From Ricinus communis (lineage: Eukaryota > Streptophyta > Magnoliopsida > Malpighiales > Euphorbiaceae): 64,000 bases of DNA. The translations under genes were made by a program, and so were the position numbers. Under the pieces are notes generated by a model. That model did not search any database, was not told where the DNA came from, and saw only the letters and a list, made by a program, of their open reading frames with translations. Shown here one piece after another: positions 1 through 64,000 of this stretch. Position 1 is the first letter of the stretch, and the number at the start of each line of letters is the position of its first letter. The DNA is taken from the NCBI RefSeq assembly GCF_019578655.1, contig NC_063263.1, positions 25,233,001-25,297,000 on the forward strand. The letters are read 5' to 3'.

Positions 1-845
1 AAAAAATCCTACCGAAATTTCGACAGCATAATGGCTATAATTTGACTAACAGAAAACTTTAGACTTGACGAAAGACTAAAGCCTCAATCTCCTACATAAA
101 TTAACTAACCCATACATTGCAAACTACTTTATCGTGCATCAATTAACACAAAAAACACTTATTCATAATGGAATGCCATAAGAAACTTTAATTATGAAAA
201 CCCCACACTTATCAATTTCATAATCAACTTCACAGCAATCAAAATAACTAATATAGAGTAAATCTAATTGAGGTCATCTTAAGGCAGTGCAACAACATAA
301 AAATTACCAAAACATACTAGCATATCCTAAATGAAGTATATGCATAAACAAAAACTAAATTAAAAACAAACAAAATCAAAAAGTGGAGATACTTACTTGG
401 AATTGCCTAAAAGATATAGGGAGGATGAGAGAAATAGAAGAAAACCACACCTTGGAGCTTTAGAAAAGAAGTGGCAAAAATTTTTTGGAGGCCTTCTTTA
501 TATAGGTGCGGGGTCAGCATGGGCAAGTGCATGGCCGTGCTGATAATCACGGCCTGGACTCAGCCCGTGCTGAGCCCTTGTGCTTTGATTTTCACCAGCT
601 TGGCATGGGCGGGAGCACGGCCGTGCCCATCAGCACGCCTTAGTATTGCCCCCCGTGATGCCTTCAGAAGCCGTGCCAAAATGGCCGAAATTCACCAAGT
701 CTTCATGTGTCTCTCAAAACTGGCTTGACTCAGGCCGTGCTGATGGGCACGGCCTGGTGTTGCAGCCCGTGGTGGCCACGAAAACTGTGGTGAAGGGGAG
801 GTTTTCGAACTTTCCTTTGCCATCTCGGGTTGCCGAGCTTCCTAC
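1..845 (-). mobile_element. LTR fragment of an Athila-like family (J), cut by the window edge
   Basis: The stretch has no believable gene. Read on the minus strand it resembles the U3-R part of an LTR: a cluster of degenerate CACGGCCGTG motifs (about 505-780), then a TATA-like CTATATAAAG (497-506), then an AT-rich leader running off the window. It abuts the 3' internal tail of H1 near 845. The other LTR end is not in view, so it could be H1's own 3' LTR with an unusual U3 or a separate insertion. The two short plus-strand ORFs here lie across the motif cluster and are chance frames. Confidence 0.5.
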
Positions 846-1133
846 CTTGATGTGTGCTTTAACACTCTAAGATATGTTGGTCCTCCAAATTGCATATGAG
901 CGTCAAGTAGGTTAACTTCTGTAAAACTCAAGAATAACACATTCCAAGCAACATCTAATCTAGTAAAAAGATTGAATAAACTAAAATCATCTTAAAATAA
1001 AATAAACTAAAGTTAAACTAAGATATCAAACTAGAGAAGTAAATAAATAATAAAAGACGTCCAAAGAAAAACTCAAAAAGCATAAATAGATTCGGGAATG
1101 CCTCTTGAAGGCGCTTCTTTTTGTTTGAGTCGT

Positions 1134-2057
1134 CTAGCTAGACTCTGCAGCAGCATTCCTGCATCGCGGGCAAATTGAGATGGTGGGCTCAATGTAAGCT
1201 GGGGCTCGAGGCATATAAGCGCAAATAGAAGGTCCGATGTGTGTGGTGGATGACCAAGGAGGTGCTCTCCGCATCGAGTCGGGATGCCCATTCATCCACT
1301 CCGAATTCTGGCTAAATAACTTATCAAAAACAAACTTGCAAATACCCTTCTCGGGTCTATCATAGCACAAAGAATCAAATTGATACAAGTTGTTTTCTTC
1401 AGGTAAATAACACATATCATCAAGGAAAGAAACATGTATAGCATCATCCATTTGTACACCCTGTGGTTGTTTATTACATGCAGGACCAATTCCATCAATA
1501 CTACAAATGGCATGAACATGGTCGGTGGAAGAACTATCAAATGGGGTTAAACTAAAGGTAACACAGTCATCCCTTACATTAAGTTCTAACTTTCCCTTAA
1601 ATACGTATATTTTAGCTCTAGCTGTGGCAAGGAAAGGTCTCCCCAAAATCAATGGTAAACCATGCTCATTACCCATATCCATAACCACAAAGTCCACAGG
1701 AAATGTGAACTTATCTACCTTAACTAGCACATTCTCCACAATTCCTCTAGGAAGCTTAACAGAACGGTCAGCTAATTGAATGCACTTCCTAGTGGATTTT
1801 GCCTCCCCCAAACCTAGCTTATTGAACAAACTAGTGGGCATGACATTTATGCTAGCCCCCAAATCAGCTAATGCATAATCAATACACAAATTACTTAAAG
1901 TGCAAGGAATAGTGAAACTCCCTGGATCATGTCGTTTCTCTGGCAACTTGCTCTGAAACACCGCTGAACACTCCTTGTTAAGCTGAACATAAGCTACCTC
2001 CTCCAACTTCCTTTTTCTGCTAAGTATGTCCTTTAAGAACTTGGCATACTTCGGCAT
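1134..2057 (-). CDS. Retroviral-type aspartic protease part of a gag-pro polyprotein (H1)
   Basis: The open frame has 307 codons and was probably once joined to the gag frame upstream, since a stop falls just before its first Met. The active-site motif D-L-G-A-S is at about residues 65-69, followed by a hydrophobic flap region and the I-L-G-R-P motif typical of pepsin-like proteases of Ty3-gypsy elements. Its role would be cleavage of the element's own polyprotein inside the virus-like particle. After the protease fold come about 150 residues without a recognised domain, then a stop. An autonomous Athila element would continue into reverse transcriptase here. This is the best preserved protease of its family in the window, and no frameshift is seen inside it. 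Confidence 0.85.
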   Translation of the reverse strand: MPKYAKFLKDILSRKRKLEEVAYVQLNKECSAVFQSKLPEKRHDPGSFTIPCTLSNLCIDYALADLGASINVMPTSLFNKLGLGEAKSTRKCIQLADRSVKLPRGIVENVLVKVDKFTFPVDFVVMDMGNEHGLPLILGRPFLATARAKIYVFKGKLELNVRDDCVTFSLTPFDSSSTDHVHAICSIDGIGPACNKQPQGVQMDDAIHVSFLDDMCYLPEENNLYQFDSLCYDRPEKGICKFVFDKLFSQNSEWMNGHPDSMRRAPPWSSTTHIGPSICAYMPRAPAYIEPTISICPRCRNAAAESS

Positions 2058-2249
2058 CTACTCTAATGCATCAATAAAGGGTAAGTTAATATGCAGTTGT
2101 CTAAAAATATCTAAAAACTTACTGAACTGCTCTTGCACCTCTGCTTGTTTTCCTCTAGTAGGATATGGAATCTTAGGTTGATATTCCCTGACTGGAATTG
2201 ATTTCACCTTTTGTCCCTTAGGTTTCCTAACCTTGCTGCTCGCCTCAAC

Positions 2250-3358
2250 CTAAACATCAATAGTGGAGTCGTCAAAAACATGCTTAGAAGGAGCTAAAAC
2301 TAACTTATCTGAACGCAAAGTGATGGTGTTCACGTGCTCCCTCGGGTTAGACTCAGTGGTGCTAGGGAGCGCTCCTTGTTGCCTCTCAGACAACGTCTTA
2401 GAGATTTGGCCAATATGGGTCTCCAAGTTCTGAATCGAGGCCTGCTGGTTCCTAAGTGTACTATCAGTTTGCTGGAACTTTATCTCCGTAGACATTACAA
2501 ACTTCATCATAAGCTCCTCTAAATTTGACTTCTTTTCTGGTGGAGGAGGAGCTTGTGCAGGCTTAGCTGGCTGTTGCTGCGGCTGCTATGAAGTCTCTGA
2601 AAACCAGGTGGACCCTGAGCATTATTCTTCCTCCAACTGAAGTTAGGATGATTGCGCCACCCAGGGTTGTATGTGTTGCTGTAAGGATCATTCTGCTGCC
2701 TTAGGGCATTCCTCATATAGTCAACCTACTCAACATCAAAAGACACAGCAGAAACAGATGGAAAAGTAGAGGAAGATGAAGCAAACATACCTCCCGCAGT
2801 ACAGTTCGCACTGTAGTGCGGGCCACCACAAAACTCGCAGCCAACGTTTGCTGCATGAACCGGCATTTAGAGTTGGTTAATTTTCTTGGTCATAAGCTCC
2901 ACCTGAGCTGCCAAGGCTGCTGTAGAATCTATTTGGTTAACCACTTCTTGTCTTCCTGGTTGGCTCCTAGAGGATTGCCACTGATAATTTTTCATGGCCA
3001 TTTCCTCTATCAAATTTTGAGCCTGCTCGGGCGTCTTACTGTTTAGCGCCCTAGATGCTACAGCATCAACCATCTGCATCATCGTAAGGTTCAATCCGTT
3101 GTAGAAGGTTTGAACCTGCATCCACACTGGCAATCTGTGATATGGGCAGCATCTCAAAAGGTCCTTAAATCTCTCCCATGCATCGTACATGTTTTCATTA
3201 TCAAACTGCACAAAAGAAGATTTGTCATTTCTAAGTTGAACCTGAACTGTAACTCCGTCCTCCTCCTCAACTACCTGCAAACGTCGTCTCAATAATCTGA
3301 GAGAGCGCTTCGGGTCAGATAAGGGTTCTATGAGATCAGGGTTAGAGCTCCTGGTCAT
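2250..3358 (-). pseudogene. gag of H1, internally deleted and frameshifted
   Basis: The first frame (3358-2867) opens with the MTRSSN start shared by this family. It then jumps from the acidic N-terminal region straight to the LRNDKSSFVQF region, so the central retrotransposon-gag block with the family's RLFPFSLRDRAKRWL motif is missing compared with H2. A stop interrupts the frame before the zinc-knuckle region, and a frameshift separates 2716-2519 from 2510-2250. The C-terminal part keeps the [18 protein letters not shown] coiled-coil-like region. The intact protein would form the particle shell and bind RNA. This copy cannot. Confidence 0.8.
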
Positions 3359-3492
3359 AAACTACTTGAAACCGACAACCAAACAACCACCAATCAACTA
3401 TAACAATAAAATAAAGATTACAGAATAAATAAATAAATAGATAATGACTAAATTAACACAAAAATAATTCAATCTAGTTCACCGTTACTTAT

Positions 3493-3510
3493 TCCTCGGC
3501 AACGGTGCCA
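3493..3510 (-). other. Primer-binding site of H1 (tRNA-Asp type, mutated)
   Basis: The minus strand reads TGGCACCGTTGCCGAGGA, two changes from TGGCGCCGTTGCCGGGGA, the complement of the plant tRNA-Asp 3' end as I recall it. It lies 6 bases inside the LTR edge at 3517. Confidence 0.8.
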
Positions 3511-3516
3511 AAAACT

Positions 3517-3936
3517 TGTTGGGCTACTTATGCAACCTACACCTAAGGCAGTGAACCTACCGATGCGGCCTAGCACTAGTGCGTATCAAGGTCGTATCCC
3601 TAGAGATCGGGTGAACCTAGAGTTACTATTGTTCACTATGTTATCTAGTCTAAAATAGAGTGTGATAAGTCTAAATTAATTAACTGATGATTATGAATGC
3701 AAATAAAGGAATAAATAGCAACTGACAATTGAAAGACAATCACAACAAAAGAAGCAAACCCAAAGGGGACCTAAGTGATGGAATTCTAAGGTTGATTTTA
3801 TAAATTACCAATCTTGCTACCTGTGCCTAAATCTTGAGTCAAATTCGGCTCCTCTCTCGAGCTCACCAAGTTCCTAAACCTACACTAACCTAATGGAATC
3901 TCTTCCTATCAGATTATTACAAATTAGCATTAACCA
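3517..3936 (-). mobile_element. Truncated 5' LTR of H1 (U5 end only)
   Basis: The segment matches the first 420 bases of the H2 LTR at 17436, including the CTCGAGAGAG element. It stops after the AGCATTAA stretch, where a C-type LTR starts. The upstream two thirds of the LTR, including the promoter, are missing. Confidence 0.8.
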
Positions 3937-5389
3937 TGATGATGTTTGCTATTGCGTTTGCTACAATATAAGGCAGTATACCTATTGATGCAGTCTAGCA
4001 CTAATGGCGAGTATCAAGGTCGTATTCCTCGGGAAAGTGAAAGCCCAGAGCTACTCCTCTGTTCTTTGTTATATTAACCTAAAATGAATGATGAATAATT
4101 TCTAAACTAACTAATAGCTACAAGCTAAGTTCTAAGGGAGATGCAGGAGTAAATGGATAAATGAAATAACCCAGACAAGAAAGCAAACTCAAAGGGAACC
4201 TAAACTAGTTGGCAATCAAATAAAAGATAAAGGATTGGTGACTCTAATTATGCTACCCGTGGATGAATTCTTAACTGAATTTGGTTTCTCTCTCGAGATA
4301 ATCGAAATCCTAAACTTAATAACCTAAAGTTGGAATCTCTTCCTAACGATTGATTTTTAAATTAGCATTAAGCTTTAATCCGCCTCTATTAACCTTTGTT
4401 AATTCTTAATCCGGCTAGTTAATTATCCTTATCTCTAAGTGATTATTAACCAGTTCTTGCTATTCAAAATTCCAATTTCCAAATGGACTTCTCAATCACA
4501 TAAACCAATCTAAACACCACAATTCACAATGTCTCATGAATAATGCAATATCTTATTAATACTGAAAGCAAGAAGAATACAAAACCAACTCAAACAATCC
4601 AACAATAAAATATTAAGCCAACATAGTAAAGAAATCCCAATGGATTTAATCAATCTAGCTAAACATGTTCATTATCAAAACCTACAAGAATTCAATTACA
4701 ACAAAGAGTAAAGGTAGAGAAACCCGATTACACCCTTGGATAAGAGTAAACAGCCCCAATTCCTCTTGCTCAATCTTGAATCGATCCTTGTTCCTCTTGT
4801 TCAAATTGAAATCAATCAACGAACCTCACCCAATCTTCAATCTTTAAAGGGAATCCAATTGAAACCTTGGTCCAAGTCTCCTCTTTCCTTGGTTTCAGCT
4901 TAGAAAACCCTTAGGGAGAGAAAAATTAGGGTTTGGGACGTTCTCCCCGCCGTCTTTTTTTTTTCTCTCTTTCTTCTTTTAATTAATTCCTCTTGTCGCT
5001 GCGAACATGGCCGTGTTGATGGGCGTGTTTGAAACACGGGCTGGTGTTGATGGGCGTGTTTGGAACACGACCCCGTGCTAATGCCCGTGTTAGTCTCTAT
5101 GGTCGTGCTCCCTAACGCCTCTTCTTCTTTGATGTCGAATGCACCCAACACGGCCAGTGTTAAAACCAACACGACCATGTTCAGATTAGGGATGCATGAA
5201 CTCGACTTGTTTCGACAACTTTGACGTCTAATTCTGCTCCAATTATTCCCTTTATCACTCTTTGACTTCTTTTGGACCTAAAGCACACAAACAAACGCAT
5301 AGGGTGAGTGTTGGGACCAATTCACATCCAAATATACATAAAATCAACCTTAAAAACCCTATTTTGATGTGTGTATTCTACGCACATCA
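3937..5389 (-). mobile_element. C-type 3' LTR of element B
   Basis: On the minus strand it begins TGATGTGCG at 5389 and is homologous over its length to the LTRs of element C. It includes a CACGGCCGTG-like cluster (about 5000-5180) and the hairpin with a CTCGAGAGAG loop. The U5 end near 3937 has drifted. Its U3 differs completely from that of the partner LTR at 13009-14480, while R-U5 is similar. Confidence 0.8.
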
Positions 5390-5604
5390 ATCGGTAGCCC
5401 TGCGAAATGATTCCACTCGAGCTTCTAAAGATGCACGGGTATCCCAATTTTTAGCACTCTCTTGGTTCCTGATCCCATTTTCCAACGTGTCATACAAAGA
5501 GTTTAGCATTGAACCCCCTTATCATCCACTACCTGAATTATAACCTCAACTAAATAAATATGTACAAACAAAACATAAATAAATTAAAAAAATGGCTAAA
5601 TTAA
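5390..5604 (-). pseudogene. gag-like fragment of element B
   Basis: The reverse complement matches the start of the coding region of element C (35100-35270), including the stretch encoding WDTRASLEARVES. It runs directly into the LTR at 5389, so everything downstream, including the 3' untranslated tail and polypurine tract, is gone. No function can remain. Confidence 0.75.
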
Positions 5605-6530
5605 TGATAAGCATCATACTACACATGTTTTCATGCCCGATTGTTTACATTTTTATGCATGATTATCCCGTTTTATGCTAGAATCACTGTCTTTTGTTTC
5701 CTTTCTCGTTTCGTGTCATTTCGAAGGACACCATCAATAATCGAGGGAAATCACGTGTGATTACGGACCAAAATCCATCAAATTGGGTGAGAACTAGCAC
5801 CCCGAGGGTTGAGCACGACTGGACTCCTACCGGCATGAATTACCAAGAGGCTATCCCCAATTGTGCCATTTCAAAGACGACTTCCGTAGGCCACCACGGC
5901 CTCCAAGACGGTCTGTGGTGGCTCAAAGACCGGCTTGGGCACGGCTTGGAAGGAGTCGGCTGATAGACTCCACAGATTCAAGATCGCCTTGACCCTACTG
6001 CGTTGAATCATCACACCGACTCGCCATGCTGAATCAACTCTTAATAATAACTTTTAATAATTTACTCGCCAGATTAAGAATTAATAACTCTTAATAGTTT
6101 TAAATCATACTTAATGCTAATCTGTAGTAATCCGATAGGAAGAGATTCCATTAGGTTAGTGCAGGTTTAGGAATTCGGTAAGCTCGAGAGAGGAACCGGG
6201 ATTCAATTCAGGATTTAGGCACGGGTAAGCAAGATCGGCAATCCATAAAATCCATCTTTAGAATTCCATCACTTAGGCTCCCTTTTAGGTTTGTTTCTCT
6301 CTTTGCAATTGTCTTTTGATTGTTCGTTGTCCTTCATTTACTTAATTGCACTCATAACCATTAGCTGGTATGTTAGAACTTTCACACCCTATTTCAGACT
6401 AGATAACATAGCAAGCAGTAGTAACTCTAGGTTCACCCGATCTCCAGGGATACGACCTTGATACTCACTAGTGCTAGGCTGCATCGGTAGGTTCACTGCC
6501 TTAGGTGTAGGTTGCATAAAGAGCCCATCA
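5605..6530 (+). mobile_element. 5' LTR of A, promoter-deleted
   Basis: It begins TGATAAGC and ends in CA, next to the primer site. Compared with the 3' LTR it lacks about 560 bases, from the TATATAGG box through most of R. The gap (after 6039) is bridged by about 21 bases (6040-6060) resembling nearby TTAATAA-rich sequence. Transcription from this LTR is therefore unlikely. Confidence 0.9.
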
Positions 6531-6537
6531 AGTTTTT

Positions 6538-6555
6538 TGGCGCCGTTGCCGGGGA
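6538..6555 (+). other. Primer-binding site of A (tRNA-Asp)
   Basis: TGGCGCCGTTGCCGGGGA is a perfect complement to the 3' end of plant tRNA-Asp as I recall it, and lies 7 bases after the LTR end. This primer is the one reported for the Athila lineage. Confidence 0.9.
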
Positions 6556-6702
6556 ACACAGTAACGGTGAACTAGAGTGAATTATTTTTGTGTTAATTTA
6601 GTCATTATTTATTTACTAATTTATTATTTATTTATTTATTATTTATTATTATATTGTTTTTGTTGATTGGTGGTTGTGTGGACTTTCGGTTTCAGGTAGT
6701 TT

Positions 6703-8400
6703 ATGATCAGGAGCTCAAACTCGAATCTTATAGAGCCTCTATCTGATCCAGAACGATCCCTCAAACTCTTAAGGAAGAGGTTGCAATTAGAAGAGGAGGA
6801 GATTGAGGTTGAGGTACCTGTGGATAGACTAGACACGATGGAAAACCATGACCCCCAGGCCAATGACGATCAGAGGACGATGTATGAGTTTGCTCGACCA
6901 TCTTTAGATGGGACGAAAACGAGTATAGTCAGACCTGCTGTAGCAGCCAATAATTTTGAGACAAAGGCCAATGTTATCCAGATGATCCAGGAAAGCGTGC
7001 AATTTGGAGGATTGCCCAGCGAGGATCCCAATGCACATATCTCTAACTTTTTCGAGATTTGTGACACATTCAAGATAAATGGAACAACTGATGATGCCAT
7101 TCGGCTGAGATTGTTTCCATTTTCCTTGAGGGACAGAGCAAAGAGATGGCTGCAATCTCTTCTTTTGTGCAGTTTGATGATGAAAGCCTGTACGATGCAT
7201 AGGAGAGATTTAAAGATCTTTTGAGATGCTGCCCACATCACGGATTGCCAGTGTGGATGCAGGTTCAGACCTTCTACAGCGGGTTGAACCTTGCAACGAG
7301 GCGATGGTGGATGCCGCAGGGGCGCTAAATAGTAAGACGCCCGAGCGGTGCTCGAACTGATAGAGGAAATGGCCATGAACAACTATCGTTGGCAATCCTC
7401 TAGAGCCGACCAGGAAGACAGGGAATGGTCAACCAAGTGGACTCTACAAAGAACCTTGGCGAGCTCAAGTGGAGCTTCTAGCCAAGAAGATCGACCAACC
7501 TGCGATGCCGGTTCATGCGTGAACGCTATCGTGAGTTTTGTGGTGGCCCTCATTACAGTCGCGAATCACATCATGGGGAGGTATGTTTGTTTCATCCTCT
7601 ACTACTTTTCCATCTAATTCCGCTATGTCTTCTGATGTTGAACAGGTTGATTATATGGGGAATGCCCCAAGGCAACAGAACGATCCTTACAGCAATACAT
7701 ACAACCCTGGGTGGCGCAATCATCCCAACTTCAGTTGGAGGAACAATAACGCTCTGTGGTCCACTGGTTTTCGGAGACTTCATCGGCCCGCAAAGAATAT
7801 TCAAATTGGCTCGCACAACCTCCTCCTCTACCAGAAAAGAAGTCAAATTTAGAGGAGCTTATGATGAAGTTTGTGATGTCTATGGAGATGAGGTTCCAGC
7901 AAACTGATAGTGTGAAGCGATACTCCAGGTTCTTACAAAAAAAGCAAAAGATAAGCGTTTTTTTTAATACCCCCCCTATTAGTTAATAATCCTATAATAA
8001 TCCTAGTAATCGGATCTATATACTTATATAGAGAGGAAATGAAATATTTCAATGATTTTTCATCGAATGACTATTCATCTATTTATTTAAATGTAAATAG
8101 CAAGAAGAAAGAAAGTTCTATGGAAAACGGCGGTTCAATTCGATCTTATCCAATGTGGAATTAGGATACAGGTGTAGGCTAAGTCAATCGATAGATAGTT
8201 TCAGTCCTCTTGAAAATACCAGTGTAAGCGAAGACCCGATTCTAAATGATAGTGCACTTAGGAACCAGCAGGCCTCGATTCAGAACTTGGAGACCTAAAT
8301 TGGCCAAATCTCTAAGATGTTGTCTGAAATGCAGCAAGGAGCGCTCCTGAGCACCACTGAGTCTAACCCGAGGGAGCACGTGAACGCCATCACTTTGCGC
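6703..8400 (+). pseudogene. gag of A, interrupted by a deletion, frameshifts and plastid DNA
   Basis: The first frame (6703-7224) is a good gag N-terminus: acidic region, then the block with GGLPSEDPNAHISNFFEICD and the RLFPFSLRDRAKRWLQSL motif of the retrotransposon gag family. At about 7160 roughly 125 bases are missing relative to H2, joining the helix after AKRWLQSL out of frame to the SSFVQFDDES region. From 7260 to 7530 several small indels scramble the frame. The zinc-knuckle region is degraded, and at 7905-8254 a plastid fragment splits the C-terminal coiled-coil region. The remaining C-terminal part runs to about 8400 with a stop at the LRS site. Confidence 0.85.
7905..8254 (+). other. 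accD: Nuclear plastid DNA insert carrying the accD 5' region
   Basis: Sister elements D and H2 read straight through this site. In A, 342 extra bases lie between two copies of TGATAGTG (7905-7912 and 8247-8254). The right part has an ATG at 8120 and then a frame encoding [13 protein letters not shown], the conserved N-terminal stretch of the plastid acetyl-CoA carboxylase beta subunit; upstream is an AT-rich leader like the rbcL-accD spacer. The accD frame is broken just after the ATG (one base missing in the AAAATGG stretch) and has a stop soon after, so it is a relic. The origin of 7912-8000 is less sure than that of 8000-8250. Confidence 0.87.
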
Positions 8401-8652
8401 TCGTAAGTTAGTTCGGCCTCCTTCTAAGCCTGTTTTGATGACGCCACTATTGATGTGCAGGTTAAGGCAAGCAGTAAGGTTAGGGAACCTGAGGGACAAA
8501 AGGTGAAATCAATTCCAGTCAAGGAATATCAACCTAAGATTCCTTATCCTGCTAGAGCTAAACAAGCAGAGGCGAAAGAGCAGTTCAGTAAGTTTTTAGA
8601 TATTTTTAGACAACTGCATATTAACTTGCCTTTTATTGATGCATTGGAGTAG

Positions 8653-9574
8653 ATGCCAAGTATGCTAAGTTCTTAAAGGACATACTTAGCGGAAAAGGAA
8701 GTTGGAGGAGGTCGCCTATGTTCGGCCTTAATAAGGAGTGCTCAGCGGTGTTTCAAAGCAAGTTGCCAGAGAAACGTCACGATCCAGGGAGTTTCACTAT
8801 TCCCTGCACTTTAGGTAATTTATGTGTTGATGATGCATTAGCTGATTTGGGGGCTAGCATAAATGTCATGCCCACTAGTTTGTTCAATAAGCTAGGTTTG
8901 GGGGAGGCAAAATCCACTAGGATGTGCATTCAATTAGGCCGACTGCCTGTTAAGCTTCCTAGGGAATTGTGGAAAATGTACTAGTTAAGGTAGATAAGTT
9001 CATATTCCCTGTGGACTTTGTGGTTTTGGATATGGACAATGAGCATGGTGTACCATTAATTTTGGGGAGACCTTTGCTTGCCACAGCTAGAGCTAAAATA
9101 GACGTATTTGAGGGGAAGTTAGAACTTAATGTAGGGGACGACTGTGTCACTTTTAGTTTACCCTCATTTGATAGTTCTTCCACCGACCATGTTCATGCCA
9201 TTTGTTGTATTGATGGAATTGATCTTGCATGTAATACACAACCACAAGATGTACAAATGGATGATGCTATACATGTTTCTTCCCCTACTAGTATGTGTTA
9301 TTCATCTGAAAAAAATAACTTGTATCAATATGAGACTTTGTGCTGTGATAGACCCAAGAAGGGTAGTTGCAAGTTTGTTTTTGATAGGTCACTTAGCCGG
9401 AATTCAGAGTGGATGAATGGACATCCCAAATCGGTCCAGAGAGCACCTCCTTGGTCATCTACTGCACACATCGGACCTTTTCATTGCGCTTATATGCCTC
9501 GAGCCCTAACTTACATTGAGCCTACCTTCTTAATTTGCCCGCGATGCAGGAATGCTGATCCAGAGTCCAGCTAG
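8653..9574 (+). pseudogene. Aspartic protease region of A, frameshifted
   Basis: The sequence is colinear with the H1 protease frame. The active site D-L-G-A-S lies in the 8718-8984 frame and the LILGRP motif in the 8969-9574 frame. The two frames overlap through a one-base shift near 8940-8975, so the protease fold is split. An in-frame stop also separates it from gag at about 8650. The C-terminal ~150 residues up to the TAG at 9572 match H1 and D and have no known domain. Confidence 0.82.
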
Positions 9575-9598
9575 ACGACTTGAACAAAAAGAAGCGCC

Positions 9599-9617
9599 TT
9601 CGGGAGGCATTCCCGAA
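9599..9617 (+). promoter_or_regulatory. Conserved hairpin just after the gag-pro stop (A)
   Basis: TTCGGGA (9599-9605) pairs with TCCCGAA (9611-9617) around a GGCAT loop, 25 bases after the stop codon. The equivalent element in C has a different stem sequence that still pairs, so structure rather than sequence seems conserved. Its function is unknown. Confidence 0.6.
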
Positions 9618-9619
9618 TC

Positions 9620-11449
9620 TATTTTTGCTTTCTGAATTTTTGGACATTTTTTATTTTATTTTATGTAGTCATTTGCAGTTAGATATTTCAGTCTGTTTTT
9701 AGTAAGTTTGATTTTGAGGAGATGCTATCTTATTGAACCTTTTACTAAATGTTGCTTGGAATGTGTTTATTCTTGAATTTTACAGGAGTTAGCCTACTTG
9801 ATGCTCGTACATAATTTTGAGGACTAACATATTTTGAAGTGTTAAAGTACACATCAAGGGCGATTCAGTAGACTTTCTAGTTTTTATCTCTTTTGTCGTC
9901 TTGTTTTTCTCTTAGTTTTCTAATTTCTTTTATGGACTCCCATAATTAGCTTCATTTTACGTGATTTTATTCCTTTTATTTTGGAGTGCCTACCTTGTTC
10001 ACACCGAGGATGTTGTTTTTCACAAGTGTGGGTAGGTACCGTAGATTTGTGCAGTACCAATTTTATCTTTGCTGTTTTTATCTTGTTTTAATATCCCTTA
10101 TTGATTGAGTCCATTCATTATTACTGTCCTTATCTTGAGTTTTGTTTTAATCGAGTAGTTAATGATTTTCTCCTTTGAATGGATTCCCTTATAGCTTTTA
10201 TCGAACCTTGTTGGAAGAAGGCAATGAACGAATCTCTTAATTACAATCCAAAGGTAAAACTGGTATTTTTCCTTAAATTCTTCCATTTTACTTTATCTTA
10301 GATATAGAACAACGTTAATATTGTTACTTATTATTGTGATTGACTGTTTAAACTTTGGTTTGAGAATTCATGCAATTTTAACCCACTCAAATGGTGAGAT
10401 TTTGAGCCAATTGGTGCATCACCTTATGCTCCCTTTTCTTTCATTAGTGAGCATTGTACAGAATCTCTGTTTCTAGAACTTGCTTTACGATATCTTTTGA
10501 GATTACATGAATTGTCAATAATCGTGAGATGATTTGGGCACTTAGGATTTACACAATTTGGCCAAAAAGCCTAACCCTGTTTTTCCCTTAGTGAACCAAT
10601 TTTGAGCCTTAGCCCTTCCTTTCGTGATAATAATAACAGTGACACTCATTTTATCACTTCTATTCATTTGACCATTCTTTCTACCATTGTTGCTGGAAAT
10701 TATGTAAGTTTATGCTGCATTTTATTTTGGATCAATCTGCAATCATATATTTCACTAAGTTGCTAGATTTTTCATAGATGCTCCCTTCAATTAAAAAAAA
10801 ATAAATTTGATATTCAGTCTTATTGTATGTGTCAATAACCAACAACCCCTACATAAGCTGTTGTAATATATATACATAGTATATATATATTCAATAAAAA
10901 AAAAACAAAAAGAGTATTAATTTAGTTCATTTTGAGCATCATCTTATTTTTAGAGCAACTTAGTGTTCATTTTGGTACAACACTTGATCCTTCGTTACTT
11001 TCTTGCATTACTTGCTTAACTTCCAGCAACTTGTAGCCTACTTTCCATATTTATACGTACCCTACCTTAACCCCATTACAACCTGGCTCAAGACCCTTTG
11101 ATCATGATTATTGATTATTTCGTAGTAGTGGAGATTGGATCTATAAGCAAGTCTATGGTAAGCACTTTTTCTGTATTTTTGCATTGAGAGCTTTGCGATC
11201 TTCTTTCACCTATATACACTTGTGTGTTTTGAGTGACATCTTGTGAGGCATGGTTCTCAATTTCTCAATTTAGATGGTTTATCATTTTAACTTTAGCAAC
11301 TTTATTAAGTTTGTTCTCTCTCTTAAGGATTTAGTGATTTGGGGATTTTGGAAAAAATCATTATGGAGTTTTGAAATTTGTTTTAAGCTAACCCCCTGCA
11401 ATGCATTTGATTGAGTTATTTGGTATCTGTTTGAGGAGTGAGTTGTTGA
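9620..11449 (+). other. Long non-coding 3' tail of A
   Basis: No coding potential is seen. The stretch is AT-rich, is shared nearly base for base with D (44170-45869), and includes an AAGTGTGGGT motif at 10024-10033 with a weak upstream hairpin, similar to the terminal polypurine signal. In an autonomous element pol would normally lie upstream of such a tail. Confidence 0.7.
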
Positions 11450-11483
11450 TTGCTTGAGGACAAGCAAAAGTTTAAGTGTGGGG
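11450..11483 (+). promoter_or_regulatory. AGGA-loop hairpin plus polypurine tract of A
   Basis: TTGCTTGAGGACAAGCAA (11450-11467) is a perfect 7 bp stem with an AGGA loop. Six bases later comes AAGTGTGGGG (11474-11483), the likely primer tract for plus-strand DNA. The LTR starts at 11489, with TAATT in between. Confidence 0.7.
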
Positions 11484-11488
11484 TAATT

Positions 11489-12947
11489 TGATAAGCATCA
11501 TACTATACATGTTTTCATGCCCGATTGTTTACATTTTTATGCATGATTATCCCGTTTTATGCTAGAATCACCTGTCTTTTGTTTCCTTTCTCGTTTCAGG
11601 TCATTTTCGAAGGACACCATCAATAATCGAGGGAAATACGTGTGATTACGGACCAAAATCCATCAAATTGGGTGAGACCTAGCACCCCGAGGGTTGAGCA
11701 CGGCCTAGACTCCGGCCGTGCTGAATTACCAAGAGGCTATCCCAAATTGTGCCATTTCAGCAAGACTTCCGTAGCCACCACGGCCTCCAAAGACGGCCTG
11801 TGGTGGCTCAAAGACCGGCTTGGCACGGCTTGGAAGGAGTCAAGCACAACAGACTCCACAGTGATTCGGCCGTATCACTGACCCGCCGAATCATCACACC
11901 GGACTCCTACGAATCAACTATATAGGCAATTTTGAGTTCTTTTGGAGGGGGATGAATTTTGGACTCAATTCCAAGACACACACTTAATAAATTGTTTTCT
12001 ATACCTCAATTGTAGACCTTGAGAGATCAAATTCATCAATTGAAGGAGAGATTTCACTTGTTCCAACATCGAATTGAAGATCAAGACAAACTTTGGGAGC
12101 ATTCAAGAGGCAACTAGGGTTTGAGATTTCGAATTTGCAAATTTAGGGTTTTTCATTCGGCTTGAAAGAGAAGGGTGTACATGCCTTTAATTTTCTTTTC
12201 CTTATTTTGTTCCCTAATTGCTTTAACCATGAACATGAGTAGCTAGATCTTTTGAACCCATTGGGGTTCACCTTTGTTAATGGATTATGCTTAATTGTTA
12301 GTTTTATAATTGTCATTCTTGTAATCTTCTTGCTATTTAGTAATAAAAGTTTGATTCAGTTAATTTGAGACGTTGAATTAATTGTTTATTAGGCTGTTTC
12401 TTGACATTGAGAAATGCTTGTTACAACTGGACATTGAATAGTAAGGACTGGTAGTTAACACCTAGAGATAAGGTTGATTTACTCGCCAGATTAAGAATTA
12501 ATAACTCTTAATAGTTTTAAATCATACTTAATGTTAATCTATAGTAATCCGATAGGAAGAGATTCCATTAGGTTAGTGCAGGTTTAGGAATCCGGTAAGC
12601 TCGAGAGAGGAACTGGGATTCAATTCAGGATTTAGGCACGGGTAAGCAAGATCGGCAATCCATAAAATTCATCTTTAGAATTCCATCACTTAGGCTCCCT
12701 TTTGGGTTTGTTTCTCTCTTTGCAATTGTCTTTTGATTGTTCGTTGTCCTTCATTTACTTAATTGCACTCATAACCATTAGCTGGTATGTTAGAACTTTC
12801 ACACCCTATTTCAGACTAGATAACATAGCAAGTAGTAGTAACTCTAGGTTCACCCGATCTCCAGGGATACGACCTTGATACTCACTAGTGCTAGGCTGCA
12901 TCGGTAGGTTCACTGCCTTAGGTGTAGGTTGCATAAAGAGCCCATCG
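11489..12947 (+). mobile_element. 3' LTR of A (complete, 1459 bases)
   Basis: It starts TGATAAGC and ends ...CCCATCG, where the last base should be A. Downstream is the target copy ATTAA. It contains the CACGGCC/GGCCGTG-rich U3, a TATATAGG box near 11919, a conserved TAGCTAGAT...CCATTGGGG block near 12240-12270 shared with the C family, and the CTCGAGAGAG hairpin near 12590-12620. Confidence 0.92.
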
Positions 12948-12985
12948 ATTAACAAATAGAAAATTTCACTCTAGTTTTCAAACAA

Positions 12986-13003
12986 TCCCTGGCAACGGTG
13001 CTA
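12986..13003 (-). other. Primer-binding site of element B (mutated tRNA-Asp type)
   Basis: The minus strand reads TAGCACCGTTGCCAGGGA, three changes from the perfect tRNA-Asp complement. It lies 5 bases inside the LTR edge at 13009. Confidence 0.75.
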
Positions 13004-13008
13004 AAACT

Positions 13009-14480
13009 TGATGATTGCTATCTATGCAGCCACAATCTAAGGCAGTGTACCTATCAATGCAGTCTAGCATTAATGGCGAGTATCAAGGTTGTATTCCTCG
13101 AGAAAGTGAAATCCCAGAGTTACTCCTTTGTTCTCTATTATATTAGCCTAAAATGAATGATGAATAAATTCTAAACTAACTAATAGCTACAAACTAAGTT
13201 CTAAGGGAGATGCAGGAATAAATGGATAAATGAAATAACCAAGACAAGGAAGCAAACCCAAAGGGAACCTAAACTAGTTGGCAATCAAACAAAAGATAAA
13301 GGATTGATGAATCCAATTATGCTACCCGTGGACGAATTCTTAACTGAATTCAGTTTCTCTCACAAGATAACCGAATTCCTAAACCTAATAACCTAAAGTT
13401 GGAATCTCTTCCTAACAATTGATTCTTAAATTAGCATTAAGCTTTAATCCGCCTCTATTAAGCTTTGTTAATTCTTAATCTGACTAGTTAATTATCCTTA
13501 TCTCTAAGTGATTATTAACCAGTTCTTGCTATTCAAAATTCCAAATGCCAAATGGACTTCTCAATCATATAAAGCAATCTAAACACCACAATTCACAATG
13601 TCTCATGAATAATGCATTATCTTATTAATACTGAAAGCAAGAAGAATACAAAACTAACTCAAACAATCCAACAATATAATATTAAGCCAACATAGTAAAG
13701 AAATCCCAATGGATTTAATCAATCTAGCTAAACATGTTCATGTTTAAAACAATCTAGGAAATCTATTACAATGAAAGAATAATGAAAATGAAACATATAC
13801 ACCCTTTATTCTTGAATTGGATGAACAGCTCCAAATCTGGATCTGCACTACGGTTAATCTCCCAAATTGCCTCTTGAATTGCTCCACTATTGTTTTGCAC
13901 TCGGAACCTTATGATTCTAGGATTCTTCCTCTCTGAAACTCTCTCCCAAACTCAGCATTATGCAAAAACTGAGCCAGCCGCCAAGCTCTCTCTCACTCCT
14001 TGCTTTCTAACCCTAAAAAAATAGTTTTCCTTATATAATTATCTCAGCATGGTCGTGGTCAAGGCCGTGCTGGAGTCCAGGTCGTGTTGAAGCTTCGGAT
14101 CTCACCACTTAGGGTTTCGGTCGTGCCCCCGCCGGTGTTGAGCCACCACGGGCCATGCTGGAGGTCGTGGTGGCTACGAAAACCGTGCCTAAAATGCCAT
14201 TTTTGAAGACCAAAAGCTCATGGTTGGTCACGACCAAAGTCTAGACCGTGGTGGTCAGCACAACCTTGACCTATTGCGAGCTCTTGTCCGATCTTGATGA
14301 ATTCCCATCCATTTTTGGATTTTTTGATCTATAATTGCTCAAATACTAATGATGGTCCTATAAATTCTCCTGAAATGCAAAAGAACACAAAACACGGGTG
14401 ATCTTGGAATAAAAGCACAATAATTGCTAAAAAAATACGCAATAATATGCAAGCAAATATGTGTAAAACTATGCATATCA
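13009..14480 (-). mobile_element. F-type 5' LTR of element B
   Basis: From 13009 to about 13745 it parallels the left LTR of B (3937 to about 4670) with scattered differences. After the ACATGTTCAT stretch the two become unrelated. The remainder (to 14480, minus-strand start TGATATGCATAG) matches the partial LTR at 51781-52402, has a TATATAA box near 14033 and a dense CACGGCC-like cluster (14045-14285). It abuts the H2 3' tail at 14481. Confidence 0.8.
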
Positions 14481-14709
14481 ATGAGCATCGAGTAGGTTAA
14501 TTCCTACAAAACTCAAGAATAAACACATTCCAAGCAACATCTAGTAAAAGTTCAGTAAACTAAAATCATCTCAAAATAAAACAAACTAAAATTAAACTAA
14601 GATATCAAACTAGAAAAGTAAATAAATAAATAAAAGATGTCCAAAAACTCAAAAAGCATAAATAGATTCGGAAATGCCTCCCGAAGGTGCTTCTTTTTGT
14701 TCGAGTCGT

Positions 14710-15632
14710 CTAGCTGGACTCTAGAGCAGTATTCCTGCATCGCCAGCAAATTGAGAAGGTGGGCTCAATGTAAGCTGGGGCTTGAGGCATATAAGCGCAA
14801 GGAGGAAGTCCAATGTGTGTAGTAGATGACCAAGGAGGTGCTCTCCACACCGAGTCGGGATGCCCATTCATCCACTCCAAATCCTATATCGGTGACCTGT
14901 CATACAGAAACTTACAACTACCCTTCTCGGGTGTATAATAGTACAAAGTCTCAAATTGATACAAGTTGTTTTCTTCAGATGAATAACACACATCAATAGA
15001 GAACGAGACATGTATAGCATCATCCAATTATACATCCTGTGGTTGCTTATCACATGCAAGACTAATTCCATCAATACTGCAAATGGCCTGAACATGATCG
15101 GTGGGAGAACTATCAAATGGGGATAAACTAAAAGTAACACAGTCATCCCCTATATTAAGTTCTAACTTTCCCTCAAATACGTCTATTTTAGCTCTAGCCG
15201 TGGCAAGGAAAGGTCTCCCCAAAATCAATGGTACACCATGCTCATTATCCATATCCATAACCACAAAGTCCACAGGAAATATGAACTTATCTACCTTTAC
15301 TAGCACATTCTCCACAATCCCCCTAGGAAGCTTATCAGAACGGTCAGCTAATTGAATGCACATCCTAGTGGGTTTTGCCTTCCCCATACCTAGCTTATTG
15401 ACAAACTAGTGGGCATGACATTTATGCTAGCCCACAAATCAGCTAATGCATCATCAACACACAAGTTACCCAAAGTGCAAGGAATAGTGAAACTCCCTGG
15501 ATCGTGACGTTTATCTGGCAACTTGCTCTAAAACACTACTGAGCACTCTTCGTTAAGCTTAACATAGGCTACTTCCTCCAACTTCCTTTTTCTACTAAGT
15601 ATGTCCTTTAAGAACTTGGCATACTTCAGCAT
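14710..15632 (-). pseudogene. Aspartic protease region of H2, active site altered
   Basis: It is colinear with the H1 protease frame. The catalytic motif reads D-L-W-A-S instead of D-L-G-A-S (near 15430-15447), a frameshift follows in the SLFNKLG region, and stops occur at the CSVVF and QPQDV positions. The frame 15387-15028 keeps the LILGRP flap region. The family stop is at 14710-14712. The glycine of D-T/S/L-G is essential in this protease family, so this copy would be inactive even without the other lesions. Confidence 0.8.
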
Positions 15633-17277
15633 CTACTTCAATGCATCAATAAAATGCAAGTTAATCTGCAGTTGTCTAAAAATATCCAAAAACTTACTGA
15701 ACTGCTTTTGCACTTTTGCTTGTTTGAGTCTAACAGGATAAGGAATCTTAGGTTGATATTCCCTGACTGGGATCGGTTTCACCTTTTGTCCCTCAAGTTT
15801 CTTAACCTTATTGCTCGCCTCTACCTGCAAATCAATAGTGGAGTCGTCAAAAACAGGCTTAGAAGGAGCTGAAACTAACTTACCTGAACGCAAAGTGATG
15901 GCGTTCACGTGCTCCCTCGGGTTAGACTCAATGGTGCTAGAGAGCGCTCCTTGTTGCCTCTCAGACAACATCTTAGAGATTTGACCAATCTGAGTCTCCA
16001 AGTTCTGAATCGAGGCCTGCTGATTCCTAAGTGCACTATCAGTTTGCTGGAACCTCATCTCCGTAGACGTCACAAACTTCATCATAAGCTCCTCAAGATT
16101 TGACTTCTTTTCTGGTGGAGGAGGAGCTTGTGCAGACCTAGCTGGCTGTTGTTGTGGCTGCTGATAAAGTCTCTGAAAACATGGTGGACCCTGGGTATTA
16201 TTGTTCCTCCAACTGAAGTTGGGATGATTGTGCCACCCAAGGTTATATGTGTTGCTGTAAGGGTTATTCTGCTGACTTGGGGCATTTCCCATATAATCAA
16301 CCTGCTCAACATCAGAAGACACAGCAAAAATAGAGGGAAAAGTAGAAGAAGGTGAAGCAAACATACCTCCTGCAGTACAGTTTGCACTGTAGTGCAGGCC
16401 ACCACAAAACTCGCAGCTAACGCCCGCTGCATGAATCGACATTTGGAGTTGGTCAATCTTCTTGGTTAGAAGCTCCACCTGAGCTGCTAAGGCTACTATA
16501 GAATCCACTTGGTTGACCACTCCTTGTCTTCCTGGTTGGCTCCTAGAGGATTGCCACTGATAATTGTTCATGGCCATTTCCTCTATCAAGTTTTGAGCCT
16601 GCTCGGACGTCTTACTATTTAGCGGCCCACCTGTTGCAGCATCCACCATCTGCCCTGTCACAAGGTTCAACCCGCTATAGACGGTCTGAACCTGCATCCA
16701 CACTGGCAATCCGTGATGTGGGCAGTATCTCAAAAGGTCCTTAAACCTCTCCCATGCATCGTACATGCTTTCATCATCAAACTGCACAAAAGAAGATATG
16801 TCATTTCTAAGTTTAGCAGTTTTAGCTGGAGGAAAATACTTATATAGAAATTTTTTGGCCAACGCCTTCTAGGTAGTAATCGTCTGCTGTGGAAGAGACT
16901 GCAACCATCTCTTTGCTCTGTCCCTCAAGGAAAATGGAAACAATCTCAGCCGAATGGCGTCATCGGTTGTTCCATTTATCTTGAATGTGTCACAAATCTC
17001 CAAAAAGTTGGAGATATGTGCATTGGGATCCTCGCTGGGCAATCCTCCAAACTGCACGCTCTGCTGGATCATCTGGATAACATTGGCTTTTATCTCGTAC
17101 AGCATCCTCTGATCGTCATCTGCCTGGGGGTTGTGGTTCTCCATCACGTTAGCTCTATGAACTTGAACTGTAACTCCAACCTCTTCCTCAACTGCCTGCA
17201 AACATCATCTCAATAATCTGAGAGCGCTCCAGGTCAGATAAGGGTTATGTAGGATCAGGGTTAGAGCTCCTGTTCAT
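15633..17277 (-). pseudogene. gag of H2, the most complete gag in the window
   Basis: The first codons near 17277 have a stop within about 10 residues. The frame 17201-16869 then carries the gag block (GGLPSEDPNAHISNF, RLFPFSLRDRAKRWLQSL). A Trp codon changed to TAG (16866-16868) separates it from the frame 16862-15633, which runs 409 codons through KKFLYKYFPPAKTAKL, the WERFKDLLRYCPHHG region, a zinc knuckle CEFCGGLHYSANC (C-X2-C-X3-H-X4-C), a Pro/Gln-rich linker and a coiled-coil-like region. It would encode the capsid/nucleocapsid protein. Only the early stop and the amber codon break it. Confidence 0.88.
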
Positions 17278-17411
17278 AAACTACCTGAAACCGAAAATAC
17301 AAATAGCCACCAATCAATAAAAATAATAAAATAAAGAATAAAGAATAAATAGATAAACAAATAATGACTAAAGTAACATAAAAATAATTCACTCTAGTTC
17401 ACTGTTACGGT

Positions 17412-17429
17412 TCCCCGGCAACGACGCCA
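17412..17429 (-). other. Primer-binding site of H2 (tRNA-Asp type)
   Basis: The minus strand reads TGGCGTCGTTGCCGGGGA, one change from the perfect complement, 6 bases inside the LTR edge. Confidence 0.85.
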
Positions 17430-17435
17430 AAAACT

Positions 17436-18884
17436 TGATGGGCTACTTATGCAACCTACACCTAAGGCAATGAACCTATCGATGCGGCCTAGCACTAGTG
17501 AGTATCAAGGTCATATCCCTAGAGATCGGGTGAACCTAAAGTTACTACTGTTCACTATATTATCTAGTCTGAAATAGAGTGTGAGAAGTCTAAATTAACT
17601 AACTAATGATTATGAATGCAAATAAATGAATAAACAGCAACTGACAATCGAAAGACAGCCGCAATAAGAGAAACAAACCCAAAGGGGACCTAAGTGATGG
17701 AATTCTAAAGGCTGATTTTATAAATTAGCAATCTTGCTTACCCTTGCCTAAATCCTGAATCGAACTCAGTTCCTCTCTCGAGCTCATCGACTTCCTAAAC
17801 CTGCAATAACCTAATGGAATCTTTTCCTTTCACATTATTACAGATTAGCATTGAGTGATTTAGATCTATTAAGAGTTGTTCATTCTTAATCCGGCGAGTG
17901 AATTAACCTTATCTCTAAGTGTTAACTACCAGTTCTTACTATTCCCAGTTGTAACAAGCATTTCTCAATGTCAAGAAACAACCCAAAAGATAATTAATTC
18001 AATGTCCCAAATTAACTAAATCAAACTTTATTACTGAATAGCAAAAAAGATTACAAGAATGACAATTACAAATCTAACAACTAAGCACAATCCATCAACA
18101 ATAAAGACCCCAATAGGTTCAAAAGATCTAGTTACTCATGTTCATAGTTAAAGCAAAGTAAGGAACAAATAAGGAAAAGAAAATTGAAGGCATGTACACC
18201 CTTCTCTTTCAAGTTGGATGAGAAACCCTAATTTTCCAATCCAAAATATTAAACCCTAATTTTCCTCTTGAATGCTCCCAAATCTTGTTTTAATCTTCAA
18301 ATCGATGTTGAAAACAAGTGTAATCCTCCCTTAATTGATGAATTTGATCTCCCAAAGTCGACAATTGAGGTCTAGAAAATAAGTGAATTGAGTGTATATT
18401 GGAATTAGGTTAGAGAAATTGAGCCTCCACTCACCAAATCGAACTTTTACCTATATAGTCTCTTCAGCACGGTCGTGGTCAAGCCTGTGCTGGTCAGCAC
18501 GGGCAGAGTGCAGGTCATGCTAAACCTAAGGGTTCCATTGTGTTGACCTCTTCCAGGCCGTGCCCAAGCCGGTGCTGAGCCACCATGGCCCATGGTGGCT
18601 ATGGAAACCATGCCAAAAGGCTCTCTTGGAAGGTAGCTAGTTGGCAATTCAGCACGGACGGAATCCAGACCGTGCTCAACCCTCGGGGTGCTAGTCCTCG
18701 TCCAATTTGATGGATTCTGATCCGTAATCACGTGTATTTCCCTCGATTGTTGATATTGTCCTTCGAAAATGACTTGAAACGTGAAAGGAAATAAAAGATA
18801 AGTGATTCTAGCATAAAATGAGATAACCATGCACAAAAATGTAAATAATAGGGCATGAAAACATGTGTAGTATGATGCCTATCA
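17436..18884 (-). mobile_element. 5' LTR of H2 (1449 bases)
   Basis: On the minus strand it runs from TGATAGGC (18884) to ...AGCCCATCA (17436). It contains CACGGCC/GGCCGTG motifs (18465-18680), a CTATATAGG box near 18449-18457 and the CTCGAGAGAG element near 17777. These U3 motifs are less scrambled here than in A and D. Confidence 0.9.
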
Positions 18885-19559
18885 GGCATAAATATGCATG
18901 ATTTCTATTTCACATAATAATACTCTTATTATCAACTGGTCTTTTCAGATTTTCTAATCAACTATTTTTTCCTCATCTTATTTTCTTAACTTTTGCTTGG
19001 CTAGCCTATATTGGTTCTCTAGTCAATAAAATTTATTTTCTATTTTTCTTCTTTTTTTCTGAAAGATAGTATTTAAAACAGTCCTTATTGATTTATGAAC
19101 TTATTGCCCTCGAGATTTGAACTCTTTCTAGCATCTTTGAGCATAATCTTTCTTTTCTTTGATATGGAAGTTTTCAACTTGATCTAAATTTCTGTTTGGA
19201 GTCAAATATAATGAGCCTTGCATATTTTAGGATTAGAACACCAATCTTTTATCTCTTCTATCTTTGTGGGTCCTTACTTTAAGGTTGTTATGTGATGAGG
19301 GATGAACTCGGCCTTCTTATTTTGCCCAAGTATGTTAAATTATTCTACTACCTTGAATTTAATTGTGCGTATCAAATACTATCTCCTTTTCTTTCTCTCA
19401 TTTTTTTTATCTTCAAGAGTTATATGATGTGTAGTAGAAATGTTAAATATGCTTAATGTAATAATCATTGTTACACAAAATACCATTAAGATAAATATTA
19501 ATTAAAATAAGCAAAAATCAGAGTTATATCTTTGATCCTAGCTAAAAGAAAAATCATGT
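18885..19559 (-). other. AT-rich remainder of E1, no gene
   Basis: No reading frame of note. The part 19330-19440 resembles E2 at 47405-47520, so it is degenerate internal sequence of the same family. The junction with the H2 LTR is at 18884/18885. Confidence 0.5.
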
Positions 19560-20560
19560 TATTGTTCTAAATCAATATTTGAATCTTGCGAAGCTTCATC
19601 ATCTTTAGATGGTAGGTCTTCAATCTCTCTAGCGTGATACTTTCTCCTGTTACATCTAGCTTTAGCATTTTCAATTTCATCTAGTTGTAAGCCATCATCA
19701 TGCAAGCCTGGAAAGGGCTTGAGATTTATCATTTATAGCTTTTCAACCCAAGATTGGAGAACATTTCGAATTACCATTCGAACTTCATCTTTTTAAGAAG
19801 GCGTGTTATTCATTAACCCTACTTTGTTTCTCCATAGAGTCAAGAAGTTAAAAAAAGACTCATTAGGCTTTGTTTTGTCAATTCTAAATCCCTTATAGAG
19901 ACTTCTAGATGAGCACTATAGTCATATTGTTGCACAAAAGCATCATAAAGCTTTTTCCAACCAAACTTAATGGACCTTTCTAACCTATGGTACCAGTTTA
20001 TAGCTAACCCCTCCCGTGAAAGTACAAATAGCTTGGGAATTTAGGTCCTAGCCAAATAAGTAGTACTCATGATAGTAGCATATTGCTTCAAGTGCACCTT
20101 TGGATCTTTAGTTCCATTGAATTTTTACATTTGAAGCATGTGAAATTTGAGAGGCAACTTGTCTTCTCCCATCAACATAATTTTTTTGAAATCAAAGGTT
20201 GAATCTAAACCTTGATTTTTCACTATATCTTGCAACTTGTCTAGCCTTACAATTAGATTATACAATTTCAAATTCTATAATAGCTTTTTCAGTAAGAGCA
20301 TACTCTTTCTTAGCTTCTTCTAGCAAGTAGTCATCTAAATACTAGAGGTGCTCATCACGTGCTTCCACATTATGAGTAGTAGTTTTAGGGGCAGTAGTAG
20401 TTTTTTGGATAGTCCATTTCCTAAAATTCTCAAAAAAGCTTGTTAGGGTTCCTCTCATATCACAATCCTAAAGTCAGCCATGATTGCATTCTTAATAGCA
20501 TCGATGTCTTACTCGTGGACCATATTTGAAAGTATCAGACTTCTTGGGCTCTTACTCTTC
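19560..20560 (-). pseudogene. gag of E1 (Tat/Ogre-like), heavily mutated
   Basis: The minus-strand translation in shifting frames follows the E2 gag: the helical region with WYHRLERSIKFGWKKLYDAF (about 19960-20010) is the conserved core of retrotransposon gag proteins. Many stops and frameshifts are present, so only the homology with E2 (49850-50853) identifies it. The gene start is near 20560, just after a leader rich in GATGCAT repeats (20618-20680). Confidence 0.7.
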
Positions 20561-20996
20561 TTGTCTTATCCAAACTAAGGATGATAATCTGAAATGGCTT
20601 TGAAATAGAGAGTTAGAGTGATGCATGAGATGTATGGTATGCATGATGCATGTGAGATACAAAAAGACAAAGGATATACAATGTATAATAAAACCAACCT
20701 TCCAACCTTATTGCTCCTACACACAGTTCAAGGTGAGTTTTTCTTTCCTAAAATTTATTTTTCAAGCTTACTATCAATAAGGGATAGTAAGTTCCAATGT
20801 GCGTGTCAGAAGCTCTCAAAGAAATTTGAACAGACAATGTGATATTTTCCAATATAAGGGTACATATTTTAGGCCAAGGCCTTTCAAGATGTAAGCTTAA
20901 ACACTTATGAGTGAATATCTCAATCAACAAGTAATTGGATACCTAAGGAAGATTTCTAATGTCATTAACATAGGGTGAGTCTTGGGTAAGGGTAAA

Positions 20997-23871
20997 TGTA
21001 ATACCCAATTTTTTTTTCTTTTTAATAATAATAACTAATAAGAATTGTGATTATGATAATAATAAAACTAAAAGTCTTATAGTTTAATGGATATGATTAG
21101 AATAATGAGTTTTTATTTAATTTAATTTATTTTTATTTTAATTAATTGATTGGGATGATTTAAAATAGGATTTTAATGCTAGACAAAAATAAAGGGATTT
21201 ATTTAATTATATATAATTAGTTTGATTTCAAGTAATTAATTAAGTGAGTTCCATAGAGGATGAATTATTTTTTTATGTATATAGGTCACACTCAAATTTT
21301 CTCTCAATATGAATATATGAATTAAATATTATATTTGAATTTATAAAAGAAATAGTAAATAATAGTTTTATAAAAGAATTTATTAGGGAATAACAAATTT
21401 TAATTAGCAAATGGTATTGGATTAAATTAGAAAATAGTCAACAAATTGATAATTTAAGTTAATTAAGTGTTAGGATTAATTTGACAATTAATTATGAGAT
21501 AGGGGCTAAAAGTATAATTGCATTAGTATGGGATTTAATGAAAAATTTTATGGTTAGCATTTTTGTAATTAAATATGTCGCTAGGGGCATTTTAGTAATT
21601 TTACTATTAAAAGCAAGGGTAGATAAGTAACTCTCTATTTTTAATAATTTTAATTTGGTCCAAAATAAGTGGCTAGGGGCTTAATTAAAATACTAAAGAA
21701 AAGCTGGAGGATTAAATAAGAATTTGTAGAGGGTAATAGTTAGTAATTAAAAAAAATGAGGGACTAAATGGTTGTTAAGCGAAAGTTGGAGGACCAATCT
21801 ACGATAAAGAAAGAAAAAAAGAAAGAAAAGAAGAAAACAAAGAAGAAAAGGAGGGAGAAGAGCGAGGCGTCGGCCTTCAATGGCAGACGAAAGGAGAGTC
21901 TGTCTGAGGCACGGCGAAGCTAATCGGAGGCAGAGGGGGCACCGGCGAATGCAACAGCTGTGAGCGACGAGGGGTGGCAAAAAATGGGGAAGAAGGCAGC
22001 CGCTTCTCCGACGCTGTTCCTAGCATTTCCGATGACCAATGGCGGCGGTTTCAGTCTTAAAATGGGGCAGCAGCATCGGCAATAGTGGCCGGAGAAGAAA
22101 GTTTCGATGAAGTGAAAGCAGCTAAGTATTTGGAATTTTTCGGCCATCTTCGGCGAGTTATGGCTGATTGGAGTTCATGGACGAACTCTCCTCGTCACAA
22201 GCTTTCCAATGGCACTAATTTTGCATTGAACTCCGCTTGAAAATTGACGGTTGAAGCTGTCCGTAATTTTTTCAGATGATCTGGGACTGGATCAGAGAAT
22301 CAGGTGCTAGATTCATCGTCTGCGCATTGTCTCGAGTCCGTAGGCACGCTCGGATCGTTGATCGGACTCCGGCGACTAAAGGTGAGTCGACCGATTTATC
22401 AACCATCTTGGTAATTCTTTAGCCTGTTGATTTTAGAGATTGTTAATTAAAAATTTATATTGATTAATTATTATGTTGTTTTGTGGTGGATGTGATGGAG
22501 TCGAATTAGTTTAATACCATAAAATTATGTGTGAGTTGATTATCAAAATAAGTATGATGTCAGACCGTCTGCAAATTAATTATGATCTATGGCCCGACTC
22601 CCTTTAATTAATTGATGAACAATAAAAGTGTTTCTGGCAGGTCCTGGACCCGTTATACGGGGGGTAAACCTCCATATTTTAGGAAAAGTTCTACTGAATT
22701 TTTGGTAGAATATCTGAGTCGAAATTTTTAGACAGTCAGTTCTAGGAGTCTAGACCTATGGTTATTTATTAAATGTGTTATTTTATTGATTGAATTGTTC
22801 CCGTGAATAGATAATCCATCATTTCAGTCCGCTCCACTGGAGGCTTAGGAGCAAAGCAAGAGAGATCATCAGAAGTGTGAGTTAAAGTCATACATTTACT
22901 ATACCTGTGTCATGCTAAAATTTTCTATAGCAATTCTGATTAATTGATTTAAAGATTTAAATTATTTATTTATTTACTATTCATATATCATTTTCTACAT
23001 TATTGATATTATGATTGCATGTTGACTCGGGATGAGACGGCAGTAGAACATGCCACCTAATGGGTTACATCAGGACCGCATGCGCAACGGTATAAATCTG
23101 AGACAAGTAATAAAAGAATATTTTAAGACTTGCCCTGGTCGAGTTCAACTTTCTGAGGTGTGAAAATTGGATTGCCGGATTAAAGGTCCCTGGTCGAGCA
23201 TTGCTCTCTAGGCGCCGGCTTTATTGGAAATTAAGTGACAAGACCGGATTTAAGGACCTTGGTCGAGCTCCGCTCTCTCAATGCTAGCTCCGTTGGAGTG
23301 AGAGAGCCGAAAGGCTGTTAATGTTGGGGTTAGGGTTCTGCTGAGGTACTTGTCCCATAACATGTAAAATATATTTTATTAAATCATGGCATATGACACG
23401 CGTTTTAATAGGATATGATATTTTATTTTGATTAAATAAATATTTTATTGAGATGGTTGTATGTATTTTTGGAGTATATGATTTTAGCTCAATCTCGAGG
23501 CTGACAGTCTCAGATTTAATTTTTCAGGTGATAGTTAGGGTTCTCCGCCGTCTTGCATTTGACAACCCGACTTCCTTCTCCATCGGGCCTATTGTAAATA
23601 ATTTATACTTTTAAATTTTTAATTATTTTAAATTCTAGACTCTCTGCAGTAGTATACCTAATATGTTATGCTTGATTTGGACTGTAGCAAATTATGGAGT
23701 GTTATTAATGTCCAATTAGAGATTTGTGTATGGCATGTCGGACTGGTATAATATTATATTTTTATATGCATATTTGAAATGTCGATTAGTAAGGCTTACT
23801 ACGGGTCTTGGTGGCCTTAAGCCTACCTATTCCTTAGCGTTGGTCACGGGCCCACAGATCGGGTCGTGATA
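20997..23871 (+). mobile_element. 2.9 kb solo LTR (K) inside the E1 leader
   Basis: E2 reads continuously where E1 is interrupted. The insert starts TGTAATACCC and ends GGGTCGTGATA (expected CA), flanked by GTAAA (20992-20996) and ATAAA (23872-23876), a 4 of 5 target match. Inside are a GA-rich tract (21806-21870) and two similar segments with GGTCGAGC (23180-23290). No gag, pol or second LTR is found, so it looks like a solo LTR left by recombination. The TGTAAYACCC start is common in long-LTR chromoviruses such as Tekay/Del, but that assignment is only suggestive. Strand follows the TG-to-TA/CA orientation. Confidence 0.65.
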
Positions 23872-24141
23872 ATAAAGGCTCCCAAAAATCAAATATCCTT
23901 CCTTTGCTCATCTTCCTACTTAAGAGTCCATGCAACAAAGAAAATTTACCTATACTTGTGAGTGATGGTTAACCAGTGTCATAACTCTAAGGTTCAAGTG
24001 GAGCCAAAGAACTACTAACTCACGCCATCGGGACTATAAGGACCAATATGTAAAATGTATGAAAATAATGTAGTAATGCAAAAATAGACTACTAAGTGAT
24101 AAAATTGAAGGTAAGAATACACTAGAATCAGCTTCTCTTAG

Positions 24142-24158
24142 CCCTAGTAGAGTTGCCA
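24142..24158 (-). other. Primer-binding site of E1
   Basis: The minus strand reads TGGCAACTCTACTAGGG. The expected Tat/Ogre site is TGGCGACTCTGCTGGGG, which I recall as tRNA-Arg; all differences are G to A. A CTA spacer separates it from the LTR edge at 24162, exactly as in E2 and E3. Confidence 0.7.
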
Positions 24159-24161
24159 CTA

Positions 24162-25200
24162 TGGGTGGTAGTTTCAGGTATGCACCTAAGTATTTTTAGC
24201 AATTATGGAACTGCAAGGCTTTTCAACCTAATCGAAAACACGCTAACTGGTCATAAAGACTATCATAGAGAAAAGGGAGTCACCATCCGGATAATTCACC
24301 AAGACATTTTTTTCTAATTGAGGGCGTACTAGATTTTATAAGGAAGCATCGCCATATCCAGAGATGGATCCGAAAGCCAACTTCCTTATTTTTGTATCCC
24401 TACTTTTAAGTTTTTTAGTTAATAACTCATTACTTATAAATGCATCATAACGATATTCTACACACCAAACAATACAACATGTGAGGTCCACCTGATTCTA
24501 GCCCATTTTGGATTTAGACAAATTTTTCATCTATTAGATTAGCCTAACTGACTTTTTGTTTATGTAATAGAGGCTCGGTTAGTCTAGCCCAATAAGTTAT
24601 GCTCTAATTACCAAGTATTAATCATGGATGTGCTACATTTTTCATGCAAAGGCCTGTTTTAGTTTTTCTAAGTCTAAGTGGATTAGTTCATTAATTAAAC
24701 ATGGCAAAGTGTAATTGGATTTTATAATTTAGTTGACTATCTTTTTAACCTAATATGCTACAAATTACATGCCAAAGTCCAATTAAAAGCCCTCAGTCTA
24801 GATGTCCGTTTTTAATTATCAATCACATAAACAAGCATTTGTCCATTAAATTATAGAAACATAAAGCAAATAAAGGGAAGTAATAAAAAATAATCTACTA
24901 CAATCCTCATACAACTAATTAATTTAAAAATAACTAAAAATATGCTAAAATTGGTGAAAAAAGGCAAAGATCCTTGAAATCAGCAAAAATGAGTGATTAA
25001 GGGGCGAACAACAAATTGATTGTGTCATAGAGCTTATGAACTCTACATACAGCCGATCAACTATTCAGAGAGCCAACCAGCCTAGGATTTCTCCTGGGCT
25101 GGTTTTAGCAACTTTGATCCTCTAACTCCCATGCATTAGAGATCCATGCACAAAAATGCATACAAAATTATTAATAGACATTTAAGACATAAAAGAACAC
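24162..25200 (-). mobile_element. 5' LTR of E1 (partial)
   Basis: It aligns with the E2 LTR segments 51625-51780 and 52403-53290 and with the inverted copy 46712-47392. Degenerate AGCCGATC motifs lie at 25010-25080. The LTR start is missing; CACTA subterminal sequence begins near 25200-25225. Confidence 0.7.
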
Positions 25201-25224
25201 GTAAGGGAATGTCCGTAGTTGAGT

Positions 25225-25410
25225 CCTTTCCATTTAGCGACGGACATCGTCGGTCGCTAACTTCATACATATAGTGATGGACGTCCCCTCGCTAACTCGT
25301 AGATAGTTAGCGGCGGATTTGGTATGTCACTAATGTGCAACGGACATGTCCTTCGCTTTTCGCTTCTATTAGCGACGGATTATGTGTCCATCGCTAATGT
25401 TATTTTAAAA
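25225..25410. repeat. CACTA subterminal repeats (TTAGCGACGG)
   Basis: Several direct and inverted copies of AGCGACGG/CCGTCGCT-like units occur, including the near-palindrome around TTAGCGACGGACATCGTCGG. Such repeats bind the accessory transposase protein in En/Spm elements. Confidence 0.75.
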
Positions 25411-25639
25411 TAATAATTAATTTTGGTTCATCACTAATCTGTTGCTACATTATTGGTTTCTTCATATAAAAATATTATTTATTTATTTATTAGTAATGTT
25501 ACTAAAATGCAAATTATAGAGAAATTAAATGGAAAAAGTAGAGAAATTATATTTAAATCAATAAATAAATTTGAATACAAAATATAATATCATAAAGTAA
25601 TAGAATGTATAAAATTGTGAAAAAAATAAAAACAATAAA

Positions 25640-26570
25640 TAGTTAATAATTAGGATAAGAGGCAAAGGATCTTGTGGAGGTGCAACCTGGCTGGAACGTG
25701 CCATCTCTACAATGAGGCATCACATGTCCTCCATTTACTTATGCATATTCTCCTGCATCTGCCGCCCCATTACAACTCGCGATGCCTGTTACTCCTCCAT
25801 TAAGTGTTTCTGAAAAAATATGAAAAAAACATATTAGTTAAAAGTTACTTGATAGTGTGGAAGTAGTTAATAATAAACAAAACTAATAAAGATTCAGTAG
25901 AATCTCCCATGTACAATGAACAGGGTCCATCTTATGTTAAAATAATTTAATAAACACAAAAATATCTACAAGTATTAAATGAACCTCTTGCCAATAATAC
26001 TCTCTGGTAGTCGGTGGCGCTGTCTTCCATGAATGGCCAGCAGGATCCATTTTTTGTAGAAAAATCTTCAATACGGTGGATGAACAAGTGTTGGACTTAA
26101 CAAAAGTATTTTTTTCAAAACAAGCAAAAATTATACATAATAATAAAAATAAACAAACATCAAACAATTAAATCATAAATTATACAAGTATACCTCATAG
26201 AATGGAGCTCGAGTAACTGCCTAGTGGCACTCGACTCTGCTACCAAGGCCGATGATGAGCTTTAGCGTGCCGCATCAAAAGCTACGGGAGATGGTGTGGG
26301 TGACTGTGATGGGGAGGGTGCCACATATGGGGATCATAGGAGGTTGCACAATAAATGATGGTGAAATTAGCAGAGGAGGAAATGATAATGGTGGTGGCGC
26401 CTCTGATCCTTGGCCTCAGTCATTGGATCCTCGTCTGGGTCGCCCTTGCCCGTCCGTCCCTCGAACCGACAGTGTAGAGCCATCTCGACCCCTCATACTA
26501 ACTACAATCAAACCATATGAGGAAAATATACAAAAAAATATTAGCAAAAAAATCTCAATGAATAGATAAT
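25640..26570 (-). pseudogene. Second CACTA gene, Transposase_24-like
   Basis: The minus frame 26167-25937 includes MDPAGHSWKTAPPTTREYYW, resembling the W-x5-R-x-Y/F-x-W signature found in the second gene of plant CACTA elements. Downstream, the frame around 25800-25680 encodes a Met/Gln-rich stretch (RVVMGRQMQENM) like the C-terminal coiled coil of the same proteins. Upstream (26500-26250) lies a Pro/Ser-rich N-terminal part. Stops and AT-rich intron-like segments interrupt it. The plus-strand frame 26252-26569 is a shadow. Confidence 0.6.
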
Positions 26571-27642
26571 CACTTTTCAATAAAAAAATTTCTAAAGATT
26601 AAAATTCAAAGTAATAGATTAATATATATTAGAAAAGATGCAAATGTTCAACCTCATCTAAAACACTAGCTCTAATCACTATCTATCTCATTGTACAAAC
26701 CCTAATCCTCTTCTATTTATTCATCCTCATCATCCGATTCCAACTCTTACTCTTCCTCAACATTGTCATCATCAATTTCTAGGTTTTCACCTTGTGGATC
26801 ATTCAAAGAGACAAATTCTATAATGTCTTAAATTATAATAGAATGAGTCTCAATGTCATCTTCTTAAAAGGCAGGTATGACTCGAGACAGTTGTATTATT
26901 TCAAATGATTTTGCAATTTTAGCTATGACCCTTGGTTTAATTTGACAAACAACCCACTATTCGCTTTTGTCACGCCTTAGGCTAGGGTAAGGACAAATAC
27001 ACGCTTGAAAAGCTTGAGCAACCAAAAATAAATGGGCCATACTTATTAAATTTGCGCTTATGGTTGACCTTTACAAGCTTTCATTGAGAATGAACTTTAG
27101 TCCCTAATTTGGCATCATATCAAATCATTCACACTTAAATAGTATGGTTCTTTTAATTGGTAATGCAGAATACTCCAACTGTATAACTTTAATTAGTCGC
27201 CCATAGTCGGATCAAACCATTAACATTTAAATAATCACCGAATGAACAAAAGATGCTAATTGAAATGAATATTCAAATTAACAATTTAATTCAAACATAA
27301 ATACTCATGTAGTTATCAAACATATATGAAAATTCATGTTTAAGTTTAACATCAATCTTATGTCTTTCAATGTTTGGTTTCGTTGCTTTAAATTGTTAAA
27401 AGAATTGTACAAGACAAAAAAATAAATTATTAAATTTTCTTTATTAAATTGAAATATGAAATATGAATACTTACTCAATAAATGGTTCAACTTTTGAGCA
27501 ATGGAGTAAAATGTAGCATTGAGCAATATTATATTCTTTTGTTGCCATAAATCTTGATTTTCCCTTTCTAACTGCTCGACCAGAATATTTAAATATTAAA
27601 GAATTACCTTACTACTCTTTTCCCAATGCTGAACAACCCTTA
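26571..27642. other. CACTA spacer, no gene seen
   Basis: AT-rich sequence between the second gene and the G insertion. Only short chance frames are present, and no repeat family in the window matches it. Confidence 0.5.
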
Positions 27643-28389
27643 TGATGAGAACCCATGTAGCACAAGGAATCCTACTTTAACAAAGAATCCTAATTCCACT
27701 AAAAATCCTAATCCAGCCAAGAGTCCTGATGACATCAAGAGTTGAAGCGACAAAAGGAATCATATTTCCACTAGGAATCCTAATCCAATTAGCAGTCCTA
27801 CCGAGATTCAACTTTGATTAATTGTATTTCATTCATGGATTAAAGCCCAACGTGAAGACATGAAGATCATATCTGATTTGTGTTGAATTCAAGCCCAAAT
27901 GTAAAGCCCAAGTCCAAGGTTGAATATTCAAAGTCAAAGTCCAAGTCAAAATAGGAGTTTTCTTTTAACAAGTCCAAGTTAAAATAGGAGTTTTCTTTGA
28001 ATTTACTTCAAGTTTTATTTATTTAGGAATCTTGGCCATATATCCTAGTCATTCTAGGATTAGGATTATTATGTTTTAAACTCTATAAATAGAGTTATGT
28101 AATTCGAAATATATAGATCTTTGATTGAATAGAAAACCTTGTTTTTGCTTAAAGAGTTTCTTTGAGTGTTCTTGAGATTAAAGCTTATTGTTTAGGTTTT
28201 GATTTCACTTCTACCTTAATTTAATTCTATTAACTTATTAGTTTCTAGGATTAATTAAGTTCATCTCATTATAGCTATTGATCTTATTTCTTTATAAATA
28301 AGGGTGATAGTTCCGCAAATAGCTTTTGGCAAACCTTATAAGTATCGATCTTGGCATGTAATCTTCTCTTCCATAGAAGGTTTACATCA
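27643..28389 (+). mobile_element. 5' LTR of G (747 bases)
   Basis: It starts TGATGAGAACCC and ends TTTACATCA. A TATAAATA box lies at 28084-28091 inside the palindrome CTCTATAAATAGAG. It has repeated AATCCTA/TCCTAAT units in its first 160 bases and three private substitutions compared with the other two copies of the U3 end. Confidence 0.92.
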
Positions 28390-28391
28390 TT

Positions 28392-28403
28392 TGGTATCAG
28401 AGC
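28392..28403 (+). other. Primer-binding site of G (initiator tRNA-Met)
   Basis: TGGTATCAGAGC, two bases after the LTR end, is the standard plant initiator-Met primer site used by many copia and some gypsy elements. It is intact for at least 12 bases. Confidence 0.9.
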
Positions 28404-29126
28404 TAGCTTACAAGGTTTGGTTACGTATCCTATTTGTTATCTTCGTTGTTCTTCTACTCACATACTCTTTTGTTTGGTTAAAGTCTTTAAGACGTTCTAG
28501 ATAAATTGGTTTGTGATATCTTTATCTTGTTATTTCGTTTCCTTTAATTTGCTTGATCAAAGTCTTCGAGATGTTTCAATCAAATTAAGCTCTATGTGTT
28601 TTGTTCTTGTTTGCTTATAAAAAAGAGAGTATAAAAAGCAAAAAAAAAAAAAGATTGTATGTGGATCTGAATTATTGATTCGAAGTAAGGCTAAAAAAAA
28701 AGAGAAAGAGTATAAAAAGCAAGATTTGGAGCTGATTCAAAAAAAAAAGATTGACTTGGTCAAGGTCAAAATCCAAAGAAAATCAAGTTTGAAGATATCA
28801 TATAACCTTCTCTTTTCAATTCCTTTTCCTATTCTACTTTTCCTTAATTGTTTCCTATTTGAATTCTTATATTCCTCTTTATCATTCTATTATTCTTTAT
28901 TTCTTCTACTTCCATCCTTATTCTTAGTTCGTTATCTTATTCTCCTTTTCCTTTAATTCATCTTTAGCTTAATTAATTTTTTTTCTAGCTTGTTAATTGT
29001 GTTGTGATTTTAACTTTTACAATTTGAGTTAATTTTGAAGGGCACAAAGACAAACTCTTTCTTTAATTGAGTGAAACACGAGGGTCTTTACTTTGAGTGT
29101 TAAACACGTGAGATTGTGTGTAAGAT
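28404..29126 (+). other. Untranslated leader of G
   Basis: T- and A-rich leader without a believable gene. Two related segments with AAGTCTT(T/C)(A/G)AGA(T/C)G occur near 28480 and 28560, and purine-rich AAAAGAGAG(T) units near 28620-28710 hint at small duplications. Confidence 0.5.
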
Positions 29127-29738
29127 ATGTTTTATCAAGAGGAGTTTGCTAGAGGACGTCGAGATCTTCTTTATCAATCTTATGATAGATTGTGGGGATG
29201 AAAGAATGATGATTATTATGAAAATTGTTTGCAAAATTTTTATAATCCTAAACCTAAGCCAAAGAAGATAGAAAGACAATCACGTCAAGATTTCATTGAT
29301 GAACTTTCAAAGGATATAAAATCTTTAAGGAGTAGCCTTAAAAATAGTTTTAAAGATTTAAAGGGATGGGAGCATCTTGAAGATAAAGCTGAGTCTAAGC
29401 CATCTTTGGAAACTAATATTGATGATATAGAAAAGGTAAATTGCTCTACTGAAGTCGATGAAGATACAAAAGGCATAATGAATGAAGATGGTGAAAAAGA
29501 TAAACTTTTGAGCGAAATCCAAAATGAAGAGATCATCATTGAAGATGAAGCAAAAGTTGAGCTGGTGAAGAATGAAAATATTTTACTTGATGCCATTGAG
29601 CCAATTGAACATGTTGATTTTATTGGCATTGAAAGTATTATTTGTTCTAAAGTTCCTCTAACAACTCCTGTGAAAGATCTGCAAGTTGATAATGAGTTAG
29701 TATTGTTCTTTGAGATTATATGTTTACTTCTTTCATAA
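29127..29738 (+). CDS. Acidic protein of unknown function encoded by G
   Basis: The likely ATG is at 29127 and opens MFYQEEFARGRRDLLYQSYD; an in-frame TGA at 29199 follows after 24 codons, and the frame then stays open to the TAA at 29736-29738 (about 180 codons). The protein is Lys/Glu/Asp-rich, with a basic segment (KPKPKKIERQSR), helical DELSKDIKSLRSSLK and a long acidic C-terminal half ending in a hydrophobic tail. There is no zinc knuckle, protease or polymerase motif. It could be a decayed gag-like or cis-acting protein of a non-autonomous element. I do not recognise the family. The TGA may be a mutation in this copy. Confidence 0.55.
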
Positions 29739-29770
29739 TATTCGAGCAAGATTCGAGGATGAATCTTTTC

Positions 29771-29784
29771 AAAGAAAGGGGGAA
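29771..29784 (+). other. Polypurine tract of G
   Basis: AAAGAAAGGGGGAA lies immediately before the 3' LTR start, as expected for plus-strand priming. The sequence just upstream (ATTCGAGGATGAATC) resembles the pre-PPT region of many gypsy elements. Confidence 0.85.
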
Positions 29785-30413
29785 TGATGAGAACCCATGT
29801 AGCATAAGGAATCCTACTTCAACAAAGAATCCTAATTCCACTAAAGATCCTAATCCAGCTAAGAGTCCTGATGACATCAAGAGTTGAAGCGACAAAAGAA
29901 ATCCTATTTCCACTAGGAATCCTAATCCAATTAGAAGTCCTACCGAGATTCAACTTTGATTAATTGTATTTCATTCATGGATTAAAGCCCAACGTGAAGA
30001 CATGAAGATCATATCTGATTTGTGTTGAATTCAAGCCCAAACGTAAAGCCCAAGTCCAAGGTTGAATATTCAAAGTCAAAGTCCAAGTCAAAATAGGAGT
30101 TTTCTTTTAACAAGTCCAAGTTAAAATAGGAGTTTTTTTTTAATTTACTTCAAGTTTTATTTATTTAGGAATCTTGGCCATATATCCTAGTCATTCTAGG
30201 ATTAGGATTATTATGTTTTAAACTCTATAAATAGAGCTAAGTAATTCGAAATATATAGATCTTTCATTGAATAGAAAACCTTGTTTTTGCTTAAAGAGTT
30301 TCTTTGAGTGTTCTTGAGATTAAAGCTTACTGTTTAGGTTTTGATTTCACTTCTACCTTAATTTAATTATATTAACTTGTTAGTTTCTAGGATTAATTAA
30401 GTTCATCTCATTA
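29785..30413 (+). mobile_element. 3' LTR of G lacking its U5 end
   Basis: It matches the 5' LTR from TGATGAG through CATCTCATTA, then stops. The final ~118 bases, including TTACATCA, are absent. Four private substitutions lie in the first 160 bases. The junction shares ATTA (30410-30413) with the inverted piece that follows. Confidence 0.9.
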
Positions 30414-30589
30414 ATCAAAGTTGAATCTCGGTAGGACTGCTAATTGGATTAGGATTCCTAGTGGAAATAGGATTCCTTTTGTCGCTTCAACTCTTGATGT
30501 CATCAGGACTCTTGGCTGGATTAGGATCTTTAGTGGAATTAGGATTCTTTGTTGAAGTAGGATTCCTTGTGCTACATGGGTTCTCATCA
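30414..30589 (-). repeat. Inverted U3-end piece of the G LTR closing the insertion
   Basis: This is the reverse complement of the first ~176 bases of the LTR, ending ...GGTTCTCATCA followed by the target copy CCTTA. At the seven sites where the two direct LTRs differ in this region, this copy carries the state shared with one or other LTR and has no private change of its own. Confidence 0.92.
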
Positions 30590-30594
30590 CCTTA

Positions 30595-33330
30595 TATTTA
30601 CATGGCAGTTCTTGATGCCTCGTACTTACATGATCCTCAAAGTAGTGCGAACAAAATAATTATGCTTCTTCGACTAAATATGCATTATATATTAATCCTT
30701 CCACCTTCGCTTTATTTCTTACGTTTTTTCTAACCTCCGAATGTACCTACAATATCGGAACATAATAAATACATAATGCATATTGGACATGATACAATTC
30801 TTTAGGCCAATGTAATTTCAATTCCTTACTTCTAAAATGGAGACATCCTCCGATAATGCATAGGAGCGGCTATTCTTTCTTCATAAATCAAATAGATCGA
30901 AAGATGTTCCATAGAGTCAAAGAAGCTTGGAGGAAAAATACGCTACAACTTACAGAGAATAATAGGAATCTCTACTTCAAGTCGAATCATCTCCTCATTG
31001 GTTATTATTCTATTTGTTAGATCCTTAAAGAAGAGGCTCGGTTCTATTAGTGCCTTCCACATATTGTTAGGAATCAGTTCACGGAATGCATGAAAACATG
31101 ATATTTGTGGCTTTTCATCCAGAAAGAGCTTAAGTTTGTTCATATCCACGCATCTAGCCATATTTGACACATATCCACTAGGAAATCTGAGACTTTTTAT
31201 CCATTCACATAATACTTATTTGGCTTGCGTATCTAGTGTATAACAAGCTATAGGGTATTTTCCCATTGTAGAACTACGTTCTAACTCAGGTCAACAACAA
31301 TTTTGATGCAACCCCTTTCTAGGTTTGATTGTGTCTTTCCTTTTACCATCCCTATTCATGACAATGTTAAACACATTATTAAATATATTTTTTTCAATAT
31401 GCATCACATCTAAGTTATGCGGAATTAGATTAGTACTCCAATAAGGTAAATCCCAAAAGATGCTTTTTTCTCCAACCGCAGCTCTTACATATCAATCAGT
31501 TAATATCATCAGCATCAACTTATGTAACCTTCTTAAGCCCCAACTGCTCAATATTATGCAATATCTCAACTCCAGATCTAACTAATGGTGGAAATTTTCT
31601 CACTATTTTATTCTTAATAAATGATGTTTTATTCCTTCGAAATGGATGAGTTGGTAGTAAGAACTTATGATGTGATGAGAACCTATGTAGCACAAGTCCA
31701 AGTTAAAATAGGAGTTTTCTTTGAATTTACTTCAAGTTTTATTTATTTAGGAATCTTGGCCATATATCCTAGTCATTCTAGGATTAGGATTATTATGTTT
31801 TAAACTCTATAAATAGAGCTATGTAATTCGAAATATATAGATCTTTGATTGAATAGAAAACCTTATTTTTGCTTAAAGAGTTTCTTTGAGTGTTCTTGAG
31901 ATTAAAGCTTATTGTTTAGGTTTTGATTTCACTTCTACCTTAATTTAATTCTATTAACTTGTTAGTTTCTAGGATTAATTAAGTTCATCTCATTATAGCT
32001 ATTGATCTTATTTCTTTATAAATAAGGGTGATAGTTCCGCAAATAACTTTTGGCAAACCTTATAAATATTGATCTTGGCATGTAATCTTCTCTTCCATAA
32101 AAGGTTTACATCATGATGGTTATCAAACCACAACTGCTTTTTTACTTTCAATAAGTGTAAAAGCATGAGATTGTTCCATGTAATAGGGGCAAGCTAACCT
32201 TCCAGCAATACTCTAACCAAACAACATCGGATATATAAGGACATCATTGATTGTCCATATAAGTGCAGCTCGCATAATTTTATTTCCTCGAAATATCATA
32301 TGTCTACACGCACCTTCATGAAACAATTGTTTAAGTTCTACAATTAGTGGCTGCAATTATCCTTGGGGTTTCTTGGCCTAGGTACTAAAACCGTTAAAAA
32401 TATATAGGCATTCTTCATACAAATCCAAGGTGGCAAATTGTACGCCATCACAATAACAGGCCAGGAAGAATATTGTTGCCTTGATTGGCTAAATGGTTGA
32501 AACCCATCAACGCAAAGACTTAGCCTAACATTCTTACTTCCATCAGCAAAATCTGGATGTGTCTGATTAAAATGCATCGAAGCATGAGAATATGGAGTAA
32601 TGCCGTATAACACCATCTTCAACCTCATGCTCAGTGTGCCACCGCATTTCCCTAGCTGTTGCATTTGATGCATACAATCGTTGCATTCGATGAGTTAGGG
32701 GAAAGTAGTACATATTCTTATAAGGCTATAATATTTTATGTCTATTACCAACTTCTCAATGTTGCCTCTTACACCAAGGATGATCATAAAACTTGCAACT
32801 ACTAAAATCATTGTCTTCATCCCAAGATCACATGCAACCATTAGAACAATAATAAAATTTTCAAGCACATGACTGTTATCAAGAGTAGTCTCTTTCTTCA
32901 GTCGTACCATGTCAATTAAAATTCTATTTAGACAGATGGTGTTTTGCTTTCATGTTCATCAATTGAGCTACAAGCAATAACTGTAAATGGTTATTAGAAC
33001 TAGGGTACAAGTCCTGATCTACAACAATCAGCATGTCTAAGACTTTTAAGCCTCAGGGTTTGGTAATTCCTCCATGTAATTAGGATTCAATTCAGGACCT
33101 GCAACATCCATTATCATTGTTTGGTATGGATTGAATGATTTTGTATATTCTCTATGGAAATCATTATTTTTTGGTGTCAATTATATGCTTTAACAGTTTT
33201 CCTATGAAAAGTCCAATCGTAATACTTCGGAATAGAACTATATCTGTATAAATGAAGCATAACCATTTCCACTTCATGCAATGCGGTTCTGGCACTTATG
33301 ATGGTTACATGGACATCTTTTTTTTTTCCA
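30595..33330 (-). pseudogene. TNP2-type CACTA transposase, degenerate and interrupted
   Basis: Reading right to left: a CPC-type transposase-associated N-terminal region (about 33320-33190), PNPEA and YPGSNNH-like motifs (33070-32980), the RLYASNATAR/MRWHTEH block (32700-32620), then the frame 32673-32344 with NVRLSLCVDGFQPF and NLPPWICMKNAY, hallmarks of TNP2 (Transposase_21). Next come the AALIWTINDV and LACPYYME regions (32290-32180), NHHKFLLPTHPFRR (31670-31630), and a C-terminal part with LIEPSLFFKDL and EEMIRLEVEIPIILCKL (31070-30945) typical of the DUF4218 region. Many frameshifts and the solo LTR 31673-32113 break it. The enzyme would cut and paste the element; this one cannot. Confidence 0.88.
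31673..32113 (+). mobile_element. Solo LTR of the G family inside TNP2, target duplication TGATG
   Basis: TGATG flanks it on both sides (31668-31672 and 32114-32118), and removing it with one target copy rejoins the TNP2 frame. It starts TGATGAGAACC and ends TTTACATCA, but is 441 bases instead of 747: about 306 bases are missing between two ACAAG repeats near 31698. No interior remains, so the element was reduced by LTR-LTR recombination or was a deletion product. Confidence 0.9.
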
Positions 33331-33490
33331 TCCATCAGTTCTGATTAACTACACATGAATTTAATTTTTTTTACCACTCATTATTTATCTTTGTATTTGA
33401 TCCATCAAAAAATTAGTATTGTTTAATTAACTAATTAAGCTTTAAATAGACTTGATATACCATAGGTTTCTTTGATACGCTTAATAACAC

Positions 33491-34944
33491 TGATGTGCGT
33501 AAAATACACACATCTAAATGGGGTTTTTAAGATTGATTTTATGGACATTTGGATGTGAATTGGTCTCAACACTCACCCTATACGTATGTTTGTGTGCATT
33601 AGGTCCAAAAGAGGTCAAAGGATGATAAAGGAAAGAATTGGAGCATAATTGGACGTCAAAGCTGCCGAAACAAGCTAAGTACGATCATGAGGAAGTTGAA
33701 CATGGCCGTGTTGGTTTCAACACTGGCCGTGTTCCCAACACGGGCACCAACGCGGCCGTGTTGGGTGTCATCAAACATAAAAGAAAAATAAGTTCTTAGC
33801 GAGCACGGCCACAGAGAGTGACACGGCCAAGAACACCAGACCGTGTCCCAAACACGGCCAAGAACACGGCCGTGTTAGAGGCGACATGGGGTATTAATTA
33901 AAAGAATGAAGAGAGGAATAATAGAGGCGGCTAGGGTTAGAACGTCCCAAACCCTAATATTTCTCTCCCTAAGGGTTTTCTAAGCTGAAACTAAGGGAAA
34001 AGGAGACTTGGATCAAGGTTTCAATCGGATTCCCTTGAAGGATCGAAGATTGGGCGAGGTTCGTTGATTGATTTTCAAATCGAGCAAGAGGAACAAGAAT
34101 CGATTCAATTAGAGCAAAAGGATTTGGGGCTGTTTACTCTCATCCAAGGGTGTAATCGGGTTTTCTCTACCTTTGCTTATTGTTGTAATTGAATTCTTGT
34201 GTATTTTGAAAATGAGCATGATTAGCTAGATTGATTAAATCCATTGGGATTTCTTTGCTATGTTGGCTTGATATTATATTGTTGGATTGTTTGAGTTGGT
34301 TTTGTATTCTTCTTGTTTTCAGTATTAATAAGATAATGCATTATTCATGAGACGTTGTGAATTGTGATGTTTAGATTGCTTTATGAGATTGAGAAATCTG
34401 TTTGGCAATTGGAATTTTGAATAGCAAGAACTGGTTAATAATCGCTTAGAGATAAGGATAATTAACTAGCCGGATTAAGAATTAACAAAGCTTAATAGAG
34501 GCGGATTAAAGCTTAATGCTAATTTAAGAATCAATCATTAGAAAGAGATTCCAACTTTAGGTTATTAGGTTTAGGAATTCGGTTATCTCGAGAGAGAAAC
34601 CGAATTCGGTTAAGAATTCGTCCACGGGTAGCATAATTAGACTCGCCGATCCTTTATCTTTTATTTGATTGCCAACTAGTTTAGATTCCCTTTGGGTTTG
34701 TCTTCTTGTCTTGATTATTTCGTTTATCAATTACTCTTGCATCTCCCTTAGGACTTAGCTTGTAGCTATTAGTTAGTGTAGAAATTATTTATTGCTAATT
34801 TTAGGTTAATATAACAAAGAACAAAGGAGTAACTCTAGGCTTTCACTTTCCCGAGGAATACGACCTTGATACTCGCCATTAGTGCTAGACTGCATCGATA
34901 GGTACACTGCCTTAGATTGTAGCTAACACGAGTAGCACACATCA
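33491..34944 (+). mobile_element. 5' LTR of C
   Basis: It starts TGATGTGCG and ends CACACATCA. U3 has a CACGGCCGTG palindrome cluster (33700-33875) with one 12-base unit more than the 3' LTR. A TAGCTAGAT...CCATTGGGA block (34223-34251) is shared with family A. The hairpin at 34575-34607 has stem GAATTCGGTT/AACCGAATTC and a CTCGAGAG loop. Confidence 0.93.
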
Positions 34945-34950
34945 AGTTTT

Positions 34951-34968
34951 TCGCGCCGTTGCCGGGAA
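34951..34968 (+). other. Primer-binding site of C (tRNA-Asp type)
   Basis: TCGCGCCGTTGCCGGGAA has two or three changes from the tRNA-Asp complement and lies 6 bases after the LTR end. Confidence 0.8.
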
Positions 34969-35134
34969 ATTGTATGAAAACTAGAGTGAAATTTGCATTT
35001 TGTTAATTTAGCCATTTTTTTATTTCTTATTATTTTATGATTTTTATTTTTATTTGTTTATTTATTTTATTTTATTTGTACATATTTATTTAGTTTAAAT
35101 TTATGATTCAGATAGTGAATGATAAAGAGGTTCA

Positions 35135-35853
35135 ATGCTAAACTCAAACTCTTTGTGTGATGCATTGGAAAATGGGATTAGGAACCAAGAGAGTGCTAAA
35201 AATTGGGATACCCGTGCATCTTTAGAAGCTCGAGTGGAATCGTTTTGCAGGGCTACCGATCAACTCTCCACTCCTATCCTTTCATCTCAAGTTTTTTGTG
35301 AATTTTGTTGTGGTTTACATTTGAGTAATGATTGTCCATTGTGCAGTGATTTTACTCCTTATTCTTATAACTGTGAACAGGTGAATTATACGGGCAATTG
35401 GCCAAATGACTCGTATGGAAGTACATATAATCAAGAGTGGAGCACTCATTCACCCTATGGATGGAGCTTAGATGGCCCAGAACCACAGAATCTCAGCAAC
35501 CACATCAGCAACCTAATCTTGCACCTTTAACTCAAGATGAAGAGTTAGTGTCGGAGGAGCTGATAATGAGGTTCATTACAAGTCTTGATGATAGATTCCA
35601 ACAAACAGAGAGGATACTTGAAGATCAACAAGCCTCGATTAACAACATAGAGCATCAAGTAGGCTTAATCTTCAAGTTACTAGCTGAAGAGCAATTGGGA
35701 ACTCCATCAAACGCTGCTGAATCCGAGGAACATTTGAGCGCCATCACTTTGCGTTCAGGTGAGAATTTTTCTGGTTTATCTATTATGTTTGACGATGATG
35801 CTTATGTGCAGGACGACTCTTTGAACATGGAGATAGAACCAGAAAAGGAATAA
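35135..35853 (+). pseudogene. gag remnant of C: zinc-knuckle and coiled-coil parts only
   Basis: The frame 35135-35530 starts MLNSNSLCD and lacks the capsid block found in H2. It contains CEFCCGLHLSNDC (C-X2-C-X3-H-X4-C), the counterpart of the H2 knuckle, and the YNCEQVNYTGNWPNDSYGSTYN segment matches EQVDYMGNAP...YSNTYN of family A. A shift leads to the frame 35437-35853 with MRFITSLDDRFQQTERILED and AITLRSGENF, again colinear with family A. The product would be a nucleocapsid-like RNA-binding protein without capsid. Whether this short form is functional or decayed cannot be decided from one copy. Confidence 0.75.
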
Positions 35854-35859
35854 GCAAAC

Positions 35860-36309
35860 ATGATCCCTCCGAAAGACTACCAACAAGAATACACAGTTGA
35901 TGATGCTAAGTTGCAGTTAAAGGAATTTTTGGTGGATTTTCCACAAGTCCCTTTAATGATGGAAGATGAGCACGAGTTATCCAATGAAGAAGTCTTGGAG
36001 GAGCTCGAGTTTCTTCTAGCAAGTGAACCAAGCCAAAGACTAGAGAAAACCATCGATGTTGCTGAAGAAATTGCCCAATCGTCAATCCTTCCAATTGTTG
36101 AAACTCCAGCTTTCAAATTGGAAGAGCCCCTAGAGCATCATGACTACGTGCAATTATACGAGGAGCGAGTTTTGCCTATCATACTGGCAGCTTGCTTGAT
36201 AGTCGGGAAGAGGAAGTCGACGATTATCCCTTTAAGCGGATACTTGAAGCCATTTCATTGGAAGAAGGATGGATGGTTGTCGATCACGCCCGTTTGCTTT
36301 TCACTATGA
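35860..36309 (+). CDS. Acidic ORF of C, unknown function
   Basis: The 149-codon frame follows the gag remnant after an in-frame stop. It starts MIPPKDYQQEYTVDDAKLQL, the position of the VREYQPKIPYP segment in family A, then runs through acidic helices (LSNEEVLEELEFLLASEPSQ) to a segment with FKLEEPLEHHDY that loosely recalls the linker before reverse transcriptase in autonomous Athila elements. The protease is entirely missing. The conserved post-stop hairpin lies 40 bases downstream. I cannot assign a function; it may be a scar of the pol deletion that still reads open. Confidence 0.5.
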   Translation: MIPPKDYQQEYTVDDAKLQLKEFLVDFPQVPLMMEDEHELSNEEVLEELEFLLASEPSQRLEKTIDVAEEIAQSSILPIVETPAFKLEEPLEHHDYVQLYEERVLPIILAACLIVGKRKSTIIPLSGYLKPFHWKKDGWLSITPVCFSL

Positions 36310-36348
36310 GTCCAGCTAAGAAGACTCATCACATAAAAAAGAAGCGCT

Positions 36349-36366
36349 TTTGGGAGGCACCCCAAA
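36349..36366 (+). promoter_or_regulatory. Post-stop hairpin of C
   Basis: TTTGGG (36349-36354) pairs with CCCAAA (36361-36366) around AGGCAC, preceded by AAGAAGCGC exactly as in A. The stem differs from A (C-G replaced by T-A) yet stays paired. Confidence 0.6.
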
Positions 36367-36369
36367 TTT

Positions 36370-37321
36370 TATTTTATTTCTTTTTCATTTTTAATTTTTT
36401 TTACCCTTTAATTTTGAAACATTTTATTAGTTTTAGTTTTCATATTTTATTTAATTTTTATTTCAGTTTCGATTTTAATTCCTTATTTTATTATTTGCAG
36501 CCACTCCTCTACCACAGACTAGCCAGCGCCCTTATATCCCTAATGATGCACCTCTTTTCACTCCGGAGCCATAGTCAGGGCAGTATTAGTTCTTTTCCCT
36601 TTTGCATTTCTTATATTTTGTACACTGAGGACAGTGTGTCCTTCAAGTGTGGGGTGGGTGATATTTATTCCATCTTAATTATTTGTTTATTCTTTGTGCA
36701 ATTTTTTGTAAAATTTTGAAAATTTCTCACTTTGTTTCGATGCGTTTACTGTCGACTTGATTTTGAAATCCTATTTATGTCCATGTGATCGGGTAAAACC
36801 GATAGTGTTGAGTTTTGCGGAAGAGTGTAAGATAATTAGTTTGAGTTTTGCACTAAGTTGCTTTGGTTTATTTAATTCTGTTTTGATGATTTTTGTTTGG
36901 AACCTACTCAAAAGCACACTTGTGAAAAATTGAGCCTAAATTGTAAGCATACACTTTATATGCTTGTATTTATTTCTTGTTGAGAGTGCCGATTACTGTC
37001 TTTACTTTTAGAACTTGCTCGGTAATGCTTATAAGGACCACAAGGAGAATTTAACACTTTGGTATGATAGAGGCACTTAGGTTTTTCATTCTAGCCAAAT
37101 AGCCTTCATTCGTTTATTGATTCTGTAGATAACCCCTTCTTTCACCATTTTTTTTATCATATTCCATTACCACTTAGTTTTATTCTGCTTTGGGTTATGA
37201 TTTTGCACATGAGTTATTTTTATTGGAAATTTTTATCTTGGGAATAGCTTTGGAATCTTGTAGTAGCTTACTTCAATCCAAAAAGAAATTCATTCTATTA
37301 TATGAATGTTCTTCCCTTATG

Positions 37322-37352
<31 letters not shown>

Positions 37353-37932
37353 AAGAAGAAAAATATAGAAATAGAAGAATAAGAGGGAAAGGTGATGAAA
37401 AGAAAGAAAGTAAGTGAGGTAAACATTTTGACTTGATTCCTATTTCCCACCTTGGACTACTGTTCATTGTTTATCCCTTATAATTTTTGTGGCTTGTGTG
37501 CATGTCATTTATCTCATTGCAGAACACCATAGGTTCAACTCTTACCAAATTTACCTACCCTTACCTAATCTCCATTACAACCCTTATAAAGACCTCTTGA
37601 CATGGTTGTTGACTCTCCATAAGTGGTAGGAGTAGGATTTAAGAGCAAGCATATAGTAAGTAAGGCAGTAGTTGATGCATTAAGCGATTAAACACTACCC
37701 TTTAAACACTTTGAGTGATTTAGAGTAAATCTGGTGAGGAGTTGGTTCTGAATAATTTCGTTGAGACAGTATTATGTGAATTATTGGCATCTTGGTTGTG
37801 ATACTTGAATTGATTGCTTCTTTTCTTTTTGTTTGACTTACACTTGTTAAGGATATGTGCAAGAGCTCTCTAGCTTGTCTGTCAGTTTAAGTATTGTTCC
37901 TTAGTGGTTTATTTTCCTTATTTTACTTTTGA
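36370..37932 (+). other. Non-coding tail of C with an internal polypurine-like module
   Basis: No gene is supported; the long plus frame 36192-36719 is T-rich noise. ACACTGAGGACAGTGT (36622-36637, perfect 6 bp stem, AGGA loop) is followed 7 bases later by AAGTGTGGGG (36645-36654). A poly-purine AAAGAAA tract lies at 37320-37370. Confidence 0.6.
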
Positions 37933-37966
37933 TTGCTTGAGGACAAGCAATGAGCTAAGTGTGGGG
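37933..37966 (+). promoter_or_regulatory. AGGA-loop hairpin plus terminal polypurine tract of C
   Basis: TTGCTTGAGGACAAGCAA (37933-37950) is identical to A and D. Six bases later comes AAGTGTGGGG (37957-37966), then TTATT and the 3' LTR at 37972. Confidence 0.72.
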
Positions 37967-37971
37967 TTATT

Positions 37972-39413
37972 TGATGTGCGTAAAATACACACATCTAAAT
38001 GGGGTTTTTAAGATTGATTTTATGGACATTTGGATGTGAATTGGTCTCAACACTCACCCTATACGTATGTTTGTGTGCATTAGGTCCAAAAGAGGTCAAA
38101 GGATGATAAAGGAAAGATTTGGAGCATAATTGGACGTGAAAGCTGCCGAAACAAGCTAAGTACGATCATGAGGAAGCTGAACATGGCCGTGTTGGTTTCA
38201 ACACTGGCCGTGTTCCCAACACGGCCGTGTTGGGTGTCATCAAACATAAAAGAAAAATAAGTTCTTAGCGAGCACAGCCATAGAGAGTGACACGGCCAAG
38301 AACACCAGACCGTGTCCCAAACACGGCCAAGAATACGGCTGTGTTGAAGGCGACAGGGGGTATTAATTAAAAGAACGAAGAGAGGAATAATAGAGGTGGC
38401 TAGGGTTAGAACGTCCCAAACCCTAATATTTCTCTCGCTAAGGGTTTTCTGAGCTGAAACCAAGGGAAAAGGAGACTTGGATCAAGGTTTCAATCGGATT
38501 CCCTTGAAGGATCAAAGATTGGGCGACGTTCGTTGATTGATTTTCAAATCGAGCAAGAGGAACAAGAATCGATTCAATTGGAGCAAAAGGATTTACGGCT
38601 GTTTACTCTCATCCAATGGTGTAATCGGGTTTTCTCTACCTTTGCTTATTTTTGTAATTGAATTCTTGTGTATTTTGAGAATGAGCATGATTAGCTAGAT
38701 TGATTAAATCCATTGGGATTTCTTTGTTATGTTAGCTTGATATTATATTGTTGGATTGTTTGAGTTGGTTTTGTATTCTTATTGTTTTCAGTATTAATAA
38801 GATAATGCATTATTCATGAGACGTTGTGAATTGTGATGTTTAGATTGCTTTATGAGATTGAGAAATCCGTTTGGCAATTGAAATTTTGAATAGCAAGAAC
38901 TGGTTAATAATTGCTTAGAGATAAGAATAATTAACTAGCCGGATTAAGAATTAACAAAGCTTAATAGAGGCGGATTAAAGCTTAATGCTAATTTAAGAAT
39001 CAATCGTTAGGAAGAGATTCCAACTTTAGGTTATTAGGTTTAGGAATTTGGTTATCTCGAGAGAGAAACCGAATTCGGTTAAGAATTCGTCCACGGGTAG
39101 CATAATTAGACTCGCCGATCCTTTATCTTTTGTTTGATTGCCAACTAGTTTAGATTCCCTTTGGATTTGTCTTCTTGTCTTGATTATTTCGTTTATCAAT
39201 TACTCTTGCATCTCCCTTAGGACTTAGCTTGTAGCTATTAGTTAGTGTAGAAATTATTTATCGCTAATTTTAGGTTAATATAACAAAGAACAAAGGAGTA
39301 ACTCTGGGCTTTCACTTTCCCGAGGAATACGACCTTGATACTTGCCATTAGTGCTAGACTGCATCGATAGGTACACTGCCTTAGATTGTAGCTAACACAA
39401 GTAGCACACATCA
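37972..39413 (+). mobile_element. 3' LTR of C
   Basis: It starts TGATGTGCG and ends CACACATCA, followed by AACAC. One 12-base CACGGC unit is missing relative to the 5' LTR. Confidence 0.93.
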
Positions 39414-39899
39414 AACACCTTATAACTCCACTTCAAAATTGATAGGTAGGGACCCACTCATTCATAAATACATCCATATGACTAGGAATGGATGCACAAT
39501 ATCCATACATATATAGACAATTCGGCAGCATCTCCCTATAGTTCTCCGAATGCACATATGAAATATATGCTCATTCATATGACTGAATAACCCACTTAAG
39601 ATAATAGCATAAATCAACACATATTGCACAATACATCAGGAGAACAATAAAAGATATTCCCAATTTACTACATATGCATGAATACTCTTATGTCCGACCA
39701 GTTGACATACATATGTTGCATTCTCAAACTATCCAACTTGAACAATTCAGTGATATCTCATTATCCAGTGAGAGACACTAAACAAGCTTCTGACGCTAAA
39801 TACACTACCTTAATAGTGTACAATCAGGTCCATTTTTGTTTTATTTATATTGTGTCCATTTATATTTTATTTATATTATGTTAATTTTAGTTTCACAAT
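39414..39899. other. Sequence between C and D, probably upstream CACTA DNA
   Basis: By target-site logic it continues the sequence left of 33491, upstream of the TNP2 gene. No frame of note. A TTCGGCAGCATCTCCCTATA segment (39531-39550) resembles sequence I associate with CACTA elements. The end of the transposon is not certain. Confidence 0.4.
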
Positions 39900-41350
39900 T
39901 GATAAGCATCATACTACACATGTTTTCATGCCCGATTGTTTACATTTTTATGCATGATTATCCCGTTTTATGCTAGAATCACCTGTCTTTTGTTTCCTTT
40001 CTCGTTTCAGGTCATTTTCAAAGGACACCATCAATAATCGAGGGAAATACGTGTGATTACGGACCAAAATCCATCAAATTGGGTGAGAACTAGCACCCCG
40101 AAGGTTGAGCACGGCCTGGACTCCGGCCGTGCTGAATTACCAAGAGGCTATCCCCAATTGTGCCATTTGACGACCCAGTAGCCACCACGGCCTCCGGCCG
40201 ACTGTGGTGGCTCAAAGACCGGCTTGGGCACGGCTTGGAAGGAGTCAAGACTACAGACTACATTCAAGATCGCTGGACTCGTATGTCAATCATCATACCG
40301 ACCGGCCATGCTGAATCAACTATATAGGCAATTTTGAGTTCTTTTGGAGGAGGGACGAATTTTGGACTCAATTCCAAGACACACACTTAATCAATTGTTT
40401 TCCTATACCTCAATTGCAGACCTTGAGAGATCAAAAATTCATCAATTGAAGGAGGGATTTCACTTGTTCCAACATCGAATTGAAGATCAAGACAAACTTT
40501 GGGAGCATTCAATAGGCAACTAGGGTTTGAGATTTCGAATTTGCAATTTTAGGGTTTCTCATTCAGCTTGAAAGAGAAGGGTGTACATGCCTTTAATTTG
40601 TTTTTCCTTATTTTGTTCCCTAATTGCTTTAACCATGAACATGAGTAGCTAGATCTTTTAAATCCATTAGGGTTCACCTTTGTTGATGGATTATGCTTAA
40701 TTGTTAGTTTTTATAATTGTCATTCTTGCAATCTTCTTGCTATTCAGTAATAAAAGTTTGATTCAGTTAATTCGAGACGTTGGATTAATTGTTTATTAGG
40801 TTTTTTCTTGACATTGAGAAATGCTTGTTACAACTGGACATTGAATAGTAAGGACTGGTAGTTAAACTTAGAGATAAGGTTGATTTACTCGCCGGATTAA
40901 GAACTAATAACTCCTAATAGTTTTAAATCATACTTAATGCTAATCTGTAGTAATCCGATAGGAAGAGATTCCATTAGGTTAGTGCAGGTTTAGGAATCCG
41001 GTAAGCTCGAGAGAGGAACCGGGATTCAATTCAGGATTTAGGCACGGGTAAGCAAGATCGGCAATCCATAAAATCCATCTTTAGAATTCCATCACTTAGG
41101 CTCCCTTTTGAGTTTGTTTCTCTCTTTGTAATTGTCTTTTGATTGTCCGTTGTTCTTTATTTACTTATTTGCACTCATAACCATTAGTTGGTACGTTAGA
41201 ACTTTCACACCCTATTTCAGACTAGATAACATAGCGAGTAGTAACTCTAGGTTCACCCGATCTCAGGGATACGACCTTGATACTCGCTAGTGCTAGACCG
41301 CATCGATCAGGTTCAACGCCTTAGGTGTAGGTTGCATAAAGAGCCCATCA
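39900..41350 (+). mobile_element. 5' LTR of D (1451 bases, promoter present)
   Basis: It starts TGATAAGC and ends AGCCCATCA. A TATATAGG box lies at 40321-40328. The hairpin 40994-41027 has stem GAATCC-GGT/ACCGGGATTC around the CTCGAGAGAG loop. It retains the region deleted from the 5' LTR of A. Confidence 0.92.
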
Positions 41351-41357
41351 AGTCTTT

Positions 41358-41373
41358 TGGCGCCGTCGGGAAC
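41358..41373 (+). other. Primer-binding site of D, deleted in the middle
   Basis: TGGCGCCG is followed directly by TCGGGAAC. About four to five bases of the tRNA-Asp complement are missing, so priming would be poor if the sequence is correct. Confidence 0.7.
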
Positions 41374-41551
41374 ACGTAACGGTGAACTAGAGTGAAATGT
41401 TTTTGTGTTAATTTAGTCATTATTTGTTTATTAATTTATTCTTTATTTATTATTTATTTATTTATTTATTTATTTATTATTTATTATTTATTATTATATT
41501 GTTTTTGTTGATTGGTGGTTGTGTGTGTGGACTTTCGGTTTCAGGTAGTTT

Positions 41552-42970
41552 ATGACTAGGAGCTCAAACTCGAATCTTATAGAGCCTCTATCTGATCCAG
41601 AACGATCCCTCATACTCTTAAGGAAGAGGTTGCAATTAGAAGAGGAGGAGATTGAGGTTAAGGTACCTGTGGATAGACTAGACATGATGGAAAACCATGA
41701 CCCCCAGGCCAACGACGATCAGAGGCCGATGTACGAGTTTGCTCGACCATCTTTTGATGGGATGAACACGAGTATAGTCAGACCTACTGTAGTGGCCAAT
41801 AATTTTGAGATAAAGGCCAATGTTATCCAGATGATCCAGCAAAGCGTGCAATTTGGAGGATTGCCCAACGAGGATCCCAATGCACATATCTCCAACTTTT
41901 TGGAGATTTGTGACACATTCAAGATAAATGGAACAACCGATGATGCCATTAGGGCCGAGATTGTTTCATTTTCCTTGAGGGTGAGCAGAGATGGCTGCAA
42001 TCTCTTCCACAACAGACGATCACTACCTGGAAGGCGTTGGCCAAAAAAGTTTTATATAAGTATTTTCCTCCCGCTAAAACTGCTAAACTTAGAAATGACA
42101 TATCTTCTTTTGTGCAATTTGATGATGAAAGCATGTATGATGCATGGGAGAGATTTAAAGATCTTTTGAGATGCTACCCACATCACGGATTGCCGTTGTG
42201 GATGTGTTCGGACCTTCTGGCGAGGTTGAACCTTGCAACGAGGCGATGGTGGATGCCGCAGGGGCGCTAAATAGTAAGATGCCCGAGCAGTCCGGGAACT
42301 GACAGAGGAAATGGCCATGAACCACTATCGCGCAATCCTCTGAAGGAGCCGACCGAAGACAGGTGGTCAACCAAGGACTCAAAGAACCTTGGCAGCTTAA
42401 GTGGAGCTTAGCCAAGAAGATCGACCAACTCCGTGACCGGGTTCATAAATAACGCTATCGCGAAGTTTTGGTGGCCCGACATAAAGGTCGAACTATCTGC
42501 TGGAGGTATCTTTGCTTCATCCTCTACTACTTTTCCATCTAATTCTGCTATGTCTTTTGATGTTAAACAGGTTAATTATATGGGGAATGCCCCAAGGCGT
42601 GAGCGATTCTTACAAAGAATACATACCACCGGGTGGCGCAATCATCCAACTTGATTGGAGGAACAATAACGCTGTGGGGTCCACGGGTTTCGAGACTTCA
42701 TCGGTGCAACAACATTGACTGGCTCGCACTGCTCCTCCTCACCGGAAAAGAAGTCAAATTTAGAGGAGCTTATGATGAAGTTTGTGACATCTACGGATAT
42801 GAGGTTCCAAAGAACCGATAGTGCACTTAGAACCGGCGGGCCCTCGATTCGAACTTGAGACCCAGATTGGCCAAATCTCTAAGATGTTGTCGAGAGGCGG
42901 CAAGAAGGAGCGCTCCGAGCACCATGAGTCTAACTAGGGAGCACGTGAACGCCATCACTTTACGCTCGTA
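41552..42970 (+). pseudogene. gag of D, with many small indels
   Basis: The frame from 41552 gives a full N-terminus through GGLPNEDPNAHISNFLEICD, then shifts at the RLFPFSL position. The region missing in A (WKALAKKVLYKYFPPAKTAKL) is present at 42030-42090. The WERFKDLLRCYPHHG region is present in frame 42037-42270, then the sequence degenerates. The zinc-knuckle coding sequence is unrecognisable. Many differences from A are A to G or single-base loss at CAG triplets (for example 42834-42840, 42893-42900), which may be a sequencing effect. Confidence 0.8.
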
Positions 42971-43214
42971 AGTTAGTTTGAGCTCCTTCTAAGCCCTGTT
43001 TTTTATGGCGCCCACTATTGATGTGCAGTTAAGGCAAGTAAGGTTAGGGAACTGAGGGACAAAAGGTGAAATCAATTCCGGTCAGGGAATATCAACCTAA
43101 GATTCCTTATCCTGCTAGAGCTAAACAAGCGGAGAGGCGAAAGAGCGATTCGGTAAGTTTTTAGATATTTTTAGACAACTGCATATTAACTTGCCTTTTA
43201 TTGATGCATTGGAG

Positions 43215-44135
43215 CGGATGCCGAAGTATGCTAAGTTCTTAAAGGACATACTTAGCGGAAAAAGCAAGTTGTAGGAGGTCGCCTATGTTCGACAATGAGG
43301 AGTGCTCGTGGTGTTTGAGCAAGTTGCCGGAGAAGCGTCACGATCCAGGGAGTTTCACTATTCCCTGCACTTTAGGTAATTTATATGTTGATGATGCATT
43401 AGGCCGATTTGGGGGCTAGCATAAATGTCATGCCCACTAGTTTGTTCAATAAGCTAGGTTTGGGGAGGCAAAATCCACTTTAGGATGTGCATTCAATTAG
43501 GCCGAATACTGTTAAGCTTCCTAGGGGAATTGTGGAAAATGTGCTAGTTAAGGTAGATAAGTTCATATTTCCTGTGGACTTTGTGGTTTTGGATATGGAC
43601 AATGAGCATGGTGTACCATTAATTTTGGGGAGACCTTTCCTTGCCGCGGTAGAGCTAAAATAGACGTATTTGAGGGGAAGTTAGAACTTAATGTAGGGGA
43701 CGACTGTGTCACTTTTAGTTTACCCTCATTTGATAGTTCTTCCACCGACCATGTTCATGCCATTTGTTGTATTGATGGAATTGATCTTGCATGTAATACA
43801 CAACCACAAGATGTACAAATGGATGATGCTATACATGTTTCTTCCCCTACTAGTATGTGTTATTCATCTGAAAAAAATAACTTGTATCAATATGAGACTT
43901 TGTGCTTTGATAGACCCGAGAAGGGTAGTTGCAAGTTTGTTTTTGACAGATCACTTAGCCGGAATTCGGAGTGGATGAATGGACATCCCAAATCGGTCCA
44001 GAGAGCACCTCCTTGGTCATCTACTGCACACATCGGACCTTTTCATTGTGCTTATATGCCTTGAGCCCCAACTTACATTGAGCCTACCTTCTTAATTTGC
44101 CCGCTGATGCGGGAATCTTGATCCGAGTCGGTAGG
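43215..44135 (+). pseudogene. Aspartic protease region of D, frameshifted
   Basis: It is colinear with the A protease. An extra GC in the ADLGAS region (about 43408-43415) disrupts the active-site frame, and further single-base differences break it near 43465-43510 and 43650. The C-terminal part (43819-44064) is open and nearly identical to A. The family stop lies near 44130. Confidence 0.8.
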
Positions 44136-44169
44136 CGACTCGAACAAAAGAAGCGCCTTGGAGGCATTC

Positions 44170-45869
44170 CGAATCTATTTTGCTTTCCGAATTTTTGACA
44201 TTTTTATTTTATTTTATGTAGTCATTTGCAGTTAGATATTTTAGTCTGTTTTTAGTAAGTTTGATTTTGAGGAGATGCTATCTTATTGAACCTTTTACTA
44301 GATGTTGCTTGGAATGTGTTTATTCTTGAATTTTGCAGGAGTTAGCCTACTTGATGCTCGTACGTAATTTTAAGGACTAACATATTTTGAAGTGTTAAAG
44401 TACACATCAAGGGCAGTATCTAGTAGACTTTCTAGTTTTTATCTCTTTTTGTCGTCTTGTTTTTCTCTTAGTTTTCTAATTTCTTTTATGGACTCCCATA
44501 ATTAGCTTCATTTTACATATTTTATTCCTTTTATTTTGGAGTGCCTACCTTGTTCACACTAAGGATGTGTTTTTCACAAGTGTGGGGTGGAAATGCCAGT
44601 AGATTTGTCTTGACTTTTATCGAACCTTGTTGGAAGAAGGCAATGAACGAATCTCTTAATTACAATCCAGCCAGGTAAAACTGGTATTTTTCCTTAAATT
44701 CTTCCATTTTACTTTATCTTAGATATAGAACACTGTTAATATTGTTGCTTATTATTGTGATTGACTGTTTAAACTTTGGTTTGAGAATTCATGCAATTTT
44801 AACCCACTCAAATGGTGAGATTTTGAGCCAATTGGTGCATCACTATTATGCTCCATTTTCTTTCATTAGTGAGCATTGTACAGAATCTCTGTTTCTAGAA
44901 ATTGCTTTACAATATCTTTTGAGATTACATGAATTGTCAATAATCGTGAGATGATTTGGGCACTTAGGATTTACACAATTTGGCCAAAAAGCCTAACCCT
45001 GTTTTTCCCTTAGTGAACCAATTTTGAGCCTTAGCCTTTCCTTTCGTGATAATAATAACAGTGACACTCATTTTATCACTTCTATTCATTTGACCATTCT
45101 TTCTACCATTGTTGCTGGAAATTATATAAGTTTATGCTGCATTTTATTTTGGATCAATCTGCAATCATATATTTCACTAAGTTGCTAGATTTTTCATAGA
45201 TGCTCCCTTCAATTAAAACAAAAAAAAAATTTGATATTCAGTCTTATTGATGTGTCAATAACCAACAACCCCTACATAAGCTGTTGTAATATATATAAAT
45301 AGTATATATATATTCAATAAAAAAACAAAAAGAGTATTAATTTAGTTCATTTTGAGCATCATCTTATTTTTAGAGCAACTTAGTGTTCATTTTGGTATAA
45401 CACTTGATCCTTCGTTACTTTCTTGCATTACTTGCTTAACTTCTAGCAACTTGTAGCCTACTTTCCATATTTATACGTACCCTACCTTAACCCCATTACA
45501 ACCTGGCTCAAGACCCTTTGATCATGATTATTGATTATTTCATAGTAGTGGAGATTGGATCTATAAGCAAGCCTATGGTAAGCACTTTTTCTGTATTTTT
45601 GCGTTAAGAGCTTGGCGATCTTCTTTCACCTATATACACTTGTGTGTTTTGAGTGACATCTTGTGAGGCATGGTTCTCAATTTCTCAATTTAGATGGTTT
45701 ATCATTTTAACTTTAGCAACTTTATTAAGTTTGTTCTCTCTCTTAAGGATTTAGTGATTTGGGGATTTTGGGAAAAATCATTATGGAGTTTTGAAATTTG
45801 TTTTGAGCTAACCTCCTGCAATGCATTTGATTGAGTTATTTGGTATCTGTTTGAGGAGTGAGTTGTTGA
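44170..45869 (+). other. Non-coding 3' tail of D
   Basis: No gene. The sequence is close to the A tail. AAGTGTGGGG at 44578-44587 is preceded by ACACTAAGGATGTGT, a weaker version of the hairpin in C. It is 1316 bases upstream of the terminal copy. Confidence 0.65.
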
Positions 45870-45903
45870 TTGCTTGAGGACAAGCAAAAGTTTAAGTGTG
45901 GGG
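45870..45903 (+). promoter_or_regulatory. AGGA-loop hairpin plus polypurine tract of D
   Basis: TTGCTTGAGGACAAGCAA (45870-45887), then AAGTGTGGGG (45894-45903), TAATT and the LTR at 45909, identical in layout to A. Confidence 0.72.
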
Positions 45904-45908
45904 TAATT

Positions 45909-46711
45909 TGATAAGCATCATACTACACATGTTTTCATGCCCGATTGTTTACATTTTTATGCATGATTATCCCATTTTATGCTAGAATCACCTGTCTTTT
46001 GTTTCCTTTCTCGTTTCAGGTCATTTTCGAAGGACACCATCAATAATCGAGGGAAATACGTGTGATTACGGACCAAAATCCATCAAATTGGGTGAGAACT
46101 AGCACCCCGAGGGTTGAGCACGGCCTGGACTTCGACCATGCTGAATTACCAAGAGGCTATCCCCAATTGTGCCATTTCGGCCGACTTGGTAGCCACCACG
46201 GCCTCCGGCCGCGACTGTGGTGGCTCGTACCGGCTTAGGCACGGCTTGGGAGGAGTGACAACAGACTCTGATTGACCTTTGCTGGACTCGTGCGTCTTTG
46301 AATCATCCTGACCTCGACTCCGGCCATGCTGAATCAACTATATAGGCAATTTTGAGTTCTTTTGGATGAGGGACGAATTTTGGACTCAATTCCAAGACAC
46401 ACACTTAATCAATTGTTTTCCTATACCTCAATTGGAGACCTTGAGAGATCAAAAATTCATCAATTGAAGGAGGGATTTCACTTGTTCCAACATCGAATTG
46501 AAGATCAAGACAAACTTTGGGAGCATTCAATGGCAACTAGGGTTTAAGATTTCGAATTTGCAATTTTAGGGTTTCTCATTCAGCTTGAAAGAGAAGGGTG
46601 TACATGTCTTTAATTTGTTTTTCCTTATTTTGTTCCCTAATTGCTTTAACCATGAACATGAGTAGCTAGATCTTTTGAATCCATTAGGGTTCACCTTTGT
46701 TGATGGATTAT
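45909..46711 (+). mobile_element. 3' LTR of D, truncated
   Basis: It matches the 5' LTR up to TTGTTGATGGATTAT, then switches to Tat-like LTR sequence. About 650 bases of R-U5 are missing. Confidence 0.88.
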
Positions 46712-47392
46712 ATTGTATGATTGCCTAATTAAAACTTGACATATAGACATTAGGCCTTAAAATTGGACTTGGCATGAAAATCATAGTCCATTAGGTTAAT
46801 TAATAGAAACTGGGTTTAAATTCTAAAATCAAAATAAACTTAGTAGGTTTTGCCATGTTTTAATTAGGTTAATTGCGCCATATTAGAATTAAGATCACCT
46901 AATTGGGCCTTATCATAAAAAGTAGTCTATTAGGTTTAAAGGTTGGAATTCAAAGCATAATTTATAATTGAGCTAGACTAGAAAGGTCTGGTGCATAATT
47001 AATTAGAAAATTAGATTGATAACCTTTGGACATGTGTTGGGTTTTATAAAATGAGCAAAACTTAGGTAGACCTCACATGTTGGAGTGCTTAATGTGTAGA
47101 AATATAACTATTGCATTTATAAGGAATAGCTCGTTAAACAATAAAATTAAACACAAAAGATATACAAATAAGGAAGTTGGCTTTTGATCCGTCTCTGGAT
47201 TTGTACGTAAAGTTTGTTATGGAATTGAAAAATGTCACCCATTAGTAAAAGTGTCTTGGTGAATTACCCCGGTGGTGACTCCCATCTCCGCTCTAGTCTT
47301 GTGACTAGTTGGCGTGTTCCCGATTAGGTTAAAAAGCCTTATAGTGCCATAGTCGCTAATGACACTTGGGTACGCACCCGAAACTACTTCCA
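46712..47392 (+). mobile_element. Tat/Ogre-like LTR piece (E4), plus orientation
   Basis: It is the reverse-complement counterpart of the LTR parts 52930-52403 and 51780-51625 of E2, but without the F insertion, so it shows the uninterrupted site. It ends CTACTTCCA at 47392 with no primer site after it, so it would be a 3' LTR. Its 5' part and interior are gone. Confidence 0.7.
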
Positions 47393-48199
47393 AAACTATT
47401 TAACCCTGGCATATTGTCGTAAGTCCAAGCAAATACTTCTTTTCTTTTTGCCATTATTTTTTATAATTCTCTCCTCTCCCAAGAGTTATATCATGAGTTA
47501 TCGAAATGTTCTTTGAAATATCATGTATACCTAAATTAAATGAATAAATTTGTATGGAATTGATGTCAAACATGCACATATCATGATTATAAAAATGCAT
47601 ACTACCATCAGGAAAAACATCACACAAGCAAAATTATTGCCATATCATTGATCATGGAAATAAAAGATACATCGTCCTTATAAAGATCAGACATTATTAC
47701 ATCATCATAAACTACATTAATTATATGCTCCTTTATTAAGGTAGCTAGCACTTATTGACTTAGCTTCTTAGGCAGAGCAATGAACTCTTCCAACTTCAGC
47801 TCCTCAACCATGGTGGTGACTTCTCACAGACTTCCTTGATGCTCAACTCGACCATTCTGTCAATGATCAGGTTCTTGAATATCTTAAATCCCGACACCTC
47901 AGTCCCCTATTGTAACAGGTTTAGGCTTCCTAGAGTAAGGCTTGTACTCCTAGATGAATACATCTATTAGAGTCTTACCCTTTAGTTTACCCTCATCTTC
48001 ATCTTCATGATAACCCAACTCGTGTCAAGTCTTTTGACCTTTGAAGTTTGCTAGCTCTGCAATACCCTGCTAGTTTTTCCTTAGCCTCATTCCAAGCATA
48101 AAATCCATCTTGAAATGTTGGCTACTTTAGGATCCATGTAGTCCTTGTAGAGAACAGCAACTTGAAATCCAGTAGGGGCTTCTAGCTATTTGACAGCTT
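47393..48199 (-). other. Degenerate E2 sequence downstream of protease
   Basis: No intact frame. The minus-strand stretch 48200-47800 still has scattered coding-like residues of the region after protease, and 47405-47520 matches E1 at 19330-19440. Reverse transcriptase motifs are absent. Confidence 0.5.
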
Positions 48200-48720
48200 C
48201 CTGAATGGCCGAGACAACCTTACCATCTTGGGTATTGATAATCACTATTTCACCCTCAAGAGGGAACTTAACCTTCTAATCCACAGTGGAAGGAACTCCT
48301 CTTAAGGTATGGAAGCATGGCCTTTCCAATAATAGTGCAATAGTTATTAGGATGTTCAGGACAGTGAACTCCATCTAGAATCAATAGTTATTACCAATTG
48401 TGAGAACGTTCCTTTCATATCTCTCTTTGTTTCATCATAGGCTCTTATGACCATATCTAATGGTTTTAGATCTTTTGCAGTCATCCTCAACCTAGGGAGT
48501 ATATGAGAAGGACGGACATTGATGGCTGACCCACCATCCACATCACACATAAGGTCCTTTTCCCCTTAATCTCTATTGCTATATAAAGAGCCTTATTGTG
48601 GTCTCTTCCCTTGAGTGGTAAGTCTTCATCCGAGAAAGTGATCATCCTGGTGGTCTTGTTAGTTACTGTTTTGATCATCTTCTCAGGGGTAGTTGTCGTA
48701 CTAATTCTTATACTAGACAA
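48200..48720 (-). pseudogene. Aspartic protease of E2 (Tat/Ogre-like), broken
   Basis: The frame 48550-48356 contains VDGGSAINVRP at about 48541-48509, the Tat/Ogre form of the protease active site (D-x-G-S-x-x-N-V), then LKPLDMVIRAYDETKRDMKG, the usual downstream block. The preceding frame (48720-48487) holds the substrate-cleft region with ITFSDEDLPLKGRDHNKALYI. A frameshift joins them. Further left, a GEIVIINTQDG segment (about 48250) resembles the end of the domain. It would process the gag-pol precursor. Confidence 0.8.
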
Positions 48721-49849
48721 GGCCCGGATTAGAGTATTTAATGTGATATGATGAGTGCATCAATAACTCTCGAATGTCAACCGTCTTCTTCTCTTTCTTC
48801 AGCTATTCTAATAACCTTGCTCCCCGTCTTTAAGTGCCTTCTTAACTTGTTTCAACTCTTAAACCCTGGTGTCTTCACTCTTACCTACTAGCTCAGCTTA
48901 TTTGTCGAAATCATTATTTGCCCAAATATCCTTGGTCCTGATGCCTTGGACTTCATACTCATTCCAAGAGTTGTACTAGATGTCAAGGGCCATAACCGAC
49001 TTCTTCACACCCTCCTTCCATACCTCTAGAAGACAAGGCTCATAAGTCGCTTGCTCATCATCTGACCTCCATCCACTTGGCACAATATCCCCGACCCAAA
49101 TATTGGTTGAAGGTGACGTCAAATAGTGAACCTTAAAATCAAACTTGCTTGAGAGCTGCCCTAGCAGGTTTTCACTTTCACACTGAGGAAGTTGCTCAAT
49201 TTGTATTCCCCACAGTCAATTAGGTCTCATGCTTAAGACGATTGCACTAGTCTGTCAAATTCTCAAAAGCCTGGTGATACTCACAATACTAACCATTATG
49301 AGGTATAGGACTGCCCTTTAGGGATTGGGTGAGTTTCCCGCTCCATTTTAGGTGTTTAAACACCACAGATAGTGATGCCCCTAGCTCGGTACAGGTTCTT
49401 TATGGGTTATTTGCTTTTGGCTCTAGCTTTGGCTTGGGTTGGGATATGTCTTCAAAAGAGTTCATGACTTTCGCTTTGCTGAAGTCAAGGGTGACCATGG
49501 ACACCTGGTTTGGGGTTAGTGTATTATTATAGTTTAGCAGAGGGTTTCTTCTGGTACTAGACTGATCTAGGTCAATCTTGGATTTCATGTTTCAATCGGA
49601 TGCAGTTGATTATGTGGTGGGGGGATGCTTGGCGGAACTTACAATAGGTGTTGGGTTTGTAACCAAGTGCATTAGGCTTAGGTGGGTTCTTGAGGATGAT
49701 TGGTTAGAGCATACAATTCTGCACTAACCTCTCAAGAATCTTTGAGAGGTTGCCTAAAGTTGGAGAACTTCCTCGATTGCTAGACAATATTCATATCCAA
49801 AGTTCTGCTCCCTCCAGCCTGATAATTTTCGGTCTTTCACCAGTTCGCA
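48721..49849 (-). pseudogene. Linker between gag and protease of E2
   Basis: The minus-strand frame 49588-49400 includes RRNPLLNYNNTLTPNQVSMV, which resembles the NPLPNH-type segment found in Tat/Ogre polyproteins after the nucleocapsid. The rest carries many stops. No zinc knuckle can be recognised. Confidence 0.5.
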
Positions 49850-50853
49850 CAGTCTTCCTTTTATCATTTTCGATTTCTTTAACTTGAAGCCCATCATCAT
49901 ATAGGTCCATAAAGGTTTTCAGGTTCAACATTAGAAGCCTTTCAAACCTACCAAGAAGAAATTTCGAACCACTAAATGAACTTGGTCCTTTTCAGAGGGC
50001 TTGTTTTTCATCAACCTAGCTTTATTCCTCTACTAGTTAAGAAATTGGAGAATGACTCATTTGGCTTCTATTTGGTGAACTCAAGGTCTCTAATTAACAC
50101 TTCCAACTGAGTATTATATTCATATTATTTGACAAAAGAATTTCATAGATCACGCCATTCAACTTTGGCGGATTATTCAAGACCATGATACTAGTTTACA
50201 GTAGGTCCTTTTAGCGAAAATACAAATAGCTTAACAATTCGGGTCCTACTTAGTTGAGTAGTTCCCATGATGGTTACATATTACTTTAGATGAACTTTCA
50301 GATCACCAGTCACATTGGACTTGTTCATCTCGAGCATCCTAAACTTCGTAGGCAGCTTGTCTTCATCCGTCAACACCAATTCTTCGAGATGACAAGTCAG
50401 TTCTAAACCTTTGATTTCCAGCATGCCTTGCATCTTGTTAAGCCTGGTGCTTAAGGCACTTATAGCTTCATTAGTGGCAAGGGTAGTCTTCCTTTTAACT
50501 TGGTCTAACACATACTCGTCAAAATCCCAAAAGTTATGAGGCACTCCTTTTCTAGCAGGATCTTCAGCATTGACATTACCATCAGTAGTTGTAACAATAG
50601 TTTTAATGGCAACCATAACTGAATCAATAACAATAAGCGTAATAGCTGGTGCAATCGAAGCAGTAGGTTGGGCTTGATTTGCAGCCATCCCAGCCAGAAG
50701 TTGTTGGAGTTCCTCTTGGATCATACCCCTCGAATCGTCAATGACGACATTCTTGAGGATCTTAACATCCTGCTCGTTAGCTCTTTCGTTGGCCATTTCA
50801 ACTGAAGCTTCAGTAGAGACTTGACACTTTGGTCTTTCAAAGAGCTCTAACAC
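49850..50853 (-). pseudogene. gag of E2 (Tat/Ogre-like)
   Basis: The frame 50853-50281 (190 codons) starts MLELFERPKCQVSTEAS and includes a Gln/Ala-rich segment, then the HNFWDFDEYVLDQVKRKTTL region and GLELTCHLEELVLTDEDKLPTKFRML, the usual lead-in to the Tat gag core. After a stop, the core continues in shifted frames (KLFVFSLKGPTVNWYHGLE near 50250-50170, then a QLEVLIRDLE stretch near 50090). The intact product would be the capsid protein. It is homologous to E1 19560-20560. Confidence 0.75.
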
Positions 50854-51604
50854 AGTCTGGATTCTTGGTGAGATAGGTATTCTTTATAGCCTTCCATTAT
50901 CTTGCCTCCTCCAACCCAAAGGAGTGTGTATATGGCTAAAAACAAAGGTTAGTAGATACATGAGATGCATGATGCACGTATTATGCACAAAAAAAGGAGA
51001 AAAAGTTAGCAAATACATATTAATATACAAATCATCATTCCAACCTTAATACTCCAGCAAACAGTTCATGGTGAGTCTTTCTTTTCTAAGATTTTGGGTC
51101 TAGGCTTCCTATCAATAGGGGATAATAGGCCCCACGTGCATGCCATAAGCTCTCAAAGTAGATAAAACAAACAAGGCAATATGTAGGCTTGATTCCGCAC
51201 ATCCTTGGGTACAGGCTTTCCAATATGTGGGCTTTAAATACTTATGATGATAAACATTTGAAATAGCAAGTAGTAGAGTTCCTAGGGGAGATAACTACTG
51301 TCATTACCGTGAGCTGAGTCTTAGGTAAGGACAAAAAGGCTCCCATAAGTAAAAAGTGAGTTTCCCTGACTTATCTCCCCACTCAAGGGTCCATGTGACG
51401 AAGGAAATTCACTGATTACTTGTGAGTGATAGTTAGCCAGTGTCGCAATTCCAATGTACGAGTGGAACAAAAGAACCACTAACTAACCCCATCGGGCTAT
51501 AGAGACCAAAGTGCACAATATGTGACAATGTTGTAATGATGCAAGAATCACTCGTTAAATAATTAAATTAAAAATAAAGATACACTAGAGTTAGCTTCTA
51601 TTAT
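50854..51604 (-). other. E2 leader between primer site and gag
   Basis: No gene. It contains a GATGCAT-rich stretch (50960-50985) and an imperfectly conserved block with GTGAGTCTTTCTTTTC also seen in E1 (20731-20750) and E3 (57090-57105), which proves the three share one family. Confidence 0.6.
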
Positions 51605-51621
51605 CCCTAGTGGAGTTGCCA
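51605..51621 (-). other. Primer-binding site of E2
   Basis: The minus strand reads TGGCAACTCCACTAGGG, followed on the plus strand by CTA and the LTR edge at 51625. It is close to the Tat/Ogre primer site TGGCGACTC. Confidence 0.7.
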
Positions 51622-51624
51622 CTA

Positions 51625-54531
51625 TGGGTGGTGATTTCGGGCGCACACCCAAGTGTCTTTAGCGACTATGGCACTGCAAGGCTTTTCAACCTAATTGGGA
51701 ACATGCTAACTAGTGACAAAGACTAGCATAGAGATGGGAGTTTCCATCCATGTAATTCATAGGGACACATTTACTAATGAGTGATGTTTGGCATTTGGAA
51801 CCTTGCGATTTCGGGATTCTTCCTCTCTCCAACTCTCTCCCGAACTCAGCACTATGCAAAAAACCGAACCAGCTGCCAGAGCTCTCTCTCACTCCTTGCT
51901 TAGCTAACCCTAAAAAATTAGTTTTCCTTATATATTTGTTTCAGCAAGGCCGTGGTCAAGGACGGGAGTCCAGGCTATGCTGAACATTCGGATCTCACCA
52001 ATTAGGGTTTCCTTATGGCCGTGCCCCCGCCAGTGTTGAGCCACCACTGGCCGTGCTGGAGGCCGTGGTGGCTACGGAAACTGTGCCCAAAGTGCTATGT
52101 TTTGAAGACTAAAAGCTCATGGTTGGTCACGGCTAGAGTCCAGGCCATGGTGATCAGCACGGCCTTGACCTAGCCCGTGCTCAATGTATGCACTCCTAGC
52201 TCTTGTCCAATCTTGATGAATTCCCATCCATTTTCGCATGTATTGATCTATAATTGTTCAAATACTGATGATGGTCCTATAAATTCTCCTGAAATGCGAA
52301 AGAACACAAAACACAAGTGATCTTGGAATAAAAGCACAATAATTGCTAAGAAAATACGCAATAATATGCAAGCAAATATGTGTAAAACTATGCATATCAA
52401 TGACGTTTCTCAATTCCATAAGGAAGCTTACGCCATAAATCCTGATATGGATTCATAATCCAACTTCCTTATTTGTGTACCTTTATTTTTAATTTTATTG
52501 TTTAACGGGGCTAATCCCTATAAACGCAACAATTATATTTCTACACATTAATCACTATAACATGTCAAGTCCACCTAAGTCTAGTATATTTTATTAAGCC
52601 CAGCCCACATTTAAATTTATTAATCTAATTTACTAGTTAATTATGTACAAGGCCCACCTAGTCTAACCCAATTACATATTATGCTTTTGGATTTCAACCT
52701 TTAAACCTAATGGACTACTTTTTATGATAAGTCCAATTAAGTGATCTTAAATCTAATGTGGCCCAATTAGTTCAAATAAAACATGGCAAAGTCTATTAAG
52801 TCTATATGCATTTTAGGTTAAAGCCCAGTATGCCATCTTATTACCCTAATGGACTATAGTTTTCATGCCAAGTCTAATTTTAAGGCTTAATGTCTATATG
52901 TCTAGTTTTAATTAGGCAATCACACAACAGATATTTTACATCCATCCAAAATAAAGCAAATATCAAATGCAAAAATTAAATCTAGTTATTACAACCCTCC
53001 TATAACTAAGAAAAATGAAAAAGAAATTTCCTATACAATACATAAATATCTCAAAAATACATCAAAAATTCAAGAAATCAAGGCTGGAGGATGAACAACC
53101 GATTGGCTTAAGGCATAGAGCCTATCGACTCAATGTAGAGCCGAATCGGCTTTACACTAAGCCGATTAGCTCTAAGACTTTTCCATGGTGGCTCTTGGAT
53201 TTCTTGAGTTTCTCTCACATACCAGAGCGAGTTTTGCATGCATAGAAGGTCATGAAATGATTAGGACCAAAAAAAGAAGCAAAAGAGATAAATAAGATTA
53301 AATTTAATAAAAAAAGTGCTAAGGAAGTCATGTAAACCCTAGAAATAAGACTAACAGTAAATGAAAATGGCAATTTTTAGATTTTGATCATGGAACCTTA
53401 AAACTGACTTTAATTATAAAAACATAAAGAAATTACAAATCTAAAATGCAACCCTAATCATCTGACTTAATCATATCTAAAAGCCAAAAGCAAACATGTT
53501 AACATATTCAAAACCTTGCATTTTCTTATTATCATATTCAATTCCCAACAATGTTCATATTATCATATTTAATGTCCAAAGTTTATAAGTATGTTAATTC
53601 ATAGGAAATCCTATTATAATCATTTAAAATACATAAATAAATAAAAGAAAACCTAATCATATTTCTAAAATCATAAAAGAATACAAGAATCAGTTTAATA
53701 GGAAAGATGATGTTGACGATACTGGATGTAAGGGAACCCTCAGGTTGTCACTATAGATAGTTATTTTGCAAGTCTCAAGAGATGACGAAGTGGTTGAATT
53801 TTGAAGATGGGTTGAGAATCCAATGCTGCTTGAGATTTGGGAAAGCTACTACCATTCTAAAAAATGTGTAGTTCTTTCTTAGTGACCTCCAAAAAAACTC
53901 TTTATGCTTTTTAACGTAAGGTTTTTTAAGCTTTGTACTAATAATTGATACTCCAGAACCTGAGAGTTAATGATGTATAAATAGAGTTAGGCTTAAGGAA
54001 AATCCTAGAGCAACAAATAAGTCTTTTATTTAAAATTTTAAATAGATCTTTATCTGTCATTATTATCTAATAAAACAGAGATAAAAACCCTTTAAAACTC
54101 TAATAATTATTGTTAATATTGTCATTTTTATCTTTTTAAATCGAAATATGCGTGAAAACGACATCGAAATGGGAAAATAAATGAGTTAGCTTTGCATGGA
54201 GCTGATTCGGCTCTATGCTGAGCTGATCGGCTCTATGTACAGTTGATCTAGCTCTATGTAAAGTCGATTGGCTCTAAGAGCAAGAAAGTTTGAAATTTTT
54301 TGCAATTTAGTCCCTGAATTTTGTGAAAATTGTTGTTTCACCCCTCAAACTTAATTTTTCTAAAATATAAATCCAAATTGATTCAAGAAAATGATTCTGA
54401 CTCAATCATTCTCAACCCTAATCTTGGATTTGTCTATCCTCAGTCTCTAAAACTCGAGAAAAGTAGTAACTTTTGTCATAGGATTTTCCGTAATTTCCTC
54501 AATATCTAGATCCAGAAAATGGGTGCTGACA
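51625..54531 (-). mobile_element. 5' LTR of E2, interrupted
   Basis: The minus-strand start is TGTCAGCACCC (54531) and the end ...CCACCCA (51625). About 2.29 kb remain without the F insertion. Two clusters of AGCCGATCGGCT-like palindromic units lie at 54205-54282 and 53094-53180. A short plus frame at 53015-53245 crosses the second cluster and is not a gene. Confidence 0.75.
51781..52402 (-). mobile_element. Partial F-type LTR inserted in the E2 LTR
   Basis: It matches 13895-14480 of element B, from the CGGAACCTT region to the LTR start TGATATGCATAG (minus), including the TATATAAGG box and CACGGCC cluster. E4 shows the empty site. The R-U5 part is missing and no clean target duplication is seen, so one end was lost during or after insertion. 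Confidence 0.75.
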
Positions 54532-54724
54532 CTATGATAACACCTGGCTTCTTGACCCTTTGGTTTTCCCATTCTTCGACCTCTCCTTCATAAGGATTCA
54601 AGGCTTCTTGCTTGACAAACTCGATCTTTTCCTTAGGCCCATTGTTGCTGGTGCATTTTCCACTGAATCCTAGCCCATGCTCGTTCTTCTGTCCTTCAAA
54701 GTATGGGAATGCATCTAGGCCCAT
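54506..54724 (-). pseudogene. Post-protease segment of E3
   Basis: The short open frame has HGLGFSGK and EEWENQ segments, reminiscent of the G-patch-like GLG region between protease and reverse transcriptase in Tat/Ogre polyproteins. Its last codons run past the E3/E2 junction into the E2 LTR. Confidence 0.4.
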
Positions 54725-54859
54725 CCTATTCTTCCCTACTCTAGCTCCAGGGAGGTACCCTTTTTATTCAACATGTTGGACATAGATGCCCCCACAAAGT
54801 TAATCATCATGACTTAGAAGCTGATGAGAAGTTGCACTTCTCCTTCCCTAGTGCCTAGG

Positions 54860-55440
54860 ACAGCCATGTGTATCGATGATTCAGCAGCTTTGATAGTCAT
54901 CATTTCCCCTTATGGATGAATTGATCATCTTATCCAAAGTCGAAGGAACTCCTCATAAAGCATGAAACTAAGGCCTTCCTAATATAATAGCAAAAGATAT
55001 CAGGATATCCAACATTGTGAACTCCAACATTGCTTTAATAGGCCCTATTGTAATCAGAGTGTGAAACATTATTACAGCTTGCCTCTTAGTATCATCGCAG
55101 GCTTTAATAACCATAGCAGAAGCTTCCAAGTCAGCCTATTCTATTCCAAACTTCAAAAGCAGCTTGAAAGGGCAAATATTAACTGTCGAGCCATCATCCA
55201 CCATAACACAAAAGGTCCTCTTCCCTTTCGGTCTATCCTAATAAATAATGCATTATTTTGCTCTTTGCCCTCTAGTAGTAAAACATCATCCATGAAGGTA
55301 ATAGCCTGCCCTTTTCCTTTGACTATAGCTACCATTTCTTCTATTATGGCCTCAGTTGATACTGCACAGCTATCCAAGGCACGGACTATGGTTTCATGGT
55401 GCTTATCAAATGACATCAGGAGGTGGCCTAGGTTTTCTTC
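54860..55440 (-). pseudogene. Aspartic protease of E3, frameshifted
   Basis: One frame (55416-55153) holds the cleft region with QAITFMDDVLLLEGKEQNNA, the counterpart of ITFSDEDLPLKGRDHNKA in E2. The active site VDDGSTVNI lies in another frame at about 55179-55203, followed by VIKACDDTKRQAV (about 55115-55075) and ILGRP (about 54980). One frameshift inside the FVLWWMMARQ region separates them. Confidence 0.78.
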
Positions 55441-56227
55441 AACTGCTTTAACCCCATGTTCTCCTCTTCCCTTGGCTCACTTTTTTGCCATATTTCTCCT
55501 TCATGTGGCCATCATTCAACCCTTCATAGTATTTACCACTCTAGCTAATGCCTTTGATGTTGTTTTCTTCATGCCTAACCTCTTTGAGGTCACTCCAGAT
55601 ATCCATAGGGTTGGGTTCACTCCCCTTTGACTTGTTTTCGCTCCCTATAATTTCCTAGAAATCTACCTCACACTATAGCACAGGTACATTAAAACTATCC
55701 TAGAAATCTTGGATAATTGCAACTATTCCTTCCTTATTTTCTCTCACTGCACTCGCTTCCTATTTCTAGGTCCCTGTTCTTTGAGTTTGTTTCAAGTTCG
55801 ATGAACGAGGCCATTACTTGTTCTTCCGGCATTCCTAATTCAACCATCATGGTTCGGTTTGGAGGACGAGTTGCATTAAAATTGGACAAAGGATATTTCT
55901 TTATGCTAGGTCATCTAGCCTCAAGGTCGACTATCTGACCACTTTCTATAAGATTCTGAATTTGGTTCCTTAATGAGATATACCTATCTATAACACGTCC
56001 TAACTTGTTGTGGTACCGGCAGAAGTCATTTTGGCTATTCCCCATTTAGGTTACTCCTTCCCATACATCTGTAGTATACAATAACTCCATGTTTTCAATT
56101 TTGCCATTACTTGTGATAAGGGCACATCAGACTTAGAATATCTCCTCAGTTGAGCTACTATATTAACCTTGGAAACATTGACCTTGACCCATTTTATTCC
56201 AGAATTGGCCCTGGTGTATCATCGATA

Positions 56228-56890
56228 CTATCCTTTCATTTGCTCGTATTCTGCATCCTCTAACTGAGTGGCACTATTGTACCAGTCCTTAAAGGTTTTC
56301 AACAGGCATCTTACTAGTTTAGAGGATAAATGGTTCAAGCCTTTCAAAATCATCATGACTAGATCTTTCTCTATCGGCCTCATGACCATCTTTGTAGCCT
56401 TAGCCCTCCATGTAAGAATGAATTCAAACACTGTCTCATTTAATTGTTGTCTAGTAGTACTTAAGCCCCTTAAGGTGGTCTCCTACTGTGTGTTATATCC
56501 CTAAGGGTGGTGTCTAACTTCATCACTTTCTGCAACATCTTAACTTGCCTTTCCATTTTTTATATTTGAGTCGTTTCCTTGGTATTCTTACCCTCGGCTT
56601 GCTTAATATAGAGGCAATCATCAAGGGCTGTGAACTTATAGGCATTTGCCTTCCTAACTTTTTCTTTCCCCTTTGCTCGAGTCCTTATCTCAATCACCGA
56701 GTATGCAACATGCTTGACATGAACTATTGGCGGTGTGGCCAGTGCCATTGGTACAGCACCAGGCTGATTCTCCTAGTTGAGCATGGTCATGAAAAAAGCC
56801 ATTCAGTCCTTGAGAGATGCGAGTTCTGATACCTGAGCCTTGAGAGCAGCCATCTCCTCCTTGATTTGTTTGTCATTGTTGGATCTAGAA
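56228..56890 (-). pseudogene. gag of E3
   Basis: The frame 56431-56228 reads FEFILTWRAKATKMVMRP and LVMMILKGLNHLSSKLVRC, a close fit to the Tat/Ogre gag core (F-x3-WR-x-KA-x-KM). Upstream, the frame 56748-56560 carries the Lys-rich TRAKGKEKVRKANAYKFTAL segment and the coiled-coil-like N-terminus. Stops and frameshifts divide the gene. Confidence 0.78.
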
Positions 56891-57800
56891 GCATTGATTA
56901 GCATCATTTTAAAGTTTCTTTAAAGCCTAGCTCCTCACCTAACCCAAGAAATTATGGCTAGTGATAAAAAAAGGGTAAGCAAGATGCATGTATGTTATGC
57001 CAGGCATGAGACGTATGATTTTGCAAATAAAAAGCAACACAAAAAAATTAGAGCCTTCTAACCATATCACTCCCACACGCATATTCATGGCGAAGTCTCT
57101 TCTTTCCTAGGATTTTTGGCCTTTGCCTAATTGCCAACAGGGGGAAATTAGAAGCCGACATATAGCATTCATATCCTAGCCTCAAAGGAACTCATGGAAA
57201 TTTTGAGAAAATCCCCATAGTTACGAATTTATTCTCAAATTTGGAGGGCCCAAACAAGGGTGGAATATAGGGGCCTTATTGTTAACCTTATATACTTAGC
57301 CCGAATTCCTATCGAGTTGCTAACAAGGAACTTGTTTTTAGGTTTCAAGTGTAGTCTCACATTCAGAGGGATTTTTGGGGTATGGTTAAGAGGTTTACCA
57401 TATGGTTCCTTTAGATTTATTCCTAGACACAAGCAAGTATATTTAGGTTTTCTAAGGAGAAGGTTCTAATTCATTTATATGAGCTTTCGCTAATCAATAA
57501 AAGTCAATTTTCTTTGGCGAAGAGAAGCCTTTTATAGTGGGGGGGACTTATCCCTTTTTGGATAGCTAGGCTGAGTGTCTTTGCTTCTTGACATAATAAG
57601 CCATTTACCCTTTAATACGTACACAAAGGTGGTGGTTATCACCGGTAACATCGTCTCTGATTCTCATGGAATATATAAATTCTGTATATCAATGCCACAC
57701 AAGCTAAATAGGATAGAAATGTAAAGAATGCAATGCAGGGCTAAGTTACCAAAGATAAAATTAATGGATTTTATAAATTCCTTGGAATCAACTTCTTTAT

Positions 57801-57817
57801 CCCTAATGAAGTTGCCA
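57801..57817 (-). other. Primer-binding site of E3
   Basis: The minus strand reads TGGCAACTTCATTAGGG, then CTA and the LTR edge at 57821, the same spacing as E1 and E2. Confidence 0.65.
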
Positions 57818-57820
57818 CTA

Positions 57821-58800
57821 TGGGCAAGGGGCTTCCGCCAATGCTCCAAGTGTTATCGCGACCACAACACTGATAGACAAAGCATGCTAAAGGTTTTGGG
57901 GGAGACGCAGGGGTCTTATTTTTCAGCCCTTTTTTGCTTTAGGGAATAAGAAATGCTATCACACAGATAGATCCTGGAGAAGACCATAGAATCGCCACTT
58001 AGGTAAATAACCATGGGAAAATGATAAGGACTTAGGCACGACTTAATTCCTTGCAGAGAACCCAATAGCCTTCACCTATTTCATAAAGATTTGGGTTTAG
58101 AATTTAGGTACGAGTTTGGAAGGTATTAGGCACCCTAATCTGCCGGGAAATTGATCTAGCCACCACTTGAATTTATAAATTTTGCTAGTCTTATAGATGT
58201 TAACTTAGCCAATCCTATGTTACCCTTGTTTTATTACACTCAACGAGTTTTATCTTCTTAGCATGTGAAGTGAGATTGGTAAGCTGTAAATCAAGATTGC
58301 ACTCGTGAGATTTATTTTTGTCTCCAACCATGTGAGGTGATTAAGAAAGTATTCATTCACCCTTAATTTCTATTATGTTTTAGTCTTTTAAACATGTAGG
58401 GTGATTTGAAAATTATAAAGAAAAAGGATTTAACGAGATCAGGGCACTCGAGAGGAATCATAATATAGCCCAAATAATTATATAAAATCTAGAAAACAAA
58501 TAAACAATTGGCCTAGTTATAATGCAATTTAGAACTGAGTACACATGACATAAGGTAAGTGTGCATGTGCTTAGCCTAAGTACACATGGTTTAAGCCTCC
58601 TTGAATGTGTACAGCTATAGGCTAAGTACATGCATACTTACTTTAAGCACGCACGTACATAGGGTTGCCAAAATCTATTTCTTCCTCGTTCAGACTCGAC
58701 CACCATTTGAAAAGGTATCCTCAGGGTCCAATGCATCCAGGGCCCATCTTGACATTCTCAGAACCATAATATCTTTACTTCCAAGCAAGAACGATGTCTA
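57821..58800 (-). mobile_element. 5' LTR of E3 (right edge uncertain)
   Basis: It contains segments typical of Tat-lineage LTRs, such as GAATCGCCACTTAGG (57988-58002) and GGTATTAGGCACCCTAAT (58122-58139). A cluster of TAAGTACACATG/TGTGCATGTGC-like units lies at 58545-58655. Confidence 0.55.
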
Positions 58801-59122
58801 TTGTGATCATCACAAGGCGAACTGAGTGTTAATAGGAATGTTTAGTGTTAGCATGTTACACTACCAAGTTATTGGGTGAGCTTGTAAAACCCAAGGTTTA
58901 TAATCAAGTATTGATTATTGTGAAATACTTAAGCATGATCCTAAGGAGTGGATGTAGGGAGGATTGTTTCCAAACCACTATATATCCCTTTGTGTCAATC
59001 TCTCTATCCCTTCTACTAATCTTGTTATTGTGTTTTGATTCTAGTGTTTACTAGCCTCATACTTATTCCATGATTTAAGGTCACCAATTCAAACCCTCTT
59101 CTTGATTCTAAAGGACAACAGG

Positions 59123-59134
59123 TGGTATTAGAGC
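59123..59134 (+). other. Primer-binding site (initiator tRNA-Met type)
   Basis: TGGTATTAGAGC has one change from TGGTATCAGAGC and lies two bases after the LTR end. A CTATATATCC box lies upstream at about 58978. Confidence 0.8.
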
Positions 59135-59178
59135 ATCATCACTCATTTTCAAGTTTAATTGTGAGTGTAAAGATCAAA

Positions 59179-61062
59179 TGGCAACCAATAAAGAATCTCA
59201 ACACCTAAAGCCATTCTTTGATGGATCCACTTATGCTTTTTGGAAATTTCATATGGAAATACATTTTAGATTCTTATGGTATAGAGGTTTGGGATTATAA
59301 GGTGACTAAATGGAAGCCTCTCACAAAAGATGAAGAAAAAAGAGTTCTTTATAAAGAAGAATGGTAGAGGCTCATAAGAAACAAAATCATAAGAACAAGC
59401 AAGTAATGGCCATATTTGTGAGTTATATCAAGAGAAGAATGTGGGAGTGTGAAACATTACATAATGGCACATCAAATTTGGACTACCTTGGAGAACTACC
59501 ATGAAGTACTGAACAAGTTAAGTTAAGGAAGATCCAAATATGTCATTGAATATGAGATGTTCAAGGTGAAGCCAAATGAATATATCATCAGCATGAAAAA
59601 ATAGGCTTCTCACCATTATAAAAAACATGAGGAAACTTAGCAAGCATTATGAGCTTGTGCATATCAACAATAAGATTCTTAGGAGTCTTTCTTTGGACAA
59701 CTATGGTGCTAGAATGGCTAATATTGGAGAAGCCAATATAGACCTTGGAAACATTCTAAGGAATTTAATATAGGTAAGCTTCTCACCCATGAAATGTCTC
59801 TAGTCAATGATGAATTTGATTGTGGTGGAGGAAGAAGAAGGCTCTAGTCCTTAAAGCTAGCATAAAATCTTAAGAGAAGAGTGGTATCCTAAGTGATAAT
59901 GACCAAGAAGAAGCTCAAGGTGAAAATGATGATATGGCCTTGATTACTAGGCATGTGAATGAGACTAGAGGCAAAGAGGAGAAAAAGCAACAAGTCCTTC
60001 AACAACAAGAAGCATTCCTCTAAATTTCGGTCAAGCAGGACAAAGAGGATGATGTTACTTGCTACGAGTATGGGAAGCAAGGACATATCAAACCAAATTG
60101 TCCTAAATATCTAAAAAGGAATGGTGGAGATAAAGAAAAGAAGAATGGCTTGAATGCTACTCGGAATGATGCATCCTTAACCTCCAACATGGAAAGTGAT
60201 AGAGAAAAGGTGGCCAATCTTTGTTTCATGCCAATCTTGAGGATTTATATGAGGTATGTTCCATTTCTCACTCGTCCATTTCATCTTTATCTTAATATTC
60301 TAGTCATTCAATTGGTGATAGTTTATTGAATGATGCGGATGAGCTTTATTAAGAAATGGTTTCAAAGTTAAATATTTATAAAAGCAAATGCTCCAAACTT
60401 GAAAAAGAATTTGAACCTTAAAAAAGGAAATTATTTCTCTTAAAGCTTCTAATGAGGACCTAAAGAAGTCATTGGATGATATTTTTGAAGATAAATTATT
60501 TAAAGAAAATAATTCTTTAGAAAATGAAGTATAGGAGCTTAGTAATTCAATCTTGAAGTTTCACAAAAGGAAAGAGTCTATTAATACACTAGTTGTATCA
60601 AGATCTCCATTTATGAGGCATGGACTTGGTTTCAATGAAGCATCCTAATCCACATCTATAATAGGCAACACAACCACATTTGTGAAGGCCACTCAACCTT
60701 CTAAGGTTGATAAATACTCCAGACTAATTCACATTAAACCTCTCATTCAAAAAGGGAAAGGAAAGGTATTATAAGTTCCAAAGGCTAAGCCTAAAGGAAC
60801 TAAGCATGCATATGTGCACAGATAAAAGAACATTAAGAAATCTTCTTCATGCATGTATGAAAATATCAAAAATTTAGTGAGGCCTAAACCTCAAGCAAAA
60901 ATGGTAAATAAGACCAACTTTCATCCTTCTCTAAATCCCAAGATCATTTGCCACTATTGCAAGAAGGTTGGCCACATTAATGTTAAATGCAAAATTAGGA
61001 AGACGCATCTCTTTATGGATGACACTTCCAAGGCTAACCTCCAAGGACCCAACCTTGTTTAG
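59179..61062 (+). pseudogene. Copia gag with two zinc knuckles, many stops
   Basis: The ATG at 59179 starts MATNKESQHLKPFFDGSTYA, the usual copia gag opening with the F-DG-x-Y-x-F-W motif. Stops follow soon. The first knuckle (60060-60101) reads CYEYGKQGHIKPNC: the second Cys is replaced by Tyr. A Lys/Glu-rich coiled-coil-like region (60350-60620) separates it from a second, intact knuckle CHYCKKVGHINVKC (60949-60990) in the frame 60853-61062. The protein would package RNA. Confidence 0.78.
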
Positions 61063-61137
61063 GTACCTAAGACAAGTGACTTGATTCTCTTTTGTAGGCG
61101 TGTCTTAAATCCACAAGCACAAATCTTTGGCATGTTA

Positions 61138-61680
61138 ATGGTGGATGCTCAAGACACATTGATAGTAGATTGACACATGACGGGAGACAAAAGCCTCTTT
61201 CTGAATGTTAAGAAATATGATAGAGGCAAAGTCACATTTGGTAATGATGCTAAGAGTAAGATAATTGGCATTAGTTCGGTTGCTAAGGATGATTGTGCTT
61301 TTATTGATGATGTTTTTCTAATTGATGGCTTAAAGCATAATTCGTTAAATGTAAATCAATTATGTTATAAAGGTACTAAAGTCATCTTTGATTTTAATGG
61401 ATGCTATGTCAATACTTTATTGGATGACAAAATAGTGTTCAAAGGAGAAAAAGTGGCAATACCTACTCAATTGACCTATACAAAGTTGCTAACCAATATT
61501 TTAAGTGTCTTATCTCAATTAGTGATGAATCTTGACTATGGCATAGAAGGCTTGGACATGCAAGTATGGAACTTCTTCAAAAGTTAGCCAAAAATGAACT
61601 AGTGAGTGGACTTCTTAAAGTGAAGTTCATAAAGGACAAACCTTATAGCTATATCAAATGGAAAAACAACACTTATATCT
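61138..61680 (+). pseudogene. Copia protease and GAG-pre-integrase region
   Basis: A GCSRH segment (about 61146) is followed after a small disruption by HMTGDKSLF (61177 on), the stretch next to the copia protease active site. The frame 61177-61587 then gives FIDDVFLIDGLKHNSLNVNQ, the GAG-pre-integrase signature, and RRLGHASMELLQKLAKN (61553-61605), the start of the integrase zinc-binding part. The catalytic D-D-E domain is absent. Confidence 0.78.
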
Positions 61681-61689
61681 AAGAATGTT

Positions 61690-62765
61690 GTGCATTTAAG
61701 GAGCTTCAAATTAATGATGATGGTTCATCAAAAGAAGTGCAAGAGCCTATTGAGGAAAATAATGAAGAACAATAAGATCATGATGCAATATCAAAGGAGC
61801 AAGAAAATGAGCAAGCTCAAAGTCTTCCTAAGGAATGGAATTACAAGAAGGATTATCCACCTAATCAAAATATTGGAGATTTTTCTAAGGGTGTAAGTAC
61901 TCGTTCTACACTCATGGCTATGAATAATCTTGTATTTGCTTCTCAAATTGAGCCAAGGACCATTAATAAGGCTCTTAATAATGAAAGTTGGGTGACTGTT
62001 ATACAAGATGAACTCAATCATTTTAAGAAAAAAAAAAGTATGGGAACTTGTCCTCAGACCTAGAATTCACCAAATTATTGGGTGTAAATAATTAGGAACA
62101 AGTTGGATGAGCAAGGTTCCATTACTAGGAACAAGATAGATTGGTTGCGAAAGGTTACAACTAAGAGGAAAGCATTGATTATGATGAAACTTTGCTCTAG
62201 TTGCAAGATTAGAAGCCATTAGAATTCTTTTAACATATGTATGCCACATAACTTCAAACTATTTCAAATAGATAGGAGAAGTGCATTTCTAAATGGATTC
62301 ATTAAGGAAGTATATGTCGAACCACCTCCCGATCTTGAAAGCTATAAATTTCCAAATCATATATTTAAACTAACTAAATCCTTGTATGATTTAAAACAAT
62401 CTCCCAAACGTATAAGGGGCTTAATGCATTCTCAATTGAAAATGGTTTTTCAAAAGGTAAAGTTGACACAACCTTGTTTGTTAAAAAACACAATCATGAC
62501 ACTCTCATCATATAAATTTATGTTGATGATATTTGTTTGGAGCCACTAATCAATTGCTTTATAAAGATTTTCTTAAGTTTATGATTAGCGAATTTGAGAT
62601 AACCATGATGGGAGAGCTTAAGATTTTTCTTAGTCTCCAAAATAAGCAAAGCAAGGATGGAATCTTCATCAATAATCCAAATACAAAAAGAAACTTCTAA
62701 AGAAATTTGATATGAATGGTTGCAAAATGGCAAAGATTCTAAAGAATGCCACAAAAAAATTAGAC
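61690..62765 (+). pseudogene. Copia reverse transcriptase, fragmented
   Basis: The N-terminal part has GVSTRSTLMAMNNLVFASQI and WVTVIQDELNHF (61890-62020), then RNKLDEQGS (62095). The frame 62241-62549 carries FNGF-like NGFIKEVYVEPPPD and FPNHIFKLTKSLYDLKQSPK. The catalytic YVDD box is readable at 62519-62530 in a shifted frame. EITMMGELKIFLSLQNKQ-like residues follow (62600-62650). Frameshifts are frequent. Confidence 0.82.
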
Positions 62766-63466
62766 AGAGATGAGAAGCATAAGAGCGTAAATGAAAAGCT
62801 CAATTGAGGTATGATCGATTCTCTTTTATATCTAACCGCCGCTAGACAGATATTATGTATAGTGTCTATTTATGTGCAAGATTATAATCAAAACCTAAAG
62901 AGTCCCATTTGCATGCGGTCAAAAGAATTTTAAAGTACTTACATGGAAGCATTTAGGACTTTAGTATCCTAAAAATACTTCTTCTGACATCATTGGCTTT
63001 TCATATGCCAATTATATGGGAAGTCTACTAGATAGGAAAAGCACTTCCAAAACTTACCATCTTTTAGGTGAATGTCTAGTTTTTTGGTTTAGTAAGAAAC
63101 AAGATTCGGTAGCCCCATCCACTATGAAAGTTAAATATGTGGCAACAAGATGTTGTTGTACTCAAATCCTATGGATGAAATAACAAGTTAGGTATTATAG
63201 GAGAGAAGTTGATCACATACCCATTAAAAAATGTGACAATACAAGTATTATAAATCTTTTCAAAAATCCTATTCAATATTTTAGGAGTAAGCATATAGAC
63301 ATTAGACATTATTTCTTAAGAGATCATGTGCAAACCAGTGATGTTATATTGGAACTCATTGACATAACAAACCAACTTGGTGATATCTTCATAAAATCTC
63401 TTAATAAGGAGACATTAGATTTCATCAAAAGAGAGTTAGGGATGCTTGATGGGAGCACATTAGACT
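62765..63466 (+). pseudogene. Copia RNase H domain and polyprotein end
   Basis: Recognisable pieces in shifting frames are SLLYLTAAR (62828), HLLGECLVFWFSKKQDS-like residues (63059-63105), ATRCCCTQILWMK (63145-63180), IPIKKCDNTSIINLFKNPIQ (63222-63275), RSKHIDIRHYFLRDHV (63283-63330) and the end ...LNKETLDFIKRELGML at 63400-63450. The stop is TAG near 63466. Confidence 0.8.
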
Positions 63467-63469
63467 AAG

Positions 63470-64000
63470 AACCTAAAGTCAAACTGTTTTCATTCATCTC
63501 ACTTCATTTTTAGGATCTTTGATTGAACTATTGCTTTCTTATGGGGTAATAATCTCGTTGGCACCAAGACTTTGGCCCATGTTTCCAATTGGTGTCAATA
63601 TTTTAATTTCTTTTCTTTTTGGTACTAAAACTTTAATTCCCATTACAGATAATGATATTCATTAGGAATCGGATCAATTTTTAACGATGTGAAGGGCGGA
63701 GCTCCACATCAGCATTTCACTCACCGTTCAAATCACACTTGACTTTGAATAATTGCCCTATTAGTACCAAGGCTTTTCCATTTAAATTAAAATGGTACCA
63801 ATTCTTAAATTTATTTCATTTTAGTATCATGCCCATCATTTCTATTTCAATCGATGGTACTTGATTGAGACTCACCTAAAAGAAAATTCCTATACTAGTT
63901 AAGAACTCGTTAATACTCTAGATTGTTAACATACTCAATATATAAGCGAACCCACATTCCTACTAATCTTTAGAACCATGCCAAACATGGAAATTACTAG
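63470..64000. other. Unassigned sequence after the copia element
   Basis: No gene. A GGYACCAAGRCTTT-like unit occurs as diverged copies (63570-63590, 63755-63772) and in inverted form (63620-63640), suggesting an old repeat. A copia 3' LTR is not recognisable. Confidence 0.4.

Follow-up and report, generated by a model that had tools for sequence, protein, structure and literature searches.

Element G, an LTR retrotransposon of Ricinus communis, ends in the same U3 tip at both of its borders. The reading that we favor, with a probability of roughly 0.86, is that G arose when integrase inserted, in a single concerted step, an aberrant linear cDNA that carried U3 at each border. Evidently, to judge from the sequences assembled here, the integrase of this family accepts two U3 (left) ends in the living plant.

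Anatomy of the element

Element G lies in a stretch of 64,000 nucleotides (the window), whose numbering is used throughout. It spans 27643-30589 and, as read from the window sequence, is bounded on both sides by a perfect CCTTA. Its parts follow in the order 5' LTR, interior with PBS and PPT, cut 3' LTR, and LTR positions 180 to 1 in inverted orientation.

27638..27642, plus strand: left TSD, CCTTA (from the sequence and the empty-site frame test described below)
27643..28389, plus strand: 5' LTR, 747 bp, TGATGAG...TTACATCA
28084..28091, plus strand: TATAAATA, read directly; probable promoter box within U3
28390..29784, plus strand: internal region, 1395 bp
28392..28403, plus strand: PBS, TGGTATCAGAGC, 2 bases downstream of the 5' LTR
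29202..29738, plus strand: 178-aa open frame, stop to stop; no Pfam family matches it
29771..29782, plus strand: PPT, AAAGAAAGGGGG, followed by AA and then TGATGAG
29785..30413, plus strand: truncated 3' LTR, LTR 1-629, lacking 630-747 and with them the U5 end
30410..30413, plus strand: junction microhomology, ATTA
30410..30589, minus strand: inverted U3 tip, LTR 180-1, ending GGGTTCTCATCA
30590..30594, plus strand: right TSD, CCTTA (from the sequence and the same frame test)

G has what is expected of an LTR retrotransposon: a direct TG...CA pair of LTRs, a PBS (which presumably matches the initiator tRNA), a PPT, and a 5-bp TSD. The direct LTRs are 97.5% identical over 629 bp, the 3' copy being without its own CA end. 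What G does not have is one U3 and one U5 border; here, both borders are U3. The perfect CCTTA and the exact U3 tip are likewise not those of a one-ended aberrant integration of the retroviral type. Against reading G as a TIR DNA transposon or fold-back element speak its tips, which are those of an LTR U3, and its TSD, which has the length seen in the LTR family. The plus-strand frames of the interior (178 and 111 aa) match no Pfam family above cut-off. By the gag-pol criterion, G is not autonomous, as no pol gene is recognised in its 1395-bp interior. Integrase, then, probably comes in trans.

The CCTTA duplication, the cut 3' LTR, the inverted U3 piece and the ATTA junction had all been described in an earlier note on this DNA, and all are borne out. 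An inverted LTR tip is indeed present; the length given for it, about 176 bases, becomes 180, the four additional bases being the shared ATTA. Of 59000 window positions, 95 (0.0016) show by chance a 5-base match at about the spacing of G, and 2.7% of enumerated joins between LTR and inverted LTR have a join homology of at least 4 bp.

The insertion target

G interrupts a gene that we take, going by tnp2 and DUF4218, to be of the CACTA type.

27305..27637, minus strand: left flank, the same target gene continued (about 27474-27637 best supported)
30595..31300, minus strand: right flank, where the insertion target lies, a broken gene carrying DUF4218
31673..32113, plus strand: solo LTR of G's family with a U3 deletion from 25 to 325; a control for normal ends
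32344..32694, minus strand: tnp2 transposase fragment (Pfam Transposase_21, E 6.6e-26)

If the flanks are fused with a single CCTTA, the transposase-associated frame is intact; with two or with zero, it is broken. Alignments to relatives agree: 23 run across the flank join when one CCTTA is left in it, 1 does so with two, and 0 with none. A solo LTR of G's family, absent from the earlier note, lies 1.1 kb from G; it has the normal TTACATCA end and the TSD TGATG (31668-31672 and 32114-32118).

Further loci with two U3 ends

The 315-Mb genome holds, beyond G, six further loci shorter than 6 kb in which U3 tips are opposed. At four of them the 5-bp TSD is perfect: GAAAG (L061), CTGCT (L062), AGGGG (L064) and TAAAG (C2). 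A fifth, L063, was found by homology, and its TSD matches at 4 of 5 positions. In the last (C5, at L078), the left tip is degraded and neither tip nor TSD is readable there; it is kept as U3-U3-like. Three of these inserts, L061, L062 and L064, are without an internal region. The perfect TSDs at four other U3-U3 loci, with the empty-site frame test, back the claim of the earlier note that DNA with two U3 ends was integrated; in outline, its inference stands.

A listing of at least 262 tips gives 11 loci with outward opposed tips within 20 kb (15 opposed pairs, less 4 formed by inner duplicated tips at loci that were in the count already). Six of the 11 are shorter than 6 kb, and five of those six have perfect 5-bp TSDs (four of five if G is left aside). 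The tip lists are lower bounds (at least 100 of 103 in one of them), tips preceded by AA or otherwise changed lying outside. The loci were picked by their U3 tips, and the tally covers U3-U3 inserts. The five opposed-tip loci of 9.97-14.9 kb have a matching TSD in none of five cases and were set aside. In four of them (L070-L077) the copies stay similar beyond the tips; the fifth (L081/L082) was set aside on TSD and tip alone.

TSDs in G's family provide no clean yardstick. Among 22 opposed U3-U5 pairs (L001-L060), a set that includes inner duplicated tips, ends of separate insertions and loci fetched twice, two have perfect TSDs and four have one mismatch. Perfect 5-bp TSDs at U3-U5 copies include AGTAC, AATAC, CTAAA, ATTAC and GAATT, as well as the TGATG of the solo LTR. 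The junction of G itself, as a 262-base query, has, among the 40 of 1087 candidates that were scored, a full-length match only at the window. The U3 tip, scanned against viral_contigs, gave 0 matches.

Joins within the inserts

The inner breakpoints of these inserts vary (LTR 180, 348, 52, 51, 698 and 502), and so do their joins. G has ATTA, and L064 a 9-bp homology, ATTAGGATT, identified by eye. The arms of L063 overlap by 10 bp, 7 of these bases being in the reference LTR, and their join falls on an inverted repeat close to the U5 end. The L061 join has no homology and the arms of L062 are separated by 15 bases; these two joins, together with the unreadable TSD of C5, count against our reading.

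The C2 insert is more elaborate, and can be read as several pieces of cDNA, belonging to two subfamilies, strung together. It starts with an LTR and about 235-250 bp of interior (subfamily A), joined to an element of a subfamily with a duplicated tip (B). There follow inverted LTR 135-1, the dinucleotide TT, and inverted LTR 502-1. This description omits 1.1 kb of the interior of B. TT is the dinucleotide that an unintegrated cDNA should carry beside its U3 tip, a point for our reading. Against it, TT may be a chance addition of two bases, and the base at the U5 join is a single T.

How the insertion may have arisen

Under the favored reading, a near-complete cDNA would have stopped inside the 3' LTR, at LTR 629. 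Before integration, a piece of 180 bp with an intact U3 end would have been added to it at ATTA, either by microhomology end joining of cDNA pieces or because the plus strand switched template to a second U3 piece of plus-strand DNA. An integrase that probably came in trans would then have taken both U3 ends as a normal pair, giving the 5-bp duplication. What the sequences show directly is the anatomy of G, its TSD and the recurrence at other loci; that the join in G came before integration, that integrase acted in trans, and how the pieces were joined are deductions. The earlier note had proposed the template switch; end joining of cDNAs accounts no less well for the several pieces joined in C2, and we do not choose between them.

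In a variant compatible with this reading, plus-strand strong-stop DNA would supply the second U3 end in every case, through its PPT-primed 5' end. That end would be copied when a plus strand, displacing or snapped back, switches onto it, and the short U3-U3 inserts would be dimers of these strands. In its favor, the outer second ends are U3 tips wherever the TSD can be read, against inner breakpoints that vary; the L063 join sits at an inverted repeat and that of L064 at a 9-bp homology; and PMC3187697 offers a model of recombination by plus-strand displacement. C2, with its two subfamilies, several joins and TT at the inner U3 tip, is more simply made by joining cDNA ends, and loci picked by U3 tips are blind to the lack of U5-U5 inserts that the variant predicts. 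We regard it as possible, with the odds leaning against it.

It is improbable that G was once a normal provirus, in which a two-step template switch or gene conversion put an inverted U3 tip in the place of the U5 end. Such a process could switch back within CATCA, which both LTR ends share, but only 1 of 243 candidate switch-back homologies of at least 5 bp (counting roughly 300 flanking bases per side) yields the exact border. The same coincidence would be required again in L061, L062, L064 and C2, the first three without an internal region. The earlier note had excluded later rearrangement from the sites at which the direct LTRs differ, seven over LTR 1-180 (16 over LTR 1-629). Its count is confirmed: private changes number three in the 5' LTR, four in the 3' LTR and none in the inverted piece, which carries 0 of 3 and 0 of 4 of its sisters' changes. 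The argument built on that count is weak. A hand calculation with (1-f)^n at 5% has a copying event fall within the first 63% or 53% of the age of G, and an event early in its life could still leave no private change shared. The seven sites are therefore not our main evidence. They also weigh mildly against our own reading, as zero changes in the inverted piece, beside three and four in its sisters, has P 0.10 (whole-LTR rate) or 0.06 ((2/3)^7).

Two further accounts are very unlikely indeed. Two independent integrations at the same place, with the DNA between them lost afterwards, would suit a family that inserted again nearby, as the solo LTR shows; the two would have had to find an identical 5-bp target by chance (0.0016), and to repeat this at four other loci. 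Inverted duplications are a known type of artefact, and a fold-back read or misassembly could mimic one. The inverted copy here, however, differs from the direct LTRs at private sites (3 and 4 of 7), and the right flank picks up at the second CCTTA, where the frame of the gene runs on.

Comparison with known systems

Integration is usually described as requiring integrase action on U3 and U5 ends alike (PMC11054761). Aberrant integration is described for ASLV end mutants and for HIV-1 with integrase inhibitors or resistant integrase (PMC5041404); there, the viral end can be cut short and linked to additional viral sequence, in one orientation or the other. G resembles these in its truncated end with added element sequence. 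The retroviral aberrant end, however, is host-joined and usually accompanied by large duplications or deletions, while G has an exact 5-bp TSD at both borders. In vitro, RSV intasomes assemble on GU3 oligonucleotides (PMC7955051), and MMTV and Rev-A integrases have been used with U5-end oligonucleotides (PMC3790719). As we infer for G, two copies of one LTR end are enough for concerted integration, but those substrates were oligonucleotides, whereas G is natural, recurrent, and in a plant genome. Strand displacement assimilation, a model of recombination in plus-strand synthesis (PMC3187697), also leaves plus-strand pieces open to recombination before integration; it gives ordinary recombinants, and not U3-ended molecules.

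Tandem arrays and two-LTR-like junctions (L069, L065) resemble G in that copies or cDNAs have been joined or have recombined with one another. The arrays run head-to-tail, and the outer ends of L069 are normal U3 and U5, unlike those of G. A literature search, mostly of material outside subscription journals, returned, among the papers listed, no report of a natural insertion with two U3 ends or with an inverted LTR tip like that of G; a prior report is quite possible.

What two U3 ends may mean

The earlier note concluded that the U5 end is dispensable. Integration of two U3 ends is supported, but that conclusion needs a caveat. The cDNA ends deduced from the PPT and PBS sides are AATGATGAGAACC (U3) and AATGATGTAAACC (U5, reverse complement), and these are identical at 11 of 13 terminal bases, AATGATG being common to both. 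Integrase may thus see nearly one and the same site.

The sufficiency of two identical ends is known in vitro for retroviral enzymes; here, there are several natural cases in a plant genome, with exact TSDs. Natural two-U3 inserts are a record of cDNA by-products accepted by integrase, and allow end joining to be compared with template switching. It may even be, though the balance tips slightly the other way, that G's family regularly takes this by-way, in which unfinished plus-strand products and U3-tipped cDNA fragments are joined to each other and integrated as pairs with two U3 ends. If so, LTR elements would yield compact inverted-repeat inserts, 244-1411 bp here, resembling DNA transposons of the fold-back or MITE-like kind whose TSDs are 5 bp long. 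This would be a route from LTR elements to inverted-repeat elements, and annotation could misfile its products.

Structure of element G

Element G, an LTR retrotransposon, begins and ends with the U3 tip (the outer start) of its LTR. This structure, which the earlier note had described at 27638-30594, is borne out by reading of the sequence and by BLAST.

Features of G (window positions)
Left border: CCTTA then TGATGAGAACCC, start of G (sequence)
27643-28389: 5' LTR, 747 bp (BLAST)
29785-30413: 3' LTR, LTR 1-629 only, 97.5% identity (BLAST)
30410-30589: inverted LTR 180-1 (BLAST)
Junction: ATTA, common to the 3' LTR and the inverted piece (BLAST)
Flanking the interior: primer binding site (PBS) TGGTATCAGAGC and polypurine tract (PPT) AAAGAAAGGGGG (sequence)
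Right border: GGGTTCTCATCA then CCTTA, end of G (sequence)

The interior is 1395 bp long; its 178-amino-acid frame matched no family in Pfam, and no gene recognisable as pol turned up in G. The element therefore looks non-autonomous, with its integrase presumably supplied from elsewhere.

The target site

The flanks of G belong to a minus-strand transposon carrying tnp2 (PF02992, E 6.6e-26) and DUF4218 (PF13960, E 1e-7 and 1.6e-16), which we take to be the marks of a CACTA element. Here, the flanks were joined with one, two or no copies of CCTTA and compared by tblastn with 60 relatives, an alignment being counted as spanning if it held at least 15 codons on one side of the join and at least 20 on the other. 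One CCTTA gave 23 spanning alignments, two gave 1 and none gave 0; the relatives had been found with the one-CCTTA query, which could bias their choice, but not their reading frames. One of them (P0001, from Ipomoea batatas according to its source) aligned ungapped over 103 residues across the join. Together, these alignments suggest that the empty site most likely had one CCTTA, and that exactly five bases were duplicated on insertion. By chance, a 5-base match at about the spacing in G occurs at 95 of 59,000 window positions (0.0016).

Other insertions with two U3 ends

The 315.5-Mb assembly, which includes the window, was searched with a 30-base U3-tip pattern allowing at most 3 mismatches. 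This gave 514 matches; the reversed pattern gave 0. Tips were sorted by preceding base to drop those directly after a PPT (C, 18; G, 86; T, 58; A but not AA, 103). The 262 tips used, with 100 of the 103 in the last class, count inner duplicated tips and also some that belong to another repeat. In one subfamily the LTR opens with a tandem duplication of its first ~87 bases, placing two U3 tips in a row (genome loci L007, L008, L015, L019, L021, L022, L024, L026, L062 and L065).

Among the 262 listed tips, at least 11 loci have a plus tip followed by a minus tip within 20 kb, 6 of the 11 being shorter than 6 kb. The inverted-tip inserts inside 5-bp duplications that the earlier note suggested seeking were thus found at further loci.

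Loci with opposed U3 tips and their target-site duplications (TSDs)
G (window): 2947 bp, CCTTA, perfect
L061: 765 bp, GAAAG, perfect; no internal region
L062: 244 bp, CTGCT, perfect; no internal region
L064: 468 bp, AGGGG, perfect; no internal region
C2:20934851-20939177: 4327 bp, TAAAG, perfect; U3 at both borders
L078 (C5:23170900-23172100): U3-to-U3, duplicated-tip subfamily; left tip degraded, TSD unreadable
L063: 1411 bp, found by homology; LTR 1-741 plus inverted LTR 698-3

A perfect 5-bp TSD flanks five of the six short loci. Without G this is four of five, against a chance of 0.0016 per locus. The borders of L063 read CACAG and CATAG (4/5 match), with the terminal CA changed to TA. At the five opposed-tip loci of 10-15 kb, no TSD match was found (0/5). 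For comparison, L001-L060 contain 22 pairs of opposed U3 and U5 tips, among them inner duplicated tips, ends that belong to different insertions, and loci present twice; 2 of the 22 pairs gave a perfect TSD and 4 a TSD with one mismatch. Thus, a TSD is not visible at every end pair of the family.

Loci L070-L077 (10-15 kb) have U3-tip-like blocks in both arms, 68-86% similar, to about LTR 170; these copies are similar beyond the tips, show no TSD, and are apparently a different repeat with an LTR tip in common. At L081/L082 (C1:18503600-18518750), opposed U3-like tips stand 14.9 kb apart, with no TSD match.

Recurrent integration through two U3 ends in a plant LTR retrotransposon family is, we conclude, real, and more general than the earlier note could know. 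We found no earlier report of it in literature of incomplete coverage.

Later rearrangement as an alternative

In principle, an integrated provirus might have been altered later by two template switches, the second within the CATCA common to both LTR ends. In G, however, just 1 of 243 possible homologies for switching back (5 bp or longer) yields the observed exact border. The same coincidence would be required at each other U3-U3 locus, and L061, L062 and L064 have no internal region.

Mutations had been offered in the earlier note as an argument against later rearrangement. Seven sites distinguish the direct LTRs within LTR 1-180, with three changes private to the 5' LTR and four to the 3' LTR; the inverted piece has no private change among these and none of its own besides. 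This does fit three copies identical at insertion, but the argument is weak. Had it aged equally, the inverted piece would be expected to carry about 2.3 changes, with a probability of none of 0.10, or 0.06 by (2/3)^7, and copying during roughly the first half of G's life would still be allowed.

A solo LTR of the same family (31673-32113; perfect TSD TGATG; U3 deleted between LTR 25 and 325) lies 1.1 kb from G inside the same target transposon. It polarises 9 of the 16 direct-LTR differences (position 21 and eight in 353-595); the 3' LTR has the derived state at 7 of these and the 5' LTR at 2.

Formation of DNA with two U3 ends

Second arms break at LTR 180, 348, 52, 51, 698 and 502, with the outer tip intact or nearly so. 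The joins vary as well: homology is ATTA in G and 9 bp (by eye) in L064, the arms of L063 overlap by 10 bp (7 of these in the reference LTR), L061 has no homology, and L062 has 15 bases between its arms. Among enumerated LTR/inverted-LTR joins, 2.7% have a homology of 4 bp or longer.

The C2 insert reads as a chain of pieces from two subfamilies, A and B, with 1.1 kb of B interior outside the reading. An LTR and the first ~235-250 bp of interior from A are joined at GAGA (by eye) to the trimmed U3 tip of a B element with a duplicated LTR tip. After the complete U5 end of this B element come T and inverted LTR 135-1; the U3 tip of that inverted piece leads into TT and inverted LTR 502-1, which forms the outer border. 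The PPT and PBS sides place the cDNA ends at AATGATG...CATCATT, so that TT after the inner U3 tip is the trace expected of an unprocessed cDNA end. We take the chain as evidence, though short of proof, that integration was preceded by the joining of cDNA pieces. G's own join would fit end joining and a template switch of the plus strand equally well.

L001-L060 hold one opposed U5-U5 pair (3/5 TSD mismatches) and 11 further loci scanned hold none, all of these loci having been chosen around U3 tips. In L030 (~1501-2168, locus reverse-complemented), LTR 1-302 is joined to inverted LTR 747-386; the U5 tip lies inside an LTR, with TGACG for TGATG and an additional A in front, and may reflect a further cDNA join or a self-integration. 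L069 (2736-8196) is a tandem array of several LTRs and interiors inside one perfect AATAC TSD. Adjoining LTRs in L065 (3608-3630) are joined as CATCA-A-TGATG, resembling a two-LTR circle junction.

Recognition of the ends by integrase

The loci indicate that the U5 end is not needed if a second U3 end is present, and to this extent the earlier claim that U5 is dispensable stands. It does not extend to the end sequence being unimportant, as the U3 cDNA end, AATGATGAGAACC, and the reverse complement of the U5 end, AATGATGTAAACC, share their 7 terminal bases and are identical at 11/13 overall.

RSV integrase is reported to assemble in vitro on GU3 oligonucleotides (PMC7955051), and MMTV and Rev-A integrases to give concerted products in vitro from U5-end oligonucleotides (PMC3790719). 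In aberrant HIV-1 proviruses, unlike the loci here, the 5-bp repeat is usually missing at the aberrant end (PMC5041404). Integration through two U3 ends is a variant of a known event, whose biochemistry was anticipated in vitro.
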